DNA from: Psychromonas sp. SP041
GTDB lineage: Bacteria > Pseudomonadota > Gammaproteobacteria > Enterobacterales > Psychromonadaceae
Length of the DNA: 64,000 bases
Assembly: GCF_000470315.2 (NCBI RefSeq)
Contig: NZ_CBRF02000015.1
Coordinates: 1 to 64,000 of the forward strand
Reading direction: 5' to 3'
The notes below the pieces were generated by a model, which had not been told where the DNA came from, did not search any database, and saw nothing but the letters and a program-made list of their open reading frames with translations. Position numbers and translations under genes: made by a program. Of the stretch, positions 1-64,000 are shown in pieces (the first letter of the stretch is position 1; each line of letters starts with the position of its first letter).

Positions 1-112
1 TTGTGCGCGTAAATATCAGAGAGCCTGAGTTAGCTACTCAATGAGAGCTCGTACATAAGTGAGCGCTTTATTCTTAGTTATTAATTTTGTTGTTGACACA
101 GGGGAGTCCACA

Positions 113-198
113 TAGGTTGTTCCCTTTACGAAATTTACAACGAAGAAATAAGTTATTTTAACCAGTAAAATAGATCAGTTAATTAGTGTGATTGGTAT
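113..198. repeat. decayed copy of an inverted-repeat (MITE-like) element
   Basis: This stretch aligns over about 86 bases with the right half of the 161-bp element at 58332-58492. The shared core GTTATTTTAACCAG is identical (152-165 here, 58446-58459 there), ACAACG lies a little upstream in both, and both end in TTGGTATA. The left end of the element is not recognisable, so this is a truncated or eroded copy. No coding sequence is visible in 1-319. Confidence 0.6.
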
Positions 199-209
199 AA
201 TACTTAAAT

Positions 210-236
210 AGACCACATATTTAATTAAATTGGTAT
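210..236. repeat. isolated terminal repeat of the same element family
   Basis: The reverse complement begins ATACCAAT, continues AATTAAATA and ends GTGGTCT. It matches the left terminal repeat at 58332-58358 at about 22 of 27 positions. It lies 12 bases beyond the end of the decayed copy and in the same orientation as that copy's right end, suggesting tandem or nested insertions. Confidence 0.45.
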
Positions 237-263
237 AAAAAATGTCCAGTTAATTATAGACAC

Positions 264-288
264 AAAAAAGGCCAGCATAGCTGACCTT
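264..288 (-). terminator. rho-independent terminator of mdh
   Basis: Read on the minus strand, the stem AAGGTCAGC / GCTGGCCTT (one G-U pair, 3-base loop) is followed directly by a run of T. It lies about 30 bases beyond the mdh stop codon. Confidence 0.85.
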
Positions 289-319
289 ATCAATAATTTA
301 CAAAAAAGCTAAAAGTAGA

Positions 320-1255
320 TTAGCTATTTATAAAATCAACACCTTCTTGGATGTCTTTGTTAAGTGTTGCTAACATATCGTTTTTCGCTTTTTCTTCAAA
401 AGCTGATAATTTACCGTATGATAAAATTTCAACAACACCGTTAACACCTAGACGTACTGGATGAGCGAAGAAAGCAGCATCGCCATCAGCAACGTCTACG
501 TATGCGTAATCAACAACGTCTTCACCTTGAATACCTTTAACTAAAGATAGACAAAAACGAGCAGCAGCAGCACCCATAGATAATGTAGCAGAACCGCCAC
601 CCGCTTTAGCATTTACAACTTCAGTGCCCGCATTCTGGATACGTGGAGTTAGTGCAGCAACTTCTTCATCAGAGAAAGTTACGCCTTCAACTTGAGAAAG
701 AAGCGGTAAAATAGTTGTACCTGAGTGGCCACCAATAACTGGCACTTTAACTTCAGCAACGTTTAGACCTTTAAGTTCAGCAACAAACGCTTCACTACGG
801 ATAACATCAAGTGTTGTAACACCAAATACACGGTTTTTATCGTAAGTACCTGCTTTTTTAAACACTTCAGCAACAATTGGAACAGTTCCGTTTACAGGGT
901 TAGTAATAACACCAACTAATGCTTTAGGACAGTTAGCAACAATGCCTTCAGCTAATGTTTTGATAATACCAGCATTAACTGCGAATAAATCAGCACGATC
1001 CATGCCTGGCTTACGTGGCATACCCGCTGGGATGATTACGATATCAGCACCCGTTAATGCAGCACCTAACGCGTCAGCACCAAAACCTTCAACTTTAACA
1101 GCGGTTGGGATGTGAGATAAATCAACAGCAACACCAGGAACAACTGGAGCAACGTCATATAATGCTAATTCAGAACCAGCTGGTAGTTGAGTTTTTAATA
1201 ATAATGACAACGCTTGACCAATACCACCTGCAGCACCAAGAACAGCAACTTTCAT
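320..1255 (-). CDS. mdh: malate dehydrogenase (NAD+)
   Basis: Cytoplasmic TCA-cycle enzyme that interconverts malate and oxaloacetate with NAD. The protein is 311 aa (E. coli 312) and aligns nearly throughout. Visible are the Rossmann motif GAAGGIGQ at residues 7-14, the NAD-ribose Asp at residue 34, the substrate-binding arginines in [10 protein letters not shown] (about 81 and 87), NPVN, and the catalytic His in IGGHSG near 177. The ATG at 1255 was chosen because GGAG lies 7 bases upstream; a TTG four codons earlier would overlap that site. In E. coli mdh and argR are divergent neighbours; here a binding-protein gene lies between them. A terminator follows. Confidence 0.97.
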
Positions 1256-1424
1256 ATTTTTCTCCAATGAAATAAAATTTTAAGTATTTAAGAATAACCG
1301 TATGCATTCTAAAGTGAATAAATACGCATGTGTGAAAAATGTTAAATAATTGTGATGAATGTAAAATAGTAGCTTATTTTAAGGACTGATTACCACTACT
1401 TTGTGAGTCGCTTTAATAACTATT

Positions 1425-2177
1425 TTAAGGGAAGTATTCCTGAAAGATCTTTGCATAAGTACCATTTTCAACAATTAGCTTCAAACCAAGGTTTAAACGG
1501 TCACGTAAAACATGATTATTTTTCTTAACGGCAATACCATAACCTTTAGAAAACTGTTCAACAAATACCGCTTCTGTTCTACTAATCACTAATGAGTTGT
1601 CTTCTTGTTTACTTAAAAAATTATTGATAACGGCAAAGTCAGCAAATACAGCATCAATTCGCGCTTGCTTCAAATCATTTAAAGCCGCTTGAGATGAATA
1701 ATAAGGCACGATATAGCTATTTTCTTTAGCAAATTTAATAAGATAATTTTGATTTGAGGTGTTAGCTTGAACCCCAATAAATTTTCCCTCTAATGAAAAC
1801 TTTCCCTGCAGTTGTTCTTTACTAATAAATACTGGCGGCACTTTATAGTAGCTATCACTAAAATCGACTTTCTCTAATCGTTCACTGGTGATATCCAAAG
1901 CAGCAATGACAGCATCATAACGCCCAAAAGGTAAGGTTAATAATAAGCCATCAAAACGGTGATGTTCAAAACTACATTGTAGATTAGCTTGCTCGCAAAT
2001 AGCCTTAGCAATATCGATGTCAAAACCTTGAATTTGTTTATCATCAGATAAGTATTCAAAAGGAAAATAATTAGCATCCGTAGCAAACGTTACTTGTAAT
2101 TGCTTTGATGTATTTGCACTCAATGACGTTGATAATAAGAGGCAAAGAAACGCAATTTGACGAGAAAAAGAAATCAT
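1425..2177 (-). CDS. periplasmic amino-acid-binding protein (SBP family 3)
   Basis: A 250-residue extracellular solute-binding protein of the family that serves polar amino acid ABC importers (ArtJ/HisJ/GlnH type). A cleavable signal peptide covers about residues 1-21 (AFLCLLLSTSLSA). The mature part has typical family sequence: FATDANYFPFEY, a GFDIDIAKAIC motif near 51-61, YDAVIAALDIT, and a C-terminal DRLNLGLKLIVENGTYAKI. No permease or ATPase gene is adjacent, so it is an orphan binding protein. It is divergent from argR with candidate ARG boxes between them, which makes arginine or a related basic amino acid a reasonable but unproven ligand. A chemosensory role is also possible. Confidence 0.85.
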   Translation of the reverse strand: MISFSRQIAFLCLLLSTSLSANTSKQLQVTFATDANYFPFEYLSDDKQIQGFDIDIAKAICEQANLQCSFEHHRFDGLLLTLPFGRYDAVIAALDITSERLEKVDFSDSYYKVPPVFISKEQLQGKFSLEGKFIGVQANTSNQNYLIKFAKENSYIVPYYSSQAALNDLKQARIDAVFADFAVINNFLSKQEDNSLVISRTEAVFVEQFSKGYGIAVKKNNHVLRDRLNLGLKLIVENGTYAKIFQEYFP

Positions 2178-2275
2178 AATGAATCATCCTGATAATATAA
2201 ATTTCATTCAAATTTTAGCAGAACTACATTAAAGAAAGTAGCGATGCTTATATAAATACCATTATTTGCAGTAAA

Positions 2276-2293
2276 ACGAATAAATATGCAAAA
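2276..2293. promoter_or_regulatory. candidate ARG box in the argR / binding-protein intergenic region
   Basis: The 18-base segment has core CGAATAAATATGCA, matching the ArgR palindrome TGAAT-WWWW-ATTCA with two mismatches. Half-sites TGAAT (2180-2184) and ATTCA (2206-2210) occur nearby. Autoregulation of argR by ArgR is known in E. coli; the site here is inferred from pattern only. Confidence 0.4.
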
Positions 2294-2374
2294 AAAGTGA
2301 CATTTAATCTATTAACGTAACGATGATTTAGATTAAGATACGAGCTTTATAATAATTTATATATAGGATCACAA

Positions 2375-2827
2375 ATGCGACAGACTTCTGAACTAATGGA
2401 CTTCTTTAAATGCTTACTTAAAAAAGAACATTTAAGCTCACAGAGCGAGATAGTCGATGCTCTAATAGAAGCTGGGTTTACGCATATTAACCAATCTAAA
2501 GTGTCGCGCATGTTAAGTAAAACAGGTGCAGTTAGAACACGTAATGCAACGGGTGAAATGGTGTATTGTTTACCTGCAGAGTTAGGTATTCCAGCAACCA
2601 CCAGCCCACTTAAAAACTTAGTGGTAGATATAGACAGAAATGATAGCTTAATCGTTATTCGCACTAGTCCAGGCGCAGCACAGTTAATAGCCCGCTTATT
2701 AGACTCAATGGGTAAAGCAGAAGGGATATTAGGCACTATCGCAGGCGATGATACTATTTATATCGCGCCGAGTAATACTCGAGAGATCGAAGCAACATTA
2801 GCTGTTGTACATAAACTATTTGATTAA
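2375..2827 (+). CDS. argR: arginine repressor ArgR
   Basis: Hexameric, arginine-dependent transcription factor controlling arginine biosynthesis and transport. It is 150 aa (E. coli 156) and similar throughout. The N-terminal winged helix occupies about residues 1-70, with the recognition-helix motif NQSKVSRML. The C-terminal oligomerisation and arginine-binding domain carries [13 protein letters not shown] and GTIAGDDTI, whose Asp pair contacts arginine in the family. The ATG start lies just after an AGGATC ribosome-binding site. It is transcribed away from mdh and the binding protein. Only the extreme C-terminus differs clearly from E. coli. Confidence 0.97.
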
Positions 2828-3244
2828 TTCGTCTACAACATTAAACCTCTTCCGCATTAATCCAATATACCAGTGATATGAGAGCTAGTTGTAACGCTCT
2901 CTTACTGATTACTTCGCCCAATCTATTCTAATAATATCAATAGTTAACGCTATCCATCTGTATTTTAACAACATTTAAAATTCCATTTAAAACAATATGA
3001 CTTAAATAATGTTGTTTAAAAATGCGATGTAAAAAAATGTAGTCTAAATAAGACACTCTAAACAATGATATTTAGAAATGCTTTTCTATACTTAACGGCA
3101 CTTAACTATCATTAACAATAGCTCTCATTAAATAATGAATTGATCCCGCATATTAAAATAAGCAATCAGATACCAATATTTAATTATTTATTTAATGAGC
3201 AAAAGTGAATAAAAAGTTAAAGCGAAATAAAAAGTGAGGCAGAA
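2828..3244. other. intergenic, no gene seen
   Basis: AT-rich spacer between argR and the pilin gene. A weak hairpin (GAGAGC / GCTCTC, 2880-2901) follows argR but lacks a T run. No convincing promoter motif for the pilin and no open frame of note were found. Confidence 0.5.
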
Positions 3245-3694
3245 ATGAATGAATTAATCATTAATGTGAATAGATTAGATATTGGAATGAATAAACTGCG
3301 TGGTTTTACGTTAGTTGAATTGCTGATTTGCCTTGCCATTATCGCCATATTAGCAGGTATTGCTTACCCTTCTTACCAAAACTTTGTGATAGCAACACGA
3401 CGAGGCGATGCGCAAAGTGAACTGATAAAAGCTCAGATAGAGCAAAGTAGCTACCGTATTATGCATCCGATTTATATTAGTACCCCAAGCTCTGCAGGCT
3501 TACCTTCAAATAACCAATATTATACATTTAGTATTGTTTCTAGCGCCGCTCATACCTACGTGATGAAAGCAGTAGCTAACGTGAACAGTTCTCAAAATAA
3601 TGATAAAACGCCATGTAAGACGCTATTTATCAATCAAAATAATGTTAAAACAAGTGATGGTAGTGAAGACAATGCTTTTTGCTGGCATCAATAG
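3245..3694 (+). CDS. type IV pilin, PilE-like minor/major pilin
   Basis: Type IV prepilin of 149 aa. The prepilin peptidase motif is G-FTLVELL, with cleavage after Gly20, methylation of Phe21, and Glu5 of the mature protein present. It is followed by the hydrophobic helix ICLAIIAILAGIAYPSY, as in PilE. Two cysteines near the C-terminus (in TPCK and AFCW) probably close the pilin D-loop. The start at 3245 has a good ribosome-binding site (GTGAGG) but gives a long 20-residue leader. An internal ATG at 3287 would give the usual 6-residue leader MNKLRG but has no clear binding site. The gene stands alone; the retraction ATPase pilU is about 55 kb away. Confidence 0.85.
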   Translation: MNELIINVNRLDIGMNKLRGFTLVELLICLAIIAILAGIAYPSYQNFVIATRRGDAQSELIKAQIEQSSYRIMHPIYISTPSSAGLPSNNQYYTFSIVSSAAHTYVMKAVANVNSSQNNDKTPCKTLFINQNNVKTSDGSEDNAFCWHQ

Positions 3695-3754
3695 AGAGTC
3701 TCTATAAAACAAGGCTATCTACCATGCACAACAAAAAACATTTTTATTGGTTAC

Positions 3755-3796
3755 TTCTTTATTCTTTATTCTTTATTCTTTATTACCGATTACCGA
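3755..3796. repeat. heptamer tandem repeats
   Basis: Four perfect copies of TTCTTTA (3755-3782) are followed at once by two copies of TTACCGA (3783-3796). They lie in the gap between the convergent pilin and slt genes. Confidence 0.85.
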
Positions 3797-3857
3797 TTAG
3801 CGGCTTAGTATATTCAGAGGTAACCATTATTAGCTAGTCGTAATCTTTACCTAAAGC

Positions 3858-5780
3858 TTAATATTCACCCAGTAATTCTTCATTTTTAAGAAACGTTAAA
3901 GGCTTGCCTAAGACATGCTGATAAATAACATTGTAAGCTAATACATTTTGTACATAAGCACGAGTTTCATAAAAAGGAATAGTGTCTACCCAACTATCAA
4001 TTTCGATACCTTTATTGCCTTTTTTCTTCCCTGCGCTAACCCATCTATCTACTCGATGAGGACCCGCATTATAAGCGGCAGTGGCTAATACTCGATTCCC
4101 GCTATAACGCTCTAATAACTCATTAAAGTATCCAGCACCTAATTGAACATTAATTTCACCTTGGTCAAGCTGAGAAATATCTTTGTACGACGTTAACCCA
4201 ATTTTTTTAGCCGTTTCTTCTGCGGTTTTAGGCATTAATTGCATATAACCACTTGCTCCAACTGGTGATTTAGCATGTTGATCAAAACTACTTTCTCTAC
4301 GCGTAATCGCATAAATATACGTTTCTTCTATATTGTATTGTTTCGCTGCACCAACAAATAACTCTTTTTTAGCATTAGGGAAACGAATACCAAGTGCATT
4401 CCAGCTTTTAGAGCTAATACTTGCTAATACAGATAAGTACGGCCAGTTATTATTAAAAGCATACAACCCTAATTGCTGTTGTTTCGCTACGCTTTGCTTA
4501 CTAAGAATACGGTACCACTGCCCTTTCGCTTGTTTATTTAGGTTGTGAAATAACATCTCTTTAATAACGGCTAAATCACCTTTTAAGGCACTTAACCCAT
4601 CAATTTCTTCTTTAATAATTTGTTCATTAAGTGAGAAATTCACGCCTAACTTTTGAGAAGCCATAAAACCATGGAAGTTACGATTTTTTGCTACTTGTTG
4701 GTACAACACTTTAGCTTTATCTGCCTCACCAGCTTGCTCTAAAACACGCGCTTGCCAGTATTTCCATGCTGATGAATTACGTTCTGTTTTAGGTAATTGA
4801 GAAATCCAAAACTTAATATTATTCCAATCTTCACGTTTAATCGCATAACGAATACGTTGTTCGATTAATGACACATTACCTAAGGCGCCTAGCTCTTTAT
4901 CTAACCATGAGAAATATTTACTTTTATTACGCTGCACAATAACGCTAGCAAATTGTGTTTTAATACGTTTATTCTCAGCAGCAGTGAAAGGTACTTTCTT
5001 ATCAAATTTAGTATAAGCTTTCATCGCTAAATCAATATCAATCTTTGCTAAACGTTGAATCGTTGGCACTAAAAAACCAAAGCTATCTGCTTTACGAGAA
5101 GAAAATAATTGACTATCTAATACATTTTTTGGATTTTGTTGAAGCTCATATAACTCAGTAGCTACTGCGGCTGTTTTCTTATCCATTCTAGCAATCAAGA
5201 AACGCATTAAACCCTGTTTGTTTTTTACATAAGCTAATTGGAAGCGTTGCCATACATCTTGTTTCGTTAATTGTTTATCATTTTGATAAAACACGAATAC
5301 ATCATCACAAGCATTAGGCAGAGAGGTACTAGATAACCAGTATTTTTGAGCATCAGACCAAGCTTGCTGGCTTTTCCCTGTTGCAATAGAAGCTTGTAAA
5401 TAATGACATTTCAATGTTTTATTATTTGGCATTCTAGGGAAAGCAGTTAAGAATTGTGACCAATTTTTCTGTCTCGAAAGCGAAAACAAATAAGTACGTT
5501 GTAAATCATCCGTAACCACTTTACCTTTATTACTATCGATAAAGTTTAAAACAGTTTGATCATTAACTTCATTAATATTCGCTTTTAAATAATTATATTC
5601 TGCAATATAAGCGAGCGGATAATCAGTTATTTTTTCAATATTCTGATTGGCTTTTTGCCATTCTTTTTTCTCTTGTAAATCTAAAGTTTCAGTGAAAATT
5701 TCACGTTGAACATCTAAACTTAATGCACTACTTATGCTTGATGCAGAAAACAACAAGCACCCTAAAATTAATTTTCTCAT
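3858..5780 (-). CDS. slt: soluble lytic murein transglycosylase
   Basis: Periplasmic enzyme that cleaves peptidoglycan glycan strands to 1,6-anhydromuropeptides. It is 640 aa, close to Slt70. A signal peptide (LILGCLLFSASSISS) comes first, then a long alpha-helical superhelix ring of degenerate TPR-like units. The C-terminal lysozyme-like domain starts near residue 475. It contains the catalytic Glu in RRESSF, then GASGYMQLMPKTA, and AAYNAGPHRVDRW near the end, the usual family-1 transglycosylase motifs. It lies 39 bases after yejF on the same strand, but the 5' gap probably carries its own promoter. Nothing unusual seen. Confidence 0.95.
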   Translation of the reverse strand: MRKLILGCLLFSASSISSALSLDVQREIFTETLDLQEKKEWQKANQNIEKITDYPLAYIAEYNYLKANINEVNDQTVLNFIDSNKGKVVTDDLQRTYLFSLSRQKNWSQFLTAFPRMPNNKTLKCHYLQASIATGKSQQAWSDAQKYWLSSTSLPNACDDVFVFYQNDKQLTKQDVWQRFQLAYVKNKQGLMRFLIARMDKKTAAVATELYELQQNPKNVLDSQLFSSRKADSFGFLVPTIQRLAKIDIDLAMKAYTKFDKKVPFTAAENKRIKTQFASVIVQRNKSKYFSWLDKELGALGNVSLIEQRIRYAIKREDWNNIKFWISQLPKTERNSSAWKYWQARVLEQAGEADKAKVLYQQVAKNRNFHGFMASQKLGVNFSLNEQIIKEEIDGLSALKGDLAVIKEMLFHNLNKQAKGQWYRILSKQSVAKQQQLGLYAFNNNWPYLSVLASISSKSWNALGIRFPNAKKELFVGAAKQYNIEETYIYAITRRESSFDQHAKSPVGASGYMQLMPKTAEETAKKIGLTSYKDISQLDQGEINVQLGAGYFNELLERYSGNRVLATAAYNAGPHRVDRWVSAGKKKGNKGIEIDSWVDTIPFYETRAYVQNVLAYNVIYQHVLGKPLTFLKNEELLGEY

Positions 5781-5819
5781 AACATCCCAATGTAAATAAT
5801 AGATAATTTAAACATCATT

Positions 5820-7412
5820 TCATAAAATGGTCGATGATAGCAACTCTTGTGTATAAGGATGCTGTGCATTTTCAAATATAGTTGAAGTAAAACCTTGTTC
5901 AACTATTTCACCCGCCTTCATTACCAGCACTCGATGACTCACCGCTTTAACCACTGATAAGTCATGACTGATAAATAAATAGCTTAATGAAAATTCTTTT
6001 TGTAATGCTTTTAATAATTCAATAATTTGTTTTTGAATACTTCTATCTAAGGCTGATGTTGGTTCATCTAATACAATAAGCTTTGGTTTTAATATCAAGG
6101 CTCTTGCAATAGCAATTCGCTGCCGCTGCCCGCCTGAAAATTGGTGCGGGTATCGATTAGCGGCACTTTCATCTAAACCAACTTTAATCAGTACCTGTGA
6201 AACTTGCTCATTAATATCTTGGTCACTTAAGGCTTTATCGGTATTAAATACATGTACACCTTCTGCAATGATATCTTGCACTGACATTCTCGGGCTCAAG
6301 CTGGCGTAAGGATCTTGAAATACAATTTGCAACTCCTGACGAAGTGCTTGTAAATCATCTTTTGCTAGCCCATTAATGCTTTGACCTAGATAGACAACCT
6401 GACCAGTATGCTTATTCAAATGTAATAATGCTTGGGCTAAAGTACTTTTCCCTGAGCCACTTTCACCCACTAACGCTAACGTTTCTGCTTCATGTATTTT
6501 TAATGAAACATTTTTCACCACATCTAATGATTTTGTTGTTTTCCCCCAAAAATTCTTTTTGACAGGAAAGCTTACATTCATATTTTCTGCTTCAAGAATC
6601 ACTTTAGGATCAACGAGAGATGCCATTTCCCCTGTTGGAACCGCCTTTAACAATTTCTTAGTATATTGGTGGTCAGGTGAATCAAAAAGCGCCTGTGTTG
6701 CTTGATACTCCACTTGCTGACCTTTACACATCACTAATACATGATCCGAAAATTGCTGAACAATATTAAGGTCATGAGTGATCAACAAAATCGCCATATT
6801 TAAACGTTGCTGTAATGATTTCAATAACGTCAAAATTTGTTTTTGAATCGTTGCATCTAAAGCCGTTGTTGGTTCGTCAGCAATTAATAGATTAGGTTCA
6901 TTAGCAAGTGCCATCGCAATCATGACACGTTGACGTTGCCCTCCAGATAATTCATGAGGATAAGCTTTTAAACGTGAAGCAGGACTGTCTATCCCCACTA
7001 ACTCTAATAACTCAAGGGTACGTAATTGTGCCTTTTTACCCATTAACCCTTTATGTAATAACAACGTTTCTTCGATCTGTTTTTCAATACTATGCAATGG
7101 ATTTAACGACGTCATTGGTTCTTGAAAAATCATACTTATTTTATTACCGCGAACCGCTTCTAAGACAGCATCTGACTTCCCCATCAGAGACTCACCTTCA
7201 AAGATAATATCACCACTAGGATGATGTGCATGTGGGTAAGGTAATAATTGCAGTATTGAGAGTGCCGTCAATGATTTTCCAGATCCACTTTCACCAACAA
7301 TAGCTAATGTTTTACCTTGCTCTAAACTAAAGCTAACACCAGATAAGATATTTTGCTCTGCAAAGCTGACCGCTAAATTATCGACTTTTAAAAGACACGA
7401 CTGTTCACTCAT
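5820..7412 (-). CDS. yejF: peptide ABC transporter ATP-binding protein YejF
   Basis: Double ATPase subunit of the YejABEF importer for oligopeptides (in E. coli also the entry route of microcin C). The 530 aa contain two complete ABC domains. The first has Walker A GESGSGKS near residue 38 and signature LSGGQRQR near 156. The second has Walker A near 315 and signature FSGGQRQR near 427, each followed by a Walker B with DEPT. The oligopeptide-type C-terminal extension is present after each domain. The start overlaps the end of yejE by 4 bases, indicating translational coupling. Confidence 0.95.
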   Translation of the reverse strand: MSEQSCLLKVDNLAVSFAEQNILSGVSFSLEQGKTLAIVGESGSGKSLTALSILQLLPYPHAHHPSGDIIFEGESLMGKSDAVLEAVRGNKISMIFQEPMTSLNPLHSIEKQIEETLLLHKGLMGKKAQLRTLELLELVGIDSPASRLKAYPHELSGGQRQRVMIAMALANEPNLLIADEPTTALDATIQKQILTLLKSLQQRLNMAILLITHDLNIVQQFSDHVLVMCKGQQVEYQATQALFDSPDHQYTKKLLKAVPTGEMASLVDPKVILEAENMNVSFPVKKNFWGKTTKSLDVVKNVSLKIHEAETLALVGESGSGKSTLAQALLHLNKHTGQVVYLGQSINGLAKDDLQALRQELQIVFQDPYASLSPRMSVQDIIAEGVHVFNTDKALSDQDINEQVSQVLIKVGLDESAANRYPHQFSGGQRQRIAIARALILKPKLIVLDEPTSALDRSIQKQIIELLKALQKEFSLSYLFISHDLSVVKAVSHRVLVMKAGEIVEQGFTSTIFENAQHPYTQELLSSTIL

Positions 7413-8458
7413 AATGTTTTCCTCGGGTCAAAAGCATCACGCGCGGCTTCTCCAATAAAGACTAATAACACTAAAATACTCGATAAAGAGATAAAAGCAG
7501 TAATCGCTAACCAAGGCGCATGTAAGTTTTCTTTACCTTGGGAAATCATTTCACCTAAAGAAGCTGAGCCCAACGGTAACCCAAACCCTAAAAAGTCCAA
7601 TGACGTTAACGTGGTTAATGCACCAGTAAATAAATAAGGCATGAAGGTTAAGGTTGCAATCATTGCATTAGGGAGAATATGTTTGAACATAATTTTACTG
7701 TCTTTTACACCTAACGCTTTTGCTGCTTTTACATATTCTAAATGGCGTCCACGCAAAAACTCAGCACGTACCACGCTGACTAAACTAGGCCAACTAAAGA
7801 GAATCATTAACCCCAATAACCAAGTGAAGGTAGGCTCTACAAAACTCGCTAAAATAATCAACATAAAGAGCATTGGCAGCCCTTCCCATATTTCTAGTAA
7901 ACGTTGACCAATTAAATCAATTTTACCGCCATAATAACCTTGTATGGCGCCGACAATAACACCAATAATTGAACTTACTATGGTGAGCGATAATGCAAAA
8001 ACAACTGAGATACGAAACCCATACACTAAACGAGCAACTACATCTCGCCCTTGGTCATCTGTACCTAACCAATTCACTGCATCTGGCGCCGAAGGTGCTG
8101 CACTGGTTAATTCATAATTAATGGAATCGTAATAAAATGGAATGAGCGGCCAAATCATCCACCCTTCTTTATTAATTTGTAGGACCATATAAGGGTCTCG
8201 ATAATCCGTGTTGATATCAAAATCACCGCCCAATTGATCTTCCGGAATATCTTGTACAATTGGGAAATACCAATTCGATTGATAAGACACCATAATTGGC
8301 TTGTCATTTACCCATGCTTCCCCGATTAAACTGAGTAAAAATAAAATGCTAAAAATCCATAACGAATAATAACCGCGTTTATTCGCTTTAAACTGTGCCC
8401 ATCGTTGATGGTTGCTTGGATTTTTTTTGATGCGTTGCCAAGTAAGTAATAACGACAT
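7409..8458 (-). CDS. yejE: peptide ABC transporter permease YejE
   Basis: Inner-membrane permease of the YejABEF system, 349 aa. The first membrane segment (about 33-54) is followed by a long periplasmic insert of about 80 residues, as in E. coli YejE. Five further membrane helices form the transporter core. The EAA loop that contacts YejF is visible as EYVKAAKALGVKDSKIMF near 241-258, followed by HILPNAM. Its stop and the yejF start overlap, and its start abuts the yejB stop. Confidence 0.94.
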   Translation of the reverse strand: MSLLLTWQRIKKNPSNHQRWAQFKANKRGYYSLWIFSILFLLSLIGEAWVNDKPIMVSYQSNWYFPIVQDIPEDQLGGDFDINTDYRDPYMVLQINKEGWMIWPLIPFYYDSINYELTSAAPSAPDAVNWLGTDDQGRDVVARLVYGFRISVVFALSLTIVSSIIGVIVGAIQGYYGGKIDLIGQRLLEIWEGLPMLFMLIILASFVEPTFTWLLGLMILFSWPSLVSVVRAEFLRGRHLEYVKAAKALGVKDSKIMFKHILPNAMIATLTFMPYLFTGALTTLTSLDFLGFGLPLGSASLGEMISQGKENLHAPWLAITAFISLSSILVLLVFIGEAARDAFDPRKTL

Positions 8459-9540
8459 TATTGACCCTCGAATGTAATGCGTGGATCGATTAAGGTATAG
8501 GTAACATCACTGATTAACTTAAGCACTAAACCAACTAACGTAAAGATATAAAGAGAACCAAAAATAACCGGGTAGTCTCGCGTTATTACTGATTCAAAAC
8601 TCAGTAAACCTAACCCATCTAATGAGAAAATAACTTCAATCAACATCGAGCCAGTAAAGAAAATACCAATTAATGCCGCAGGTAAACCAGCTAAAACTAA
8701 TAACATTGCATTACGGAAAATATGACCATATAAAACACGATTTTTTGAACAACCTTTAGCCCGCGCGGTAATGACGTATTGTTTATTGATTTCATCTAGA
8801 AAGGAGTTTTTAGTTAACATGGTGAGTGTTGCAAAGCTTGCTAGTACACTTGCTAATATCGGTAAAACTAAATGCCAAAAATAATCTTTTATTTGCCCAA
8901 ATAAAGTTAATTGGTCAAAGTTGTCAGACGTTAAACCTCGTAATGGAAACCAACTAACATAAGATCCACCAGCAAATAACACCACTAAAATAATCGCGAA
9001 AATAAAGGCAGGAATAGCATAACCAACAGTAACAATTGTACTAGTCCAAACATCAAATTTAGTACCATGCGCCGTGGCTTTTTTAATGCCTAACGGAATA
9101 GAAATTAAATAGGCGAGTAACGTCGTCCATAAACCTAAAGAAATAGACACAGGCATTTTTTCGTAAATCAAATCAATTACGCTCTTATCTCGGTAAAAAC
9201 TATCACCAAAATCAAAGTTAATATAACGCCATAGCATTGAAAAGTAACGTTCTACGAGAGGTTTATCAAAGCCATACAACTTCTCTAGCGTGGTAATATA
9301 TTCAGGGTCGACTCCCTGTGCACCACGATATTGACTACCACTATTTGAGCCTTGTTTTATCTCACTACTCGTACTCGACGTCACACGAGACGTCGCTTCA
9401 GAATCAATACCTTGATATTTGGCAATAGCTTGTTCAACAGGGCCGCCTGGTGCGACTTGGACAATAAAAAAGTTGAGCGTCATGATGCCAATTAAGGTTG
9501 GAATAATCAGTAACAGCCTCTTTAAAATATATTGATGCAT
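8458..9540 (-). CDS. yejB: peptide ABC transporter permease YejB
   Basis: Second permease of YejABEF, 360 aa. The N-terminus [20 protein letters not shown] is the typical first membrane segment of the DppB/OppB family. It is followed by the [10 protein letters not shown]-like motif (here VQVAPGGP) and a Ser/Thr-rich insert near residues 45-80. The EAA motif [23 protein letters not shown] is near 255-277. Overlaps at both ends with yejA and yejE (TAATG type) show one operon. Confidence 0.94.
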
Positions 9541-11360
9541 TATTGACTCTCTTGTTCAGTAACTGATTTTTCTGATTGTGTACTCCACCAAGTATCTAAG
9601 CCTATATCATAATAAGGCGACACTTTAGGTCGAGAGAACTTATCCCAATACGCAATACGATAAGCGGGTAAGTACCATTGAGGGATCACTATATGTTCAG
9701 ATAATAAAACACGATCTAATGCTTTAGTTACATTCACTAACTGCTCTCGCGTTGATGCGGTTATTAATTGTTTCGTTAATTCATCAATAACCGGAGAACA
9801 AATCCCAGCCCAATTGGAAGTGCCGACCTGATTAGCAGTATCACAGCCCCAAAAAGAAGCTTGCTCATTGCCAGGTGAAATTGACTGACCTTTACGTAAT
9901 GACAACATATCGAACTCAAAATTATTTAATCGATTAATAAATTGAGACACATCGACCAAACGAATATCAGTTTTAATGCCTATCCGTTGAAGGTTACGAC
10001 GAAATGGATGAATAACCCGTTCAAAGTCTTTGCTATATAATAAAAATTCAAAGTTTAATTGCTCACCCTGTTTATTTTGCATTTTACTGTTTTTTAACTC
10101 GTATCCTGCCTCTGATAATAATGTAACCGCTTGTCGCATTTGTTCTCTTACATTGCCATTACCCGATGTTTTATTACTTTCTATCGGCTTAAAAACAGAT
10201 GCTGGAAGCCGATCTTTATAAGGCAATAATATTTTCTTTTCTGCTTCGCTTATATCTATTTCCGTTGATAATTCAGATCCAGAATAAAAACTATCTATGC
10301 GTGTATAAGCGCCATAAAACAAAGTTTTGTTAGCCCATTCAAAATCAAACAATAATGAGATCGCTTCACGTACTTTAGGATCTTTAAATTTGTCTCGACG
10401 TAAATTAAACCAAAAGCCTTGCATGCCTTGAGGATTTTTATCCGCAATGGTCTCTAATATAATGTCATTAGTCTTAAATTGCTCGCCAACATAACCGGTC
10501 GACCAACGCTTTGAGGAGCTTTCGAATCGGTAATCAAAAGCACCGGATTTAAACGCTTCAAATGCAACAGCATCATCACGATAATAATCAATAATGATTT
10601 GGTCAAAATTATGGCGTCCTTTATTCACCCCAATATCTTTTGCCCAATAATCAACTACTCGCTCATATACAATTTGCTTACCTGCATCAAAGCTTTTTAC
10701 TTGGTATGGACCAGACCCTAATGGAATCACCAAACCACTTTTAGCAAACTCTTTTCCCTTCCAAAAGTGCTTTGGTAAAATAGGGATTTGCCCAATAATT
10801 AGGGGCAATTCACGATTACCGATTTCTTTAAAATGAAAAGTCACTTTCAATAATGAATCTACCGTGACTTCTTCAACCCCTGAATAATATGAGCGAAAGT
10901 GAGGGGCACCTTCATCTACCAACAAATCAAAACTAAACTTAACATCATCAGCAGTCACCGCTACACCGTCATGAAATTTTGCATTAGAGTTAATTAAAAA
11001 ACTAACAGCACTATAATCATCTGCGACTTTTATTTTGTCAGCAATTAACCCATATAAACTAAAAGGTTCATCGGTAGATTGTTCTAATAACGTATCGTAA
11101 ATACGTGTAATACCAGCCGCGGCATTACCCTTTACAATAAAAGGGTTTAATGAGTCAAAACTCCCTACACTCGCTTGTTTGAAAGCCCCTCCCTTAGGCG
11201 CATCTGGATTGGCATAGGCAAAGTGCTTAAAATTATTTTTATACTTAAGATCGCCATACATACTAATGGCATCACGCCAAGATTCACTATTCGCCAAAAA
11301 ACTTATTGGTAGTAGAGCGCAAAATATCAAAAGACGTATACACTTAATTATATTCATCAT
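9540..11360 (-). CDS. yejA: periplasmic peptide-binding protein YejA
   Basis: Extracellular solute-binding protein family 5, first gene of the yejABEF operon, about 606 aa. A signal peptide ([19 protein letters not shown]) leads into [31 protein letters not shown]-type sequence characteristic of Yej[18 protein letters not shown] follows near residue 135, the family's hinge/peptide-binding signature. The upstream TTG would add four residues; ATG at 11360 (or the adjacent ATG at 11357) is preferred. No strong Shine-Dalgarno is visible; GAG lies 8 bases upstream. Its product would hand peptides to YejB/E/F. Confidence 0.93.
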
Positions 11361-11602
11361 AGTAAAACTCAATCAGACTTAAAATTAAAAAACAGAAGAG
11401 AACTAAAGATAACAAATGCTTAGGTTAATAAAAGGTTTTTAAATATAAAAAGGAGATATAAAGAGGAAGTAATAAAAAACACGGAACTTATCACTACTAA
11501 AATGGACTAATTATTGGCATTCAACAAGTAAAAGTTGAAATATTTTAAAGAAAATATAGCTAGCTCAAGAAATAAATCTGTTTATGTAAAAGGCTTTATT
11601 AA
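11361..11602. other. intergenic between divergent yejA and raiA
   Basis: AT-rich region that must hold the yejA promoter. No specific operator recognised apart from the CRP-type site just downstream that belongs to raiA. Confidence 0.4.
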
Positions 11603-11645
11603 TGTGATCTATATCACTTGTAAATCACTTCGAAAAGCCTAATCT
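11603..11645 (+). promoter_or_regulatory. CRP-type site and class II promoter for raiA
   Basis: TGTGATCTATATCACT (11603-11618) matches the CRP consensus TGTGA-N6-TCACA in all but the last base. A -10-like TAATCT lies at 11640-11645, predicting a start near 11652. The CRP site would then be centred at -41.5, the standard class II position. Only the sequence pattern and spacing support this. Confidence 0.75.
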
Positions 11646-11687
11646 ATTAATGAACACGATAAAGTGTATAACAAAAAGGTGTCCTAT

Positions 11688-12098
11688 ATGAGAATTGAAA
11701 TTACTAGCAAACAAATTACTATCACAGACACAATGCGCGCAAAAGTAGAAGAACGTTTCGAGAAACTACAGAAACTTCAAATTTCATTAATCAATCCCCA
11801 TTTCATTATCACTAAAGAACCTAAAGGCGTAAAAATAGAAGGTACTATTGGCGTTCCAAACGGTAAAGTTTTTGCTCATGCTGAGCATGATGACTTATAT
11901 GTGGGAATCAATCAGTTATTCTCAAAAATCGAACGTCAGCTAAATAAACATACCCATAAAGATGAAGCAAACCGTGCCAAGAATAATGGTAAAGACTTAT
12001 GTCGTAACGGAGAAATTTCAGGAGAGGCTATTGAAGAGCCAGAAATTGAAATTGAATCAGATGCTGAAATCAAATTAAATAAAGAGTTTGTGGCTTAG
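11688..12098 (+). CDS. raiA: ribosome-associated inhibitor / hibernation factor RaiA (YfiA)
   Basis: Binds the 30S decoding centre of idle ribosomes during starvation or cold shock and blocks translation. It is 136 aa. The body matches E. coli RaiA closely: ITSKQITITDTMRAKVEERF, then INPHFIITKEPKG, PNGKVFAHAEHDDLY and the basic helix KIERQLNKHTHK. The C-terminus is longer than in E. coli (113 aa) and acidic (EEPEIEIESDAE). The ATG at 11688 follows AAGGTG at a 7-base spacing; an upstream GTG at 11664 has no binding site. Facing tyrA-aroF is the same neighbourhood as in E. coli, which supports raiA rather than hpf. Confidence 0.93.
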   Translation: MRIEITSKQITITDTMRAKVEERFEKLQKLQISLINPHFIITKEPKGVKIEGTIGVPNGKVFAHAEHDDLYVGINQLFSKIERQLNKHTHKDEANRAKNNGKDLCRNGEISGEAIEEPEIEIESDAEIKLNKEFVA

Positions 12099-12155
12099 CC
12101 ATTTGCTACTCACTAGAGCACTTAGATAACGGTTTATAAATAACTGCTCGTAAAG

Positions 12156-12184
12156 AAAAAAGGAGGTTAATAACCTCCTTTTTT
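12156..12184. terminator. bidirectional terminator between raiA and tyrA
   Basis: A perfect 14-base inverted repeat around one central base: A6-GGAGG on the left and CCTCC-T6 on the right, stable stem plus T run in both directions. It lies between two convergent genes. Confidence 0.93.
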
Positions 12185-12259
12185 GATCCTGCCTTTTACG
12201 AAAATCTGCCTTTGAGAAAGTAGTTATTTAGTGCCCTTACAAAGCACTAAATAAATAGA

Positions 12260-13387
12260 TTACTTCTCTTCATAATGGCGATTGTCATGCACTTGTTGCA
12301 ACATTACTCGACTTTCATTTAAGAATAACTCCGAGTAATCTCCCATCCAATTCGTCACAGACTTAAAGCGAGCAATAAACTCTTCACGATTGTTGTTTTC
12401 TAACAGTTCAATCGCATCAGCAAAGTGTTTATGGTAACGCTTTATCATGGTTAGGTTATTTTTTTGCGATAAGATAATGTCAGCATATAAAGCTGGCTCT
12501 TGTGCAAATAAACGCCCTACCATTGCTAGTTCTAAGCGATAAATAGGCGAGCTTAGGTCTAACAACTGTTCTAAGTCTGCATCGACTTCTTGTAAATGCA
12601 CACCGTAAACAAAGCTCGTAAAGTGACGTAATGCTTGAATCAAGGTCATTGACTCATCATGCGTTGGTGCTGCCACTGGGTATAAATGGGCGCCCCAAAT
12701 TTTCATTTGATCAATTAACCATTGGTACTTTTCAGGATTACGTCCATCACAGTAAACAATAACTTGTTTTGCAAAGCTTGAGATATCAGGACCAAACATA
12801 GGGTGTAAACCGACGACAGGACCTTTATGTACCGCTAACATCTCAGTTAAAGGAGCATCTTTGATGCTAGTGATATCGGTTAAAATACAATCTTCAGGTA
12901 AGAAAGTAAGTTGCTTAATCACATCAACAGTCACATCGATTGGCGAACCAACAATAACTAACCCAGCTTTACTACAAATAGCTTCAGCTTGATCCCAGTT
13001 TGCACGACCTAAAATATCGACGTCATAACCAGATAATTTAAACATTTCAACAAAACGCTGACCTAATAAACCATTACCACCAATAATAACAATACGTTTC
13101 ATCGCAGGGTTAACTGTTTTGAAACCTGTCTCATTTTCACTAGCATAAGATTCACGCATAGTACGACGTAAGATATCTTCAATTAGGTTTGCAGGTACGC
13201 CTTTCTTTTCAGCTTCTTCACGGCGCTTAGCTAACATCGCAGCTTCACGTTCAGGCACATAAATAGGCAAACCATGCTTAGTTTTCACTTCGCCGACTTC
13301 ACCTACTAGGCGTAAACGCTCTGCTAATAAATCAATTATTTGCTGGTCTACAGCATCAATCTGATCTCTTAATTTACTTAAAGGCAT
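12260..13387 (-). CDS. tyrA: chorismate mutase / prephenate dehydrogenase
   Basis: Bifunctional enzyme of tyrosine synthesis: chorismate to prephenate to 4-hydroxyphenylpyruvate. It is 375 aa (E. coli 373). The AroQ-type mutase domain is at about 1-85 ([23 protein letters not shown]). The NAD-binding start [16 protein letters not shown] is near 100, then [11 protein letters not shown] and the HPMFGPD motif near 192 typical of the dehydrogenase. Ten bases separate it from aroF upstream on the same strand, so the two form an aroF-tyrA operon as in E. coli. Confidence 0.97.
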
Positions 13388-13397
13388 AATTTACTTC

Positions 13398-14465
13398 TTA
13401 TTTGTTCTGGACAGTATCTTTTAATAATACGGCCGCTTGCTCTAATAATTCACAGGTAGTTTGCCAATCAATACACGCATCCGTTACTGACATACCGTAT
13501 TGCAGTTTATCAGCAGGTAATGACGCAGGTTGATTACCCGCATTAATATGACTTTCTAGCATAATACCGATGATAGATGTATTGCCATCAACTACTTGGC
13601 GGAATACATTTTTTGCTACTAATGGTTGTAGTTCATGATTCTTATTAGAGTTCTCATGACTACAATCAACAATAAGAATGCTTTCCATTTTAGCTTTAAC
13701 TAAAGCTTGCTCAGCTAATGCGACATTGATTGAATCGTAGTTTGGTTTACCGCCGCCGCCACGTAAAATAACGTGACCATCTTTATTACCAGCAGTTTGT
13801 AATAAAGCACTTTGCCCAGCTTGGTTAATGCCCATAAAACGATGTGGTGCAGAAGCTGATTGCATTGCATTAACTGCAGTAGATAGGCTACCGTCAGTTC
13901 CGTTTTTAAAGCCAACTGGCATTGATAAGCCACTCGCCATTTCACGGTGGGTTTGAGATTCTGTCGTACGAGCACCAATCGCAGCCCAACTAAATAAATC
14001 ACCGATGTATTGTGGGCTAATTGGGTCTAATGCTTCAGTAGCAATAGGTAAGCCTAATTCAGCAATCCATAACAATAATTCACGTGCTCTTTTAAGACCT
14101 GTTTCGATATCGAATGAATCATCCATATGAGGGTCATTAATTAAACCTTTCCAACCAACAGTGGTACGTGGTTTTTCAAAATAAACTCGCATTACAATAT
14201 ATAAAGTATCTTTATATTGATCACGTAACTCTTTCAAACGCGTTGCATAATCTTTAGCAGCTTCGATATCATGAATTGAACAAGGACCGCAGATCACTAA
14301 AAAACGAGGGTCTTTTTTGTGCACGATATTAGATATAGTTTGACGAGATTCGTTAATGAATTGATACACACTATCAGAAGCGGGCAAAGACGCTTTAAGC
14401 TCTGCAGGTGTGATTAAAACGGTTTCTGATTCGATGTGGATATTTTCATTTGTTTGCGTAGTCAT
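13398..14465 (-). CDS. aroF: 3-deoxy-7-phosphoheptulonate synthase (class I, AroF type)
   Basis: First enzyme of the shikimate pathway, condensing phosphoenolpyruvate and erythrose 4-phosphate. It is 355 aa (E. coli AroF 356). GPCSIHD near residue 62, MRVYFEKPRTTVGWKG near 91-106, and ARTTESQTHREMASGL give the active-site set. The ATG at 14465 has GAGAG upstream; the reading frame extends 11 codons further but without a better start. Pairing with tyrA indicates the tyrosine-sensitive isozyme, an inference from context. A single TGTAAA half-site upstream is not enough to claim a TyrR box. Confidence 0.95.
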   Translation of the reverse strand: MTTQTNENIHIESETVLITPAELKASLPASDSVYQFINESRQTISNIVHKKDPRFLVICGPCSIHDIEAAKDYATRLKELRDQYKDTLYIVMRVYFEKPRTTVGWKGLINDPHMDDSFDIETGLKRARELLLWIAELGLPIATEALDPISPQYIGDLFSWAAIGARTTESQTHREMASGLSMPVGFKNGTDGSLSTAVNAMQSASAPHRFMGINQAGQSALLQTAGNKDGHVILRGGGGKPNYDSINVALAEQALVKAKMESILIVDCSHENSNKNHELQPLVAKNVFRQVVDGNTSIIGIMLESHINAGNQPASLPADKLQYGMSVTDACIDWQTTCELLEQAAVLLKDTVQNK

Positions 14466-14668
14466 TTTACTCTCATTGACAATTAATAGTGAAAACATAA
14501 TAGCATAGCAAAATAATAGATCATGCGATTAAGCGATAGTGGTTAAATAAATGCAGTTTTAATCAAATTAACACCTAAATTATCGCGCTTTGTTTTACAA
14601 TAAAGCACAGAAATCGTTTATTTAGTTATCTCTACTAACGTTCATAACCAAAGGTGTTTAATATCAAG

Positions 14669-15787
14669 ATGCAGACAATTACTCCCCATATTATGACGTC
14701 ATGGTCTGAAATAGAAAAACTAAAGGAAGATTGGAACCCTTTATTACAACAATCTGATGCAGATAATATTTTCTTAACATGGCAATGGATAGAGAGTTGG
14801 AAGAAGACTTGTTCACCTGATACCAAGCCATTTTTTGTGGTACTAAAACAAGCACAGCAAGTTGTCGCTATTGCCCCCTTTTATATTCAGCCTTATCGTT
14901 TATTCAAATTTTTTACTTATCAAGTATTAAGGTTTGCTGGAGATCAAGGTATCGGCTCTGAATATTCTAATTTCATCGTCAAACAAGAACAGACAATTCA
15001 ATTAAAAGCTTTATTGTGGTCAACCTTATTAACTAGCGATCAAGCATCACAGTGGGATCTTATTTGGTATAGTAACGTAGCCAGCTGGAGTAAAGGAGGA
15101 GAAACGTTACTGACTTCACTGCAAAAGACGCCACAGCTAAATATGAAATCTCGCGTTGTAGAATTTGCGAATACTGAACTCAAAAACGTATCAGAACAAG
15201 TATTGCCTTCGCTATCTAAAAGCTTGCGTACCAACATAAAGCAAACACAAAATTATTTAAGCCGACAAGGTGATTGGCAGGTGAGCTTTTGTGATGATCC
15301 GTCATTACTTGAAAAAGAGTTAAATCGATTATTTGAATTACATAATTTACGTTGGCAAAACGTAGGCTTACAAGGTTCATTTGAAAGACGCCCTGAGATG
15401 GCCGCTTTTTATCAAGACTTTGCAGTTAAAGCACTGCAGCAAGGTTGGTTACGATTAGCCAAATTACAATGTGAAGGTGTCACACAAGCAATGCAAATCG
15501 GTTACGTTTACCAAGGTCAGTTTTTTGCATTGCAAGAAGGGTTTAATGCTGATTTTCAGAATGGTGTGGGGCAAGTTTTACGTTATCATGTTTTTCAGCA
15601 ATGTTTAAAAGAACAACTCAGCGATTATGACTTTTTAGGCGTATATACTAATCATAAAAGACGTTGGTTAGCACAAAAACGAGAAGGTCAAAATTTACTT
15701 ATTTGGCCAAATAAAATCAAAAACGTATTGTTTACATTAATGACTATTTGGCCAACGGGTAAATATTTTAAACCTCAAAAGATGTAG
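14669..15787 (+). CDS. GNAT-fold acyltransferase, CelD/BcsL (FemAB-like) family
   Basis: Protein of about 372 aa with the Acetyltransf_6 (CelD/BcsL) architecture: SWSEIEKLKEDWNPLLQQS at the start, then FLTWQWIESWKKT, a signature of this family. The second half contains LFELHNLRW and the conserved YVYQGQFFALQEGFNADF. Such proteins are frequent in exosortase-linked EPS loci and are thought to acylate or modify polysaccharide precursors in the cytoplasm; the substrate is unknown. Start choice is uncertain: ATG at 14669 or GTG at 14654; AAAGGTG lies 12 bases before the ATG. It is divergent from aroF and convergent with the heparinase-like gene, so it opens the EPS region. Confidence 0.78.
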   Translation: MQTITPHIMTSWSEIEKLKEDWNPLLQQSDADNIFLTWQWIESWKKTCSPDTKPFFVVLKQAQQVVAIAPFYIQPYRLFKFFTYQVLRFAGDQGIGSEYSNFIVKQEQTIQLKALLWSTLLTSDQASQWDLIWYSNVASWSKGGETLLTSLQKTPQLNMKSRVVEFANTELKNVSEQVLPSLSKSLRTNIKQTQNYLSRQGDWQVSFCDDPSLLEKELNRLFELHNLRWQNVGLQGSFERRPEMAAFYQDFAVKALQQGWLRLAKLQCEGVTQAMQIGYVYQGQFFALQEGFNADFQNGVGQVLRYHVFQQCLKEQLSDYDFLGVYTNHKRRWLAQKREGQNLLIWPNKIKNVLFTLMTIWPTGKYFKPQKM

Positions 15788-15878
15788 TATTTGAAAGGCA
15801 CTTTTAGCCACTTTATTAATATTTAACGTTTAAAAATGTCTAATCTTTCAAATTAGCTTTCACACTTATAAGTAAACA

Positions 15879-17882
15879 CTAACTCCAAGAGATAGCGGTA
15901 ATGAACTCTTTATTTTCACTGATATGTGCAGATAACGCTAAGGTAGTAATCGGCACTTTTTGATGATATCCGCGACTCAACCACCCTAATGACGGTGTTT
16001 GTTGATCATCTGACACTTCACCTCTGATTAACGTCGCTTGCATTTTTTCAGGTAATTTAATAACTACCAAATTATCAGCTAACGTCAAAGTACAAATCCC
16101 TTCTTTGATTTCTATATTTTGACAATCTTCTGAAAAGTGGAAATAAATAACAGCGTCATGCTGACCTTGTGTTGTTAAGGTATCTACAATATTGATTTGT
16201 TTTTGCTGTACATCTAAATCGATACTACGTTGATGATTTACTGGAGAGCCTAAACGTTTGTAACCGTCATGCTCAGCGATGATTTTACCGCCAAACTCAG
16301 TAGGAGACCAAACTGAACATACAGACTGAGCATGTGACTCCCACATAAAGGGCCCTGTCATTACAGATTGGTCAAGACCATCAATCTCGATAGTATTATG
16401 TGCTCTCGTTTTTCGGAAATGGTTACGCCATTGTGGAAAGCTAAAGTAATCATAAGTGCCCGTATCAACAAATAAATCCTGTTGATTAATACGAACAACA
16501 CAACTCAATGCATCAGCATGACCATGAGCAGCGATTGCTGTATAACCTAATTCAGCGACATCCATTAAAATACTGGCCTGGTTTTTATCACTCAATTTAC
16601 CCGCTTGTAACAGATAATACCCAGAGTCCGTAAAGGCAACGGGGCTTAATTCTCTTTCATTTGGGTTAATCTGATTAATAGGTTGTTGTCTGTTATTAAA
16701 CAGCCAAAATGAAGACTCACTTATTTGCTTTAAACCTTGTGTAAAGATGGTGTCATCATATAAATGACTCACTACATCACACAGCGCATTGATATCATGC
16801 ACATGGTCACCAAGATCTAAAACGTAACCATCATCTTGATCGCCTAACATAGGGTAATGTTGACCGCCTTCTGCAATCGTTGCAATAAAATGACTTAAAC
16901 GATTAAGCGTTTGCCAATAAGCAGGAGAAAACGAATCATCACTCCATTTCCCCGTTAAACCAGTTAATAAGTAAAATTGAAATACAAAGAACTGATAGCT
17001 AAAAGCATGTTCTTTAGTACAGCCGTCAGCAAAGGTTTGTGCTTGTATCTCTTTTTCTAATACTTTCTTACTTTGCTCTTGCCATTGCTTGGCATCTTTA
17101 AGCATTGAAAAGTAACAAGCAGCAATATAAACGCCTGCGGCTTCGCCCACTAAATGATTATTTGCAGAAGTACCTTGTGAAAACTTCCCACTCACATCAC
17201 GACAATGCAAAAAAACACTTTCTAATAATCGATCTTTAAAATTACCAGTAAATAATCCAGAATCTTTGATTAAATCGATTGTCCATACCCAGCTAATTAG
17301 GCGAATAGCCAACTCTAATGGGCTACGCCAATTCATCCCTTTACCGTATGGGTTTTCATCTAACCAATGCGTCATTTGCTCTACGGCTGCTTGTGCGTAT
17401 TTAATATCACCAGATACCTTATATGCTCGCGCTAACACCACCATCTGATGATGACGATTTGGTTCCCATACTAATTTACAATCGCCATTATTTTCAAAAT
17501 CACGATAATTAACTGAAAGTATATGCCCAAGTTTTGAATAAATACCTGCACTATGATCTTTATGCCAATTAATAGGCGACTCTAAATGGTGATCTTTTAA
17601 ATCAAAATAACTAAGCTTATGCTCCATAATAGACTCAGCTTGAGTGAGTAAAGGCGTTAACCACTGTTCGTCATAATGATCGACTTGCCCTTCAAAAACA
17701 CTAAACCCAGGTTTAAAGCTAGATTCAGCATCATAGGAATCAACAAATTCAGCTTTAGGTACTTTATTAAGTTGAACCCGTGCTCGTTCAATCCAAGCAT
17801 CACTTAAGGAAGTCACTCGCCATTTGATCTCGCTAACAGACATCATTTGAATTCGTTTAATATACCAAGTAAGAGATTGCAT
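15879..17882 (-). CDS. heparinase II/III family protein (alginate-lyase-like)
   Basis: A 667-residue protein with the two-part layout of this family. The N-terminal alpha/alpha toroid (about 60-360) includes EPNRHHQMVVLARAY, WRSPLELAIRLISW and SANNHLVGEAAGVY. The C-terminal heparinase II/III beta domain has HGHADALSCVVR and FVDTGTYDYF near 455-480 and FRKTRAHNTIEIDG. The Asn/His/Tyr residues of the presumed lyase centre are present. There is no signal peptide, as is usual for the EPS-locus members, which makes the site of action unclear. It follows the exosortase gene by 22 bases on the same strand, so they are likely co-transcribed. Confidence 0.85.
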   Translation of the reverse strand: MQSLTWYIKRIQMMSVSEIKWRVTSLSDAWIERARVQLNKVPKAEFVDSYDAESSFKPGFSVFEGQVDHYDEQWLTPLLTQAESIMEHKLSYFDLKDHHLESPINWHKDHSAGIYSKLGHILSVNYRDFENNGDCKLVWEPNRHHQMVVLARAYKVSGDIKYAQAAVEQMTHWLDENPYGKGMNWRSPLELAIRLISWVWTIDLIKDSGLFTGNFKDRLLESVFLHCRDVSGKFSQGTSANNHLVGEAAGVYIAACYFSMLKDAKQWQEQSKKVLEKEIQAQTFADGCTKEHAFSYQFFVFQFYLLTGLTGKWSDDSFSPAYWQTLNRLSHFIATIAEGGQHYPMLGDQDDGYVLDLGDHVHDINALCDVVSHLYDDTIFTQGLKQISESSFWLFNNRQQPINQINPNERELSPVAFTDSGYYLLQAGKLSDKNQASILMDVAELGYTAIAAHGHADALSCVVRINQQDLFVDTGTYDYFSFPQWRNHFRKTRAHNTIEIDGLDQSVMTGPFMWESHAQSVCSVWSPTEFGGKIIAEHDGYKRLGSPVNHQRSIDLDVQQKQINIVDTLTTQGQHDAVIYFHFSEDCQNIEIKEGICTLTLADNLVVIKLPEKMQATLIRGEVSDDQQTPSLGWLSRGYHQKVPITTLALSAHISENKEFITAISWS

Positions 17883-17904
17883 AATTATTTAGTCTCGCAA
17901 ATTA

Positions 17905-19410
17905 TTATTCAGATGGATGAAGGTAAGCATAAACAAATTCACTTAATTGCATTTCAGCAGCTGCTATATCTTTACCATCAAAATCAAGGCTAACGGCAAC
18001 CAGTGTTGCGCCAGGTTGCCCTTGTAATGCAGATTTCACTTCAGCCAATTTAGCTATTTTTTTATCACTTGTTAGTACACCATTAATGACATACCAAGAA
18101 GCTATCATTCGATATCGATGAGAAGATTTTTTTAAAAGTAAAAAATTAGTTTCTTGTAGGTTTTGACTATTTAATAGGGCTAATTTTTTATCTTCAACTC
18201 GATCCCAAAACTGCTTATTAAAAAGATAATTTTCCACATAAATCATCTCACTTGCTTGTTCCTGTTTAATATAGTCAGCAAGATAAACTTGAAAGCCTAA
18301 TGCGTCCTTAGTGTAATAAAAGAAGCGCTCTTTAGTAGCCCCTTGAGAATAAGGCTTCCAATTGGGGCTATAGCTTTTATCACTACTCACCATCTCATAG
18401 TTTTTTACATTAGGTATTGTTAATGCGTAGTTTTCGTCATATCGAGAAGGGATCCAATACGAAGCGCCAACGAATAAAACTAAAATAGAAAAAGTCGCTA
18501 TAGTTTGAGGTTTATTACTTTTATTCACTGGGGAAGATGTAGCATCTAATGTTTCATTTGTTCGATTAGCAATGCTTTGATTCGTCTCTTTTTGAGAGTC
18601 ATCAAAATAGGTGCGTGCGATATAAATAAGCGGCAATAAACAAATAGCAAAAACAATCCAACCGAAGGTTAGATGATCATGCACAATAAAGTGATTCATT
18701 TCAGTGTAAGTACCCACCACAATGATAATAATGATACGTAACCAATTGGCTATAATCGCAATAGCCAAACAAATGAACAAAAACCAAAGTGTTTTTTTAA
18801 TACTTAATTTATTGAAATACCCAACGCAGAAAGCCAACAAAGCAGACACCATAAAGAAACCTAAACCAGAACAAGCAGGCTCAACATCAAACATCCCACC
18901 AGCGGTAGATAATCTAAAATGATCGCGATCTACGGCAATACCAATTAACTCAGGCCCCCACTGCCCTGCTTGTGTCGATAACTCTCGCAAAGGAAACTGT
19001 AAAACGTTCCAAACAGGTAAAATAAGTAGCAACATCAATAAAGGCACAAAGAAAGACTTAACAACACTCCAACCATAAAAACAGAAAATTAAAGACAGCA
19101 TTGAACTGAAAAAAGCTAGCTGTTGTAACTGTTGAATGCTAGATAGTTGAGCAACTAATGCAATCAGGAGACTCGCCACTAAACAACATAAACCAAAACC
19201 GTATTGTTGTTTAGATAAAGCGATAGTAGTTAGATTTTTACGCTGTAAATAAAAGACATAGCAAACAACTAGAATGCCTAAAAAACCGTGGCTGTAAGGT
19301 CCATCACTATTCCATTCATCAAAAATGCTCAATAATACTGATACGTTAACCGTTGACAGTAAAATCAAAGAAGCAATAAATAAAAAATGTTCTGAAATAC
19401 GCTTAAACAA
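17905..19410 (-). CDS. xrtA: exosortase A fused to EpsI domain
   Basis: Membrane transpeptidase-like enzyme predicted to process PEP-CTERM proteins. The 501 aa hold an N-terminal exosortase domain (about 1-270, eight or so membrane helices). The catalytic Cys is near 181 in EPACSGLGF, the conserved Arg near 225 in NWLRI, and the His near 244 in IVHDHLTFGW. A charged linker follows, then one more helix, then a C-terminal EpsI-type domain (about 320-501, with RFFYYTKDALGFQVYLADY). The start is TTG with AAAGGA about 9 bases upstream; the first internal Met is far inside the protein. No PEP-CTERM substrate is visible in the window. Confidence 0.9.
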   Translation of the reverse strand: MFKRISEHFLFIASLILLSTVNVSVLLSIFDEWNSDGPYSHGFLGILVVCYVFYLQRKNLTTIALSKQQYGFGLCCLVASLLIALVAQLSSIQQLQQLAFFSSMLSLIFCFYGWSVVKSFFVPLLMLLLILPVWNVLQFPLRELSTQAGQWGPELIGIAVDRDHFRLSTAGGMFDVEPACSGLGFFMVSALLAFCVGYFNKLSIKKTLWFLFICLAIAIIANWLRIIIIIVVGTYTEMNHFIVHDHLTFGWIVFAICLLPLIYIARTYFDDSQKETNQSIANRTNETLDATSSPVNKSNKPQTIATFSILVLFVGASYWIPSRYDENYALTIPNVKNYEMVSSDKSYSPNWKPYSQGATKERFFYYTKDALGFQVYLADYIKQEQASEMIYVENYLFNKQFWDRVEDKKLALLNSQNLQETNFLLLKKSSHRYRMIASWYVINGVLTSDKKIAKLAEVKSALQGQPGATLVAVSLDFDGKDIAAAEMQLSEFVYAYLHPSE

Positions 19411-19455
19411 AATACTATCCTTTTAGCCAATTAATGACTGTAATACTGCATCAAA

Positions 19456-19587
19456 CTACATCAATATTTCTTTATAGACTGCGACTGTTCTTTCTGCGAC
19501 ACGCTCTGAATGGTATAAATCAAGCGCTAATTTTTTAGCTTTATCATGCATCTTTTTCGACAAGTCAGGGGTTGTTAAAATATCAGG
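19456..19587 (-). pseudogene. C-terminal stump of a GT4 glycosyltransferase
   Basis: Read on the minus strand, 43 codons and a TAG stop give PDILTTPDLSKKMHDKAKKL, then ALDLYHSERVAERTVAVYKE and ILM. This is the pattern of the last helix region of family 4 glycosyltransferases of the exosortase-associated type. An in-frame stop stands immediately upstream, and no start or N-terminal part remains. The stump is 45 bases from the exosortase gene on the same strand, where such a transferase is expected in intact loci. It therefore looks like the leftover of a gene removed when the neighbouring cassette was exchanged. Confidence 0.7.
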
Positions 19588-19775
19588 TTAGAAGAAAAAA
19601 TATTGTCATAAACACAAAACTAATGGATTAGATTAGTTATAAATTGGAAATATGATTCTATATTTTTTAACAGCAATGTCTAAGCTAAAGTCTTAAACAT
19701 TGTGAATTTAATGATAAAAAGATATTATTTTCATCATAAACCAAATAAAAGGGGCTGTAGTACAGCTAACAAAAA
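19588..19775. other. junction and promoter region of the plus-strand EPS genes
   Basis: AT-rich sequence without open frames. Near its end, AAAAGGGG is followed by the dyad GCTGTAGTACAGC (19754-19766), ten bases before the next start codon. No clear -35/-10 pair was picked. Confidence 0.4.
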
Positions 19776-20828
19776 ATGCCTACACTGAAGTCTATAATTT
19801 TAAAACTTATTTTTAACCTTGGTATTTTTTCATTATTCCATTACATTCATCGCAAAAAGATCACTATTCTTTATGCCCATAGTATCGTAAAAAGCAGCGA
19901 TATTAATTCAAGTTCATGGCAACCTCTTCGAGTTCAACATAACACCGATGAACTAACATTTACACTCTCAACGTTAAGCGAAAGATACCAATTTATATCT
20001 TTATCAACAGCCAATAAAATACTTAAAGAAGAAATAAAACCTATTAATAATGCGCTAGTAATCACTTTAGATGATGGGTATTTAAATAATATCAAAGCTG
20101 CAGGACCTATTTTTTCAAAGTTTAATATTCATCCGACTATTTTTGTTTCTTCTGAACATACAGAAAAAAATATCCCCTTTTGGTTCGATAGGCTAGATTA
20201 TGCATTACAACAAATTAAAGAAGATGATTTTTCAACTCAAATTCTTGGTGAATCGTTTATGTTTGATTGTACTTCTCGTAAAAGGCTAACTACAAGTTAT
20301 AGCGACTTTCGTCGTCGGATAAAATTGCAATTCAATGACGATAAAATAATGCGCAATTATTTAGATACATTATCAACATCGATAGAGATGCACACAGGTA
20401 AAGCCTTAAAAGACGTTATTAATGACGATATTTATGCACAAATAGCATCATGGAAAGAACTTAAAAGCGCGACTGAAAAATTTAATTTCGAAATAGGTAG
20501 CCATACAATTAACCATGCTCGTATAGGGCTACTAAATGAGAATGACATAGACGTTGAATTATCCCATTCAAAACGAACAATAGAATATAAATTACAGCTA
20601 GCCTGCAACACATTTTGCTACCCAGATAACAGTTGTAAAGATACAGCAGAAACCTTAGTAAAAAAATACTATCAATGTGCTTTAACCACAGAGCCTGGAC
20701 TTAATAAAGTTGGTGATAACATGATACAATTCAAACGCATGAATCTCCCTACAGGTACAAATCAACATAAGATTTTGTATAAGATATCTGCACTTAGACT
20801 GTCTCTTCAAAATACTATTTTAGGATAA
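19776..20828 (+). CDS. polysaccharide deacetylase family protein (NodB fold)
   Basis: A 350-residue carbohydrate esterase family 4 protein, expected to remove acetyl groups from amino sugars of the EPS. The Asp-Asp motif TLDDGY is at about 97-102, and the zinc-binding SHTINH (H-x3-H) at about 242-247. FCYPDNSCKDTAETLVKKYY near 290 supplies the typical Pro/Asp segment. A hydrophobic N-terminus (about 8-25, ILKLIFNLGIFSLFHYI) may anchor it to the membrane. An insertion of about 100 residues sits between the first two motifs. It is the first of four plus-strand genes (to 25010). Confidence 0.85.
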   Translation: MPTLKSIILKLIFNLGIFSLFHYIHRKKITILYAHSIVKSSDINSSSWQPLRVQHNTDELTFTLSTLSERYQFISLSTANKILKEEIKPINNALVITLDDGYLNNIKAAGPIFSKFNIHPTIFVSSEHTEKNIPFWFDRLDYALQQIKEDDFSTQILGESFMFDCTSRKRLTTSYSDFRRRIKLQFNDDKIMRNYLDTLSTSIEMHTGKALKDVINDDIYAQIASWKELKSATEKFNFEIGSHTINHARIGLLNENDIDVELSHSKRTIEYKLQLACNTFCYPDNSCKDTAETLVKKYYQCALTTEPGLNKVGDNMIQFKRMNLPTGTNQHKILYKISALRLSLQNTILG

Positions 20829-20838
20829 TTATTGTTTT

Positions 20839-22740
20839 ATGAAAATATGCATCGTTGCACATTATGCTTATGGGGCTTTAACTGGCGAAGATTCAGGGCA
20901 TATTGGTGGAGTTGAAAGGCAAACCGCTTTATTAAGTGAATGGTTAGTTAATAATGGGCATGACGTCACAGTTATAACTTGGGATGAAGGAGGAGAAAAA
21001 GTTCAAGTCGTCAATAAAATAAAAATAATAAAACTATGTAATGTAAAAGATGGCTTTCCAATTTTACGATTTTTTACTCCACGCTGGAGCTCTTTAATTA
21101 AAGCACTGAAACAAGCGGATGCAGAGCTTTATTATCATAACTGTGCTGAATATGTAACAGGTCAGGTGGCATTTTGGGCAAAAACCAATAATAAAGCGTT
21201 TATTTATACTGTAGCAAGTGATGCTGATTGCGAGAAAAATTTTCCTAAATTACAAACTAAAAGAGATAGGTTTCTATTTTTATATGGGTTGAAAAATGCT
21301 AATCAAATTATATGTCAAACTTATAAACAATTAGAATTATTAAAAAATAATTTCCAATTAGACTCTAAAGTCATTCCAATGCCTTCAACCCCCCCAAAAG
21401 GTCAAGCAATCCCCGAGCAACAATTTTCAGCAAAGAAAATAATCTGGGTAGGAAGAATTCAACAAGTAAAGCGCATAGAATGGCTAATTGATATTGCAGA
21501 GGCTTTGCCTCATATTTCCTTTGAAGTTGTCGGCCCTGATAATCATAATGCTAAATATACCAATAATATTCTTCCAAGGGCTGATGCTCTAAAAAACATT
21601 AAGTTCCTAGGAAAAATAAGCCGAGAAAATATGCCAAGTGTTTATAAAGGAGCTTCAGCTTTATTAAACACATCTTTCTACGAAGGTTTCCCAAATACTT
21701 TTTTAGAAGCTTGGAGTTATGGGGTCCCAGTTATTAGCACAGTCGACCCAGATAATGTAATCACCAACAATAAACTGGGATTTTCATCCTCAGAACAACA
21801 GCAATTAATAGCTGCCATTAAAAACTTACTAGAAGATCAAAATTATTGGTTACAATGCTCTCAAAACAGCTACCAGTATTATTTAAAAAACCATGAAATG
21901 GAAATGGTACAAAAACAATTTGAAAAAGAATTTTTAAAGTTATCGTATAACGCAAGAACACAACAACACTTTAATGAAATGAGTATAAATTGGGCTGATT
22001 ATTATAATCACGAAGGATCTTCTATATCCCATTTAGATTTACAAGTGAGATCTAAGTTTGCTAGTCAATATCTAGATTCAATACAATTATGCAAAGAAAA
22101 TACATTAATAGACGTAGGATGCGGGACGGGCGATGCAACACGTATATTTCAGAAAATAACAGGAGCAAAAGTCCTAGCGGTTGATTTTGCTGAAGAAATG
22201 ATAAACCACGCTAAAAATATAGACTCTCATAACATAAATTTCCAGGTCGCAGACGCAACATCTTTACCATTTGATAGCGAATCTGCAGAAGTACTTGTCT
22301 CCTTAGGTACAGTGGAATACATTCCACAATACCAAAGAGCATTTTCAGAATTTAACAGAGTAATAAAAATCGATGGTAAATTAATATTATCTGTACCAAA
22401 CCAACACTCTATTTTCAGAAAACTACGAACTTTTGGTAAAAAAATTATCAGACCTATAAAGAGAATTTTCAGTACTTCAAACCACATCACTGAGCAAGAA
22501 TATCATAAGCAATGGAAAGTGGATGAGTTGTTTAATGATTTAGAAAAAAACGGCTTTTTAATTCAAAATATCAACTACTTTAGTTACGGTTTTTTAAATC
22601 CTAAACTAGTTAATATGCATCTCAACATTTCATTATGTGAAAAGTTAAATGAAAAGCTAATACCACAAAGTTTCTTAGCTAAATATTTAGCTCATTCAAC
22701 AATAGTTCTAGCAAATAAAATAGAAAAAAAGAGCCAGTAA
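20839..22740 (+). CDS. GT4 glycosyltransferase fused to a class I methyltransferase
   Basis: A 633-residue two-domain protein. Residues 1-370 form a GT-B glycosyltransferase: IGGVERQTALLSEWLVNNGH near 28, KIIWVGRIQQVKRIEWLI near 200, and the nucleotide-sugar motif EGFPNTFLEAWSYG near 282. Residues 375-633 form a SAM-dependent methyltransferase with motif I DVGCGTGDATRIF near 425, LAVDFAEEM and the Methyltransf_11-like NINFQVADATSLPFD. The junction has no stop or frame change, so the fusion is real in this sequence. It may add and methylate, or methylate a linked, sugar during EPS assembly in the cytoplasm. It begins 10 bases after the deacetylase gene and abuts the next start. Confidence 0.85.
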   Translation: MKICIVAHYAYGALTGEDSGHIGGVERQTALLSEWLVNNGHDVTVITWDEGGEKVQVVNKIKIIKLCNVKDGFPILRFFTPRWSSLIKALKQADAELYYHNCAEYVTGQVAFWAKTNNKAFIYTVASDADCEKNFPKLQTKRDRFLFLYGLKNANQIICQTYKQLELLKNNFQLDSKVIPMPSTPPKGQAIPEQQFSAKKIIWVGRIQQVKRIEWLIDIAEALPHISFEVVGPDNHNAKYTNNILPRADALKNIKFLGKISRENMPSVYKGASALLNTSFYEGFPNTFLEAWSYGVPVISTVDPDNVITNNKLGFSSSEQQQLIAAIKNLLEDQNYWLQCSQNSYQYYLKNHEMEMVQKQFEKEFLKLSYNARTQQHFNEMSINWADYYNHEGSSISHLDLQVRSKFASQYLDSIQLCKENTLIDVGCGTGDATRIFQKITGAKVLAVDFAEEMINHAKNIDSHNINFQVADATSLPFDSESAEVLVSLGTVEYIPQYQRAFSEFNRVIKIDGKLILSVPNQHSIFRKLRTFGKKIIRPIKRIFSTSNHITEQEYHKQWKVDELFNDLEKNGFLIQNINYFSYGFLNPKLVNMHLNISLCEKLNEKLIPQSFLAKYLAHSTIVLANKIEKKSQ

Positions 22741-23877
22741 ATGGAAAAAATAAAAGTATTAATTGTCATTAGTAATATGGAATTTGGTGGTGCACAACGT
22801 CAGATCGTTGAATTAGTGAATAATGTAGATAGGAATAAATTTGAATTACACGTTTGTTCTTTATCTAATTACACTCCACTTACTGAACAATTCAAGCAAG
22901 GAACGTCTTTGCATATCATACATAAGAAGAGTAAGTTTGACTTTTCTGTCGTTTTTAAATTGACTAAATTAATCAGAAAGCAACGTTTTGATGTTATCCA
23001 TAGTTATTTATTTGATGCTGAAATTGCATCACGATTGGCGGCCAAGCTTTCTAATACAGGAGTTGCAGTGATTGGCTCCGAAAGAAATGCCAATTATACT
23101 TTAAAACCAATACAGAAAAAGGCTTACTTTATTACCAAAAACTTAGTTTCAGATATTATAGCTAACTCTCAAAGTGGCGCAGATTATAATGCCAGTCAGA
23201 CACAACAACCTAAAAATAAGTACCATGTGGTTTATAACGGGGTTGATACAACTAGATTTAATATAAGTGATAAAAAGCATATCAGAGAGAACTTAGGCAT
23301 TGATATAAACACTAAATTAATAGGGATGTTTGCAAGCTTTAAACTACAAAAGAATCATCCTTTTTTAATTGCAGCTTTAGAACAACTAAAACAAAAAGGT
23401 AATCACTTTAAGCTGTTATTAGTTGGTGATATGTTACATGGAGGGTTACACGGTTCAGACGACTATACTGAGCGCGTTAAAAATGAAATTGCCAACTCGA
23501 GTTTTGCTGAAGATGTTATTTTTTTAGGCAATAAAGATAATATTGAAGAAATATACCCTGCGTGTGACTTTACTGTATTGCCATCACTGTTTGAAGGTAC
23601 ACCTAATGTAGTACTTGAATCAATGGCTTGTGGTATTCCATGCATTGCAACTAACGTATCAGATAATAACCGAATTATCGAACATGGGCATTCAGGTTAT
23701 ATTGTGGAGCTTGATGATATAAAAGCACTAACAGCCTATATGCATCAGCTTCTAAATGATCCAGTTCAGTTACAGGTTTTCTCTCAGAATGCGCGAAATG
23801 TTATGATTAATAAGTTCTCTTCAGTAAAACTAGCAGAAAACATGTGTAATATTTACAAAAATGCGATGTGCAGGTAA
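22741..23877 (+). CDS. GT4 family glycosyltransferase
   Basis: A 378-residue GT-B glycosyltransferase for EPS repeat-unit assembly at the inner face of the membrane. SNMEFGGAQRQIVELVNNV near residue 11 is the acceptor-side glycine loop. ANSQSGADYN and VVYNGVDTTRF mark the linker to the C-terminal domain. GMFASFKLQKNHPFLI and the E-x7-E motif EGTPNVVLESMACGIP near 285 bind the sugar nucleotide. The start codon directly follows the stop of the preceding gene. Sugar specificity cannot be read from sequence. Confidence 0.88.
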   Translation: MEKIKVLIVISNMEFGGAQRQIVELVNNVDRNKFELHVCSLSNYTPLTEQFKQGTSLHIIHKKSKFDFSVVFKLTKLIRKQRFDVIHSYLFDAEIASRLAAKLSNTGVAVIGSERNANYTLKPIQKKAYFITKNLVSDIIANSQSGADYNASQTQQPKNKYHVVYNGVDTTRFNISDKKHIRENLGIDINTKLIGMFASFKLQKNHPFLIAALEQLKQKGNHFKLLLVGDMLHGGLHGSDDYTERVKNEIANSSFAEDVIFLGNKDNIEEIYPACDFTVLPSLFEGTPNVVLESMACGIPCIATNVSDNNRIIEHGHSGYIVELDDIKALTAYMHQLLNDPVQLQVFSQNARNVMINKFSSVKLAENMCNIYKNAMCR

Positions 23878-23882
23878 TAAGT

Positions 23883-25010
23883 ATGGAAAAGAAAAAAATT
23901 GCATTTTTTAAAATGGGAAGTTTTTCTCATACAAATAACAAAGTAAAAGACATTTTAATCAATAATTTCCCAGAATATGAACTAGAAGTTATTGATATAT
24001 GGGAGGACTTGATTAATATCAAAAACCCTATGCTTTGGTTATCTTGTGCAAAAGATTATTTGATTCCTGATTTACTTAAAAGACGAACCTTTATAGATAG
24101 TGTTTACCGAACTGAGTTTTTCTTTAATTTAGTGAGAAAAAGAGCACATCAATTAATTCAAGAAAAAAAATATATTTTTACATTTCAAACTCAATCGTTT
24201 TTTGATGTAAGCTTTCCTGGTATTCCTAATTTCCTGTACACAGATCATACGCATTTAGCCAATAAATATTACCCCGCATTTAATCCTAATAAGCTTTATC
24301 CCAATAAGTGGATTGAGCTTGAAAAAAGTGTTTACACTAATGCAACTATCAATTTCACAATGAGTAACCATGTCTCTCGCTCTATGGCAGAACATTATAA
24401 TTGTCCTCCACAACAAATAAAAAATGTATACGTAGGCAGCAACTCAAAAATAACTAAAAACAACTACAATGACTCACGTTATAACCGACAGAATATTTTA
24501 TTTTTAGGGGTTGCATGGGAAAGAAAAGGAGGTCCTCAATTAGTTGAGGCATTTAAAATAGTAAGACGCAGTTTACCTAATGCTACATTAACAATTGTAG
24601 GATGTACTCCTAAAATAAACGTAGAAAATTGTACTATTGTAGGGCGTGTATCCTTAAATGAGGTGAATCAATTTTATAGCCAAGCAAGCGTATTTTGTTT
24701 ACCAACCAGATTAGAGCCATTTGGTATTGTTTTTATTGAAGCCTTTAGCAATAAGTTACCTGTAATTGCTTCCAATATTGGCGCGATTCCGGACTTTGTT
24801 AGCGAAGGAAAAAGTGGATATACAGTTAACCCTGATGATATAAAGAGCCTTGCCTCTCGCCTTATCGAATTATTATCTTCCCCAGAAAAATGCAAACAGT
24901 ATGGAGAAGCCGGTTACAGCTTAATTAAAGATAATTATACGTGGGAAAACACAGGTAAGATGATGCATGAAGAAATCATACATCATTTAAATAAGGTCAA
25001 TTTGCGATAA
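23883..25010 (+). CDS. GT4 family glycosyltransferase
   Basis: A 375-residue glycosyltransferase. The C-terminal GT1/GT4 domain is clear: ILFLGVAWERKGGPQLVEAF near 205, LTIVGCTPKINVENCTIVGR, and RLEPFGIVFIEAFSNKLP near 277 carrying the E-x7-E motif. The N-terminal half is divergent and lacks the usual glycine-rich loop. The ATG at 23883 has AGG 8 bases upstream and follows the stop of the previous gene by 5 bases; a GTG at 23868 would overlap it. Its 3' end overlaps the convergent pyruvyl transferase gene by 14 bases. Confidence 0.85.
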   Translation: MEKKKIAFFKMGSFSHTNNKVKDILINNFPEYELEVIDIWEDLINIKNPMLWLSCAKDYLIPDLLKRRTFIDSVYRTEFFFNLVRKRAHQLIQEKKYIFTFQTQSFFDVSFPGIPNFLYTDHTHLANKYYPAFNPNKLYPNKWIELEKSVYTNATINFTMSNHVSRSMAEHYNCPPQQIKNVYVGSNSKITKNNYNDSRYNRQNILFLGVAWERKGGPQLVEAFKIVRRSLPNATLTIVGCTPKINVENCTIVGRVSLNEVNQFYSQASVFCLPTRLEPFGIVFIEAFSNKLPVIASNIGAIPDFVSEGKSGYTVNPDDIKSLASRLIELLSSPEKCKQYGEAGYSLIKDNYTWENTGKMMHEEIIHHLNKVNLR

Positions 25011-25812
25011 AAGGGCAACTTTCCATCAATAAGTCTAAATCTATTTTTATTTCATCACCGTTCGCCTGATCAATTATATTACTTATTGTCGTTTCTCTTT
25101 CGACAATAAATGGACCAGAATAACGTTTATTTATTGATTGGTAGTAATCATAAAATTTAAATTGGGTATGAGGAACAAACCCATTAAAATTAACATGCAC
25201 ATTAGGTATATTATAACTATCAGCAATTATAATTCCATGCAATGAACTCGATGCAATATAATCACATTCATTAATATGGTGAATAACATTATCAACAGAA
25301 TCCGCCACACTAATAATTTTAACATCATCAAGATGGTTCACTTGGGTCATTAACCATTCTTTAAAAAAGACATTTTTAGCTTCTGCATAATGAGCAATAA
25401 CACCTAATTTATATTTTTTAGTCGCCGACACATTAAACAAACGTTTATGTAACAAAGCTGGATCACCATAAACCTCTGGGCATTTCAATCCTGACTTTAT
25501 TAGCTCTTGCCTTGATAATGGTCCTCTTACTGCATGAATATCTAACGGCGGAGTAATAACTTTACTGCCCTCTGTAGCAAAACCAGCTCCCCAAACAAGC
25601 GTATTTTCATCAGCCCAATGTAAAATACTACCAACAACTAGATGACAAGGCTTATGATTTTTTTTAGGTATTTTATCTAAGCGAACAGCCTTTTTACCTG
25701 ATATTTTTTCAATCAATACAGGGTTTAGATCATCACCAAAATTTTTAGGCTTAATACCAAATAATGCTAATTTACTTTTTCTTTGGAACCATTTCACATA
25801 TATTTCTTTCAT
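24997..25812 (-). CDS. polysaccharide pyruvyl transferase family protein
   Basis: A 271-residue member of the WcaK/CsaB family, which adds ketal-linked pyruvate to sugars using phosphoenolpyruvate and so gives the polymer negative charge. Seen are NFGDDLNPVLIEKISG near 24, HLVVGSILHWADENTLVWGAGF, AVRGPLSRQELIKSG, YGDPALL and the C-terminal ASSLHGIIIADSYNIP, all typical. The protein is shorter than many family members but appears complete. It is convergent with, and overlaps, the plus-strand glycosyltransferase gene. Confidence 0.85.
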   Translation of the reverse strand: MKEIYVKWFQRKSKLALFGIKPKNFGDDLNPVLIEKISGKKAVRLDKIPKKNHKPCHLVVGSILHWADENTLVWGAGFATEGSKVITPPLDIHAVRGPLSRQELIKSGLKCPEVYGDPALLHKRLFNVSATKKYKLGVIAHYAEAKNVFFKEWLMTQVNHLDDVKIISVADSVDNVIHHINECDYIASSSLHGIIIADSYNIPNVHVNFNGFVPHTQFKFYDYYQSINKRYSGPFIVERETTISNIIDQANGDEIKIDLDLLMESCPFIAN

Positions 25813-25857
25813 CGCACATTAGTACAGATAAATTTAAATTATCTGCATTCTCCTAGT

Positions 25858-27573
25858 TTATTCATTATTTGTATTAATTACTTTAATATTAAGAATTTCA
25901 GCTGCGTTTGGCAACCCAACTCCCGTATCTTTTATTTCCGATGAGAATTTATTTTCTACAGCACCTACGTCTATGCCACCTACAAACCTACTATTATTAG
26001 ATATATCCTTATTTAAAGTAGTGCCAAAAACGTCTTCATATGCATCTAAATAACTTTGTATATCATAACCAGATGCAATTGCCGCTGAATCAGAAGAAAG
26101 TGCTTCATCGACTAACAAATCAGAAAAACCAGGGTTTTGATATAAGCATAACAAGCAATTAACATTATTTTCTTTTAATGAATTTGACTCTGAAAAAACT
26201 AAATTATTTTTAACCAAAACATCATTGCTAGTAGACTCTACAAACAAATCATTTCCAGCTTCATTGTTTCGGTTGAACAGTATGTTATTTAAGAACACAT
26301 ATTCACCCGATGCAGCTTCTATTCCTTTATCATAATTTATAATGGTATTATTGATTGCACCACCTGAAGACCCTCCTCGGAAATGAATAGCACTTCCACT
26401 ATCATATAAGCCCCCAGCCCAATCTGTATCCCACTCAGGGTGCTGTATATTCTTAATTACATTACCAATTACCCAAGTGTTTAATGAACTATCTGTAGCA
26501 GCAATACCACCAGCACTATTAAAGACCTCATTATTTACAACCCAAGTATTAGAAGCTTTACTATGAATAATAACCCCGCCACCTGTTGAACTATTATTCT
26601 TGTGCCTAACAAAACCCCATATACGATTATTAATAATCAAAGTATCATCAGCAGCCTTAATATCAACACCATTTTCTAAATTTTCATAAAAATCATTATC
26701 GGCAATATAGACGCCCTGACTTCTTTCTCCATCATTTACTGTTGCATTACCTATTTGAACAGAATCACCACCAAGGTTATAGATCTCATTGTTTACAACC
26801 CAAATTCGGTCGGCATTTTTAGTCACTTTTACACCATGATAATCATTTTCAACACTTTCTCCAAGTGAAGGGTCTGAATCTATAAAACTTTTCCCATAAC
26901 TATGTATAGTATTGTTATATATGATAATATCATGAAACCTTTGGTCTTTACGCCCCTCTACAGCAATAACTGCAGATGAACTATTTGCTACTTCACCTGT
27001 ACCTTCAAAGAAGCTATTTCTTATTGTTGCATGATGTACATAGCTACTATTATTAGAACGGAATCCTAGTTTTTGTTTTATAAAATTTAAATTCTCTAAA
27101 ATAATATATTGTCCTTTAACGATCATTTCACCAGAGATATTACCGAGCTCACTAGAAGATAGACCTCGTATCCAAATAGGTTTTTCAGGAGCCCCATTTG
27201 CATTAAATATGATTTGTCCTCCCCCGTTATAAGGGCCTCCGTGTATTTCAATATATGAACCAGCTTCATAAGTTATTTCAGGAATAGTACTACGTGGTTT
27301 GTCTGGGCTACCATAAGTATTATTAGAGTTTGTCGCATTAGAAGAACTAGAATCAATATAATATGCAGGTAAACCTGATTCATTAGCGACCTCCCATGAT
27401 TCTGGTGCTTCACCTGATATAGGATTGACAACTTCTCCTGTTTCGCTTGTTCCCCAATTATCAATAGGATTTGGCACACCATTTGGTAATTCATACGCAC
27501 AAACAGTAAAGCTTGTACTTACAAAAATAAAAGACATCATTTTTATGATGTTTAGACAATTAAGAACACGCAT
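25858..27573 (-). CDS. secreted right-handed beta-helix protein, possible polysaccharide lyase/hydrolase
   Basis: A 571-residue protein with a signal peptide (SFIFVSTSFTVCA). An early segment with APESWEVANESGLPAYYIDS and GSPDKPRSTIPE resembles the N-terminus of chondroitinase/pectate-lyase-like proteins. A long run of parallel beta-helix (PbH1) turns follows, such as IIYNNTIHSYGKSF, IWVVNNEIYNLGGDSVQIG, ADNDFYENLENGVDIKAADD and NTWVVNNEVFNSAGG. Such proteins in EPS loci usually bind or cut the exported polymer in the periplasm or outside. No catalytic residues can be assigned with confidence. The ATG start has AAAGGA about 8 bases upstream. Confidence 0.75.
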   Translation of the reverse strand: MRVLNCLNIIKMMSFIFVSTSFTVCAYELPNGVPNPIDNWGTSETGEVVNPISGEAPESWEVANESGLPAYYIDSSSSNATNSNNTYGSPDKPRSTIPEITYEAGSYIEIHGGPYNGGGQIIFNANGAPEKPIWIRGLSSSELGNISGEMIVKGQYIILENLNFIKQKLGFRSNNSSYVHHATIRNSFFEGTGEVANSSSAVIAVEGRKDQRFHDIIIYNNTIHSYGKSFIDSDPSLGESVENDYHGVKVTKNADRIWVVNNEIYNLGGDSVQIGNATVNDGERSQGVYIADNDFYENLENGVDIKAADDTLIINNRIWGFVRHKNNSSTGGGVIIHSKASNTWVVNNEVFNSAGGIAATDSSLNTWVIGNVIKNIQHPEWDTDWAGGLYDSGSAIHFRGGSSGGAINNTIINYDKGIEAASGEYVFLNNILFNRNNEAGNDLFVESTSNDVLVKNNLVFSESNSLKENNVNCLLCLYQNPGFSDLLVDEALSSDSAAIASGYDIQSYLDAYEDVFGTTLNKDISNNSRFVGGIDVGAVENKFSSEIKDTGVGLPNAAEILNIKVINTNNE

Positions 27574-27651
27574 TATATTTATCCTTTTTAATATTTATAT
27601 CGTATCTATTTGAGTAGCAGTGTCCAAACCACTACATATTCCCTAAATAAT

Positions 27652-29115
27652 TTACTTAAAAACAAAATATTTACTTTTATACTTATCATTAGGGGTAATT
27701 AAATCACTTATCAAACCTTTATTTATTTTATCTCTTTCTAATTTAACTCTTAGCATTAAAAACATAGCAACCCACATTCCAACGGCGCCTTCCCGTGGGT
27801 AAAAAGTTTGGCTCCCCATCCCAGCAATTAAAAAAGCAAGTATTAAGGCTAAAGACATGCCACCAGTTACGACATAAATACGTTCAGTATTATCTCTATA
27901 TAAATTCCATGAATATTTAACCATTAAAAAATAAAATATAAAAACAGGGAGGGCTCCAATAAAACCATTATCTTGCAACCACTGTAAATATAAATTATGA
28001 GGGTGAGGAAAAGTCTCACCAATTCCATGTTCGATCATAATTTTTTGTGTAATACCAATATTTTTCATTGCCTCTCGACCATAACCTAAAAAAGGTGCGC
28101 TCTTTATAGATTCCCATACAAGAGGCCAAGCAATTACTCGCCCTGACGTTACCGATTGAAGATCGACATCATCACTGGTAGAAAAATCAATTTGTTCATT
28201 TACAATCTCATTATCGGGCTGAGATACAATCCCTTGAGTCAACCGCTCAATAGCGGAAGGTGCTATAACTAAAACTAAGCCTAGTACTAAAGGTGCAAAC
28301 CACAAATACTTTTTCCATTTAAATAAACAATAAACAACACCAAGTATTGCCCATGTTGCATAACCAGTTCTTCCTCCTGTCATTGCCATCGCTAATAATA
28401 TGCTAATGCATGAAGGTATTATTATATAAAAATGAACTTTATTGCTAACAAATTCTTTCAAACAAAATACTAACCAAAATGCTCCACTCATCATCATTGA
28501 CATATTCACACGATGATAACCAACACTTCGAGAAATAACCTTCAATGCTCGCCTTTGTAGCTGTTCACCACTCATACCTAATGAGCCAAATTTCATTGAT
28601 TTAATCACTTGTAAAGCTAACAAAACAAACATTAAGGCAAGCATCACAACGGAAAAATTATATTGCTTTCGAGTCTTACAACCATCGAAAATAATTAAAG
28701 CAGGAAGCACCCATTTAAAACAATTAATTAAATATTCATTGATTGCAGAGACGCCAAGGTCATAAGAAACACCAAAAGTGGCATCTAACTCAAGCACTCC
28801 AGACGGGTCATTTAAGTATCGAATAACGCTTAATACAATAAAAAGGGCATAAAAAAACAATAAAAAATTCAAATGCTTAGGCATTTCCCAAGTTAGCTTT
28901 TCTTTTTTACGATTAACAAGCCAAGACATTACGACATTTAAAAATAAAAAATTCCAATGATTTAAACCAGGTACCCCTGCGATTGATTTTGGCGTATCAG
29001 GATGTTGAAAAATAGCCATTAATAACACTAGCCAACAAGCAGCCTTAAACCAGTTTTTCCAAGCAAAAGCAGATAAATACATAATAAGTAGTGTTAATAA
29101 AGTAATGCGAATCAA
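27652..29115 (-). CDS. O-antigen ligase / Wzy-like polymerase
   Basis: A 487-residue polytopic membrane protein with about 11-12 helices and the Wzy_C/O-antigen-ligase signature. A large periplasmic loop (about 290-380) carries SVTSGRVIAWPLVWESIKSAPFLGYG and HPHNLYLQWLQDNGFIG near 367. It could polymerise EPS repeat units or ligate glycans; next to a Wzx flippase and Wza/Wzz export genes, polymerase is the better guess. The start is TTG with GGAG at a 7-base spacing. It is transcribed toward the beta-helix gene, 78 bases away. Confidence 0.83.
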   Translation of the reverse strand: MIRITLLTLLIMYLSAFAWKNWFKAACWLVLLMAIFQHPDTPKSIAGVPGLNHWNFLFLNVVMSWLVNRKKEKLTWEMPKHLNFLLFFYALFIVLSVIRYLNDPSGVLELDATFGVSYDLGVSAINEYLINCFKWVLPALIIFDGCKTRKQYNFSVVMLALMFVLLALQVIKSMKFGSLGMSGEQLQRRALKVISRSVGYHRVNMSMMMSGAFWLVFCLKEFVSNKVHFYIIIPSCISILLAMAMTGGRTGYATWAILGVVYCLFKWKKYLWFAPLVLGLVLVIAPSAIERLTQGIVSQPDNEIVNEQIDFSTSDDVDLQSVTSGRVIAWPLVWESIKSAPFLGYGREAMKNIGITQKIMIEHGIGETFPHPHNLYLQWLQDNGFIGALPVFIFYFLMVKYSWNLYRDNTERIYVVTGGMSLALILAFLIAGMGSQTFYPREGAVGMWVAMFLMLRVKLERDKINKGLISDLITPNDKYKSKYFVFK

Positions 29116-29707
29116 TGGTTTTCTCCATTTTTTGACAAAATGTGTTCCACCAAAATAAAGATGAAAATACTTTTTGGTTTAAAATTCATGCTTAATTAAA
29201 TCAGTTACAAAAAATTTTAAAAACACTTAATATTGATTTAAATAAAAAATATTAGATGTCGCATTAAAAATTAAAGTAACAAGGAAATATTTGTATTAAA
29301 TCGATATTAATCAACAGAAATATAAGGTAAACCAGCATGCTAAAAACATGAAAAATAATATTCCTACATATCGATTTAACTTCCAATTATATACCACACT
29401 AAAGCCAATTTATTAACTTAAATGACTGAACGTTCAAACATCTACCTATCATAAAAATAAAAAATTACATCACAAAAAGCCCTAAAAAATTATTTGAGAT
29501 AATTTCTCCTTAAAAAACATTAGAGATCACTTTTAATTTTTTGTTAATGTCGTCACTTTACAATAAAATTTCATCTTACTTACTAGTGGTTAATATAGGC
29601 TCTATTAATTAAAAACTTAATCAAATCAAATTTAGTTAAAATACAAATAGAATTTAAAAAAAATATAAGTAAAATTAATGAAAAATAAAAACCAGAAAGA
29701 TATACAA
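29116..29707. other. intergenic between divergent EPS genes
   Basis: Very AT-rich region of almost 600 bases with no gene seen. It must contain promoters for the Wzy-like gene and the acyltransferase. No JUMPstart element, sigma-54 site or insertion-sequence end was recognised. Confidence 0.5.
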
Positions 29708-31555
29708 ATGAAATTCAGAAAAGATATCAATGGAATTAGAGCGATTGCAGTCATTGCAGTTGTTATTTTCCACTTTAATGCGGATTGGTTACCAGGAGGT
29801 TTTGCTGGTGTTGATGTTTTTTTTGTTATTTCAGGATTTTTGATGACTGGAATAATTTTTAGAGGGATTGAACACAAAAATTTTTCTCTCTTTAAATTTT
29901 ATATTTCACGGGCAAATAGAATAATCCCAGCATTAGCATTTCTTTGTTTTGTTTTACTTATTTTTGGATGGTTTTACCTTACACCAATAGACTACAAAGC
30001 ATTAGGGAAACATATAGTTAGTAGCTTAGGTTTTTTCTCTAATATCGTATATTGGCGAGAATCTGGATATTTTGATGCATCATCACATAGTAAGTGGTTA
30101 ATACACACCTGGTCATTATCAACTGAATGGCAATTCTATATTATTTACCCAGTAGTACTTGTCATCATGCAAAAATTTATATCAATAGAACTTTTAAAGC
30201 GAACTGTTCTGATTGGGACTATATTAGGGCTCATTTTTTGTTCTATTGCTACATATAAATGGCCTGACCCCGCATATTATTTATTACCGACTAGAATATG
30301 GGAAATGACGATTGGAGGTCTGGCGTATCTCTACCCATTTTCACTGAAAGAACGAAATAAGAAATTGTTTGAAGCTATTGGCTTATTTTTAATAATTTTT
30401 TCATACATGTTTTTTTCTGATAAAAATTTTTGGCCTGGCTACCTATCTATTTTCCCTGTTATTGGCACATTTTGTATTATTCAAGCACAACGTAAAGTTA
30501 GCTTTGTAACAGGCAATTTTATATTTCAAAAGCTAGGGACTTGCTCATACTCTATTTATTTATGGCACTGGCCAATCACCGTTGCAATTTACACCTTTTC
30601 ATTAGACGACATATATGTATTTTTAGGTATTGCACTTTCCATTTTATTAGGATCTCTAAGCTATAGATATATTGAAAAATTTAAATTTAAAAATGATTTT
30701 ATTAAAATCAGTTCTTATTTAAGATCTAAACCAATATTAATGGTAGTAGGTATTAGCTTTATAAGTGGATTAATATTCATTTCTAATGGTGCTATTTTTC
30801 GACTATCTAAAAACTTACAAGAAATGAATAGAAGTGCAATATCTGCCATTGATGATTGGGACTATCCTAAATACAATTTAAAAATAGAGGGTACTGATGT
30901 TCGTTTTATTAAAGGCACGACAAAGAAAAACATACTATTTATTGGTGCTAGTCATATCGAACAAACTTATCCTTATTCTTCCTCTTCACAAAGTAAATAT
31001 AATATATATTACGTAACCAAAAACGGATGTTTTTTAACAAAATCATATAAAAACCCACATTGGAGCTGTTCTAATATTCAGAACTATAAAAATATAATCA
31101 ATACAATTAAGTTCGAGAAAATAGTTACCTCAATGTTTGCTTTTGATGGTTACCTATCAAAAAATTCGTCAATTAAAAAAGAACAAATTAAGCAAAGAAT
31201 AATCGAATATAATGAGTTTTTATACTTTGCAAAAAGTAACTCAAATAAAGTTTTCATGATATTAGGTGAACCCAAAGGTTTAGAGTTTGATCCACTACAG
31301 TCGATTAGGCACAATTTAAGAAAGTTCATTACACAAGAAGAGGCTAGAGAAAATTATCAATTACATTATGATGCTTTAGGAAAACTAGATCAAATTAACA
31401 ATATAAATATACTTGATCCCATTGATTACTTATGTGAAAAAGTTTGTAAGGTAATGGATAATAATTTTAATTATTACTACAAAGATTCAACCCATATGAG
31501 ATCTCAATATGCAAAAAAAGCACTTAGTTATTTAGATAATATATTATTAGAATAG
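29708..31555 (+). CDS. O-acetyltransferase (acyltransferase 3) with C-terminal SGNH domain
   Basis: Membrane acyltransferase of the OafA type, about 615 aa, adding acetyl groups to the EPS. The N-terminal acyltransferase-3 domain begins FRKDINGIRAIAVIAVV and contains IFHFNADWLPGGFAGVDVFFV and WSLSTEWQFY. Ten or so helices run to about residue 360. A SGNH hydrolase-like domain follows with FIGASHIEQTYP near 410. The late DSTHMRSQYA supplies the Asp/His pair. The start at 29708 fits the family; an ATG at 29678 in frame has no ribosome-binding site either, so it stays open. It is flanked by minus-strand genes on both sides. Confidence 0.88.
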   Translation: MKFRKDINGIRAIAVIAVVIFHFNADWLPGGFAGVDVFFVISGFLMTGIIFRGIEHKNFSLFKFYISRANRIIPALAFLCFVLLIFGWFYLTPIDYKALGKHIVSSLGFFSNIVYWRESGYFDASSHSKWLIHTWSLSTEWQFYIIYPVVLVIMQKFISIELLKRTVLIGTILGLIFCSIATYKWPDPAYYLLPTRIWEMTIGGLAYLYPFSLKERNKKLFEAIGLFLIIFSYMFFSDKNFWPGYLSIFPVIGTFCIIQAQRKVSFVTGNFIFQKLGTCSYSIYLWHWPITVAIYTFSLDDIYVFLGIALSILLGSLSYRYIEKFKFKNDFIKISSYLRSKPILMVVGISFISGLIFISNGAIFRLSKNLQEMNRSAISAIDDWDYPKYNLKIEGTDVRFIKGTTKKNILFIGASHIEQTYPYSSSSQSKYNIYYVTKNGCFLTKSYKNPHWSCSNIQNYKNIINTIKFEKIVTSMFAFDGYLSKNSSIKKEQIKQRIIEYNEFLYFAKSNSNKVFMILGEPKGLEFDPLQSIRHNLRKFITQEEARENYQLHYDALGKLDQINNINILDPIDYLCEKVCKVMDNNFNYYYKDSTHMRSQYAKKALSYLDNILLE

Positions 31556-31610
31556 CTTTAAAAAATATTCTAATAACTCAGGAAGCCTTTAGGTTAAATT
31601 AATATTATTA

Positions 31611-32846
31611 TCAATATTTAGAAGGTGTAAATATTTCAGTCCATTGCTTTTCAACTTCAGTTACAGAATAATTCTTGGTGCTTGTATAAGCATTTTGTGC
31701 AAATTGGTTAAATTCAACATCAACAGTAAAGAGGCTAATAAATGCCCTAGAAAAACCATCTGAACTAAGATCATCTATTAAATATCCATTGACGTTATTT
31801 ACCAGCAAATCCGCTAAATCTCCAACGTTAGAGGTGATTGCAGGTAGCCCGCACATCATTGCTTGAATTAAGGCTTGAGATAGCCCCTCTGAATCTGAGG
31901 TAAGTACAAAACACTTAGACCTTTGTAACCATAGATGAACATTATCTTGCCAACCAACAAAATCAACATTTTGTTCAAGCCCTAATTTTTTTGCTAGCTC
32001 TTGTAACTTATCCTTATCTGGACCATCACCAACAATGACAGCTTTTAAACTAGATAGGCTCTTTTTAGCTAGCTGTATTGCCTCTAAAAATCGGTCTACT
32101 CTTTTCACTTCCGATAATCTGCCAATAAGGATTAAATCATATTTTTTTTCCACACTATCTAATGGCATAAAAAGATGATCATCAAAACCCCCAGGTACGA
32201 TTTCAAATTGAGTGCTTACTCCTTTTTCTTTAAAGTATTTAATCGCACTTGTTCCCATTGAAACAACCAAGTCCATTTCATTCACTGACTTAAGTAGCAT
32301 TTTTTCAATGAAATAATCGGTTTGCCCAATACGATTAAAGATTCGGTTTTCTGTTTCAATACCACCACCACGAACTTCCCTTGGACCGCCACCACAAATA
32401 TAAACAGACTTTGCACCAATTAACTTAGCTAAAAAAACCACAAACAAACCATTAACCAAAATATGAAAACCGACTAATACATCTGGTCTTGTGGTTATTG
32501 CTACCCATGTAAAATAAACTAATCGAGCTCCAACCTGACCTAGCGCTTTTGATAACCATTGAGGAGCATAAGCACCTGATACCTTATTTAGTTCAGGAAC
32601 AGGAACAGAAGCGACCATAGTTAAGCTAGAACAATTAGCAGCATTAGCCATTGGACGTAAATGCGTTATTAACCAATGATCAGAATAAAAAGTTCCTGTT
32701 GCTAATATTTTCACAGGTTGTATTGATTTTTTTTTGCTAGGTATAAGCTTAAAGATTTTAACTAAGCAATAATGAAAGATTAAAATCAATCTTAATAAGT
32801 ATCGATAACAATGTTGAAAAAAATTAGCAGAACGTTTTGAGCTCAT
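31611..32846 (-). CDS. GT4 family glycosyltransferase
   Basis: A 411-residue glycosyltransferase with a membrane-associated N-terminus (about 15-35, YLLRLILIFHYCLVKIF). The C-terminal nucleotide-sugar domain has DLILIGRLSEVKRVDRFLEA near 240, LKAVIVGDGPDKDKL, and the E-x7-E motif SEGLSQALIQAMMCGLP near 325. It is the last gene of a tight minus-strand run (37432 to 31611) and starts one base after the preceding stop codon, so it is translated with the WecG-sulfotransferase-Wzx set. Confidence 0.87.
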   Translation of the reverse strand: MSSKRSANFFQHCYRYLLRLILIFHYCLVKIFKLIPSKKKSIQPVKILATGTFYSDHWLITHLRPMANAANCSSLTMVASVPVPELNKVSGAYAPQWLSKALGQVGARLVYFTWVAITTRPDVLVGFHILVNGLFVVFLAKLIGAKSVYICGGGPREVRGGGIETENRIFNRIGQTDYFIEKMLLKSVNEMDLVVSMGTSAIKYFKEKGVSTQFEIVPGGFDDHLFMPLDSVEKKYDLILIGRLSEVKRVDRFLEAIQLAKKSLSSLKAVIVGDGPDKDKLQELAKKLGLEQNVDFVGWQDNVHLWLQRSKCFVLTSDSEGLSQALIQAMMCGLPAITSNVGDLADLLVNNVNGYLIDDLSSDGFSRAFISLFTVDVEFNQFAQNAYTSTKNYSVTEVEKQWTEIFTPSKY

Positions 32847-32847
32847 T

Positions 32848-34062
32848 TTAAATATCCATATTCGGGAAAATTAATGTTTCCCACTTAATTGAAATGCTTT
32901 GTCTACCAGAAGCATCTTTATCATTAATGACCCAATCAGTATATTTAACGCCATTTACAAATAATGATAATTGTTTAGGAGCATCTACATACCAAGTTAG
33001 ACCATTTAAATCTTCGCCGCTATAAGCAGTTGTTAGGTGAATTTGGATATCACCAGAAACCTTTTTAACGGTAAACTCCAACTCATCAACGGTACGGTTA
33101 TAACCTAATAAACGACGGGTTGTTGTTGTTAATATTTCCTTTCTTCTTTGAAAGTCAGCTAATAATTCAAATGATCTTCTCGTTTCATTGGAAAAGGGCA
33201 GCTCAACACTGAAGACCTTACCTAAGTGACTATAAAAAACACTACAACCCTCATTCTTGACCAAAGTAGATAACACTGATTCAGTTAACACATGGTGTAT
33301 CCCACGAGCACTATCAAACATCGAGACACCACCCCACGAAGGGTTACAACGTAAAAACTCCAAGACAGGAGTGCCATCAATTAATGTAGTTTTTCTTAAA
33401 ACTTTATTATTTTTATGCATTGCATATTTGCTACTGCCCAGACGAGCTAACCATCCTTTGATAAACTCCAATAAAATTGTTTTAATAGAGGCTTTGGCAT
33501 GTTTAGCATTAAATAAACTTTTATAACTACGCTTTACATTTTGTGCAACACAACTTGTTACACGGCCTTTCCATATAAAAGGCAAAGCTCCTGTTTGAAC
33601 AGTCAAATCCGTATGGTAAGCAGAAGCACCTTTAATTGCTCCTTGCCCTTCCATAATATCACTATCTAAGTTAGTAGGTGCTTGGGCATGATCAACCCAT
33701 ACTTCAATTTTACGTTCACCTTGCCTAATTTCAGACCAGTACAACTCTATTTTTTCACGCGAATCAACAAAATCTCCAAATGAATGTAAGCAATCAATAT
33801 GTCCGGACTGAATAAGCTTTTGTATTTTTTTTCGCCCATCATCATCTGTATTAGAGTATGAAAAATTATGTTCGGGCATATCAAAGTAGATAGTGTTACC
33901 GACCTCAAGCCCAACACCTTTACCTAAAAGCGTTTCTTCAGTTGTATTTAAATAACGAGCAGTTTCAACATAAATCTTTTTATTCGGCGTTTCATCTAAA
34001 TCACTGCAAATGGCTAACATTGCTTGATAAGGATAAGGGAATTTACGGAGAGAAACACTCAT
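32848..34062 (-). CDS. uncharacterised EPS-locus protein, possibly deacetylase-barrel fold
   Basis: I do not recognise a named family for this 404-residue protein. Features that resemble a NodB-like metal-dependent barrel are CSDLDETP near 18-25 (in the place of the Asp-Asp motif), HSFGDF near 93, WVDHAQAP near 120 and YSHLGK near 285. The last 110 residues look like a beta-rich accessory domain. No signal peptide or membrane segment is evident. It overlaps the Wzx stop by one base (TAATG) and precedes a glycosyltransferase, so it works on the EPS or its lipid-linked precursor. The fold assignment is inference from scattered motifs only. Confidence 0.5.
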   Translation of the reverse strand: MSVSLRKFPYPYQAMLAICSDLDETPNKKIYVETARYLNTTEETLLGKGVGLEVGNTIYFDMPEHNFSYSNTDDDGRKKIQKLIQSGHIDCLHSFGDFVDSREKIELYWSEIRQGERKIEVWVDHAQAPTNLDSDIMEGQGAIKGASAYHTDLTVQTGALPFIWKGRVTSCVAQNVKRSYKSLFNAKHAKASIKTILLEFIKGWLARLGSSKYAMHKNNKVLRKTTLIDGTPVLEFLRCNPSWGGVSMFDSARGIHHVLTESVLSTLVKNEGCSVFYSHLGKVFSVELPFSNETRRSFELLADFQRRKEILTTTTRRLLGYNRTVDELEFTVKKVSGDIQIHLTTAYSGEDLNGLTWYVDAPKQLSLFVNGVKYTDWVINDKDASGRQSISIKWETLIFPNMDI

Positions 34063-35636
34063 TAAGAATCGACCTTATTATGTAGTTTGATAAGTTTACA
34101 GGCCTGCATACATTTCTTTTTCATTTTTAAAGGCAACAAATAAATAAAGTAAATAATTGCGGTAATAAATCCTGCACTGACAGCAGATAGAAGTGCAGAG
34201 AAGTGTTCAGACTGATCAAAAAGAAATCGAGAATAAAACATTAATAAAAAGAATGGCAATGAATAAAGAATAGGTATTAAAATACTTTTTCTGCAATAAG
34301 AAAAGTAAGATAACTTTAGTTGAATACAAGTATAAACGGGAAGTAGAATCCCATAAACAAGTGTCATTGGAATAACAAATAATAAACCAGCGGTGCTTAA
34401 TGCTAATCTATCTATTCCAGTAAAAGAAAGGCCGATTAAAAAGATCAACATTAAGCTTATCAATGCAATAACTGATATTTTCCCATGCTTATTCATTCCC
34501 ATCAAAATGCGTATAGAACTATCTTGCCCCATGGATAAAATTAAACCAGCAGACAGAATCATCATTAATTCTTTGGTTGCATAATCTCCTCCCATCCATA
34601 GTGCAAGTATTTGATCGCCATAAATAAAAAGTCCACCTAAAGCAGGTATACAAAATGTAAAACTTAACTTGGTCGTATTAATAAATAATGCCTGTAAATC
34701 ACTTGATTCATTGGCTCCTTGCATTGCTCCAGCTGTTGGCGTTAGCATTAAAGTAAACTTCGCCATAAATGTTTTTATGTGCTTGGTTAATGCCATTGGT
34801 CTTGCAAAAACAGCTAAAGCAGCAGGTCCAATTGAACTAACCAATAAAAGGCTAATTGTCTGCAGTAATATAATAGGGGGGACATTTGATAACATACTTT
34901 TTATGCCAAATTTTAACATTCTTTTACATGTCGAAAGGTTGGCTAAATTGATATTAAAAGTAAATTCTTTGCATATTTTTTTGACATAATAAAAACGTAA
35001 TGACTCAAAAAATAAAGTTGAAATAAAATAACCTATTGCCATCCCTTCAATACTTAAATTAGTAAAGTAAAGAGCCACCATCATTAAGGCTAAAGATAAT
35101 ATACTAGCTCCAGCATGTAACACATTATGAATATCCCAACGATGGTAACCTGTTAACAACCCTCTAGCTGATCCTGCAAGCATTTGTATAGATAGGCTTA
35201 AACCAAGAAATAATATAACGCGCTGAGCAGTTTGGGTATTTTCTAGCAATGACTCAGAAAAATAATAAGGTAGGCAAAAATAAAAAATAATGGTTGTTGA
35301 GACAACTAAAAAAGCAATTATAATTTGAACAAAAATAACAGAATTAGCAACTTTATTTAATTCCATTATTTCATTAGCGGCTCGGTGCATGGCTATATAT
35401 CGATTAAAACAAGCGCCCATTCCTAGGCCAACAAGAGTTAAATAACTAACAAAAGACCACCCAAAGTCCCAAATGCCAAGTAGATCTTGCCCTACTTTTT
35501 GATCGACTAGACGCGGCATAACAAAGCCAGAAAATATTAATATCAGTTGACTCGCCCAACTCACCATTAAATTCCAAGCAAAGCGACTCTGTCCAGTCAA
35601 GTCTTCGCTTTTTGGTTCTTTGTTAACATGACTCAT
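34062..35636 (-). CDS. oligosaccharide flippase, Wzx/MATE-like
   Basis: A 524-residue membrane protein with about 14 helices, of the polysaccharide biosynthesis exporter superfamily. It would flip the undecaprenyl-linked repeat unit to the periplasmic face. Typical family features are the N-terminal FAWNLMVSWASQLILIFSGFV and the paired-helix pattern throughout, with short charged loops. It begins 5 bases after the sulfotransferase stop and overlaps the next gene by one base. Presence of Wzx together with a Wzy-like protein suggests a Wzx/Wzy-dependent route. Confidence 0.85.
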   Translation of the reverse strand: MSHVNKEPKSEDLTGQSRFAWNLMVSWASQLILIFSGFVMPRLVDQKVGQDLLGIWDFGWSFVSYLTLVGLGMGACFNRYIAMHRAANEIMELNKVANSVIFVQIIIAFLVVSTTIIFYFCLPYYFSESLLENTQTAQRVILFLGLSLSIQMLAGSARGLLTGYHRWDIHNVLHAGASILSLALMMVALYFTNLSIEGMAIGYFISTLFFESLRFYYVKKICKEFTFNINLANLSTCKRMLKFGIKSMLSNVPPIILLQTISLLLVSSIGPAALAVFARPMALTKHIKTFMAKFTLMLTPTAGAMQGANESSDLQALFINTTKLSFTFCIPALGGLFIYGDQILALWMGGDYATKELMMILSAGLILSMGQDSSIRILMGMNKHGKISVIALISLMLIFLIGLSFTGIDRLALSTAGLLFVIPMTLVYGILLPVYTCIQLKLSYFSYCRKSILIPILYSLPFFLLMFYSRFLFDQSEHFSALLSAVSAGFITAIIYFIYLLPLKMKKKCMQACKLIKLHNKVDS

Positions 35637-35641
35637 TTCAT

Positions 35642-36625
35642 TTATTCCAAATAACCCATTTTTTTATGATAAGGACCAGCTATTTCGTAAAACTTAGCTA
35701 ACTCGGTATCACTTAATTGTGTTTTCCAACGATCATCAAGCTTAATCACTTCAGAGTCATCCAAACGCATTCCGTTACCAACAACATGATGTTCTACGGT
35801 TTTAAAATCTAAACGTTTTTTAATAGGATCTACGCCAATAAACTCAAAAATATTATCTAATGTTTGCTCAGTGTTGTTACAAATATCTTCGTAATGAACT
35901 TGTATCCACTTTTCTTTGGGCATGGTTGCTAATACCGCTTCTGTTTCCTGATTACAGCGAACCCATTCATGAGCACCTACTTCAATGCCTCGACCATGTT
36001 CTTGGGTTTTACCTGCTCCGCCACCACGCAATTTAGGGTTTTTAGCATCAGCGAATTCAGATGGATTTTTATAAGCTAATGAAACCCCTCTACCATCTCT
36101 TACTACCCAAATAACTTTGACGTCTAAGTTAGGGTTTTTTAATAGATATTTTAAGCGAATACCAATCTTAGACGAGTCAACAACCGTATCAACTTTGGCT
36201 TGTTCAGCAATAGAGCGAGCATAATCAGCATTACGCTTTTGTAAGTAAGGTAGTTGTTCGCGCCAAACAGGAGATAAATTTAATAATATATCGCGAATGA
36301 GTTCTACAAGAGGGCTACGCACTAAAGGCTTTAATAAGCGTAATACATAAGGAGAAGCTCCGACTCTAATATCAGTGCCAGCGTCTGATATGCAGAAATC
36401 ATGGCCTTTAGCACTCATTTTATCGGTCACACCTTGCCAAAACCCACATTCTCCGACTAATGTTTTACAAGAGCAAAGGTAACTATCTCTATGCCCCAAG
36501 TTGGCAGCTTTCAACTCACCCACACTACAAAGGTCAGGGTGAGCACCTAACAACATGGCAGTCATGGTCGAACCTGAATGGCTGGCCGCAGCAAGATATA
36601 CTAACTTTTGTTTTTTAAGCGTCAT
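35642..36625 (-). CDS. sulfotransferase family protein
   Basis: A 327-residue PAPS-dependent sulfotransferase. The 5'-phosphosulfate loop is AASHSGSTMTAMLLG (key residues 15-21), and the 3'-phosphate-binding part is IWVVRDGRGVSLAYKNP near 178. VDSSKIGIRLKYLL lies before it. The C-terminal WIQVHYEDICNNTEQTLDNIFEFIG is typical of the Sulfotransfer_3 group. It probably sulfates the EPS or its precursor, fitting a marine acidic polymer. It lies between the WecG-type gene (12 bases) and Wzx (5 bases) in one operon. Confidence 0.88.
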   Translation of the reverse strand: MTLKKQKLVYLAAASHSGSTMTAMLLGAHPDLCSVGELKAANLGHRDSYLCSCKTLVGECGFWQGVTDKMSAKGHDFCISDAGTDIRVGASPYVLRLLKPLVRSPLVELIRDILLNLSPVWREQLPYLQKRNADYARSIAEQAKVDTVVDSSKIGIRLKYLLKNPNLDVKVIWVVRDGRGVSLAYKNPSEFADAKNPKLRGGGAGKTQEHGRGIEVGAHEWVRCNQETEAVLATMPKEKWIQVHYEDICNNTEQTLDNIFEFIGVDPIKKRLDFKTVEHHVVGNGMRLDDSEVIKLDDRWKTQLSDTELAKFYEIAGPYHKKMGYLE

Positions 36626-36637
36626 ATTACTTCTTTA

Positions 36638-37432
36638 TTATTTAATGGGCTTGAAGATTTCTTTCACCAACATGCCAATGAATAAGGTATTAGTGATTAA
36701 GTAACGTTTCCATAACCTACCTGGCTCTTGTAAAACTCTATATAACCACTCCATTCCCATTTTTTGCCATAGAAGCGGAGCACGCTTTACCTTACCAGCA
36801 AATACATCAAAAGAACCGCCAACGCCGTGGACGACAGGGACACGCATGATTTCTCCCCATTTAGCCATAAATTGTTCTTTTTTAGGGGAAGTAATGGCAA
36901 CAAACAATACATCAGCATGACTTGCTGCAATACTTTCTGCAACGTCGACCTGTTGCTCTTCAGAGAAGTAACCATTCTGACGTCCGGCAATGATCACACC
37001 TGGGTAATGTTTATTAATTTGACGCTCTATTTCTTCTGATATTTCTTCCGTTGCTCCAAGGCAAAATACCCGATAACCTAATTTATCACCGCGCTCTAAA
37101 ATACCATGCATAAGGTCGATACCAGTAACACGCTCAGGTAAGTTTTTATTAAGAATTTTACTAGCTAAAACTACAGAGCTGCCATCCGCCAAAATCAAAT
37201 TAGATGACGCCACATCTTCGCCTAATGCGGGGTTTCTTTTCATATTGACTACTTTGGCCGCATTTAACATACCAACATGTAAAGACTGCTTAGAAGTGAT
37301 GCATTCATTAACGACATCTAATGCTGCTGACATACCCATCGGGTGAATATCAATTCCGAACATTTTAATGGTATCTTGCTTAACTTTATATCGTTTGAAA
37401 GGTTGATTTGAAGAGTAATCTTGATCGGTCAC
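36638..37432 (-). CDS. WecG/TagA/CpsF family glycosyltransferase (GT26)
   Basis: A 264-residue GT26 enzyme that adds the second sugar to a polyprenyl-linked first sugar in many EPS pathways. Motifs are MLNAAKVVNMKRNPAL near 54, LILADGSSVV near 80-88 with the catalytic Asp, RVTGIDLMHGIL, the Rossmann VFCLGATEEISEEI, and SPKKEQFMAKW. A membrane-binding basic C-terminus (VLQEPGRLWKRYLITN) is present. The start is GTG with AGGAGAGG 5 bases upstream. It is the first gene of the minus-strand polymer operon. Confidence 0.9.
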   Translation of the reverse strand: MTDQDYSSNQPFKRYKVKQDTIKMFGIDIHPMGMSAALDVVNECITSKQSLHVGMLNAAKVVNMKRNPALGEDVASSNLILADGSSVVLASKILNKNLPERVTGIDLMHGILERGDKLGYRVFCLGATEEISEEIERQINKHYPGVIIAGRQNGYFSEEQQVDVAESIAASHADVLFVAITSPKKEQFMAKWGEIMRVPVVHGVGGSFDVFAGKVKRAPLLWQKMGMEWLYRVLQEPGRLWKRYLITNTLFIGMLVKEIFKPIK

Positions 37433-37588
37433 TTAGCCTCTCCTTAGCATTGTGGTGATTATAGGCGCGTAACATAACAATAGTTTTTTAGGTTGTAAAT
37501 GTTAGTATATTTTTATACCATTTTTTCCACATAAAAATATAAAAAACCAGCCTTAATAGGTATAAAAACGCTTTAACAGGAAGTACAA

Positions 37589-38608
37589 ATGCAAAAAGTA
37601 AATTATTTAATTAGCTTAGATTATGAGCTTTTTTTTGGAAAAAATCCTGGCTCAGTAGAAAACTGCATGCTACATCCTACTAACCAACTCATTGACGTTT
37701 TAAATAAATATAACAGTAAAGTTTGTTTATTTGTCGACGCTGGTTTTCTCGTTAAATTAAAAGATTATTCATCTGACTTTCCTGAGTTGGCTGAACAACA
37801 CCAAAAAATCCAAAAACAACTACTGACATTATCAAAAGCAGGGCATGATATACAATTACATATCCACCCGCATTGGTTTGATAGTACTTACGATGAAAAC
37901 GGTTGGCAGATTAATACTGAACGTTATCGATTACATGACTTCTCAGTCTCTGAAATTAATGAAATAGTACGTTCATACAAGGCTGAATTGCAACACTGCA
38001 CAGAACAACCTATTTTTGCCTATCGTGCAGGAGGATGGTGTTTACAGCCCTTTAACAAGATAAAAGAGGCATTATTAAATAATGGTATTTGGTTAGACAG
38101 CACCGTGTTTAATCAAGGTCATTCAACTGACCCTACTCGCCATTTTAACTTTAAAAATATGCCTCAATTACCTCACTGGCGATTTTCAACTGATCCTCTA
38201 GAATCCAATTCATCAGGTGAGTTTATTGAGCTGCCTATTAGTGCTTTTAAAACCTCGCCATTATTTTTCTGGAAACTTGCCTTTCATAAAAAGTTTTCAA
38301 GCCAACAATTTAAACCATTTGGTGACGGACAAGCAATGGTTGCCAACAATCAATATTATTTTGAGCGTCTAACGCAGAGTACTTACGGTCCAGTCATGAT
38401 TGATGGTGCAAAAGCTGGGCAATTACAAAGCGCATTAGATAAACACATAAAAGAACAACAAGCAGATGCTGTTTTTAACATCATGGGGCACCCTAAAAGC
38501 CTCGTACCTTACTCTTTAACTAAGCTCGATCTTTTCTTAAAAAAGAACACTCAATTACACTGTAAAACATTCCAAGATTTAACATACTTACAAGATAAGA
38601 GGTATTGA
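37589..38608 (+). CDS. polysaccharide-deacetylase-like protein
   Basis: A 339-residue protein with a NodB-like barrel: SLDYELFF at the start (Asp11 in place of the catalytic Asp pair), KVCLFVDAGFL, then HDIQLHIHPHW near 87-97 as the His-x-His metal site, FAYRAGGWCLQP near 140, and NIMGHPKS near the end. This matches a subgroup common in exosortase/EPS loci. No signal peptide is seen, so action on cytoplasmic precursors is possible. It is divergent from the WecG-led operon and convergent with prsT, separated from it by two long hairpins. Confidence 0.75.
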   Translation: MQKVNYLISLDYELFFGKNPGSVENCMLHPTNQLIDVLNKYNSKVCLFVDAGFLVKLKDYSSDFPELAEQHQKIQKQLLTLSKAGHDIQLHIHPHWFDSTYDENGWQINTERYRLHDFSVSEINEIVRSYKAELQHCTEQPIFAYRAGGWCLQPFNKIKEALLNNGIWLDSTVFNQGHSTDPTRHFNFKNMPQLPHWRFSTDPLESNSSGEFIELPISAFKTSPLFFWKLAFHKKFSSQQFKPFGDGQAMVANNQYYFERLTQSTYGPVMIDGAKAGQLQSALDKHIKEQQADAVFNIMGHPKSLVPYSLTKLDLFLKKNTQLHCKTFQDLTYLQDKRY

Positions 38609-38612
38609 GTCG

Positions 38613-38658
38613 CTTGATACAGCTGATATTTAACCTATTAATTATCAGCTGTATCAAG
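38613..38658. terminator. 16-bp perfect inverted repeat after the deacetylase-like gene
   Basis: CTTGATACAGCTGATA (38613-38628) and its exact reverse complement (38643-38658) enclose a 14-base loop. The tail is AT-rich but not a pure T run. Lies between convergent genes and probably acts as a terminator. Confidence 0.55.
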
Positions 38659-38666
38659 TTAAATAA

Positions 38667-38708
38667 AAACCTTAATTCAAAGGAGTTTAGCCATCTGAAT
38701 TAAGGTTT
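38667..38708. terminator. 13-bp perfect inverted repeat before prsT end
   Basis: AAACCTTAATTCA (38667-38679) pairs exactly with TGAATTAAGGTTT (38696-38708); read on the minus strand, the stem is followed by TTATTTAAC. It probably terminates the prsT transcript. Confidence 0.55.
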
Positions 38709-38775
38709 CGAATAAAGATCTAATTTGATTTGTTAAAAAAGGATAGTTGTATATCCCCTTTCCATTATCTAATGT

Positions 38776-41397
38776 TTATTTAGAAACCTCAGACCAATGC
38801 TTTTGTATTTCTACATCATCAGGTGAAAGCTTTAGTGCTTTTTCTAAAAATAGCTTTGCTTCAGCAATTTTGCTGTTCTTAAACAATACCCAACCATACG
38901 TATCCAAAACAGCTGCATTATTAGGCGCAACTTTATAGGCTCTTGATGCAAACTCTTCAGCTTTAGGATCGTTATCTAATAAATATAACCAAGCAATATT
39001 ATTAAGGCTTCTTAATTCATTAGGTACAATAGCAAGTACCTTTTCATAAGCTAGAACCGCTTCTTTGTTATCACCCTTAGCTTGTAAATACATTGCATCA
39101 TTTAAGTTGGCATACACACTTGCTGGAGCTTGTAATAACCATTTTTCAAGAAATACCAGAGCTTTGTCTGCATCGCTTTCTTGATAAAGCTTATAAAGCT
39201 CAACAGCGACTTCTTCCTGTGTGTTTTTATCCCACTCAACTCTTAATAATTGCTCAGCTTTTTCAACATCTTTTTGGGCAAATGCAAGTTGCGATTTTAA
39301 CAACACAACTTGATAAGTATCTGGTAGCATGGACTCTATTTGCTTTAACACTTTCTCAGCTTCTGCATATTGACCAGAAAGAGTTTCAATTGTTGCTAAC
39401 CTCATTAAAAATAAAGGTTGTGTAGGCGTTAACTGTAATTGAGCTAACACTAAATCTCGCGCAATAGAGTAATGTTGAGATCTAATGACAGCAATGATTC
39501 TTTCATTACTTATTTGCTCTTGTAATTTTTCAGCTTTATCTTTTAATTCAACGGGTAAATTAGAAGCGGCTTTAATTAATTTATCAGCCTCTGTAAATTG
39601 TTTATTTTGGTATTGATAATCAGCTAATACCAAAGCTAAAATATTAGGGTTATGTTTACTTGATAAATAAGAAGCAACATTTAATGGGTCTTTATTTTGC
39701 TGTTTAAGGCTTATAACCGCACCGTAATATGCACGTAGTTCTTCTGGGTATAAATTAATTATTCGAGCATATTCGTTAAAGGCTTCATCCCATTTAAGTT
39801 GCAACTGTTTACTTTGTGCTAAACCAAAATAAGCTTGGGTATTATCGGCAGACACTTTAATTATCTCATTAAAATGTCGTTCAGCCACAGTGAACTGTTT
39901 TCTATACAAGTAATAATTAGCAAGCAATAAACGAGTGCCAATCGCATTACCTTCTTCCATTGCTTGTTTCTCTACAAACTCATCTGCTTTATTTAACTCT
40001 TTTAATTCAACGAGTTTTTTTAAATAAGCCGTCTGAAGTGATAAGTCCGCATTATGTTCAGATAAACCTTGCTCTAAGACAGCAAGCATCTGTGAATGAT
40101 CTTCCGGTGATTTAGCACTAATGTAACTACTTTTTAATATCGTCAATTTAGACGAATCAGGAAACAACGTTTCAATGCGTTTCATTGATACATCAGCTTT
40201 ATCAAATTTTTTCTCTGATATAGCAGCAATAGTATAAAGGGTTAACGTATCGAGGCGGTTTTCGTAATCAATTACATTGTCTAAAATAGCTAATACGTCA
40301 TTGCTTTGATTCAATTTAAGCTGTGTCATCGCATAGATTTGCGTTAATTGAGGTGTATTTGTTTCAGGATCAATCATGCCAGAGAGATATTTCTCAGCAC
40401 CATTAATATCACCTTCAGTATATAAAATAACACCTAACATCGTTGATGCTTTTTTATTATTAGCATCGATTTTAAGTATTTTATATAACTCAGCTTTTGC
40501 TAAAGCCGTTTGTTTTCTTTTGTAATACTGTTGAGCAGAGACATAATATTCATTAACAGTTGTTGCTGTTGGGAACTCATCACTTAAGATACGAGAATAT
40601 AAAAGCGCTTCAGAACTACGGCCTTGTGAGGTTAATATTGAAGTAAGTGCTTTTAATATATTAATACGTTCCGGTGTAAAAATATCTGATGAAGGTACTA
40701 CTGTTAAGGCAAAAGATAAGGTTTTTTCAGCATTTTCTATATCGCCTTTTTCCATCAATAAAAAACCTTTGAGGATTAACGCTTCAACATTCTTATCATC
40801 CGCTTGTACTGCTTTATCAAGTAATGCTAATGCATTTTCTTTTTCATTATTAGCAGCTGCAATTCTTGCTTCACCAATAAAACCTTCACTTTCAAAGTTA
40901 GTCACATTTTGTAATTCTTTAAAGCTAGCTAATGCGCTTATTTGATTATTTTCTAATAAAAATAACTTCGCTTGTAATAATTTAAATTGATTTTCATTTT
41001 TCGATAAAAGATCAGAATGTTCTGCAATTAATCGATTAGCAGAAATCGCTTTTTTACTACGTTGATATGTTTCTAGTAGCAATAAGTAATAGTCTGAATC
41101 TTTAGTACCTTCAAATTTATTTAAAATATCAATAGCTTGACCAGATTGACCTAATTTATTAAATGTTTTCGCTAAAAGCATATAGCCATCAAGGTGGTCA
41201 GGATAAAGTAAAACAGCATTATTAGCAGAGTTGAGCGCGGCTTTAAATTGACTTTGATCTAAGTAAGTCTGCGCTTGTTGTGTGTATTGCGATAATTCAG
41301 CAACATTACTCGTATCGCTATCCCCATTACAAGCCGTTAATAATAGAGAACTAGCCAATACTAATGAGTTGAAGATAATAGTCGTTTGTTTTTTCAT
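38776..41397 (-). CDS. prsT: PEP-CTERM system TPR-repeat lipoprotein PrsT
   Basis: An 873-residue lipoprotein: signal with lipobox LLTAC, lipidated Cys23. Nearly the whole mature protein is tetratricopeptide repeats, about 20 or more units; examples are ALNSANNAVLLYPDHLDGYM, NVEALILKGFLLMEKGDIEN and LRSLNNIAWLYLLDNDPKAE. This length and layout match the PrsT family of exosortase A loci. It is likely periplasmic, anchored to a membrane, and a scaffold for EPS export or PEP-CTERM protein handling; the role has not been worked out. It is the last gene of the prs operon, 42 bases after prsR. Confidence 0.9.
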   Translation of the reverse strand: MKKQTTIIFNSLVLASSLLLTACNGDSDTSNVAELSQYTQQAQTYLDQSQFKAALNSANNAVLLYPDHLDGYMLLAKTFNKLGQSGQAIDILNKFEGTKDSDYYLLLLETYQRSKKAISANRLIAEHSDLLSKNENQFKLLQAKLFLLENNQISALASFKELQNVTNFESEGFIGEARIAAANNEKENALALLDKAVQADDKNVEALILKGFLLMEKGDIENAEKTLSFALTVVPSSDIFTPERINILKALTSILTSQGRSSEALLYSRILSDEFPTATTVNEYYVSAQQYYKRKQTALAKAELYKILKIDANNKKASTMLGVILYTEGDINGAEKYLSGMIDPETNTPQLTQIYAMTQLKLNQSNDVLAILDNVIDYENRLDTLTLYTIAAISEKKFDKADVSMKRIETLFPDSSKLTILKSSYISAKSPEDHSQMLAVLEQGLSEHNADLSLQTAYLKKLVELKELNKADEFVEKQAMEEGNAIGTRLLLANYYLYRKQFTVAERHFNEIIKVSADNTQAYFGLAQSKQLQLKWDEAFNEYARIINLYPEELRAYYGAVISLKQQNKDPLNVASYLSSKHNPNILALVLADYQYQNKQFTEADKLIKAASNLPVELKDKAEKLQEQISNERIIAVIRSQHYSIARDLVLAQLQLTPTQPLFLMRLATIETLSGQYAEAEKVLKQIESMLPDTYQVVLLKSQLAFAQKDVEKAEQLLRVEWDKNTQEEVAVELYKLYQESDADKALVFLEKWLLQAPASVYANLNDAMYLQAKGDNKEAVLAYEKVLAIVPNELRSLNNIAWLYLLDNDPKAEEFASRAYKVAPNNAAVLDTYGWVLFKNSKIAEAKLFLEKALKLSPDDVEIQKHWSEVSK

Positions 41398-41439
41398 GTT
41401 TTTCCCTTTTACGAAAGGTAGCTGAAAATAGTTTTATAA

Positions 41440-42786
41440 TTATTGCATATCGTATTTTTTCATTAGGTCGTAAAGCGTTGGCCTAGTAATACCTAAAGAT
41501 TTAGCAGCTGCACTAATGTTATTATCAGAAGCGATTAAAGCTTGCTTCAATGCACTCATTTCAGCATTTCGTCTAATTTCTTTTAAGTTTAATGGTGCAA
41601 TATCTTCATTTACAAAACCTAAATCAAGCGCACTGATGTATTTTAAATCGCACATAATAGCTGCTCGTTTAATTTTGTTTTCCATTTCACGCACATTACC
41701 TGGCCAAGTATGTGTTTCAATACCATTAATTGCGTCTTCAGAAAAACCAATAATTTGTAATTTTTGTTTTTTGACATACTTATTGAGCAAATATTTAGCT
41801 AATAGTATTTTATCTGAACCACGTTCTCGTAAAGGCGGAATATCTATTTGTATTTCAGCAATACGATAAAAAAGATCTTCTCTAAATTCGCCTGTTTTAA
41901 CTAACTTGTCTAAATCTTTATGCGTTGCACATATAATGCGCGTATCGATATTAATTTGATTTCGACCACCTACTCGTTCAATGACTCGCTCTTGCAAGAA
42001 ACGCAATAATTTGGCTTGTAAATGTAATGGCATATCACCAATTTCATCAAGAAATAAGGTCCCTTTATGCGCCATTTCAATTTTACCAACTGTACTTTTT
42101 ACTGCACCAGTAAAGGCCCCTTTTTCATATCCAAATAATTCGCTTTCAATTAAGTTTTCAGGAATAGCCGCACAATTAATGGCGATCATGTTGTTATCTT
42201 TACGTAAGCTAAGTTGGTGTAAAGAGTTCGCAATCACTTCTTTACCTGTACCACTTTCACCAATTAATAAACAAGATGCATCTGTTGGTGCAATTTTTTC
42301 GACCATTTTACAAATTTTAAGCATCTTCGTATCACTGGCAATCAAACCATTCAGCATAGATTCTTTTTGGGTATTAAGTTGGCGATTTTTTTCTTCTAAA
42401 TGATAAATATGAAAAGCACGTTGAACAATTAAATCTAATGTATCAGCATCTACTGGTTTCGCGTAAAAGTCATAAGAACCTAACTTAACGGCTTTCATTG
42501 CATGCTCATTACCTTCGTTACCTGTCATGACAATAATTTTCATGTGTGGGCGTAAATGTAATGCTTGTTGTAACAATTCAAAACCTTCTGTAACACCATC
42601 TTCATCTGGTGGTAGGCCTAAGTCTTGAATCATTACTTTAGGTTCATGTAAGCGTATAGCAGAAATAGCTTCTTTTTGATTTGCAGCAATGACCACACTG
42701 TAGTCGGCAAAATGCCACTTTAATTGGGTTTGTAAACCCAAGTCATCTTCAACAATCAGTAATGTATCTGCTTTGTTATTTTTCAA
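41440..42786 (-). CDS. prsR: PEP-CTERM-box sigma-54 response regulator PrsR
   Basis: A 448-residue NtrC-type activator. The receiver domain covers about 8-125, with the acceptor Asp in MIQDLGLPPDEDG near 52-55 (an extended loop typical of PrsR). The AAA+ domain has GESGTGKE near 176, the sigma-54 contact GAFTGA near 223, and GTLFLDEIGDMPLHLQAKLL. A Fis-type HTH is at the C-terminus (NNISAAAKSLGITRPTLYDLM). It would activate EPS and PEP-CTERM genes in response to PrsK. The start is TTG with AAGGA 7 bases upstream. Confidence 0.93.
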   Translation of the reverse strand: MKNNKADTLLIVEDDLGLQTQLKWHFADYSVVIAANQKEAISAIRLHEPKVMIQDLGLPPDEDGVTEGFELLQQALHLRPHMKIIVMTGNEGNEHAMKAVKLGSYDFYAKPVDADTLDLIVQRAFHIYHLEEKNRQLNTQKESMLNGLIASDTKMLKICKMVEKIAPTDASCLLIGESGTGKEVIANSLHQLSLRKDNNMIAINCAAIPENLIESELFGYEKGAFTGAVKSTVGKIEMAHKGTLFLDEIGDMPLHLQAKLLRFLQERVIERVGGRNQINIDTRIICATHKDLDKLVKTGEFREDLFYRIAEIQIDIPPLRERGSDKILLAKYLLNKYVKKQKLQIIGFSEDAINGIETHTWPGNVREMENKIKRAAIMCDLKYISALDLGFVNEDIAPLNLKEIRRNAEMSALKQALIASDNNISAAAKSLGITRPTLYDLMKKYDMQ

Positions 42787-42809
42787 TCTTTAATCCTTAA
42801 TGCCAGTAT

Positions 42810-44093
42810 TTAGTACTTAAATTCAATTCTAGCTGTATAGCTTAATTCATCATAACTTGAATCGTCATCATCATCGGTTGATTGATCTTCATAGTCTGCT
42901 TGTAGTGATAAACTTAATTGAGGACGAATTAAATACCGCCCTCCAATCGTTGCATTTATAACCTGTTTATCGAAATCGGAAGTAATAGTCGATTCACTGT
43001 AATCTAAAGATATAAATGAACTGATTTTTTTAGTATTTTGAAAATTTAAAGAAACAGAGCCTCCCCAGCGCGGATCAGTCTCATCTGTCGTGACAGATGT
43101 TTCTTGTTGATAATATAACGTATTACTATTACTTAAACGGTTAGTAATAGTGAATCTATGTTGCAAGTCCACTCTATCTATCCATAATATTTCATTATCA
43201 TCAAATGTTTCATCTTCGTTATCAAGGTTATCAGTCCCTAAGCCTAAAGAAGAATCACTCAACTCTCGTTGTGCATTCACAGACAAATTATGACGATTAA
43301 ACTGATAAGCGTAAGATAGCTTAAATATCCCGCCTTCTTCATGGCCATCATCTAATATTACACGGCTATAACCTAATAATATTAAATAAGTTCCAGCAAG
43401 TAGATCTCCATTAACAGAGGCATCGACGGTTACTTCTTGATAGTCAAATCCTGTATTTTTATAATCAATATCACTTAAATTAGTTGATAATTCAAAGCGT
43501 GCTTTAGGCGTTAATTTATTATACCAAGTAACACCAACACCGTTTCTATCAGTCTCTTCATCTTCGTCATCACTATAACGTGTAGCGGTATAATCGTAAC
43601 TTAACGAAAAACCAGCTCGACGAGAATAAGGGATATTCCAAACAGGATTAATAGTAAACACATCTCTGCTTCCACTATTATCTGGATTATCCACGCCAGA
43701 TTGGTCGAGTAAATATTGGCGCCTAAAATGGTTTAAATTGAGTAAAACATTAGGGCTGAATATTTCTTGTGTAATACTTAAGCTCCCCGAAATATCACTA
43801 TCATCATCGAGTTCATCTCCATTAGACGTTGAGTAATACACTGAATAATCTAACGCAGTAAAATTAGTGGCGGTTTGATTAAAATAACCAACGCCAATAT
43901 CAGCACGTTGCTCAAACCCAGATTGCTCATTATCAGAGGATTGATTGATATTATTACTTTGAGTATGTTCAAGACCTAATGAGATATAACTTTCACTCAC
44001 AGAGCCTGGTAAATCATTAGCAATAGCAATGCTTGGTAATAAAATTACCAAGCCCGTTTCTATAAATTTAAAACACTGTTTTTTTAATTTCAT
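42810..44093 (-). CDS. PEP-CTERM-system-associated outer-membrane beta-barrel protein
   Basis: A protein of about 427 aa with a signal peptide (ETGLVILLPSIAIA) and a body of alternating beta strands rich in Tyr, Ser, Asp and Asn. It ends in a strand with C-terminal aromatic residue (TARIEFKY), as expected of outer-membrane barrels. It corresponds in position to the XrtA-system-associated barrel protein (TIGR03016-like), thought to serve in EPS export. ATG at 44093 is preferred; a GTG at 44099 in frame lacks a better ribosome-binding site. It lies between the kinase-like gene and prsR. Confidence 0.78.
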   Translation of the reverse strand: MKLKKQCFKFIETGLVILLPSIAIANDLPGSVSESYISLGLEHTQSNNINQSSDNEQSGFEQRADIGVGYFNQTATNFTALDYSVYYSTSNGDELDDDSDISGSLSITQEIFSPNVLLNLNHFRRQYLLDQSGVDNPDNSGSRDVFTINPVWNIPYSRRAGFSLSYDYTATRYSDDEDEETDRNGVGVTWYNKLTPKARFELSTNLSDIDYKNTGFDYQEVTVDASVNGDLLAGTYLILLGYSRVILDDGHEEGGIFKLSYAYQFNRHNLSVNAQRELSDSSLGLGTDNLDNEDETFDDNEILWIDRVDLQHRFTITNRLSNSNTLYYQQETSVTTDETDPRWGGSVSLNFQNTKKISSFISLDYSESTITSDFDKQVINATIGGRYLIRPQLSLSLQADYEDQSTDDDDDSSYDELSYTARIEFKY

Positions 44094-44107
44094 ATTCACA
44101 CTATTAA

Positions 44108-44866
44108 CTATTGATTATTAAGAATTAACCCTGCTAGTTTATCTTTGCCTATCGCATCAATTCCGGCTTCTACTTGTGAAGAATTCGATTGTCCATAGCC
44201 AACCACTAATATCGCAGTATCACAAATTGAAGCTAATATTTGCGTCTCTGCATATAAACCAATTGGCGGTGTATCAATGATGATAAAACGGTCAGGATAA
44301 CGATTTTTAATTGAGTTAATAAAATTCTGCATCTTATTTGAAGAAAAAAGCTCTGCTGCATGAATGGTATTATTACCAACAGGAATGACTCTTACACGAG
44401 GAATACCAGAAGGATAGATAATATCTGTAATAGAATCAGTGTCTTTCGCTAAGAAGTTCGTTAAACCAATCGTCGGTTCTTCTTTTAAATAAGAAGCAAT
44501 ACGTGGTTTATAAATATTACAGTCAATAACTAGCGCCGTTTTACCTTGGTCTAAAGCAATGCTAGTTGCTAAGTTCATACTGACATGACTAGTACCTGAT
44601 TGCTGTGAAATCCCAGTGACCATACAAATAAAGTTATTATGGTTCATTTTGTTGAGCAAATTAGTACGCAGTTCACGATAAGCATTAAGAGTTTTGTAAT
44701 CATCTAAACCAGGGTAAATAATTTTACGTTCATCTAGTTCTTTAGCCGATAATAAAGGCGCTTCTGTCATCTCCTTTATTTGATTGGTGTTAACAGTATC
44801 CAACATAGATGAATCATTACTTTTTAATTCGTTATTATTTTTTAAAGCGTTATCAGATAAAGGCAT
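44108..44866 (-). CDS. exosortase-system tyrosine-kinase-like ATPase (BY-kinase family), degenerate P-loop
   Basis: A 252-residue CpsD/CapB-type protein, in the slot of the XrtA-associated tyrosine autokinase that works with the chain-length protein. YRELRTNLLNK near 63, VIDCNIYKPR near 112 (Walker A') and RFIIIDTPPIG near 198 (Walker B) are present. The Walker A segment reads GISQQSGTSHVSMN (about 84-97) and lacks the lysine of the usual GKS/GKT. There is also no C-terminal tyrosine cluster. So catalysis is doubtful and it may be a structural partner. The gene has an AGGAGG ribosome-binding site and starts one base after the previous stop. Confidence 0.82.
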   Translation of the reverse strand: MPLSDNALKNNNELKSNDSSMLDTVNTNQIKEMTEAPLLSAKELDERKIIYPGLDDYKTLNAYRELRTNLLNKMNHNNFICMVTGISQQSGTSHVSMNLATSIALDQGKTALVIDCNIYKPRIASYLKEEPTIGLTNFLAKDTDSITDIIYPSGIPRVRVIPVGNNTIHAAELFSSNKMQNFINSIKNRYPDRFIIIDTPPIGLYAETQILASICDTAILVVGYGQSNSSQVEAGIDAIGKDKLAGLILNNQ

Positions 44867-44867
44867 A

Positions 44868-46412
44868 TTAAAATCCTCCTAAAGCAATAATGTTTTCTAA
44901 AGAGGCACCATATTTATAAGCGAGTGCAATAGCAACATAGCCAAACATACACACTATGCAATAAAGTAATAAGAAAGTGTTATGAACACGATGCGTTCTA
45001 TTTTCAGCACTAGATGTGGCATGAGGGATACCTGCTAACAAGGTAACACCTTCAATTTCTTTAATTTCTGATGAGAATCTGATTTTTGAATCAACTAAGA
45101 TTTTAGCAACAAAAATAGCTATCACAATCAATAATGCAACAAGAGGTCCTGCAGCAAAGAAGTGAATAAAGCGTGCACCAAGTGGTTTGTTTGGATACGT
45201 CGCAGCTTCTTGTAATTTATAATTCACCCCTTGCCCTTGAATATCCAAAACCATTGAAATTCGGGCTTTCTCTTTTTTAGTTAGCATTTCTTCATATTGA
45301 GTTTGGAATACACTGTAATCTCGTGTTAATTCAGAAAGTTCAGCTTTGTTGTTGGCAATACGCTTACGTCGCTCATAAGACTCATCTAATAATCGATTAA
45401 ATGCTTTAAGACGATTTAATAATGTACGGTGTTCGATTTCAGCAGCCGAGGACAAACTTCTTAACTCTTCATATAAAGGATTAAAGTCAGCATTAACGGC
45501 TTTTTGTGTGCTCTTTTTAGTGCCAACTTCTGAAATAACTTTTTCTAGATCATTAATTTGATAGTTAATGTCTACGATCGCTGGATAACTATCTTCATAG
45601 TTTATTTGTAAAGCGGCTTTTTGCTTTTTAAGTTCTCTTAATTGAGTATTATAAACAGCACTTTCATAATCATTACTCGCATATTTATTTTCTCTAGATA
45701 ACTGTTTTTTCAAACTCGCGTTACGTGTATTACTTTCTTGTATTTGAATATTTAACTCTTCAATTGAAGATCGAAGAGTCGCAATTCGATTGTTAACTTC
45801 ATCTTCAGTTCCATCAAAATTAGTTGATTGAAAGCTTTTTAATTTATCTTCCGCTTTTAGTAATAAAGCCTTATAAGAAGCCGCTTGTTGATCGATAAAG
45901 TTAAACGCACTACGACTTTCTTCTCGTTTAGTATCTGCACTGTCTTCTATAAAGACCGCAACCACTTTATTTAGAATTTCAAAGGTTCTTTCAGCGCTAT
46001 CATCTTTATAAGAAACTTGAATATAGTTACCAGATCTTCCGTCAACACTTATATTGCTACGAACTTGGCTCATTTTAATATCTTTTGATAAAGGGGTAGG
46101 GAAAGCACCTTCACCATAAACACTATCAACGACCTCAGATAAAATACGCGGTGAATAAATAATATCACGTACCTGGTTACTTCTATTTTGCTTTAGCTCC
46201 GTCACAGCCGCTTTAGCACCTAATAAAGGCTTAATAATATTCTGATTATCAGCAAATATCGTAATTGAACTAGAATAGCTAGGTGGACGTAAAATACCGA
46301 CGAACATAATAACGAAGCTTATAATTGTTATTACAAAAGCGACTTTAAACTTTCGTTGGCACATTTCACGCCATACTACAGCGACGTACTTAAAAATTTC
46401 TGTAATATCCAT
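44868..46412 (-). CDS. polysaccharide chain-length determinant (Wzz/EpsF-type PCP)
   Basis: A 514-residue polysaccharide co-polymerase: first membrane helix near 25-43 (FVITIISFVIMFVGIL), then the Wzz motif YSSSITIFADNQNI. Long coiled-coil periplasmic helices run about 170-390 (SIEELNIQIQESNTRNASLK; KKQKAALQINYEDSYPAIVD). The GNYIQVSYKDDSAERTFEILN segment lies before them. A proline-rich YPNKPLGARF precedes the second helix near 430-450, with an extra helix at the C-terminus (TFLLLYCIVCMFGYVAIA). This matches the exosortase-locus type. It sits between the Wza-type exporter and the kinase-like protein, with 1-2 base gaps. Confidence 0.9.
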   Translation of the reverse strand: MDITEIFKYVAVVWREMCQRKFKVAFVITIISFVIMFVGILRPPSYSSSITIFADNQNIIKPLLGAKAAVTELKQNRSNQVRDIIYSPRILSEVVDSVYGEGAFPTPLSKDIKMSQVRSNISVDGRSGNYIQVSYKDDSAERTFEILNKVVAVFIEDSADTKREESRSAFNFIDQQAASYKALLLKAEDKLKSFQSTNFDGTEDEVNNRIATLRSSIEELNIQIQESNTRNASLKKQLSRENKYASNDYESAVYNTQLRELKKQKAALQINYEDSYPAIVDINYQINDLEKVISEVGTKKSTQKAVNADFNPLYEELRSLSSAAEIEHRTLLNRLKAFNRLLDESYERRKRIANNKAELSELTRDYSVFQTQYEEMLTKKEKARISMVLDIQGQGVNYKLQEAATYPNKPLGARFIHFFAAGPLVALLIVIAIFVAKILVDSKIRFSSEIKEIEGVTLLAGIPHATSSAENRTHRVHNTFLLLYCIVCMFGYVAIALAYKYGASLENIIALGGF

Positions 46413-46414
46413 TG

Positions 46415-47023
46415 TTAAAATACACTCTCAGGAATAATCAAAATATCAGATGGGCGAAGGGTATAGTTAGTATCTAAAATGCCTTTGTTTAGAATATCAT
46501 CAACATTTACATGGTAAGGTTTAATGCCATCAGGTGTTTTTCTGTATAAAATAGACTCATCGGCATTAGCAAATTCAGTTAAACCACCTGCTTCTAACAC
46601 TAAATCAAGCACATTTAAATCAGTGTAATAAGGAATAGATAGTTGACCATTCACTGCACCAGTAATACGTACTCTGCTTGAATAAGAAGCACTATTCGCT
46701 CCAAGTACAATGACAGTAACGTTAGGTCCACGAATGTATTTACTTAATTTGTCAGCTAATTCAGATGCTAGCGCTTCCGGCGATAAACCTTGGGCTTGAG
46801 CATCACCAACAAGCGGCATCGATATTTTACCATCAGGACGAACAGGCACACTGATTGAAAGCTCTTGATTCTTCCACACACTGATCATCAATTGATCATT
46901 GTTACCTATTTTATATTCAGAAAATTTTACTTTTTCAGAATAAGGTTCTTCATTTAAAACAACCGTCTTTGCACAGCCACTAATCATCACTGCACAGAGA
47001 AGTCCCAAAAGGTAATTATTCAT
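46415..47023 (-). CDS. polysaccharide export lipoprotein (Wza/EpsE type)
   Basis: A 202-residue outer-membrane export protein. The signal peptide ends in a lipobox with Cys17 (MISGC). The Poly_export domain follows: YKIGNNDQLMISVWKNQELS near 38 and PDGKISMPLVGDAQAQGLSP. Two SLBB-type parts are visible (RVRITGAVNGQLSIPYYTDL) before the final YTLRPSDILIIPESVF. It is the short form found in exosortase loci and lacks the long C-terminal helix of E. coli Wza. It is first in a five-gene minus-strand run, 118 bases after prsK. Confidence 0.9.
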   Translation of the reverse strand: MNNYLLGLLCAVMISGCAKTVVLNEEPYSEKVKFSEYKIGNNDQLMISVWKNQELSISVPVRPDGKISMPLVGDAQAQGLSPEALASELADKLSKYIRGPNVTVIVLGANSASYSSRVRITGAVNGQLSIPYYTDLNVLDLVLEAGGLTEFANADESILYRKTPDGIKPYHVNVDDILNKGILDTNYTLRPSDILIIPESVF

Positions 47024-47141
47024 ATTTTTCTCTCTTTTAAAATTTAACTAAAATACTGTTTTAGAGTAAATCACTTAACAATTTGTGATCACCCAAACCA
47101 ACTAAAACAAACATTATCCATGTTGTAGTACGCTCTAAACC

Positions 47142-49184
47142 TTAACTTGCCATCGGTAAATAAATCGAAAATTTACTCCCTTCTTTAGGCTTGCTCTCAA
47201 CGATCAACTCTCCATTTAATGAATGGATAATTTCACGAATTTGATATGCCCCGATTCCCATCCCCTCATTTTCCTTTGTACTATTAAAAGGTTGAAATAA
47301 TTCATTTTTAATAAAATCTTGGTCCATACCTGTACCCGAATCCATAATTTCAAGCCAGATCTCATTATTTTTACAGCTTAGATATAAATGAACATAGCCA
47401 TCTTCATCAGTTGCATCTTGAGCATTTTTAATGAGATGGTTAATAGCCATTAATAATTTATCACTATCGCCATTAATAAAAACACTAGAGCATGAATGAG
47501 AAAACACCGGTGTAGGATAACCATTCATATTCATATCAACAGCTTGTGTTAATAAATCGCATACATCGATTGTTTTAGATTCAGTTTTACCTTTCATTTT
47601 TTTTAAAAGCTGATCCATTTTATTAACTGAATTAGCAATTGTGGCAATAACATCATCAACAAATTCAGGATGATGTTTATATTTCTCAGCGTTTTTAACA
47701 ACTAAGCCCTGTTGGGCAATCAAATTTTTAATATCATGAATTGCAAACGCAGAAATTTTATTAAACATATCAAACTGTTGGTTTTGAATAAGTTTTTCAG
47801 ATGCTTGTTCTTTACTAATGTAACTCGCTATTTGTCGCCCTGTGAGTTTCAGTAAATCAAGATCTTCCCAAGTTAATTTTTCTTTTTCATTTAAATTACT
47901 TTTACACAGCACAGCAAAACCAATCAAACCCGATGAAGTATTAAGCGGCAAGACTATCCATGCGTTATCAACATAAGAAACCCATTCAGGTAGATCAAAA
48001 TTATATTGAGGATCGTATTTACTAGCAGACTCATTGACCTGAAAAACCCACTCTTCTTGTTCTAACCTATGTATAAAATTCGTCTGACTTGATTCAATAG
48101 GTAAACGACCAACAAATGCTAATTTATCCATGGCGACCGATGTATAAAACTGTTGACCTTTAACCCATATACCACCGCCGCTACAATTAAAAATCGTACT
48201 TAATGCGTTTAAGGAAATATCGTAACAGTTTTGATTTTTATGTTGCTCTGATAATAAGAGATCTAGTTTTATCCATTGTTTTTTATAGTCATATTTATGT
48301 GCAAAAAAATGCTTACTGGTCCAAACAACAAAACTATCTCGAATTCTTTCAGATAGTGATAGTGCAATAATTAAAAACACGGCAAATACATATAGCATCA
48401 CCTTAGAAGCACTTAACCAACTGATATTAAAATAATCGAGCGCTGAAGCGACTAAAGCAATAACAATTAAAAAACCACCCACTAACGTTAAACTCGTATT
48501 AAAAATAATAACACTGTTAGAAAGCTTAAAACTGCTACGCTCCTTCAATTGATCTGCATAAAAAATAATACTGATTGCAAGAATCAATGAGGTAACAGAA
48601 CTAATCACGGTTCTGGCTTCCCACAACGATTTATTTAAATCACTATTTAACAACAACAATGAAAAGACAATAATATCGTAAGCAAAAATAATAAAAGCAA
48701 CCAGTGCCACGAGCTTTGTCATTCGACTAGAATTATCATTTCTAATTAATTGTTCACAGACAACAAAACCAAATAACCCGAGCAAAATTTTAATATAAAA
48801 CGCTAAAACCGGAGAGGGGAAAAGCGCTGCATCATGGCTAAAGCTATAAACAAATAATGATAAAGTAGCCAGCAATGCGGTATATAAACTATACGCCCAA
48901 ATATTGGGTAATTTAGACCCTCTAGTAAGCATTAACAAATAGAGTAAAACAATAACCCAAGATAGGTATCGCAACGTTTCTAACAAGAAAAAAGACCAAG
49001 ATAAGGAAGTAGTAGAAATAACATCAGGTACAGAGACATGCCAGAGAATCGATATGACAGCACAAGTAAACAAACTGACTTTAATGCGTGTAATAGAAAT
49101 ATTAAAAAGGACAATGATTGCTAACGCTATCTCAACGCAGCTATTTAACCAGTTTCCTTGATTTAAAATCAGGCTTAATTCCAT
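47142..49184 (-). CDS. prsK: PEP-CTERM system histidine kinase PrsK
   Basis: A 680-residue membrane sensor kinase, partner of PrsR. About eight to nine helices span residues 15-290. A GAF-like domain follows at about 310-465 (CSGGGIWVKGQQFYTSVAM). The dimerisation helix carries the phospho-acceptor His in FAIHDIKNLIAQQGLV near 479, and the ATPase domain has INHLIKNAQDATDEDG, DSGTGMDQDFI and GMGIGAYQIREII. The helix layout and HDIKNL motif fit the PrsK family. What it senses is unknown. It is transcribed ahead of the export genes and is divergent from a chemoreceptor gene. Confidence 0.93.
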   Translation of the reverse strand: MELSLILNQGNWLNSCVEIALAIIVLFNISITRIKVSLFTCAVISILWHVSVPDVISTTSLSWSFFLLETLRYLSWVIVLLYLLMLTRGSKLPNIWAYSLYTALLATLSLFVYSFSHDAALFPSPVLAFYIKILLGLFGFVVCEQLIRNDNSSRMTKLVALVAFIIFAYDIIVFSLLLLNSDLNKSLWEARTVISSVTSLILAISIIFYADQLKERSSFKLSNSVIIFNTSLTLVGGFLIVIALVASALDYFNISWLSASKVMLYVFAVFLIIALSLSERIRDSFVVWTSKHFFAHKYDYKKQWIKLDLLLSEQHKNQNCYDISLNALSTIFNCSGGGIWVKGQQFYTSVAMDKLAFVGRLPIESSQTNFIHRLEQEEWVFQVNESASKYDPQYNFDLPEWVSYVDNAWIVLPLNTSSGLIGFAVLCKSNLNEKEKLTWEDLDLLKLTGRQIASYISKEQASEKLIQNQQFDMFNKISAFAIHDIKNLIAQQGLVVKNAEKYKHHPEFVDDVIATIANSVNKMDQLLKKMKGKTESKTIDVCDLLTQAVDMNMNGYPTPVFSHSCSSVFINGDSDKLLMAINHLIKNAQDATDEDGYVHLYLSCKNNEIWLEIMDSGTGMDQDFIKNELFQPFNSTKENEGMGIGAYQIREIIHSLNGELIVESKPKEGSKFSIYLPMAS

Positions 49185-49740
49185 TTATAACTTCCCTGAT
49201 ATGCATAAAATAAATACGATTAAATCAAAAATAAGTACTAAGTCATTAAATTTTATCAATTATAGCTTTTATGACAAAAGGAAAGCAAACCTTGATGAGG
49301 TTTAACATCATTAAGATATTAAATTAAAATTAACTTCACATCAAAGTTCAATATTGAGTGTAGATAAGGCCTAGATCCCTTTTTATTATCATCAATAAAA
49401 CACCATAAATGCAAAAATCGATGACATCTACGGTTATTAATATCCCCTATTAACACTATACTGAAAGGCTGAGTTTAATAGATTTTTTACATTTTTTACT
49501 TCTTTATCGTCTCATTATTTTAAGAGAATTTAGAATTGATCAACTATTGTTTCGAACTCAAACCATATGCATCACTTATTTAAAGACCAAGAGTAATAAA
49601 AACAATAGATGATTCTTTCTGACAGTTGATTAACGACTTCGAATATCGGATAAGTTAATAAACTAGCTTTATATAAATGAAATTAACGACTTACAGTTTA
49701 AAAAAAGTATAAAGATCTTATGCTTATTAGCGGAAATTAA
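49185..49740. other. intergenic between divergent prsK and chemoreceptor gene
   Basis: AT-rich 556 bases, no gene seen. It should hold promoters in both directions. I looked for sigma-54 (GG-N10-GC) and sigma-28 patterns and found no convincing match. Confidence 0.5.
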
Positions 49741-51039
49741 ATGTTTAACACACAAATAAAAAATGAACTAAATAAATGCCAAACAATGCTTAAAGAGTCA
49801 AATTCTATTATCGACTCAATAAAGCAAAGTGTAGCAACAATAGAGTTTACTCCAAATGGAGACATTCTTGACGTAAATGATCTATTTCTAAATATAACTG
49901 GCTACCAAAGAAATGAAGTTCTCGGTATCCATCATTCGAATATGTGTACTCCAGAATACATTAAATCAAATGAATACCAGTCTTTTTGGAAGTTGCTTAG
50001 ACAAGGCGCAGCTAACAAAGGTACGTTTATGCGAAAACATAAAAGCGGTGAAACTATTTGGCTTGAAGCCACCTATTTTCCTATTATTAAAAATGGTCAC
50101 GTAACCAAAATAATGAAAATAGCGACAGATGTAACGAATAAAAAAATAGCATCTATGTCAAAAGAAGCCGTTTTTACTGCCCTTGATAAATCACAAGCAA
50201 TTATTGAGTTCACTCCTCAAGGCAATATTCTTACTGCTAATGATAATTTTTTAAATGCAGTTCAATATAATTTAAAAAGCATACAAGGAAAACACCATCG
50301 CATATTTTGTGAAGAGTCCTTTTATAAAGAAAATCCAACGTTTTGGGAAGACTTACAACAAAACAATTTTAAAAGCGGTCAATTTTTAAGAAAAGATGCA
50401 CATGGTAATGATTTATGGTTGGAAGCAACTTATAACCCAATTATCGATAGTAATAATAACGTCATCAAAGTCATAAAGTTTGCCAGTAATATCACCCACA
50501 ATATTGAACGAGAAACGCTGGTAAGGAATGCTTCAACGATTGCTCATGAAACGTCATTAGAAACCGTAGAAATGATTGAGAAAGCATCAGGTATGTTAGC
50601 CTCTTCAGTTAAAACATCAGCTGACATTTCAGATAAAACAATTAAAACAACAGAGCTAATAGAAATGCTCAGTGAGCAAGCCGATAACATTCAATCAATG
50701 GTATCAACCATTAAAAGTATTGCAGACCAAACCAATTTACTTGCATTGAATGCAGCAATTGAAGCGGCAAGGGCTGGAGATCAAGGGCGAGGTTTTGCAG
50801 TTGTTGCTGATGAAGTGAGGCAACTTGCTTCTAGAACAACTGAATCAACGAAAGAAATATCAGAGGTTGTTGCCAATAATCAAGAAATAACAAAGAACGT
50901 TCAAGAAGGTATTAATGCAGTGTCTGAATTTGCAGAGAAAGGCCGTGACCAAATAAGTAAAATAGAAACGGTCATGAATGATATTCAATTAGGCGCTCAA
51001 AATGTATCTCAAACAGTCGATAGCTTAAGCAAAGCGTAA
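49741..51039 (+). CDS. soluble methyl-accepting chemotaxis protein with two PAS domains
   Basis: A 432-residue cytoplasmic receptor. Two PAS domains lie at about 23-140 and 143-262, each ending in a PAC-like part ([13 protein letters not shown] and [13 protein letters not shown]) and each containing an HH-x3-C motif (HHSNMC, HHRIFC). The MCP signalling domain follows, with the conserved hairpin tip [20 protein letters not shown] near 323. There is no membrane segment. The layout is that of BdlA/Aer2-like receptors that sense redox or oxygen state, in some species tied to biofilm dispersal. Facing away from prsK, it could link such sensing to EPS control, which is inference. Confidence 0.9.
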
Positions 51040-51137
51040 AATATTCTGTTGAGTATTGACGTTTATTAAAAAATGGAAGCTGTCATAAAACGGTGTTAAT
51101 GCTTCTACATCAAATAACCTACATTACAGCTCAATAA

Positions 51138-51172
51138 AAAGGCACTGATTAGATAATCTACTCAGTGCCTTT
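51138..51172. terminator. hairpin terminator after the chemoreceptor / mltD
   Basis: AAAGGCACTGA (51138-51148) pairs exactly with TCAGTGCCTTT (51162-51172). The minus strand carries TTTTTATT after the stem, giving a good terminator for mltD; the plus-strand tail is weaker. Confidence 0.75.
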
Positions 51173-51190
51173 AAAAAATGAATCTCTTTA

Positions 51191-51246
51191 GTATTTGTTA
51201 TTTGGTATTTAGTATTTAGTATTTGGTATTTGGTATTTGGTATTTA
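51191..51246. repeat. heptamer tandem array (GTATTTR x8)
   Basis: Eight consecutive 7-base units of GTATTTG or GTATTTA, one starting with T instead of G. Intergenic, between the chemoreceptor and mltD. Confidence 0.85.
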
Positions 51247-51333
51247 TAATAAACGTAATCACTAAACAGATTACGTTTATATATTTAAAAACGATGAAGC
51301 TTGTAACACCGTTTTTATGACAGTATCCAAATA

Positions 51334-52938
51334 TTAAGTACTCGTATTTCTAACATCAACCAACACTTTTAGTTTTTGTCCTGATTTTATATATTTACTG
51401 TTTTTAATATTATTCCAGCGTATTAAATCAGCCGTTTTAACATTAAATTTCTGCGCTATTTCACCCAAAGAATCACCAGAACGAACTTGGTAGGTAACAT
51501 GACGAGTAAATTGCTTTGAATCAGCCACAGCAGTTGTCGATACAGGTTTCCAAATAATTAACTTTTGACCTAAACGTAATGTTTTTTGTGTTTTAAAACC
51601 ATTCCATTTAGCTATTTCTTTTGACGTAACTTTATATTCTCGACTTATATCCCAAAGTGTATCTCCTTCAATGACCTCATGAATAATCTTTTTGTTTGTA
51701 GCACTATTTTTAGAGGTTTGAGCTTCAAATCGTTTTGCTTGTAAAGACAACGCTAGCTGCTGTGATTTACTCGCAATAGGAATTAAAAGAGGTTGTCCAA
51801 TTTTAATAAATGAACTGTCCAAATCATTTATCTGTTTTAATACTCGCGTTGTTGTTTGCTTGTTTCGTGCAATGACACTTAAGCTATCCCCAGCTTTAAC
51901 GAGATAACGGTCCCAACGAACACGTTTATTAATATCAATTTTAGCAAGCTTCTCTGTAAACTCTTCAGCAATAAGAGTCGGTAATAAAAGATTATGAGGA
52001 CCATTCGGAGACGTTGCCCAATGGTTAAAAGCAGGGTTTAATAATTGAAGCTCTGCAAGGCTTAACTCAGCAAGTTCAGCTGCGTAAGCAAGATCTATTT
52101 GAGACCCAATATTGACATAAGAAAGTGCTTGTTGATTTGGAATATACGGTAAATCGATATTATATTTTTTATGATTACGCAGAATATCGATCAACGCTAA
52201 AAATTTAGGCACATAATTTTGAGTCTCTTTCGGTAGTGATAGACTCCAGTAGTCAACCGCTTTCCCTGCTTTTTTATTCTTTTTAATGGCTCGCTCTACT
52301 CGCCCCTCTCCAGAATTATAAGCAGCAAAGGCATACAGCCAGTCTTCGCCTAAATAACGATGCAAGACTTGCATATATTTAAGCGCACCACGGGTTGAGG
52401 CATAAACATCTCTTCTGCCGTCGTACCACCAGTCTTGACTTAAACCAAAACGAAGCCCTGACATAGGCATAAACTGCCATAAACCAGATGCCCCAGCATG
52501 TGAATAGGCAAAAGGGTCAAAAGTACTTTCTACAATAGGCAACAATGCTAATTCAAGTGGTAAATCATTAGCTTCTATCTGCTCGACAATTAACCACAAA
52601 AAAGGTTCTGCGCGCTTTGATACTCTTTTTAAGTATGCAGGATGTTTTAGGTAATAATCACGTTGTTCTGCAACACGAGAATTATCTGGCACTTCAAAAT
52701 TAAACCCTTCAGCTAACTTCACCCAGAGGTTTTCATAAGATTTATCAATTAAGGGACCAAGCTGCTGTCTAGATTGATCTTTAACGAGGTTTGTTAAGCC
52801 TTCTTCATTAGTATCATCAACTGCATTTGTGGTCGTGCTCGCTTCACTTGAAACTTCAATGAATTCGGGCGCTTGTGAAGAAGTACTTTGACAAGCACTC
52901 AGCAATATTATTAAAAATAAAGGCAAAAAAAGTTTCAT
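51334..52938 (-). CDS. mltD: membrane-bound lytic murein transglycosylase D with three LysM domains
   Basis: A 534-residue lipoprotein (lipobox LLSAC, Cys16) that cleaves peptidoglycan. The transglycosylase domain at about 110-250 has the catalytic Glu near 134 in PIVESTFDPFAYSHAGASGL, then WQFMPMSG and AYNSGEGRVERA. Three LysM peptidoglycan-binding repeats follow near 345-390, 415-460 and 480-527 (YLVKAGDSLSVIARN; HEVIEGDTLWDISREY; YQVRSGDSLGEIAQKF). E. coli MltD has two LysM; three is common in marine gammaproteobacteria. It lies next to gloB, as in E. coli. Confidence 0.95.
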   Translation of the reverse strand: MKLFLPLFLIILLSACQSTSSQAPEFIEVSSEASTTTNAVDDTNEEGLTNLVKDQSRQQLGPLIDKSYENLWVKLAEGFNFEVPDNSRVAEQRDYYLKHPAYLKRVSKRAEPFLWLIVEQIEANDLPLELALLPIVESTFDPFAYSHAGASGLWQFMPMSGLRFGLSQDWWYDGRRDVYASTRGALKYMQVLHRYLGEDWLYAFAAYNSGEGRVERAIKKNKKAGKAVDYWSLSLPKETQNYVPKFLALIDILRNHKKYNIDLPYIPNQQALSYVNIGSQIDLAYAAELAELSLAELQLLNPAFNHWATSPNGPHNLLLPTLIAEEFTEKLAKIDINKRVRWDRYLVKAGDSLSVIARNKQTTTRVLKQINDLDSSFIKIGQPLLIPIASKSQQLALSLQAKRFEAQTSKNSATNKKIIHEVIEGDTLWDISREYKVTSKEIAKWNGFKTQKTLRLGQKLIIWKPVSTTAVADSKQFTRHVTYQVRSGDSLGEIAQKFNVKTADLIRWNNIKNSKYIKSGQKLKVLVDVRNTST

Positions 52939-52993
52939 AGTATGACCATTTGCAAAATTAAAGTGCGTATTCTATGTTTTTTTAATCATGCAA

Positions 52994-53761
52994 TCAAAAA
53001 TGATCTTTATAAAGACGAAGCTCTTTAAAGCATTGTAATCCTGATGTAATTTTTTTGGCTAAGATATTTTGTAAGTTATTAACTAACGCCTCATCATCAA
53101 ACCGCAAAAAAGGGTTCACTAATTTCTGGCATTTAATCGTCGTAGGAATACTTGGCAAACCTTGCTGACGTAATTTACTAACTTGTTTAATATAGGCAAT
53201 CAGATCGCTATTATGGGGATCAACATGTAAAGCAAAAATAAGATTATTTTGTGTATATTCGTGCGCACAATAAACTTTCATATTTTCATCTAAAGCCGCT
53301 AAACGGGAAAGTGCATCAAACATTTGTTGGTGAGTTCCTTCAAAAACACGTCCACAGCCAGCTGAAAACAAAGTATCTCCGCAAAATAACATTTGCTCAT
53401 TAAAGTAAACAATATGATCAAGTGTATGACCCGCCACCTGCCACACTTTAAAAGAGAGCTTGTCATCAAAAAAAGAAACCTCATCTCCTTCATCAACTAA
53501 GTGAGCATTTTCAAAAAGAGGATTTTTACTGAATACTTTAATTTTTGGGTTGTCTGACACAAGGTCTTTTACGCCACCAGTATGATCTTGGTGATGATGA
53601 GTAATAATAATCGCTTCAATCGTTAAGTTTTGTGCCGCTAATATTTCCAAGACGGGTGTTGCGTCACCAGGATCAACTACAACACATCGCTGACTTTGAC
53701 TATCTTTGATAAGCCAAATATAGTTATCATCGAAGGCTGGAATGGTTAAAACACTAAACAT
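52994..53761 (-). CDS. gloB: hydroxyacylglutathione hydrolase (glyoxalase II)
   Basis: A 255-residue metallo-beta-lactamase-fold enzyme that hydrolyses S-lactoylglutathione to lactate and glutathione in methylglyoxal detoxification. The metal site is THHHQDHTGG near 54-63. Further metal ligands are in VAGHTLDHIVYF near 110, FCGDTLFSAGCGR near 130 and YCAHEYTQNN near 168. The substrate-binding C-terminal domain is present. Its 5' end faces the methyltransferase gene, the same gloB/yafS arrangement as in E. coli. Confidence 0.95.
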   Translation of the reverse strand: MFSVLTIPAFDDNYIWLIKDSQSQRCVVVDPGDATPVLEILAAQNLTIEAIIITHHHQDHTGGVKDLVSDNPKIKVFSKNPLFENAHLVDEGDEVSFFDDKLSFKVWQVAGHTLDHIVYFNEQMLFCGDTLFSAGCGRVFEGTHQQMFDALSRLAALDENMKVYCAHEYTQNNLIFALHVDPHNSDLIAYIKQVSKLRQQGLPSIPTTIKCQKLVNPFLRFDDEALVNNLQNILAKKITSGLQCFKELRLYKDHF

Positions 53762-53802
53762 AATTTATCTCAACTTTTAAAATTTGGGGGATGGACGCAT
53801 CT

Positions 53803-54537
53803 ATGAAAATAGCAAAAACATCACGTATCTTAACGCCAATTACTGATTGGTTACAGTTAAGTAATGGCGAACATTTACAAGCGCAGACTCAACATCTTGT
53901 TAATAACGCGATATCACACTGCTTTGGTTACCACTTATTAAAACTAGGTCATTTGAGTACCCAATTAAAAACCGATCAATGCCCTATTCGCCATCAAATC
54001 AACTGTGCAGAAGACGGTACTGATATCGGTTTAAAAAGTGACTTACATGATTTACCTTTTCAAGACTCTACTATTGATTGTTGCATTTTGGTACATGAGC
54101 TTGATTTTTCGAGTGATCCTCATCAATTATTACGAGAAATAGATCGCGTATTAACATTAGATGGCACACTTGTGATCAGTGGTTATAACCCTTACAGTTT
54201 TTTTGGATGCCGCTCGTTATTTACCCCTAAAAATACCCAAACTGCACGTCTATTTTCACCGAATCGCGTTATCGATTGGTTACATTTATTAGGGTTTGAA
54301 ATTAAACAAAAACAACACTTTGATTATATTTCAGCGCAGCCTGAAGGTCCCTTATTGTCGTTAATAGAAAATATAGGGCAACGCTATTTATCTTTTTTCT
54401 GCAGTGTTTATTTTATCGTAGCCAAAAAACGTTGTACGCCAATGACTCCAGTAAAATCTAGTTTCGAATTCAAAAGAACGATTATTAATAATCAACCAAT
54501 TGCTACAAAGCAATCTCATTCCAAAGAATTAAACTAA
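53803..54537 (+). CDS. class I SAM-dependent methyltransferase (YafS-like)
   Basis: A protein of about 244 aa with a Methyltransf_11-type core. DIGLKSDLHDLPFQDSTIDC carries the motif II-III region, followed by CCILVHELDFSSDPHQLLRE and VLTLDGTLVISGYNPYSFFG. The glycine-rich motif I is weak. The position between gloB and rnhA matches E. coli yafS, whose function is not established. The start is uncertain: ATG at 53791 directly abuts GGGGG, so the ATG at 53803 (MKIAKTS) is preferred. Confidence 0.8.
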   Translation: MKIAKTSRILTPITDWLQLSNGEHLQAQTQHLVNNAISHCFGYHLLKLGHLSTQLKTDQCPIRHQINCAEDGTDIGLKSDLHDLPFQDSTIDCCILVHELDFSSDPHQLLREIDRVLTLDGTLVISGYNPYSFFGCRSLFTPKNTQTARLFSPNRVIDWLHLLGFEIKQKQHFDYISAQPEGPLLSLIENIGQRYLSFFCSVYFIVAKKRCTPMTPVKSSFEFKRTIINNQPIATKQSHSKELN

Positions 54538-54599
54538 CTAAACAAAACAAAAACAAGGAAACCTTAGCAATAAACCTGTTTAGTTAATCGTTTAAGCGA

Positions 54600-55061
54600 C
54601 TAGCCATCAAAACCTTCATCAGGCTGAGTCGGATTTGCTTCTGCGGCTTCTCGAGCCAAATCATCACAACGTTCATTTTCAGGATGTCCTGAATGCCCTT
54701 TAACCCAATGCCATCTAACCGTATGTTTATCTTGCGCTGCATCTAGTGCTTTCCATAAATCAACATTTTTTACCGGCGCTTTAGCGGCTGTTTTCCAGCC
54801 GCGTTTTTTCCAATTATGTATCCATTGCGTGATACCTTGGCGAACATATTGGCTATCAGTGGTAACATCTACCTCACAGACTTCTGTTAAACTTTCTAAG
54901 CCTTTGACACAGGCCAACATTTCCATTCTATTATTAGTGGTTCTTTCATAACCTTCTGACAATTCACGACGGTGTTCGTTAAACACTAAAATAGCACCAT
55001 AACCACCTGGACCTGGATTACCAAGACATGAACCATCTGTATAAAGTTGAATTTTTTTCAT
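54600..55061 (-). CDS. rnhA: ribonuclease HI
   Basis: A 153-residue enzyme (E. coli 155) that degrades the RNA strand of RNA-DNA hybrids. The active-site acids are all visible: Asp in [17 protein letters not shown], Glu in TTNNRMEML, Asp in [18 protein letters not shown] and Asp in ENERCDDLA. The basic protrusion [19 protein letters not shown] is kept. ATG at 55061 is chosen; an in-frame GTG at 55073 would add four residues without similarity. It is divergent from dnaQ, the E. coli arrangement. Confidence 0.96.
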
Positions 55062-55154
55062 TAATATCATCACATAAATTTTGTTAGACTAGTCAGCAGA
55101 AAATTCTGCAACTTAAGCAGCTAAAATACGCAACAACTATAAATAGAGATGTCT

Positions 55155-55871
55155 ATGAACACAAGTAAACTGACCCGACAAGTTGTATTAGATACTGAAA
55201 CAACCGGTATGAATAAAGATGGACTCATTTATGTAGGGCATCGCATTATTGAAATCGGTTGTGTTGAAGTCATTAATCGTCGTTTAACTGGTCGTCATTA
55301 TCATGTTTATGTACAACCTGATATGTTAATTGATCCAGAAGCAATGGCGGTTCATGGGATTACTGATGAATTCTTATACGATAAACCTCGCTTTTCAGAA
55401 ATTGCTGACGAGTTTATTGATTTTATTAAAGGTGCTGACTTAGTTATCCATAACGCGCCCTTTGATGTCGGTTTTATGGATCAAGAGTTTCGTTTTTTAA
55501 ATAAAAAGACACAACCCACTGAAGAAATCGCCACAGTAACCGATACATTAGCAATGGCTAAGAAAATGTTCCCCGGTAAACGGAACAATCTTGATATTTT
55601 ATGTGACCGTTACGGTATCGATAATAAACATCGTGTATTACATGGCGCATTATTAGATGCGGAAATCCTCGCCGATGTTTATTTGCTCATGTCTGGCGGT
55701 CAAAAAGATTTAAATTTAGCCAATAATGAGTCAGGTAAAAATGATACAGGTCGACGTTTACGTCAAAATTTATCACCTTTATCTGTCATTCATGCCAGTC
55801 AAGAAGAATTAACAGAACATGAATCGCGTTTGAATCTAGTACAAAAATCAGGGAGTTGTTTGTGGCGATAA
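55155..55871 (+). CDS. dnaQ: DNA polymerase III epsilon subunit (proofreading exonuclease)
   Basis: A 238-residue 3'-5' exonuclease of the replicase. Exo I is VVLDTETTGM with Asp13/Glu15, Exo II is HNAPFDVGFMD near 100, and Exo III is HRVLHGALLDAEILA near 158. The C-terminus (ESRLNLVQKSGSCLWR), which binds the alpha subunit, is close to E. coli. ATG at 55155 has GAG 7 bases upstream; ATG at 55149 has no space for a ribosome-binding site. Its end overlaps the next gene's start by 10 bases. Confidence 0.96.
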   Translation: MNTSKLTRQVVLDTETTGMNKDGLIYVGHRIIEIGCVEVINRRLTGRHYHVYVQPDMLIDPEAMAVHGITDEFLYDKPRFSEIADEFIDFIKGADLVIHNAPFDVGFMDQEFRFLNKKTQPTEEIATVTDTLAMAKKMFPGKRNNLDILCDRYGIDNKHRVLHGALLDAEILADVYLLMSGGQKDLNLANNESGKNDTGRRLRQNLSPLSVIHASQEELTEHESRLNLVQKSGSCLWR

Positions 55872-57172
55872 TTAAGAAAAAGTGGATAGCATTCACGTTA
55901 CTCATGTTCACAGCAACGAGTTCAATGGCACATACTATTTATGCACCCAATGATATCCCTTTACTTGATAACCGCTTTAGAATTGATCCTAATACTGAAC
56001 AAGTCACTATTATATTAAATCACCCATCGCATGCACAAAAAGTCGTACTAGTTAAACCAGATGGCAGCAAATGGTATGCACAGCGCCATCCACCAGAGTC
56101 CGTTGGATGGTTTAACAATCGAAATCAAGACATTATTACAATACAAAACCCGATGCCAGGGCCATGGCAAGCTATTGCTTCTTTAAACGGCAATAACCGA
56201 ATTCAGCTATTAAATCCAACCACTCTAAAAGTAGAAAAATTACCGCTCAAAGTTTATAACAAGGAATACCTCACTTCTTATATTTCTTTAATAAATGATG
56301 GTCAGGTAATCACAGATAAAGATTTATTAAATAATGCACGCTTAACCGTTTCATTAATTAACAATGATGAACAAACTAACGACAGCCAAAAATCAATTGC
56401 ACTCTATAAAGATGATGGGCAATCTTATGACTCATTACCTTTTGATGGCAAGCTCAGTACCCGTTTATTTATGGACTTAACGCCAGGGCGTTATTTAGTA
56501 AATATTAGAACTAAGAATAATATTTTTATACGCAGTTATAATGCAGATATGGTTGTTTTCCCTCAACCACTTGGCTACAACATAAAACAATCAAATAATA
56601 ACAAAAACAGTGCAGAGTTTACTTTTGTTGTTGACCCGTTAGAAATAGATCCAAACTCAGTGGTGATAGATAGTTTAATAACAGATAGTAGCGGCAGTAA
56701 TACGAAACAATTAATAGTACATCTTGTCGACCAAATATTAGAGAACGATACAACAACGCTTAAAATAGAATTACCCTATAAAAACTATACCTACTCAGGC
56801 GAAGTATTTGCAACGACGGTGGACGGGCGAGAATTAAGCTTTCAACTACCAGAATATAAGTTTGAAGTGGCAAGCGCTGAACTTGAAGTAATTGAAAGCA
56901 CAATAACAAGCTCAGCAGCAGAACTCACTGTTGCGGAATTAGAACCAAAAACGATTGAAGCAGAAGAAATAGAAATAACAGATACATTTCAATATTTATG
57001 GATTTTAGTTTCGATTCTCATTGTGATAATTATCATTAGTATCTTTGTCGTTTTATTTATTCTCAAAAGAAAGCAAAAGAAATTACTAGAAAATGGTGAA
57101 CTATCATTAGATGATCTTTCTATAGAACCTTTAAAACCATTAGAAATAGATGAAAATAATGTTAAAAAATAA
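55862..57172 (+). CDS. TIGR03503-family single-pass membrane protein
   Basis: A 436-residue protein of unknown function that follows dnaQ in many marine gammaproteobacteria. A signal peptide (FTLLMFTATSSMA) leads into a periplasmic part with YAPNDIPLLDNRFRID and a PGPWQAIA segment. Then come immunoglobulin-like beta repeats, an acidic linker (AELEVIESTITSSAAELTVA), one membrane helix near 375-400 (WILVSILIVIIIISIFVVLF), and a Lys-rich then acidic cytoplasmic tail. The start is GTG at 55862 with AGGGAG 6 bases upstream; it overlaps the dnaQ stop, so the two are translationally coupled. Confidence 0.8.
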   Translation: MAIIKKKWIAFTLLMFTATSSMAHTIYAPNDIPLLDNRFRIDPNTEQVTIILNHPSHAQKVVLVKPDGSKWYAQRHPPESVGWFNNRNQDIITIQNPMPGPWQAIASLNGNNRIQLLNPTTLKVEKLPLKVYNKEYLTSYISLINDGQVITDKDLLNNARLTVSLINNDEQTNDSQKSIALYKDDGQSYDSLPFDGKLSTRLFMDLTPGRYLVNIRTKNNIFIRSYNADMVVFPQPLGYNIKQSNNNKNSAEFTFVVDPLEIDPNSVVIDSLITDSSGSNTKQLIVHLVDQILENDTTTLKIELPYKNYTYSGEVFATTVDGRELSFQLPEYKFEVASAELEVIESTITSSAAELTVAELEPKTIEAEEIEITDTFQYLWILVSILIVIIIISIFVVLFILKRKQKKLLENGELSLDDLSIEPLKPLEIDENNVKK

Positions 57173-57243
57173 ACGCTATGAGCATAAAATGAGCAGTCAG
57201 ACGCCTTAGCTTGTAAATATTGTGTTTTTTTTGTTTTTCGTTA

Positions 57244-57272
57244 TTGACTCAGTACCTGCAACTCCGTATTAT
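57244..57272 (+). promoter_or_regulatory. promoter of the tRNA-Asp array
   Basis: TTGACT and TATTAT are separated by 17 bases, close to the sigma-70 consensus. A GC-rich discriminator (CTGCGCCT) follows, as in stringently controlled stable-RNA promoters. A perfect 11-base inverted repeat (57257-57267 and 57283-57293, TGCAACTCCGT and complement) surrounds the -10 box and predicted start. Confidence 0.85.
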
Positions 57273-57316
57273 CTGCGCCTCAACGGAGTTGCATATTATG
57301 TAACGTTGATTTTGCT

Positions 57317-57393
57317 GGAGTGGTAGTTCAGTTGGTTAGAATACCGGCCTGTCACGCCGGGGGTCGCGGGTTCGAGTCCCGTCCACTCCGCCA
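57317..57393 (+). tRNA. tRNA-Asp (GTC), copy 1
   Basis: 77 bases including encoded CCA. Acceptor stem GGAGTGG / CCACTCC, anticodon loop CTGTCAC with anticodon GTC, T-loop GTTCGAG. Identical to the four copies that follow. Its leader GATTTTGCT has an exact complement at 57530-57538, beyond the tandem array that follows the gene. Confidence 0.97.
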
Positions 57394-57400
57394 ACAATTT

Positions 57401-57512
57401 TTTTATAAATTTAGTTTTATAAATTTAGTTTTATAAATTTAGTTTTATAAATTTAGTTTTATAAATTTAGTTTTATAAATTTAGTTTTATAAATTTAGTT
57501 TTATAAATTTAG
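57401..57512. repeat. 14-bp tandem array, eight perfect copies
   Basis: The unit TTTTATAAATTTAG is repeated eight times without a mismatch. It lies in the transcribed spacer between tRNA-Asp copies 1 and 2. Confidence 0.97.
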
Positions 57513-57564
57513 AGTTGGCAATACTATCTAGCAAAATCTAAAGTTGAACTGATGATTATCACGT

Positions 57565-57641
57565 GGAGTGGTAGTTCAGTTGGTTAGAATACCGGCCTGT
57601 CACGCCGGGGGTCGCGGGTTCGAGTCCCGTCCACTCCGCCA
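57565..57641 (+). tRNA. tRNA-Asp (GTC), copy 2
   Basis: 77 bases with encoded CCA, identical to copy 1. A short hairpin (CATTTGC / GCAAATG, 57645-57660) follows directly. Leader-trailer pairing is weak in this copy. Confidence 0.97.
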
Positions 57642-57700
57642 ACTCATTTGCTTGCAAATGTAATAGATAATTATCAAAGCTTGAACTGTAATACTCCAGT

Positions 57701-57777
57701 GGAGTGGTAGTTCAGTTGGTTAGAATACCGGCCTGTCACGCCGGGGGTCGCGGGTTCGAGTCCCGTCCACTCCGCCA
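57701..57777 (+). tRNA. tRNA-Asp (GTC), copy 3
   Basis: 77 bases with encoded CCA, identical to copy 1. Leader TAATACT, five bases before the gene, is complementary to AGTATTA two bases after the CCA; AGCTT/AAGCT can extend the pairing. Confidence 0.97.
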
Positions 57778-57851
57778 ACAGTATTATATGAAAGCTAAAT
57801 GGTTTATTTCACCAGTATTAATTTACAAAGAAATAACTGTAACACACTCGT

Positions 57852-57928
57852 GGAGTGGTAGTTCAGTTGGTTAGAATACCGGCCTGTCACGCCGGGGGTC
57901 GCGGGTTCGAGTCCCGTCCACTCCGCCA
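57852..57928 (+). tRNA. tRNA-Asp (GTC), copy 4
   Basis: 77 bases with encoded CCA, identical to copy 1. Leader TAACACACT and trailer AGTGTGTTA are complementary over 9 bases, with ATAAC/GTTAT further out. Confidence 0.97.
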
Positions 57929-57992
57929 ACAGTGTGTTAAATCGTTATCACTGCGATATAAAATAAAGTGGTAAAACTGTTATACACTCGGA

Positions 57993-58069
57993 GGAGTGGT
58001 AGTTCAGTTGGTTAGAATACCGGCCTGTCACGCCGGGGGTCGCGGGTTCGAGTCCCGTCCACTCCGCCA
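57993..58069 (+). tRNA. tRNA-Asp (GTC), copy 5
   Basis: 77 bases with encoded CCA, identical to copy 1. Leader TTATACACT and trailer AGTGTATAA are complementary over 9 bases, then one mismatch and AACT/AGTT. No clear intrinsic terminator follows. Confidence 0.97.
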
Positions 58070-58163
58070 ACAGTGTATAAAAGTTATTATTATCTTATCT
58101 AAATTCTTTAGTTCAATACTTCAATATTAAATTAGTACAAAAATACTCATCTAATTCTTATAC

Positions 58164-58254
58164 CTCTATATTCTCTATATTCTCTATATTCTCTATATTC
58201 TCTATATTCTCTATATTCTCTATATTCTCTATATTCTCTATATTCTCTATATTT
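58164..58254. repeat. 9-bp tandem array (TATTCTCTA)
   Basis: Nine perfect units of TATTCTCTA (58169-58249) with partial units at both ends. Non-coding, just downstream of the tRNA array. Confidence 0.95.
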
Positions 58255-58331
58255 TAAAATAACGAACAGCACCTAACAGCATTTAGTTGTTTAATTAAAT
58301 AAATCTAAAAATCGACTATAAATTGCTAATA

Positions 58332-58492
58332 ATACCAATGGAATTAAATAAGTGATCAGAGATTGCGCAGGAAAAATTAACACTAATAAGGCGTGAGTTG
58401 TAGGAGATAGTTGTTCTCACTTAAAAACTCACAACGCAGTTAGGGGTTATTTTAACCAGCAAGAATGATCACCTTATTAATTCTTTTGGTAT
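58332..58492. mobile_element. 161-bp MITE-like inverted-repeat element
   Basis: The ends are imperfect inverted repeats of about 27 bases. The left begins ATACCAATGGAATTAA and reaches TGATCA at 58353-58358. The right begins TGATCA at 58466 and ends TTTTGGTAT at 58492. There is no coding capacity. A decayed relative is at 113-198 and a lone end at 210-236, so this is a dispersed family. No target-site duplication is obvious (AAT before, AAG after). The mobilising transposase is unknown. Confidence 0.75.
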
Positions 58493-58528
58493 AAGCACTC
58501 CATAAGTTTTTATTAAATTTTTTATAAT

Positions 58529-58547
58529 AAAAAGCGCCGAAGCGCTT
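58529..58547 (-). terminator. rho-independent terminator of pilU
   Basis: Minus strand: AAGCGC-TTCG-GCGCTT followed by a T-rich run (TTTATTAT). The UUCG tetraloop and G/C stem are very stable. The same stem-loop type follows the symporter gene at 62309. Confidence 0.85.
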
Positions 58548-58575
58548 ATTTTTTAGATAAATAATTAATAATAGG

Positions 58576-59739
58576 TTATGAAAAAGTGAGATCGTTTATA
58601 TCAGGCATACTGGGACGATCTTCTTCAAGGCTTAGATTACTGACTGGTTTTGTATTATCTTCTTCTGCTTCTTCGGCATTGCTTTTATCTAACTTAAATT
58701 TAAGTGCTAAGTTAGTTGGGGAGTCAGAGTTTTTAATCGCCTCTTCTTTACTGATCAAACCTTCATTCGTTAATTCAAATAACGCACCATCAAAAGTTTG
58801 CATACCTAACTCTTTAGATTTTTCCATTATCTCTTTTAGCTTTTCAAATTGACCTCGTTTGATCATATCTCGAATAGTTAACGTTCCCATCATTACTTCA
58901 ATGGCAGCACACCTTTTACCATCAATAGTTGGCACCAAACGTTGTGAAACAAAAGATCTAAGGTTGTTACCTAAATCAATTAATAATTGTAAACGTCGCT
59001 CTTCAGGAAAAAAGTTAATGATACGGTCGATGGCTTGGTTTGCATTATTAGCATGTAATGTAGACAGCACTAGATGCCCTGTTTCAGAGAAAGCTAAAGC
59101 ATGTTCCATTGTTTCTTTATCACGTATCTCACCGATTAAAATAACATCAGGCGCCTGGCGTAAAGTATTCTTTAAGGCAGCATGAAAGCTACGCGTATCA
59201 ACACCTACTTCCCTTTGATTAATAATACTTTTTTTATGTTTATGTACAAACTCAACGGGATCTTCAATAGTAATAATATGGCCTGAAGAATTGCTATTAC
59301 GATAATCTATTAATGCAGCCAATGATGTTGATTTACCCGATCCCGTCGCACCAACAAACAAAACTAACCCGTTTTTAGACATGATCACTTCTTTTAATAC
59401 TTCAGGTAACCTCAAATCTTCAAACTTTGGAATGTCAATTTTTATGTTACGTACAACGATCGAGATATCATTTCGTTGTTTGAATATGTTAACGCGAAAA
59501 CGTCCGATGCTTGCCAATGAAATAGCAAGATTCATCTCTAATGTGTGGGCAAACTCTTCTTTTTGTTCCTCATCCATTATTTCGTTAGCAATTTTACCAA
59601 CTTCACCTGGCTTAAAACAAACATCACTTAAAGGCATAAGTGAGCCTTGAAATTTTGCAGAAGGTGGAGCACCAGTCGCTAAATAAAGATCTGACCCATC
59701 TTTACTCGCTAACTCATTTAACATTGTTTCAAATTCCAT
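58576..59739 (-). CDS. pilU: type IV pilus retraction ATPase PilU
   Basis: A 387-residue PilT-family hexameric ATPase. The N-terminal PAS-like domain starts GSDLYLATGAPPSAKFQG near 14. The ATPase core has Walker A GATGSGKST near 133, the Asp box ITIEDPVEFVHKHKKS, Walker B VILIGEIRDKETME near 206 and the His box HLVLSTLHANNA. The GAPPSAKFQG segment and the acidic C-terminal tail (NAEEAEEDN) point to PilU rather than PilT. No pilT gene is adjacent in the window. A pilin gene occurs at 3.2 kb. A strong terminator follows. Confidence 0.9.
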   Translation of the reverse strand: MEFETMLNELASKDGSDLYLATGAPPSAKFQGSLMPLSDVCFKPGEVGKIANEIMDEEQKEEFAHTLEMNLAISLASIGRFRVNIFKQRNDISIVVRNIKIDIPKFEDLRLPEVLKEVIMSKNGLVLFVGATGSGKSTSLAALIDYRNSNSSGHIITIEDPVEFVHKHKKSIINQREVGVDTRSFHAALKNTLRQAPDVILIGEIRDKETMEHALAFSETGHLVLSTLHANNANQAIDRIINFFPEERRLQLLIDLGNNLRSFVSQRLVPTIDGKRCAAIEVMMGTLTIRDMIKRGQFEKLKEIMEKSKELGMQTFDGALFELTNEGLISKEEAIKNSDSPTNLALKFKLDKSNAEEAEEDNTKPVSNLSLEEDRPSMPDINDLTFS

Positions 59740-60294
59740 AACTTATATATCCATCTAAAATCTATATATGCTGTATTGCTATATGATTTTTTATTTTATT
59801 AATAATTTAATTGCTATTGCTTTAATCCTAGCACGTAACTTGATTTTATATTTTTTCTGCATAACAGCCTAGTCAATCTACTACTAATTACATACAAATG
59901 AATTTAAAATCAAAAATAATGCATAAAAAATCATTTTAAATTGTTTTTAATCAACCCACAAAAAAGTTGAATTATTTACTCATTCACGTAATAAAAAATT
60001 ATGGGGAAACAACCTTTGTTCACAAAAACAATATTATAGATAACTAATGTGATGAGATGCTCACTTTTTATTCAGTAAAACATGATCTAGCTCTTTGTCT
60101 CTCCGTAGCAAAGTAAATAAATTAACATAGTATTAACAACACATTTACTTAGAAGATAAATAACTTTCTCAGTAAAACTAATAAGTGATTAAAAGTGAAT
60201 GCTTATTTTTTGTTTAATTGATGGTTAATTTAAATACAAAATAACGTAATTAGCTTTAATTTCTTTCTCATTAGTAAGATTAAGGAGAGTGGCA
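59740..60294. other. intergenic between divergent pilU and the symporter operon
   Basis: 555 AT-rich bases with no gene seen. The upstream control region of the symporter is expected here. A dyad TGTGATGAGATGCTCAC (60048-60064) resembles a CRP site but has 8 instead of 6 bases between the half-sites. Confidence 0.5.
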
Positions 60295-60558
60295 GTGAGC
60301 TTTGAAGATTCAGATAAAGCAAAGGGATATTGGAACGAAAACCTCAAACTGGTAATAAAATTATTGGTTATTTGGGCTTTTGTTTCATTTGGGTGCGGCA
60401 TATTACTCGTTGATATATTGAATGAATTCAGTTTTATGGGATTTAAATTAGGATTTTGGTTCGCTCAACAAGGTTCCATTTACGTCTTTTTAATATTGAT
60501 TTTTGTCTATGTAAAAAAATCAAATACCCTCGACAAAAAATATGGTGTTGACGAATAA
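60295..60558 (+). CDS. small membrane subunit of a Na+/solute symporter (DUF4212)
   Basis: An 87-residue protein with two membrane helices (about 20-43 and 55-75: LVIKLLVIWAFVSFGCGILL and GSIYVFLILIFVYV) in the DUF4212 family, which always precedes a VC_2705-type symporter. Seen are WNENLKLVIKLL and FKLGFWFAQQGSIYVF, the family hallmarks. Start is GTG at 60295, 7 bases after AAGGAG; a GTG at 60289 is too close to that site. It precedes the transporter by 15 bases and probably is needed for its function or stability. Confidence 0.88.
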   Translation: MSFEDSDKAKGYWNENLKLVIKLLVIWAFVSFGCGILLVDILNEFSFMGFKLGFWFAQQGSIYVFLILIFVYVKKSNTLDKKYGVDE

Positions 60559-60573
60559 CAAGGAGTAATAAAA

Positions 60574-62292
60574 ATGGATGTTCAAACATTAACCTATTTG
60601 GTAGTTGGGGTTACATTTGCTGTTTATATCGGCATTGCAATTAAGACACGAGCGGGTTCAACAAAAGAGTTTTATGTAGCAGGCGGTGGTGTTCCACCTA
60701 TTTTAAATGGTATGGCAACCGCGGCGGATTGGATGTCAGCGGCTTCATTTATATCACTTGCGGGGATTGTTTCTTTCGTTGGGTATGATGGTAGCGTATA
60801 CATTATGGGGTGGACTGGCGGCTATGTACTGCTTGCACTCTTGATGGTTCCTTATCTTCGTAAATTTGGTAAGTTTACCGTGCCAGATTTTATTGGTGAT
60901 CGTTACTATTCACAATCAGCACGTACTGTTGCAGTTATCTGTGCCATCTTCATCAGCTTTACCTATATTGCAGGTCAAATGCGTGGTGTAGGTGTTGTAT
61001 TCTCTCGCTTCCTTGAAGTAGAAGTAGATACCGGCGTTTATATCGGTATGTGTGTCGTATTTTTCTATGCTGTTTTAGGTGGCATGAAAGGGATTACTTA
61101 TACTCAGGTAGCGCAATACTGTGTCATGATTTTTGCTTTCATGGTACCTGCTGTTTTTCTTTCAATCATGATGACAGGTCATATCTTCCCTCAATTAGGG
61201 TTCGGTGCAGAATTACTGGATGCAACGGGTAATAGTTCAAGTGTTTATTTACTTGATAAATTGGATGGTCTTTCTACGGAATTAGGGTTTGCTCAGTATA
61301 CTGAAGGCTCTAAAGACATGATTGATGTACTGTTTATTACAGGTGCATTAATGTTTGGTACGGCCGGTTTACCACATGTAATCGTTCGTTTCTTTACAGT
61401 ACCAAGAGTAAGAGATGCACGTAGTTCTGCTGGTTGGACATTATTATTTATCGCGATTATGTACACCACTATTCCTGCATTAGCTTCTTTTTCACGTGTA
61501 AACATGATTCAGTCAATCAACGGTCCAGAAAGCCAAGGTGTACCACATGCCGAAGCGCCACTATGGATTGAAAACTGGGAAAAAACAGGCTTAATCAAAT
61601 GGGACGATAAGAATAGCGACGGTAAGATGTTCTACTCAAATGATGAAAGAAATGAGATGAATGTTGACCGTGACATTATCGTATTGGCAACACCAGAGAT
61701 GGCAAACTTACCAGCATGGGTTATTGCGTTAATGGCTGCCGGTGGTCTAGCAGCCGCGTTATCAACATCCGCAGGTCTACTATTAGTTATTTCAACGTCT
61801 GTTTCTCATGATTTATTGAAAAAGAACTTAATGCCCAATATCTCTGATAATAAGGAGTTAATGTATGCGCGTATGGCATCAGGTGCCGGTATTATTATGG
61901 CAGGTTACTTTGGTATTAACCCACCAGGATTTGTAGCCGCCGTCGTGGCCATCGCCTTTGGTCTTGCCGCCTCCTCTTTATTCCCAGCTATTACGATGGG
62001 TATCTTTTCAACGAAAATGAATAAAGAAGGCGCTATCGCTGGCATGCTAGCAGGTTTATCATTTACGACTATTTACATTGTTTACTTTAAATTTGTAAAC
62101 CCTGCTGCAAATGTATCTGAGAACTGGTTATTTGGTGTATCGCCAGAAGGCATAGGTATGTTAGGTATGGTGATTAACTTTGCAGTCGCTATTCTAGTCT
62201 GCAGAATAACAGCACCAACACCGCAAGCCGTGGTTGATATGGTCGAATCAATTCGTTTCCCTAAAGGAGCAGGTGAAGCACAAGATCATTAA
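60574..62292 (+). CDS. sodium:solute symporter, VC_2705 subfamily (acetate/monocarboxylate type)
   Basis: A 572-residue SSS-family transporter with about 13 helices. FYVAGGGVPPILNGMATAAD followed by WMSAASFISLAG is the core motif, and GLPHVIVRFFTVPRVRDARSS and GGLAAALSTSAGLLLVISTS near 390 are typical of ActP-like carriers. A loop of about 50 residues near 315-365 (ESQGVPHAEAPLWIENWEKT) marks the VC_2705 subfamily. The substrate is probably acetate or another small carboxylate; this is inferred from family and from the CBS/DUF294 neighbour. A strong terminator follows. Confidence 0.9.
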   Translation: MDVQTLTYLVVGVTFAVYIGIAIKTRAGSTKEFYVAGGGVPPILNGMATAADWMSAASFISLAGIVSFVGYDGSVYIMGWTGGYVLLALLMVPYLRKFGKFTVPDFIGDRYYSQSARTVAVICAIFISFTYIAGQMRGVGVVFSRFLEVEVDTGVYIGMCVVFFYAVLGGMKGITYTQVAQYCVMIFAFMVPAVFLSIMMTGHIFPQLGFGAELLDATGNSSSVYLLDKLDGLSTELGFAQYTEGSKDMIDVLFITGALMFGTAGLPHVIVRFFTVPRVRDARSSAGWTLLFIAIMYTTIPALASFSRVNMIQSINGPESQGVPHAEAPLWIENWEKTGLIKWDDKNSDGKMFYSNDERNEMNVDRDIIVLATPEMANLPAWVIALMAAGGLAAALSTSAGLLLVISTSVSHDLLKKNLMPNISDNKELMYARMASGAGIIMAGYFGINPPGFVAAVVAIAFGLAASSLFPAITMGIFSTKMNKEGAIAGMLAGLSFTTIYIVYFKFVNPAANVSENWLFGVSPEGIGMLGMVINFAVAILVCRITAPTPQAVVDMVESIRFPKGAGEAQDH

Positions 62293-62308
62293 AATTGATT
62301 GAATGTTA

Positions 62309-62332
62309 AAAGCGCTTCGGCGCTTTTTTTTT
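62309..62332 (+). terminator. rho-independent terminator of the symporter operon
   Basis: AAAGCGC-TTCG-GCGCTTT stem-loop followed by a run of T, starting 16 bases after the stop codon. Confidence 0.95.
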
Positions 62333-62528
62333 CATTAATTTTTATAATGATATTTTTATAGGAGCCCCTTTATAAAAGAAAATAAACGGAGCAACTATTA
62401 GCTAAATGACCATTTATAAAGTGACTTTTACCATGCCCTATTAAAGAGATACGGTTTCATCAAACATCTTTTTATTAAGTACTGTTATGAGTTAACTATC
62501 AGCCCACATAATAGGTAATTAGGTACAT

Positions 62529-64000
62529 ATGGATAATAGTGAATTACAGCCCATTTTTGATTTCATGCGCAGGTTAGCGCCTTTTGATTCATTGCAAGAA
62601 CAAACACTTAAGCAATGTTGTAAGGTATTGACCATTGCCTATTACAGTCAACAGCAGAAATTAGTACATGTTGATAGTAATGACCCACAACTTTACATTG
62701 TTCGTAGTGGTGCTTTTGAAGTTAGTACGCAAGAAGGTGAATTAATTGATCGAATAGGCGAAGGTCAATACTTTGGATTTAGTGGCATGCTTTCGGGTGA
62801 GAAAGTCGTTAATCAAGTCCATATATTAGAAGATGGTTTGGTTTATCATTTGCCCGCCGTTATGTTCGACCAATTACGAGCCAATTGTCATTCTTTTGAT
62901 CGCTTCTTTAATCAAGCTTTTGCCAAACGTCTACGTAATCAAGGCTCACTTAAACATAATCATATTAGCACTGCACGTATTACTAATATTATGTCACGAG
63001 AACTCACTACTATTACTCGTGATGCAACTATCCATCAAGCAGCATTATTAATGTCAGAGAAGCGTCTTTCATCACTGATTGTCGTCAATGAAGACAAACT
63101 ATGCGGTATTTTAACCGATCGAGACTTACGTAACCGTGTATTAGCGAAGGGTCTGACAGGTGCTTTATTAGTCGAGCAAGCAATGACTGAACACCCAACG
63201 ACGATTAAGCCTGAGGCGTTGATTTTTGAAGCCATGCTAAAAATGAGTGAAAAAAATATTCATCATTTACCCGTCGTAAAAGGGAATAAACCTATTGCTA
63301 TTATTACGAGTACTGATTTAATCCGCAGTCAAAGTTCTCAACCTTTATTGTTAATTGGCCAAATAGATCGCCAAAATAATTTAGAGTCGTTAATTCAAGT
63401 CAGTCAAAAAATACCCGATCTATTATTTAACCTGATTAGCAGTGATGCTAAAGCAATGGAGATAGGTCGAGTGCTCACCTCTGTGACAGATTCATTAACA
63501 CGTCGCTTAATTGCATTAAGACAAGAACAGTTAGGACCCGCACCAATGACATTCTGTTGGCTTGCTTTTGGTTCTCAAGGTCGTCAAGATCAAATGGCAG
63601 GATCAGATCAAGACAATGCATTAATACTAGAAAGAGAAGCGACTAAAGTAGAAAAAGACTATTTCAAACAATTGTCAGAATATGTTTGTAGTGCCCTGAA
63701 TGAATGTGGCTTTCCATTTTGCCCTGGTAATATCATGGCACAAAACCCAAAGTGGCAATTAACATTACAACAATGGTTACAAGCATTTTCTAAATGGATT
63801 AAAACACCCGACCCCAGTGCCTTATTAAATGCCACAATCTTCTTTGATATGAGACCTGTATTTGGTGATCTCAGTTTATTTAAGCAATTACAAACCACTG
63901 TATTAAAGAATACAAAAAACAACGATATATTCATTGCTGCGCTTAGCCAAAATGCATTGCAATCAACCCCACCACTTGGTTTCTTCCGTAGTTTTGTACT
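62529..64000 (+). CDS. cyclic-nucleotide-binding/CBS/DUF294 nucleotidyltransferase-like protein (3' end outside window)
   Basis: An open frame from ATG at 62529 (AGGTA just upstream) runs past the window end, 490 codons so far. Three parts are visible. A cNMP-binding-like domain is at about 15-130 (LYIVRSGAFEVSTQEGELID). A CBS pair is at about 150-270 (IMSRELTTITRDATIHQAAL; VEQAMTEHPTTIKPEALIFE). The DUF294 putative nucleotidyltransferase domain has LAFGSQGRQDQMAGSDQDNA near 345, where G-S and D-x-D match the polymerase-beta-type active site. It resembles proteins next to VC_2705 symporters and may regulate that transporter or acetate use. Function unproven. Confidence 0.88.
   Translation, partial: MDNSELQPIFDFMRRLAPFDSLQEQTLKQCCKVLTIAYYSQQQKLVHVDSNDPQLYIVRSGAFEVSTQEGELIDRIGEGQYFGFSGMLSGEKVVNQVHILEDGLVYHLPAVMFDQLRANCHSFDRFFNQAFAKRLRNQGSLKHNHISTARITNIMSRELTTITRDATIHQAALLMSEKRLSSLIVVNEDKLCGILTDRDLRNRVLAKGLTGALLVEQAMTEHPTTIKPEALIFEAMLKMSEKNIHHLPVVKGNKPIAIITSTDLIRSQSSQPLLLIGQIDRQNNLESLIQVSQKIPDLLFNLISSDAKAMEIGRVLTSVTDSLTRRLIALRQEQLGPAPMTFCWLAFGSQGRQDQMAGSDQDNALILEREATKVEKDYFKQLSEYVCSALNECGFPFCPGNIMAQNPKWQLTLQQWLQAFSKWIKTPDPSALLNATIFFDMRPVFGDLSLFKQLQTTVLKNTKNNDIFIAALSQNALQSTPPLGFFRSFV

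Follow-up and report, generated by a model that had tools for sequence, protein, structure and literature searches.

The window, a stretch of 64,000 nucleotides of Psychromonas sp. SP041, a bacterium of cold seas, contains five tRNA-Asp(GTC) genes, all on the + strand: copy 1 (57317-57393), copy 2 (57565-57641), copy 3 (57701-57777), copy 4 (57852-57928) and copy 5 (57993-58069). The bodies of these tRNAs had been called identical in a preliminary description, and this was confirmed for all five genes. Upstream of the array lie rnhA, dnaQ and a membrane protein gene. The closest named relatives of this dnaQ are all from Psychromonas, and in one relative (L201) no tRNA was found near dnaQ. A candidate promoter, TTGACT and TATTAT with a spacing of 17 nt (57244-57272, + strand, 10 of 12 matches), is followed by the GC-rich segment CTGCGCC. 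No convincing promoter was found between the tRNA-Asp copies, and the TTGACT-17-TATTAT element is probably the sole promoter of the array; because shuffled sequence yields as many promoter-like sites, this assignment is based on its position and on the GC-rich segment. There is no intrinsic terminator directly behind copy 5, the nearest being located at 58532-58547. Shortly 3' of the array, CTCTATATT is repeated ten times in perfect copies (58164-58253).

Truncated or diverged tRNA-Asp remnants were observed within arrays (G017:C3:127251-127310, G003:C3:83933-83992, G018:C326:25124-25146 and G005:C1:629650-629672), and such remnants in several Psychromonas genomes are signs of copy loss and gain. 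Copy numbers in draft assemblies are lower bounds, because many contigs end inside tRNA arrays (L041, L042, L045, L048, L050, L054, L059, L060 and L096-L098), and arms in draft arrays may have been misjoined by assemblers (e.g., L041 and L044).

From the sequence, each of the five tRNA-Asp copies of the window is predicted to be enclosed by a helix between its own leader and its own trailer, which we call P1. The length of P1 is 7-11 bp, typically 9 bp. The leader arm of copy 3, TGTAATACT (57687-57695, with TAATACT at 57689-57695), is complementary to the trailer arm AGTATTATA (57780-57788, with AGTATTA at 57780-57786); that of copy 4, TAACACACT (57840-57848), to AGTGTGTTA (57931-57939); and that of copy 5, TTATACACT (57980-57988), to AGTGTATAA (58072-58080). 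The leader arms end 5, 3 and 4 nt before copies 3, 4 and 5, respectively, and the trailer arms begin 2 nt behind them. In the predicted fold, the P1 of copy 5 is extended with bulges to near 20 bp. The sequences of these three arm pairs and their distances to the tRNAs agreed with the preliminary description, which had understated the extent of the helix in reporting it for three copies, since copies 1 and 2 are also paired. They had been overlooked because their trailer arms sit past a trailer hairpin or a repeat. In copy 2, the leader arm TGATGATTATC (57550-57560) pairs with the trailer arm GATAATTATCA (57666-57676) over 11 bp including one G-U, and the hairpin CATTTG-CTTG-CAAATG (57645-57660) lies between the tRNA and the trailer arm. 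In copy 1, the leader arm GATTTTGCT (57308-57316) is flush with the tRNA and pairs with the trailer arm AGCAAAATC (57530-57538), with strong covariation in relatives.

The trailer of copy 1 contains a hairpin that captures the CCA end. Its 5' side is GCCAAC (57390-57395), which consists of the discriminator, the CCA end and 2 further nt, and its 3' side is GTTGGC (57514-57519). In the loop of this hairpin, within the spacer between copies 1 and 2, lie eight perfect units of the 14-nt tandem repeat TTTTATAAATTTAG (57401-57512). One or two such units are present in L051, L054 and L057 and none in L039, while the repeat is expanded in the window genome; because it forms a long hairpin within the loop, P1 seems to tolerate a large insertion. 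The CCA-capturing hairpin was found at copy 1 in 13 of 18 Psychromonas arrays, compared with 7 of 40 middle copies, and in most Psychromonas species the P1 of copy 1 is flush with the tRNA. At positions -1/-2, the clade of the window has GT in the middle copies and GA in the last, and other species have GC at the last copy; a gradient of -1/-2 pairing, strongest at the first copy and weakest at the last, is present partly in the window clade and not in the species that have GC at the last copy. Just 5' of the copy 1 trailer arm, positions 57520-57529 can pair with 57317-57325, the 5' acceptor strand of copy 1. Calculated at 25 °C without tertiary terms, such an alternative "anti-acceptor" fold is predicted to exceed the cloverleaf in stability by about 2-6 kcal/mol for most Psychromonas copy 1 units; with a gain of at most about 6 kcal/mol, we did not rely on it.

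Cognate pairing, geometry and predicted folds

We applied dinucleotide shuffles to both 30-nt flanks of a copy (20,000 trials per copy) and counted a success when a Watson-Crick helix of equal length began no more than 6 nt from both tRNA ends. The observed helix was reached in 124 of 20,000 shuffles for copy 3 (7 bp), 18 of 20,000 for copy 4 (9 bp) and 21 of 20,000 for copy 5 (9 bp). At about 1 in 1000 for the 9-bp helices, the possibility raised beforehand, that 9-base complementarity is expected by chance in such AT-rich spacers, was not borne out.

Among the 120 possible assignments of leaders to trailers in the five copies of the window, the assignment of each leader to its own trailer had the best energy (p = 0.0083, the minimum possible). 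The cognate assignment was likewise at or next to the minimum p in other Psychromonas arrays (L039, L040, L043, L046, L051, L053, L056 and L057), in Val arrays (L063, L079-L082, L084, L085 and L087) and in Asp arrays from other families of the order (L102, L103 and L106-L109). The p-values of two more Asp arrays (L099 and L110) were also below 0.01, and p was 0.017 for an Asn array (L174) and 0.003 for a Glu array (L143), both in other genomes. These p-values should not be multiplied blindly because arrays are related within clades; it is the different families and isoacceptors that provide independent evidence for P1.

The geometry of the helices was analyzed in Asp and Val arrays and in single Asn, Glu and Lys arrays. 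Strong cognate helices began no more than 6 nt from both tRNA ends in 53% of cases, compared with 12% of non-cognate ones. Most often the leader arm is 1 nt away from the gene and the trailer arm 0 nt (Val); next come distances of 3-5 nt before and 0-2 nt after. In these common geometries, the loop that separates P1 and the acceptor stem contains the CCA end. Pairing of a trailer with the leader of the next copy across the spacer was not above background: in the window it reached -6.4 kcal/mol, compared with -6.8 kcal/mol with other leaders. The alternative folds that had been suggested to arise from arms pairing across spacers were therefore not supported, and spacer stem-loops between adjacent copies were rejected as a general feature. 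The G-U to A-C counts in the arms were 18:8 versus 237:182, which is the right direction for an RNA helix but weak and not decisive.

Local folds of leader, tRNA and trailer were rejected as a test, because shuffled flanks paired about as often; since they do not discriminate, we chose whole-array folds and the permutation tests. The unconstrained minimum free energy fold of an 830-nt precursor of the window contained all five P1 helices at both 37 and 15 °C. When whole arrays were folded and a tRNA was regarded as closed by at least 5 leader-trailer pairs, all copies were closed in L039 (5/5), L040 (5/5), L043 (4/4), L081 (5/5), L087 (6/6), L085 (4/4), L110 (6/6), L102 (5/5) and L106 (4/4), five of six in L099 and in L109, and nearly all in L052, whereas in the controls with shuffled spacers the mean fraction of closed copies was 0.05-0.25. 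The window scored 4/5 in this test only because the trailer arm of copy 1 is more than 120 nt away; it is paired in the 830-nt fold. Four arrays (L056, L058, L063 and L103) have complementary arms, yet their minimum free energy folds were not fully closed in the whole-array test. L100, L104 and, in the window genome, the Asn and Gly arrays had no closed copy, and one of four was closed in L105.

Covariation among relatives and distribution of P1

Ten distinct arm pairs of copy 1 from Psychromonas were used for covariation analysis. The results showed that 88.9% of the cells were paired, compared with 26-49% in controls in which the partner arm was slid; 22 cells had changed on both sides, in 6 of the 9 pairs, compared with 0-5 in the slid controls; and the covariation score was 0.649, compared with at most 0.094. 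Because the trailer arms of copy 1 were located by complementarity, and because the clade of L043, L053 and L056, which has no alignable copy 1 arm, was excluded, the evidence from copy 1 lies in the two-sided changes and not in the paired percentage. Copies 3-5 were aligned by position without the use of pairing, and gave a covariation score of 0.205 against 0.116 after shuffling, with 14 two-sided cells against 7.0; these fixed-frame scores are lowered because some species have register-shifted or replaced helices. In the clade of L040, L043, L053 and L056, the arms of copies 2 and 3 are wholly different yet complementary, for example TATTTATATAC/GTATATAAATA and TACAGTAC/GTACTGTG. In the genus, the arms of copies 1 and 2 still pair across hairpins whose length varies. 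When trailers were swapped between orthologs, copy 1 favoured its own trailer, copies 3 and 5 did so slightly and copy 2 hardly at all. Copy 4 showed no such preference; its arms are almost constant in the genus and therefore uninformative on compensatory change.

Compensatory change in a selected RNA helix had been proposed for these arms, and it is supported both between copies, by the cognate permutation, and between species, by covariation. Pairing is kept across Psychromonas while the letters change, so the expectation under which the proposal would have failed, a loss of pairing in relatives, did not come true. These sequence comparisons indicate that P1 is a real and selected helix, maintained by compensatory change.

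As judged from the sequences, Val arrays of Psychromonas share this architecture, as do Asp, Asn and Glu arrays from other families of the order. In the window genome, P1 is clear for Asp and Val, and the other tRNAs are near background (5% at p ≤ 0.05); in other genomes of the order, different sets of tRNAs carry it. Arrays without P1 include Asp arrays (L100, L104 and L111), Gly, fMet and Arg arrays, the Asn array of the window genome and the Val arrays of G032, G034 and G062; as several arrays lack it, P1 cannot be a general requirement of tandem tRNAs. The Val arrays L090-L092 of the genus have nearly identical arms in every copy, and their pairing persists without copy specificity. The specificity of the arms therefore seems to be a side effect of compensated drift rather than a purpose, and the idea that distinct arms insulate neighbouring copies does not hold as a general rule.

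Comparable arms are present in E. coli K-12 at valX, valY, leuP and argY, most of them not individually significant. In the valU-valX-valY-lysV cluster (L119:1390-1880), the arms are CCGAAG/CTTCGG for valY and GAGAAG/CTTTCTC for valX. At valU, a trailer hairpin ACTAC/GTAGT is present with CACAGCG/CGCCGTG outside it, an arrangement resembling that of copy 1 in the window.

Proposed role of P1 and rival explanations

We propose, with a probability of roughly one in two, that P1 is a closing stalk, one per tRNA, with the RNase P site and the CCA end in a loop between it and the acceptor stem. Its function is most likely the shielding of each tRNA and the timing of its cutting from the shared precursor, and roles in the order of processing and in protection are plausible. 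P1 would form once the trailer has been transcribed and before the next copy exists, so that each tRNA would fold as its own domain. To enter tRNA precursors directly, RNase E requires single-stranded RNA on both the 5' and the 3' side of the folded tRNA (PMC3985628), and P1 may hide precisely these two antiparallel single strands beside the tRNA, as well as block 3' exonucleases. With access of RNase E and exonucleases shut, the copies would be separated either at the RNase P sites or in the central part of the spacers, which stays open. The cut by RNase P would then free P1 from its 5' arm and open the trailer to trimming, and 3' maturation would thus wait for 5' maturation.

Bacterial RNase P is slowed when the leader pairs with the RCCA and when stem-loops flank the tRNA, and in the valU and valVW transcripts of E. 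coli this leaves the first valine tRNA to be processed last (PMC9433436 and PMC10731613). Copy 1 of the window, with a flush P1 and a trailer hairpin that captures its CCA end, is predicted to be processed last as well, which would favour release from the 3' end. P1 could also simply slow RNase P, because it covers part of the leader that is presumed to be in contact with the RNase P protein. A more tentative reading, less likely than not, is that the stalk is a widespread bacterial architecture in which one covarying helix per tRNA gates nucleases and makes 3' maturation depend on RNase P; the first copy would be locked and release would proceed 3' to 5'.

The main rival to a shielding stalk, which we regard as rather unlikely, is that P1 serves as a folding aid only, setting the register and preventing the 5' acceptor strand of one identical copy from mispairing with the 3' strand of its downstream neighbour, with nuclease access being irrelevant. 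Such a role agrees with P1 being clearest in arrays of identical tRNAs and with cognate pairing exceeding non-cognate pairing in most arrays having P1, and for 16S rRNA the leader-trailer helix has a role in assembly that does not depend on RNase III (PMC10250234). However, register is not encoded in the Val arrays L090-L092, where the arms are the same in every copy, and P1 is missing from several arrays of identical tRNAs.

Less probable still is that P1 is a scaled-down version of the rRNA leader-trailer stalks and, like them, a processing stalk that RNase III cleaves. The topology is the same as that of the pre-16S and pre-23S stalks (PMC10250234), some P1 helices lengthen with bulges to near 20 bp, as at copy 5 of the window, and RNase III participates in the processing of a tRNA/rRNA operon in S. 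aureus (PMC3386247), but the typical P1 of 7-11 bp is at or under one helical turn while the 16S stalk needs more than 17 bp, and the shortness of the helices makes cleavage by RNase III less likely.

A role of the complementarity in the DNA, as inverted repeats from mobile elements or recombination, is highly improbable: the arms do form inverted repeats around the gene, and the G-U versus A-C comparison does not decide the matter, but the arms vary by copy and by species yet stay complementary and close to the tRNA ends, copy 2 contains a G-U pair, and the arms of copies 1 and 2 keep pairing across hairpins that vary in length. That the AT-rich spacers are complementary by chance can practically be set aside, since frequent weak helices in such flanks, the similar pairing of shuffled isolated leader and trailer folds and the modest p-values of many single-copy shuffles are outweighed by the cognate permutation, the whole-array folds, the geometry at the tRNA ends and the flank shuffles, and contradicted by the conservation and covariation in relatives.

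Known systems and significance

P1 bears on how RNase P, RNase E and exonucleases share tandem tRNA transcripts and on how the order of processing arises, and it implies that the spacers of tRNA arrays are functional RNA and not filler. Covarying stalks with defined compensatory pairs offer ready designs for mutants and their rescue, and P1 can be tested in a laboratory strain because valU-valX-valY and leuP of E. coli appear to carry related helices. In open-access full texts, we came across no account of bacterial tRNA arrays with covarying leader-trailer helices, and an earlier mention of leader-trailer pairing for E. coli valine tRNAs is possible.

The tandem identical tRNAs of E. coli valVW and valU are a close likeness: there, RNase P acts slowly on the first copy because of flanking structure and CCA pairing, which gives a 3' to 5' order (PMC10731613 and PMC9433436). 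In the same way, the first copy has extra structure, the CCA-capturing hairpin, in 13 of the 18 Psychromonas arrays. The difference is that the accessible parts of these two reports describe stem-loops flanking the first tRNA and -1/-2 pairing with the RCCA, and no covarying leader-trailer helix for each copy.

Like P1, the helices of pre-16S and pre-23S rRNA form between complementary flanks, enclose a stable RNA as a domain of a polycistronic transcript and are supported by covariation (PMC10250234). The rRNA helices need more than 17 bp, with 25-40 bp modelled for 16S, and are cut by RNase III (PMC10250234), whereas P1 has 7-11 bp, occurs once per tRNA and leaves an internal loop at the RNase P site; compared with an rRNA-type stalk, P1 showed the enclosing complementarity and the covariation but not a helix of more than 17 bp. 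In eukaryotic pre-tRNAs, a bulge or loop at the mature ends is followed by a paired leader and trailer, and this pairing influences RNase P (PMC9705548). The same succession, a loop at the mature ends and then leader-trailer pairing, was found for P1, although eukaryotic pre-tRNAs are mostly transcribed singly, have no encoded CCA and are bound by La, whereas the arrays with P1 are bacterial and tandem and encode the CCA. What appears to be new, judged from the open-access texts, is P1 in bacterial tRNA arrays; leader-trailer helices as such were already known from rRNA (PMC10250234) and from eukaryotic pre-tRNAs (PMC9705548).
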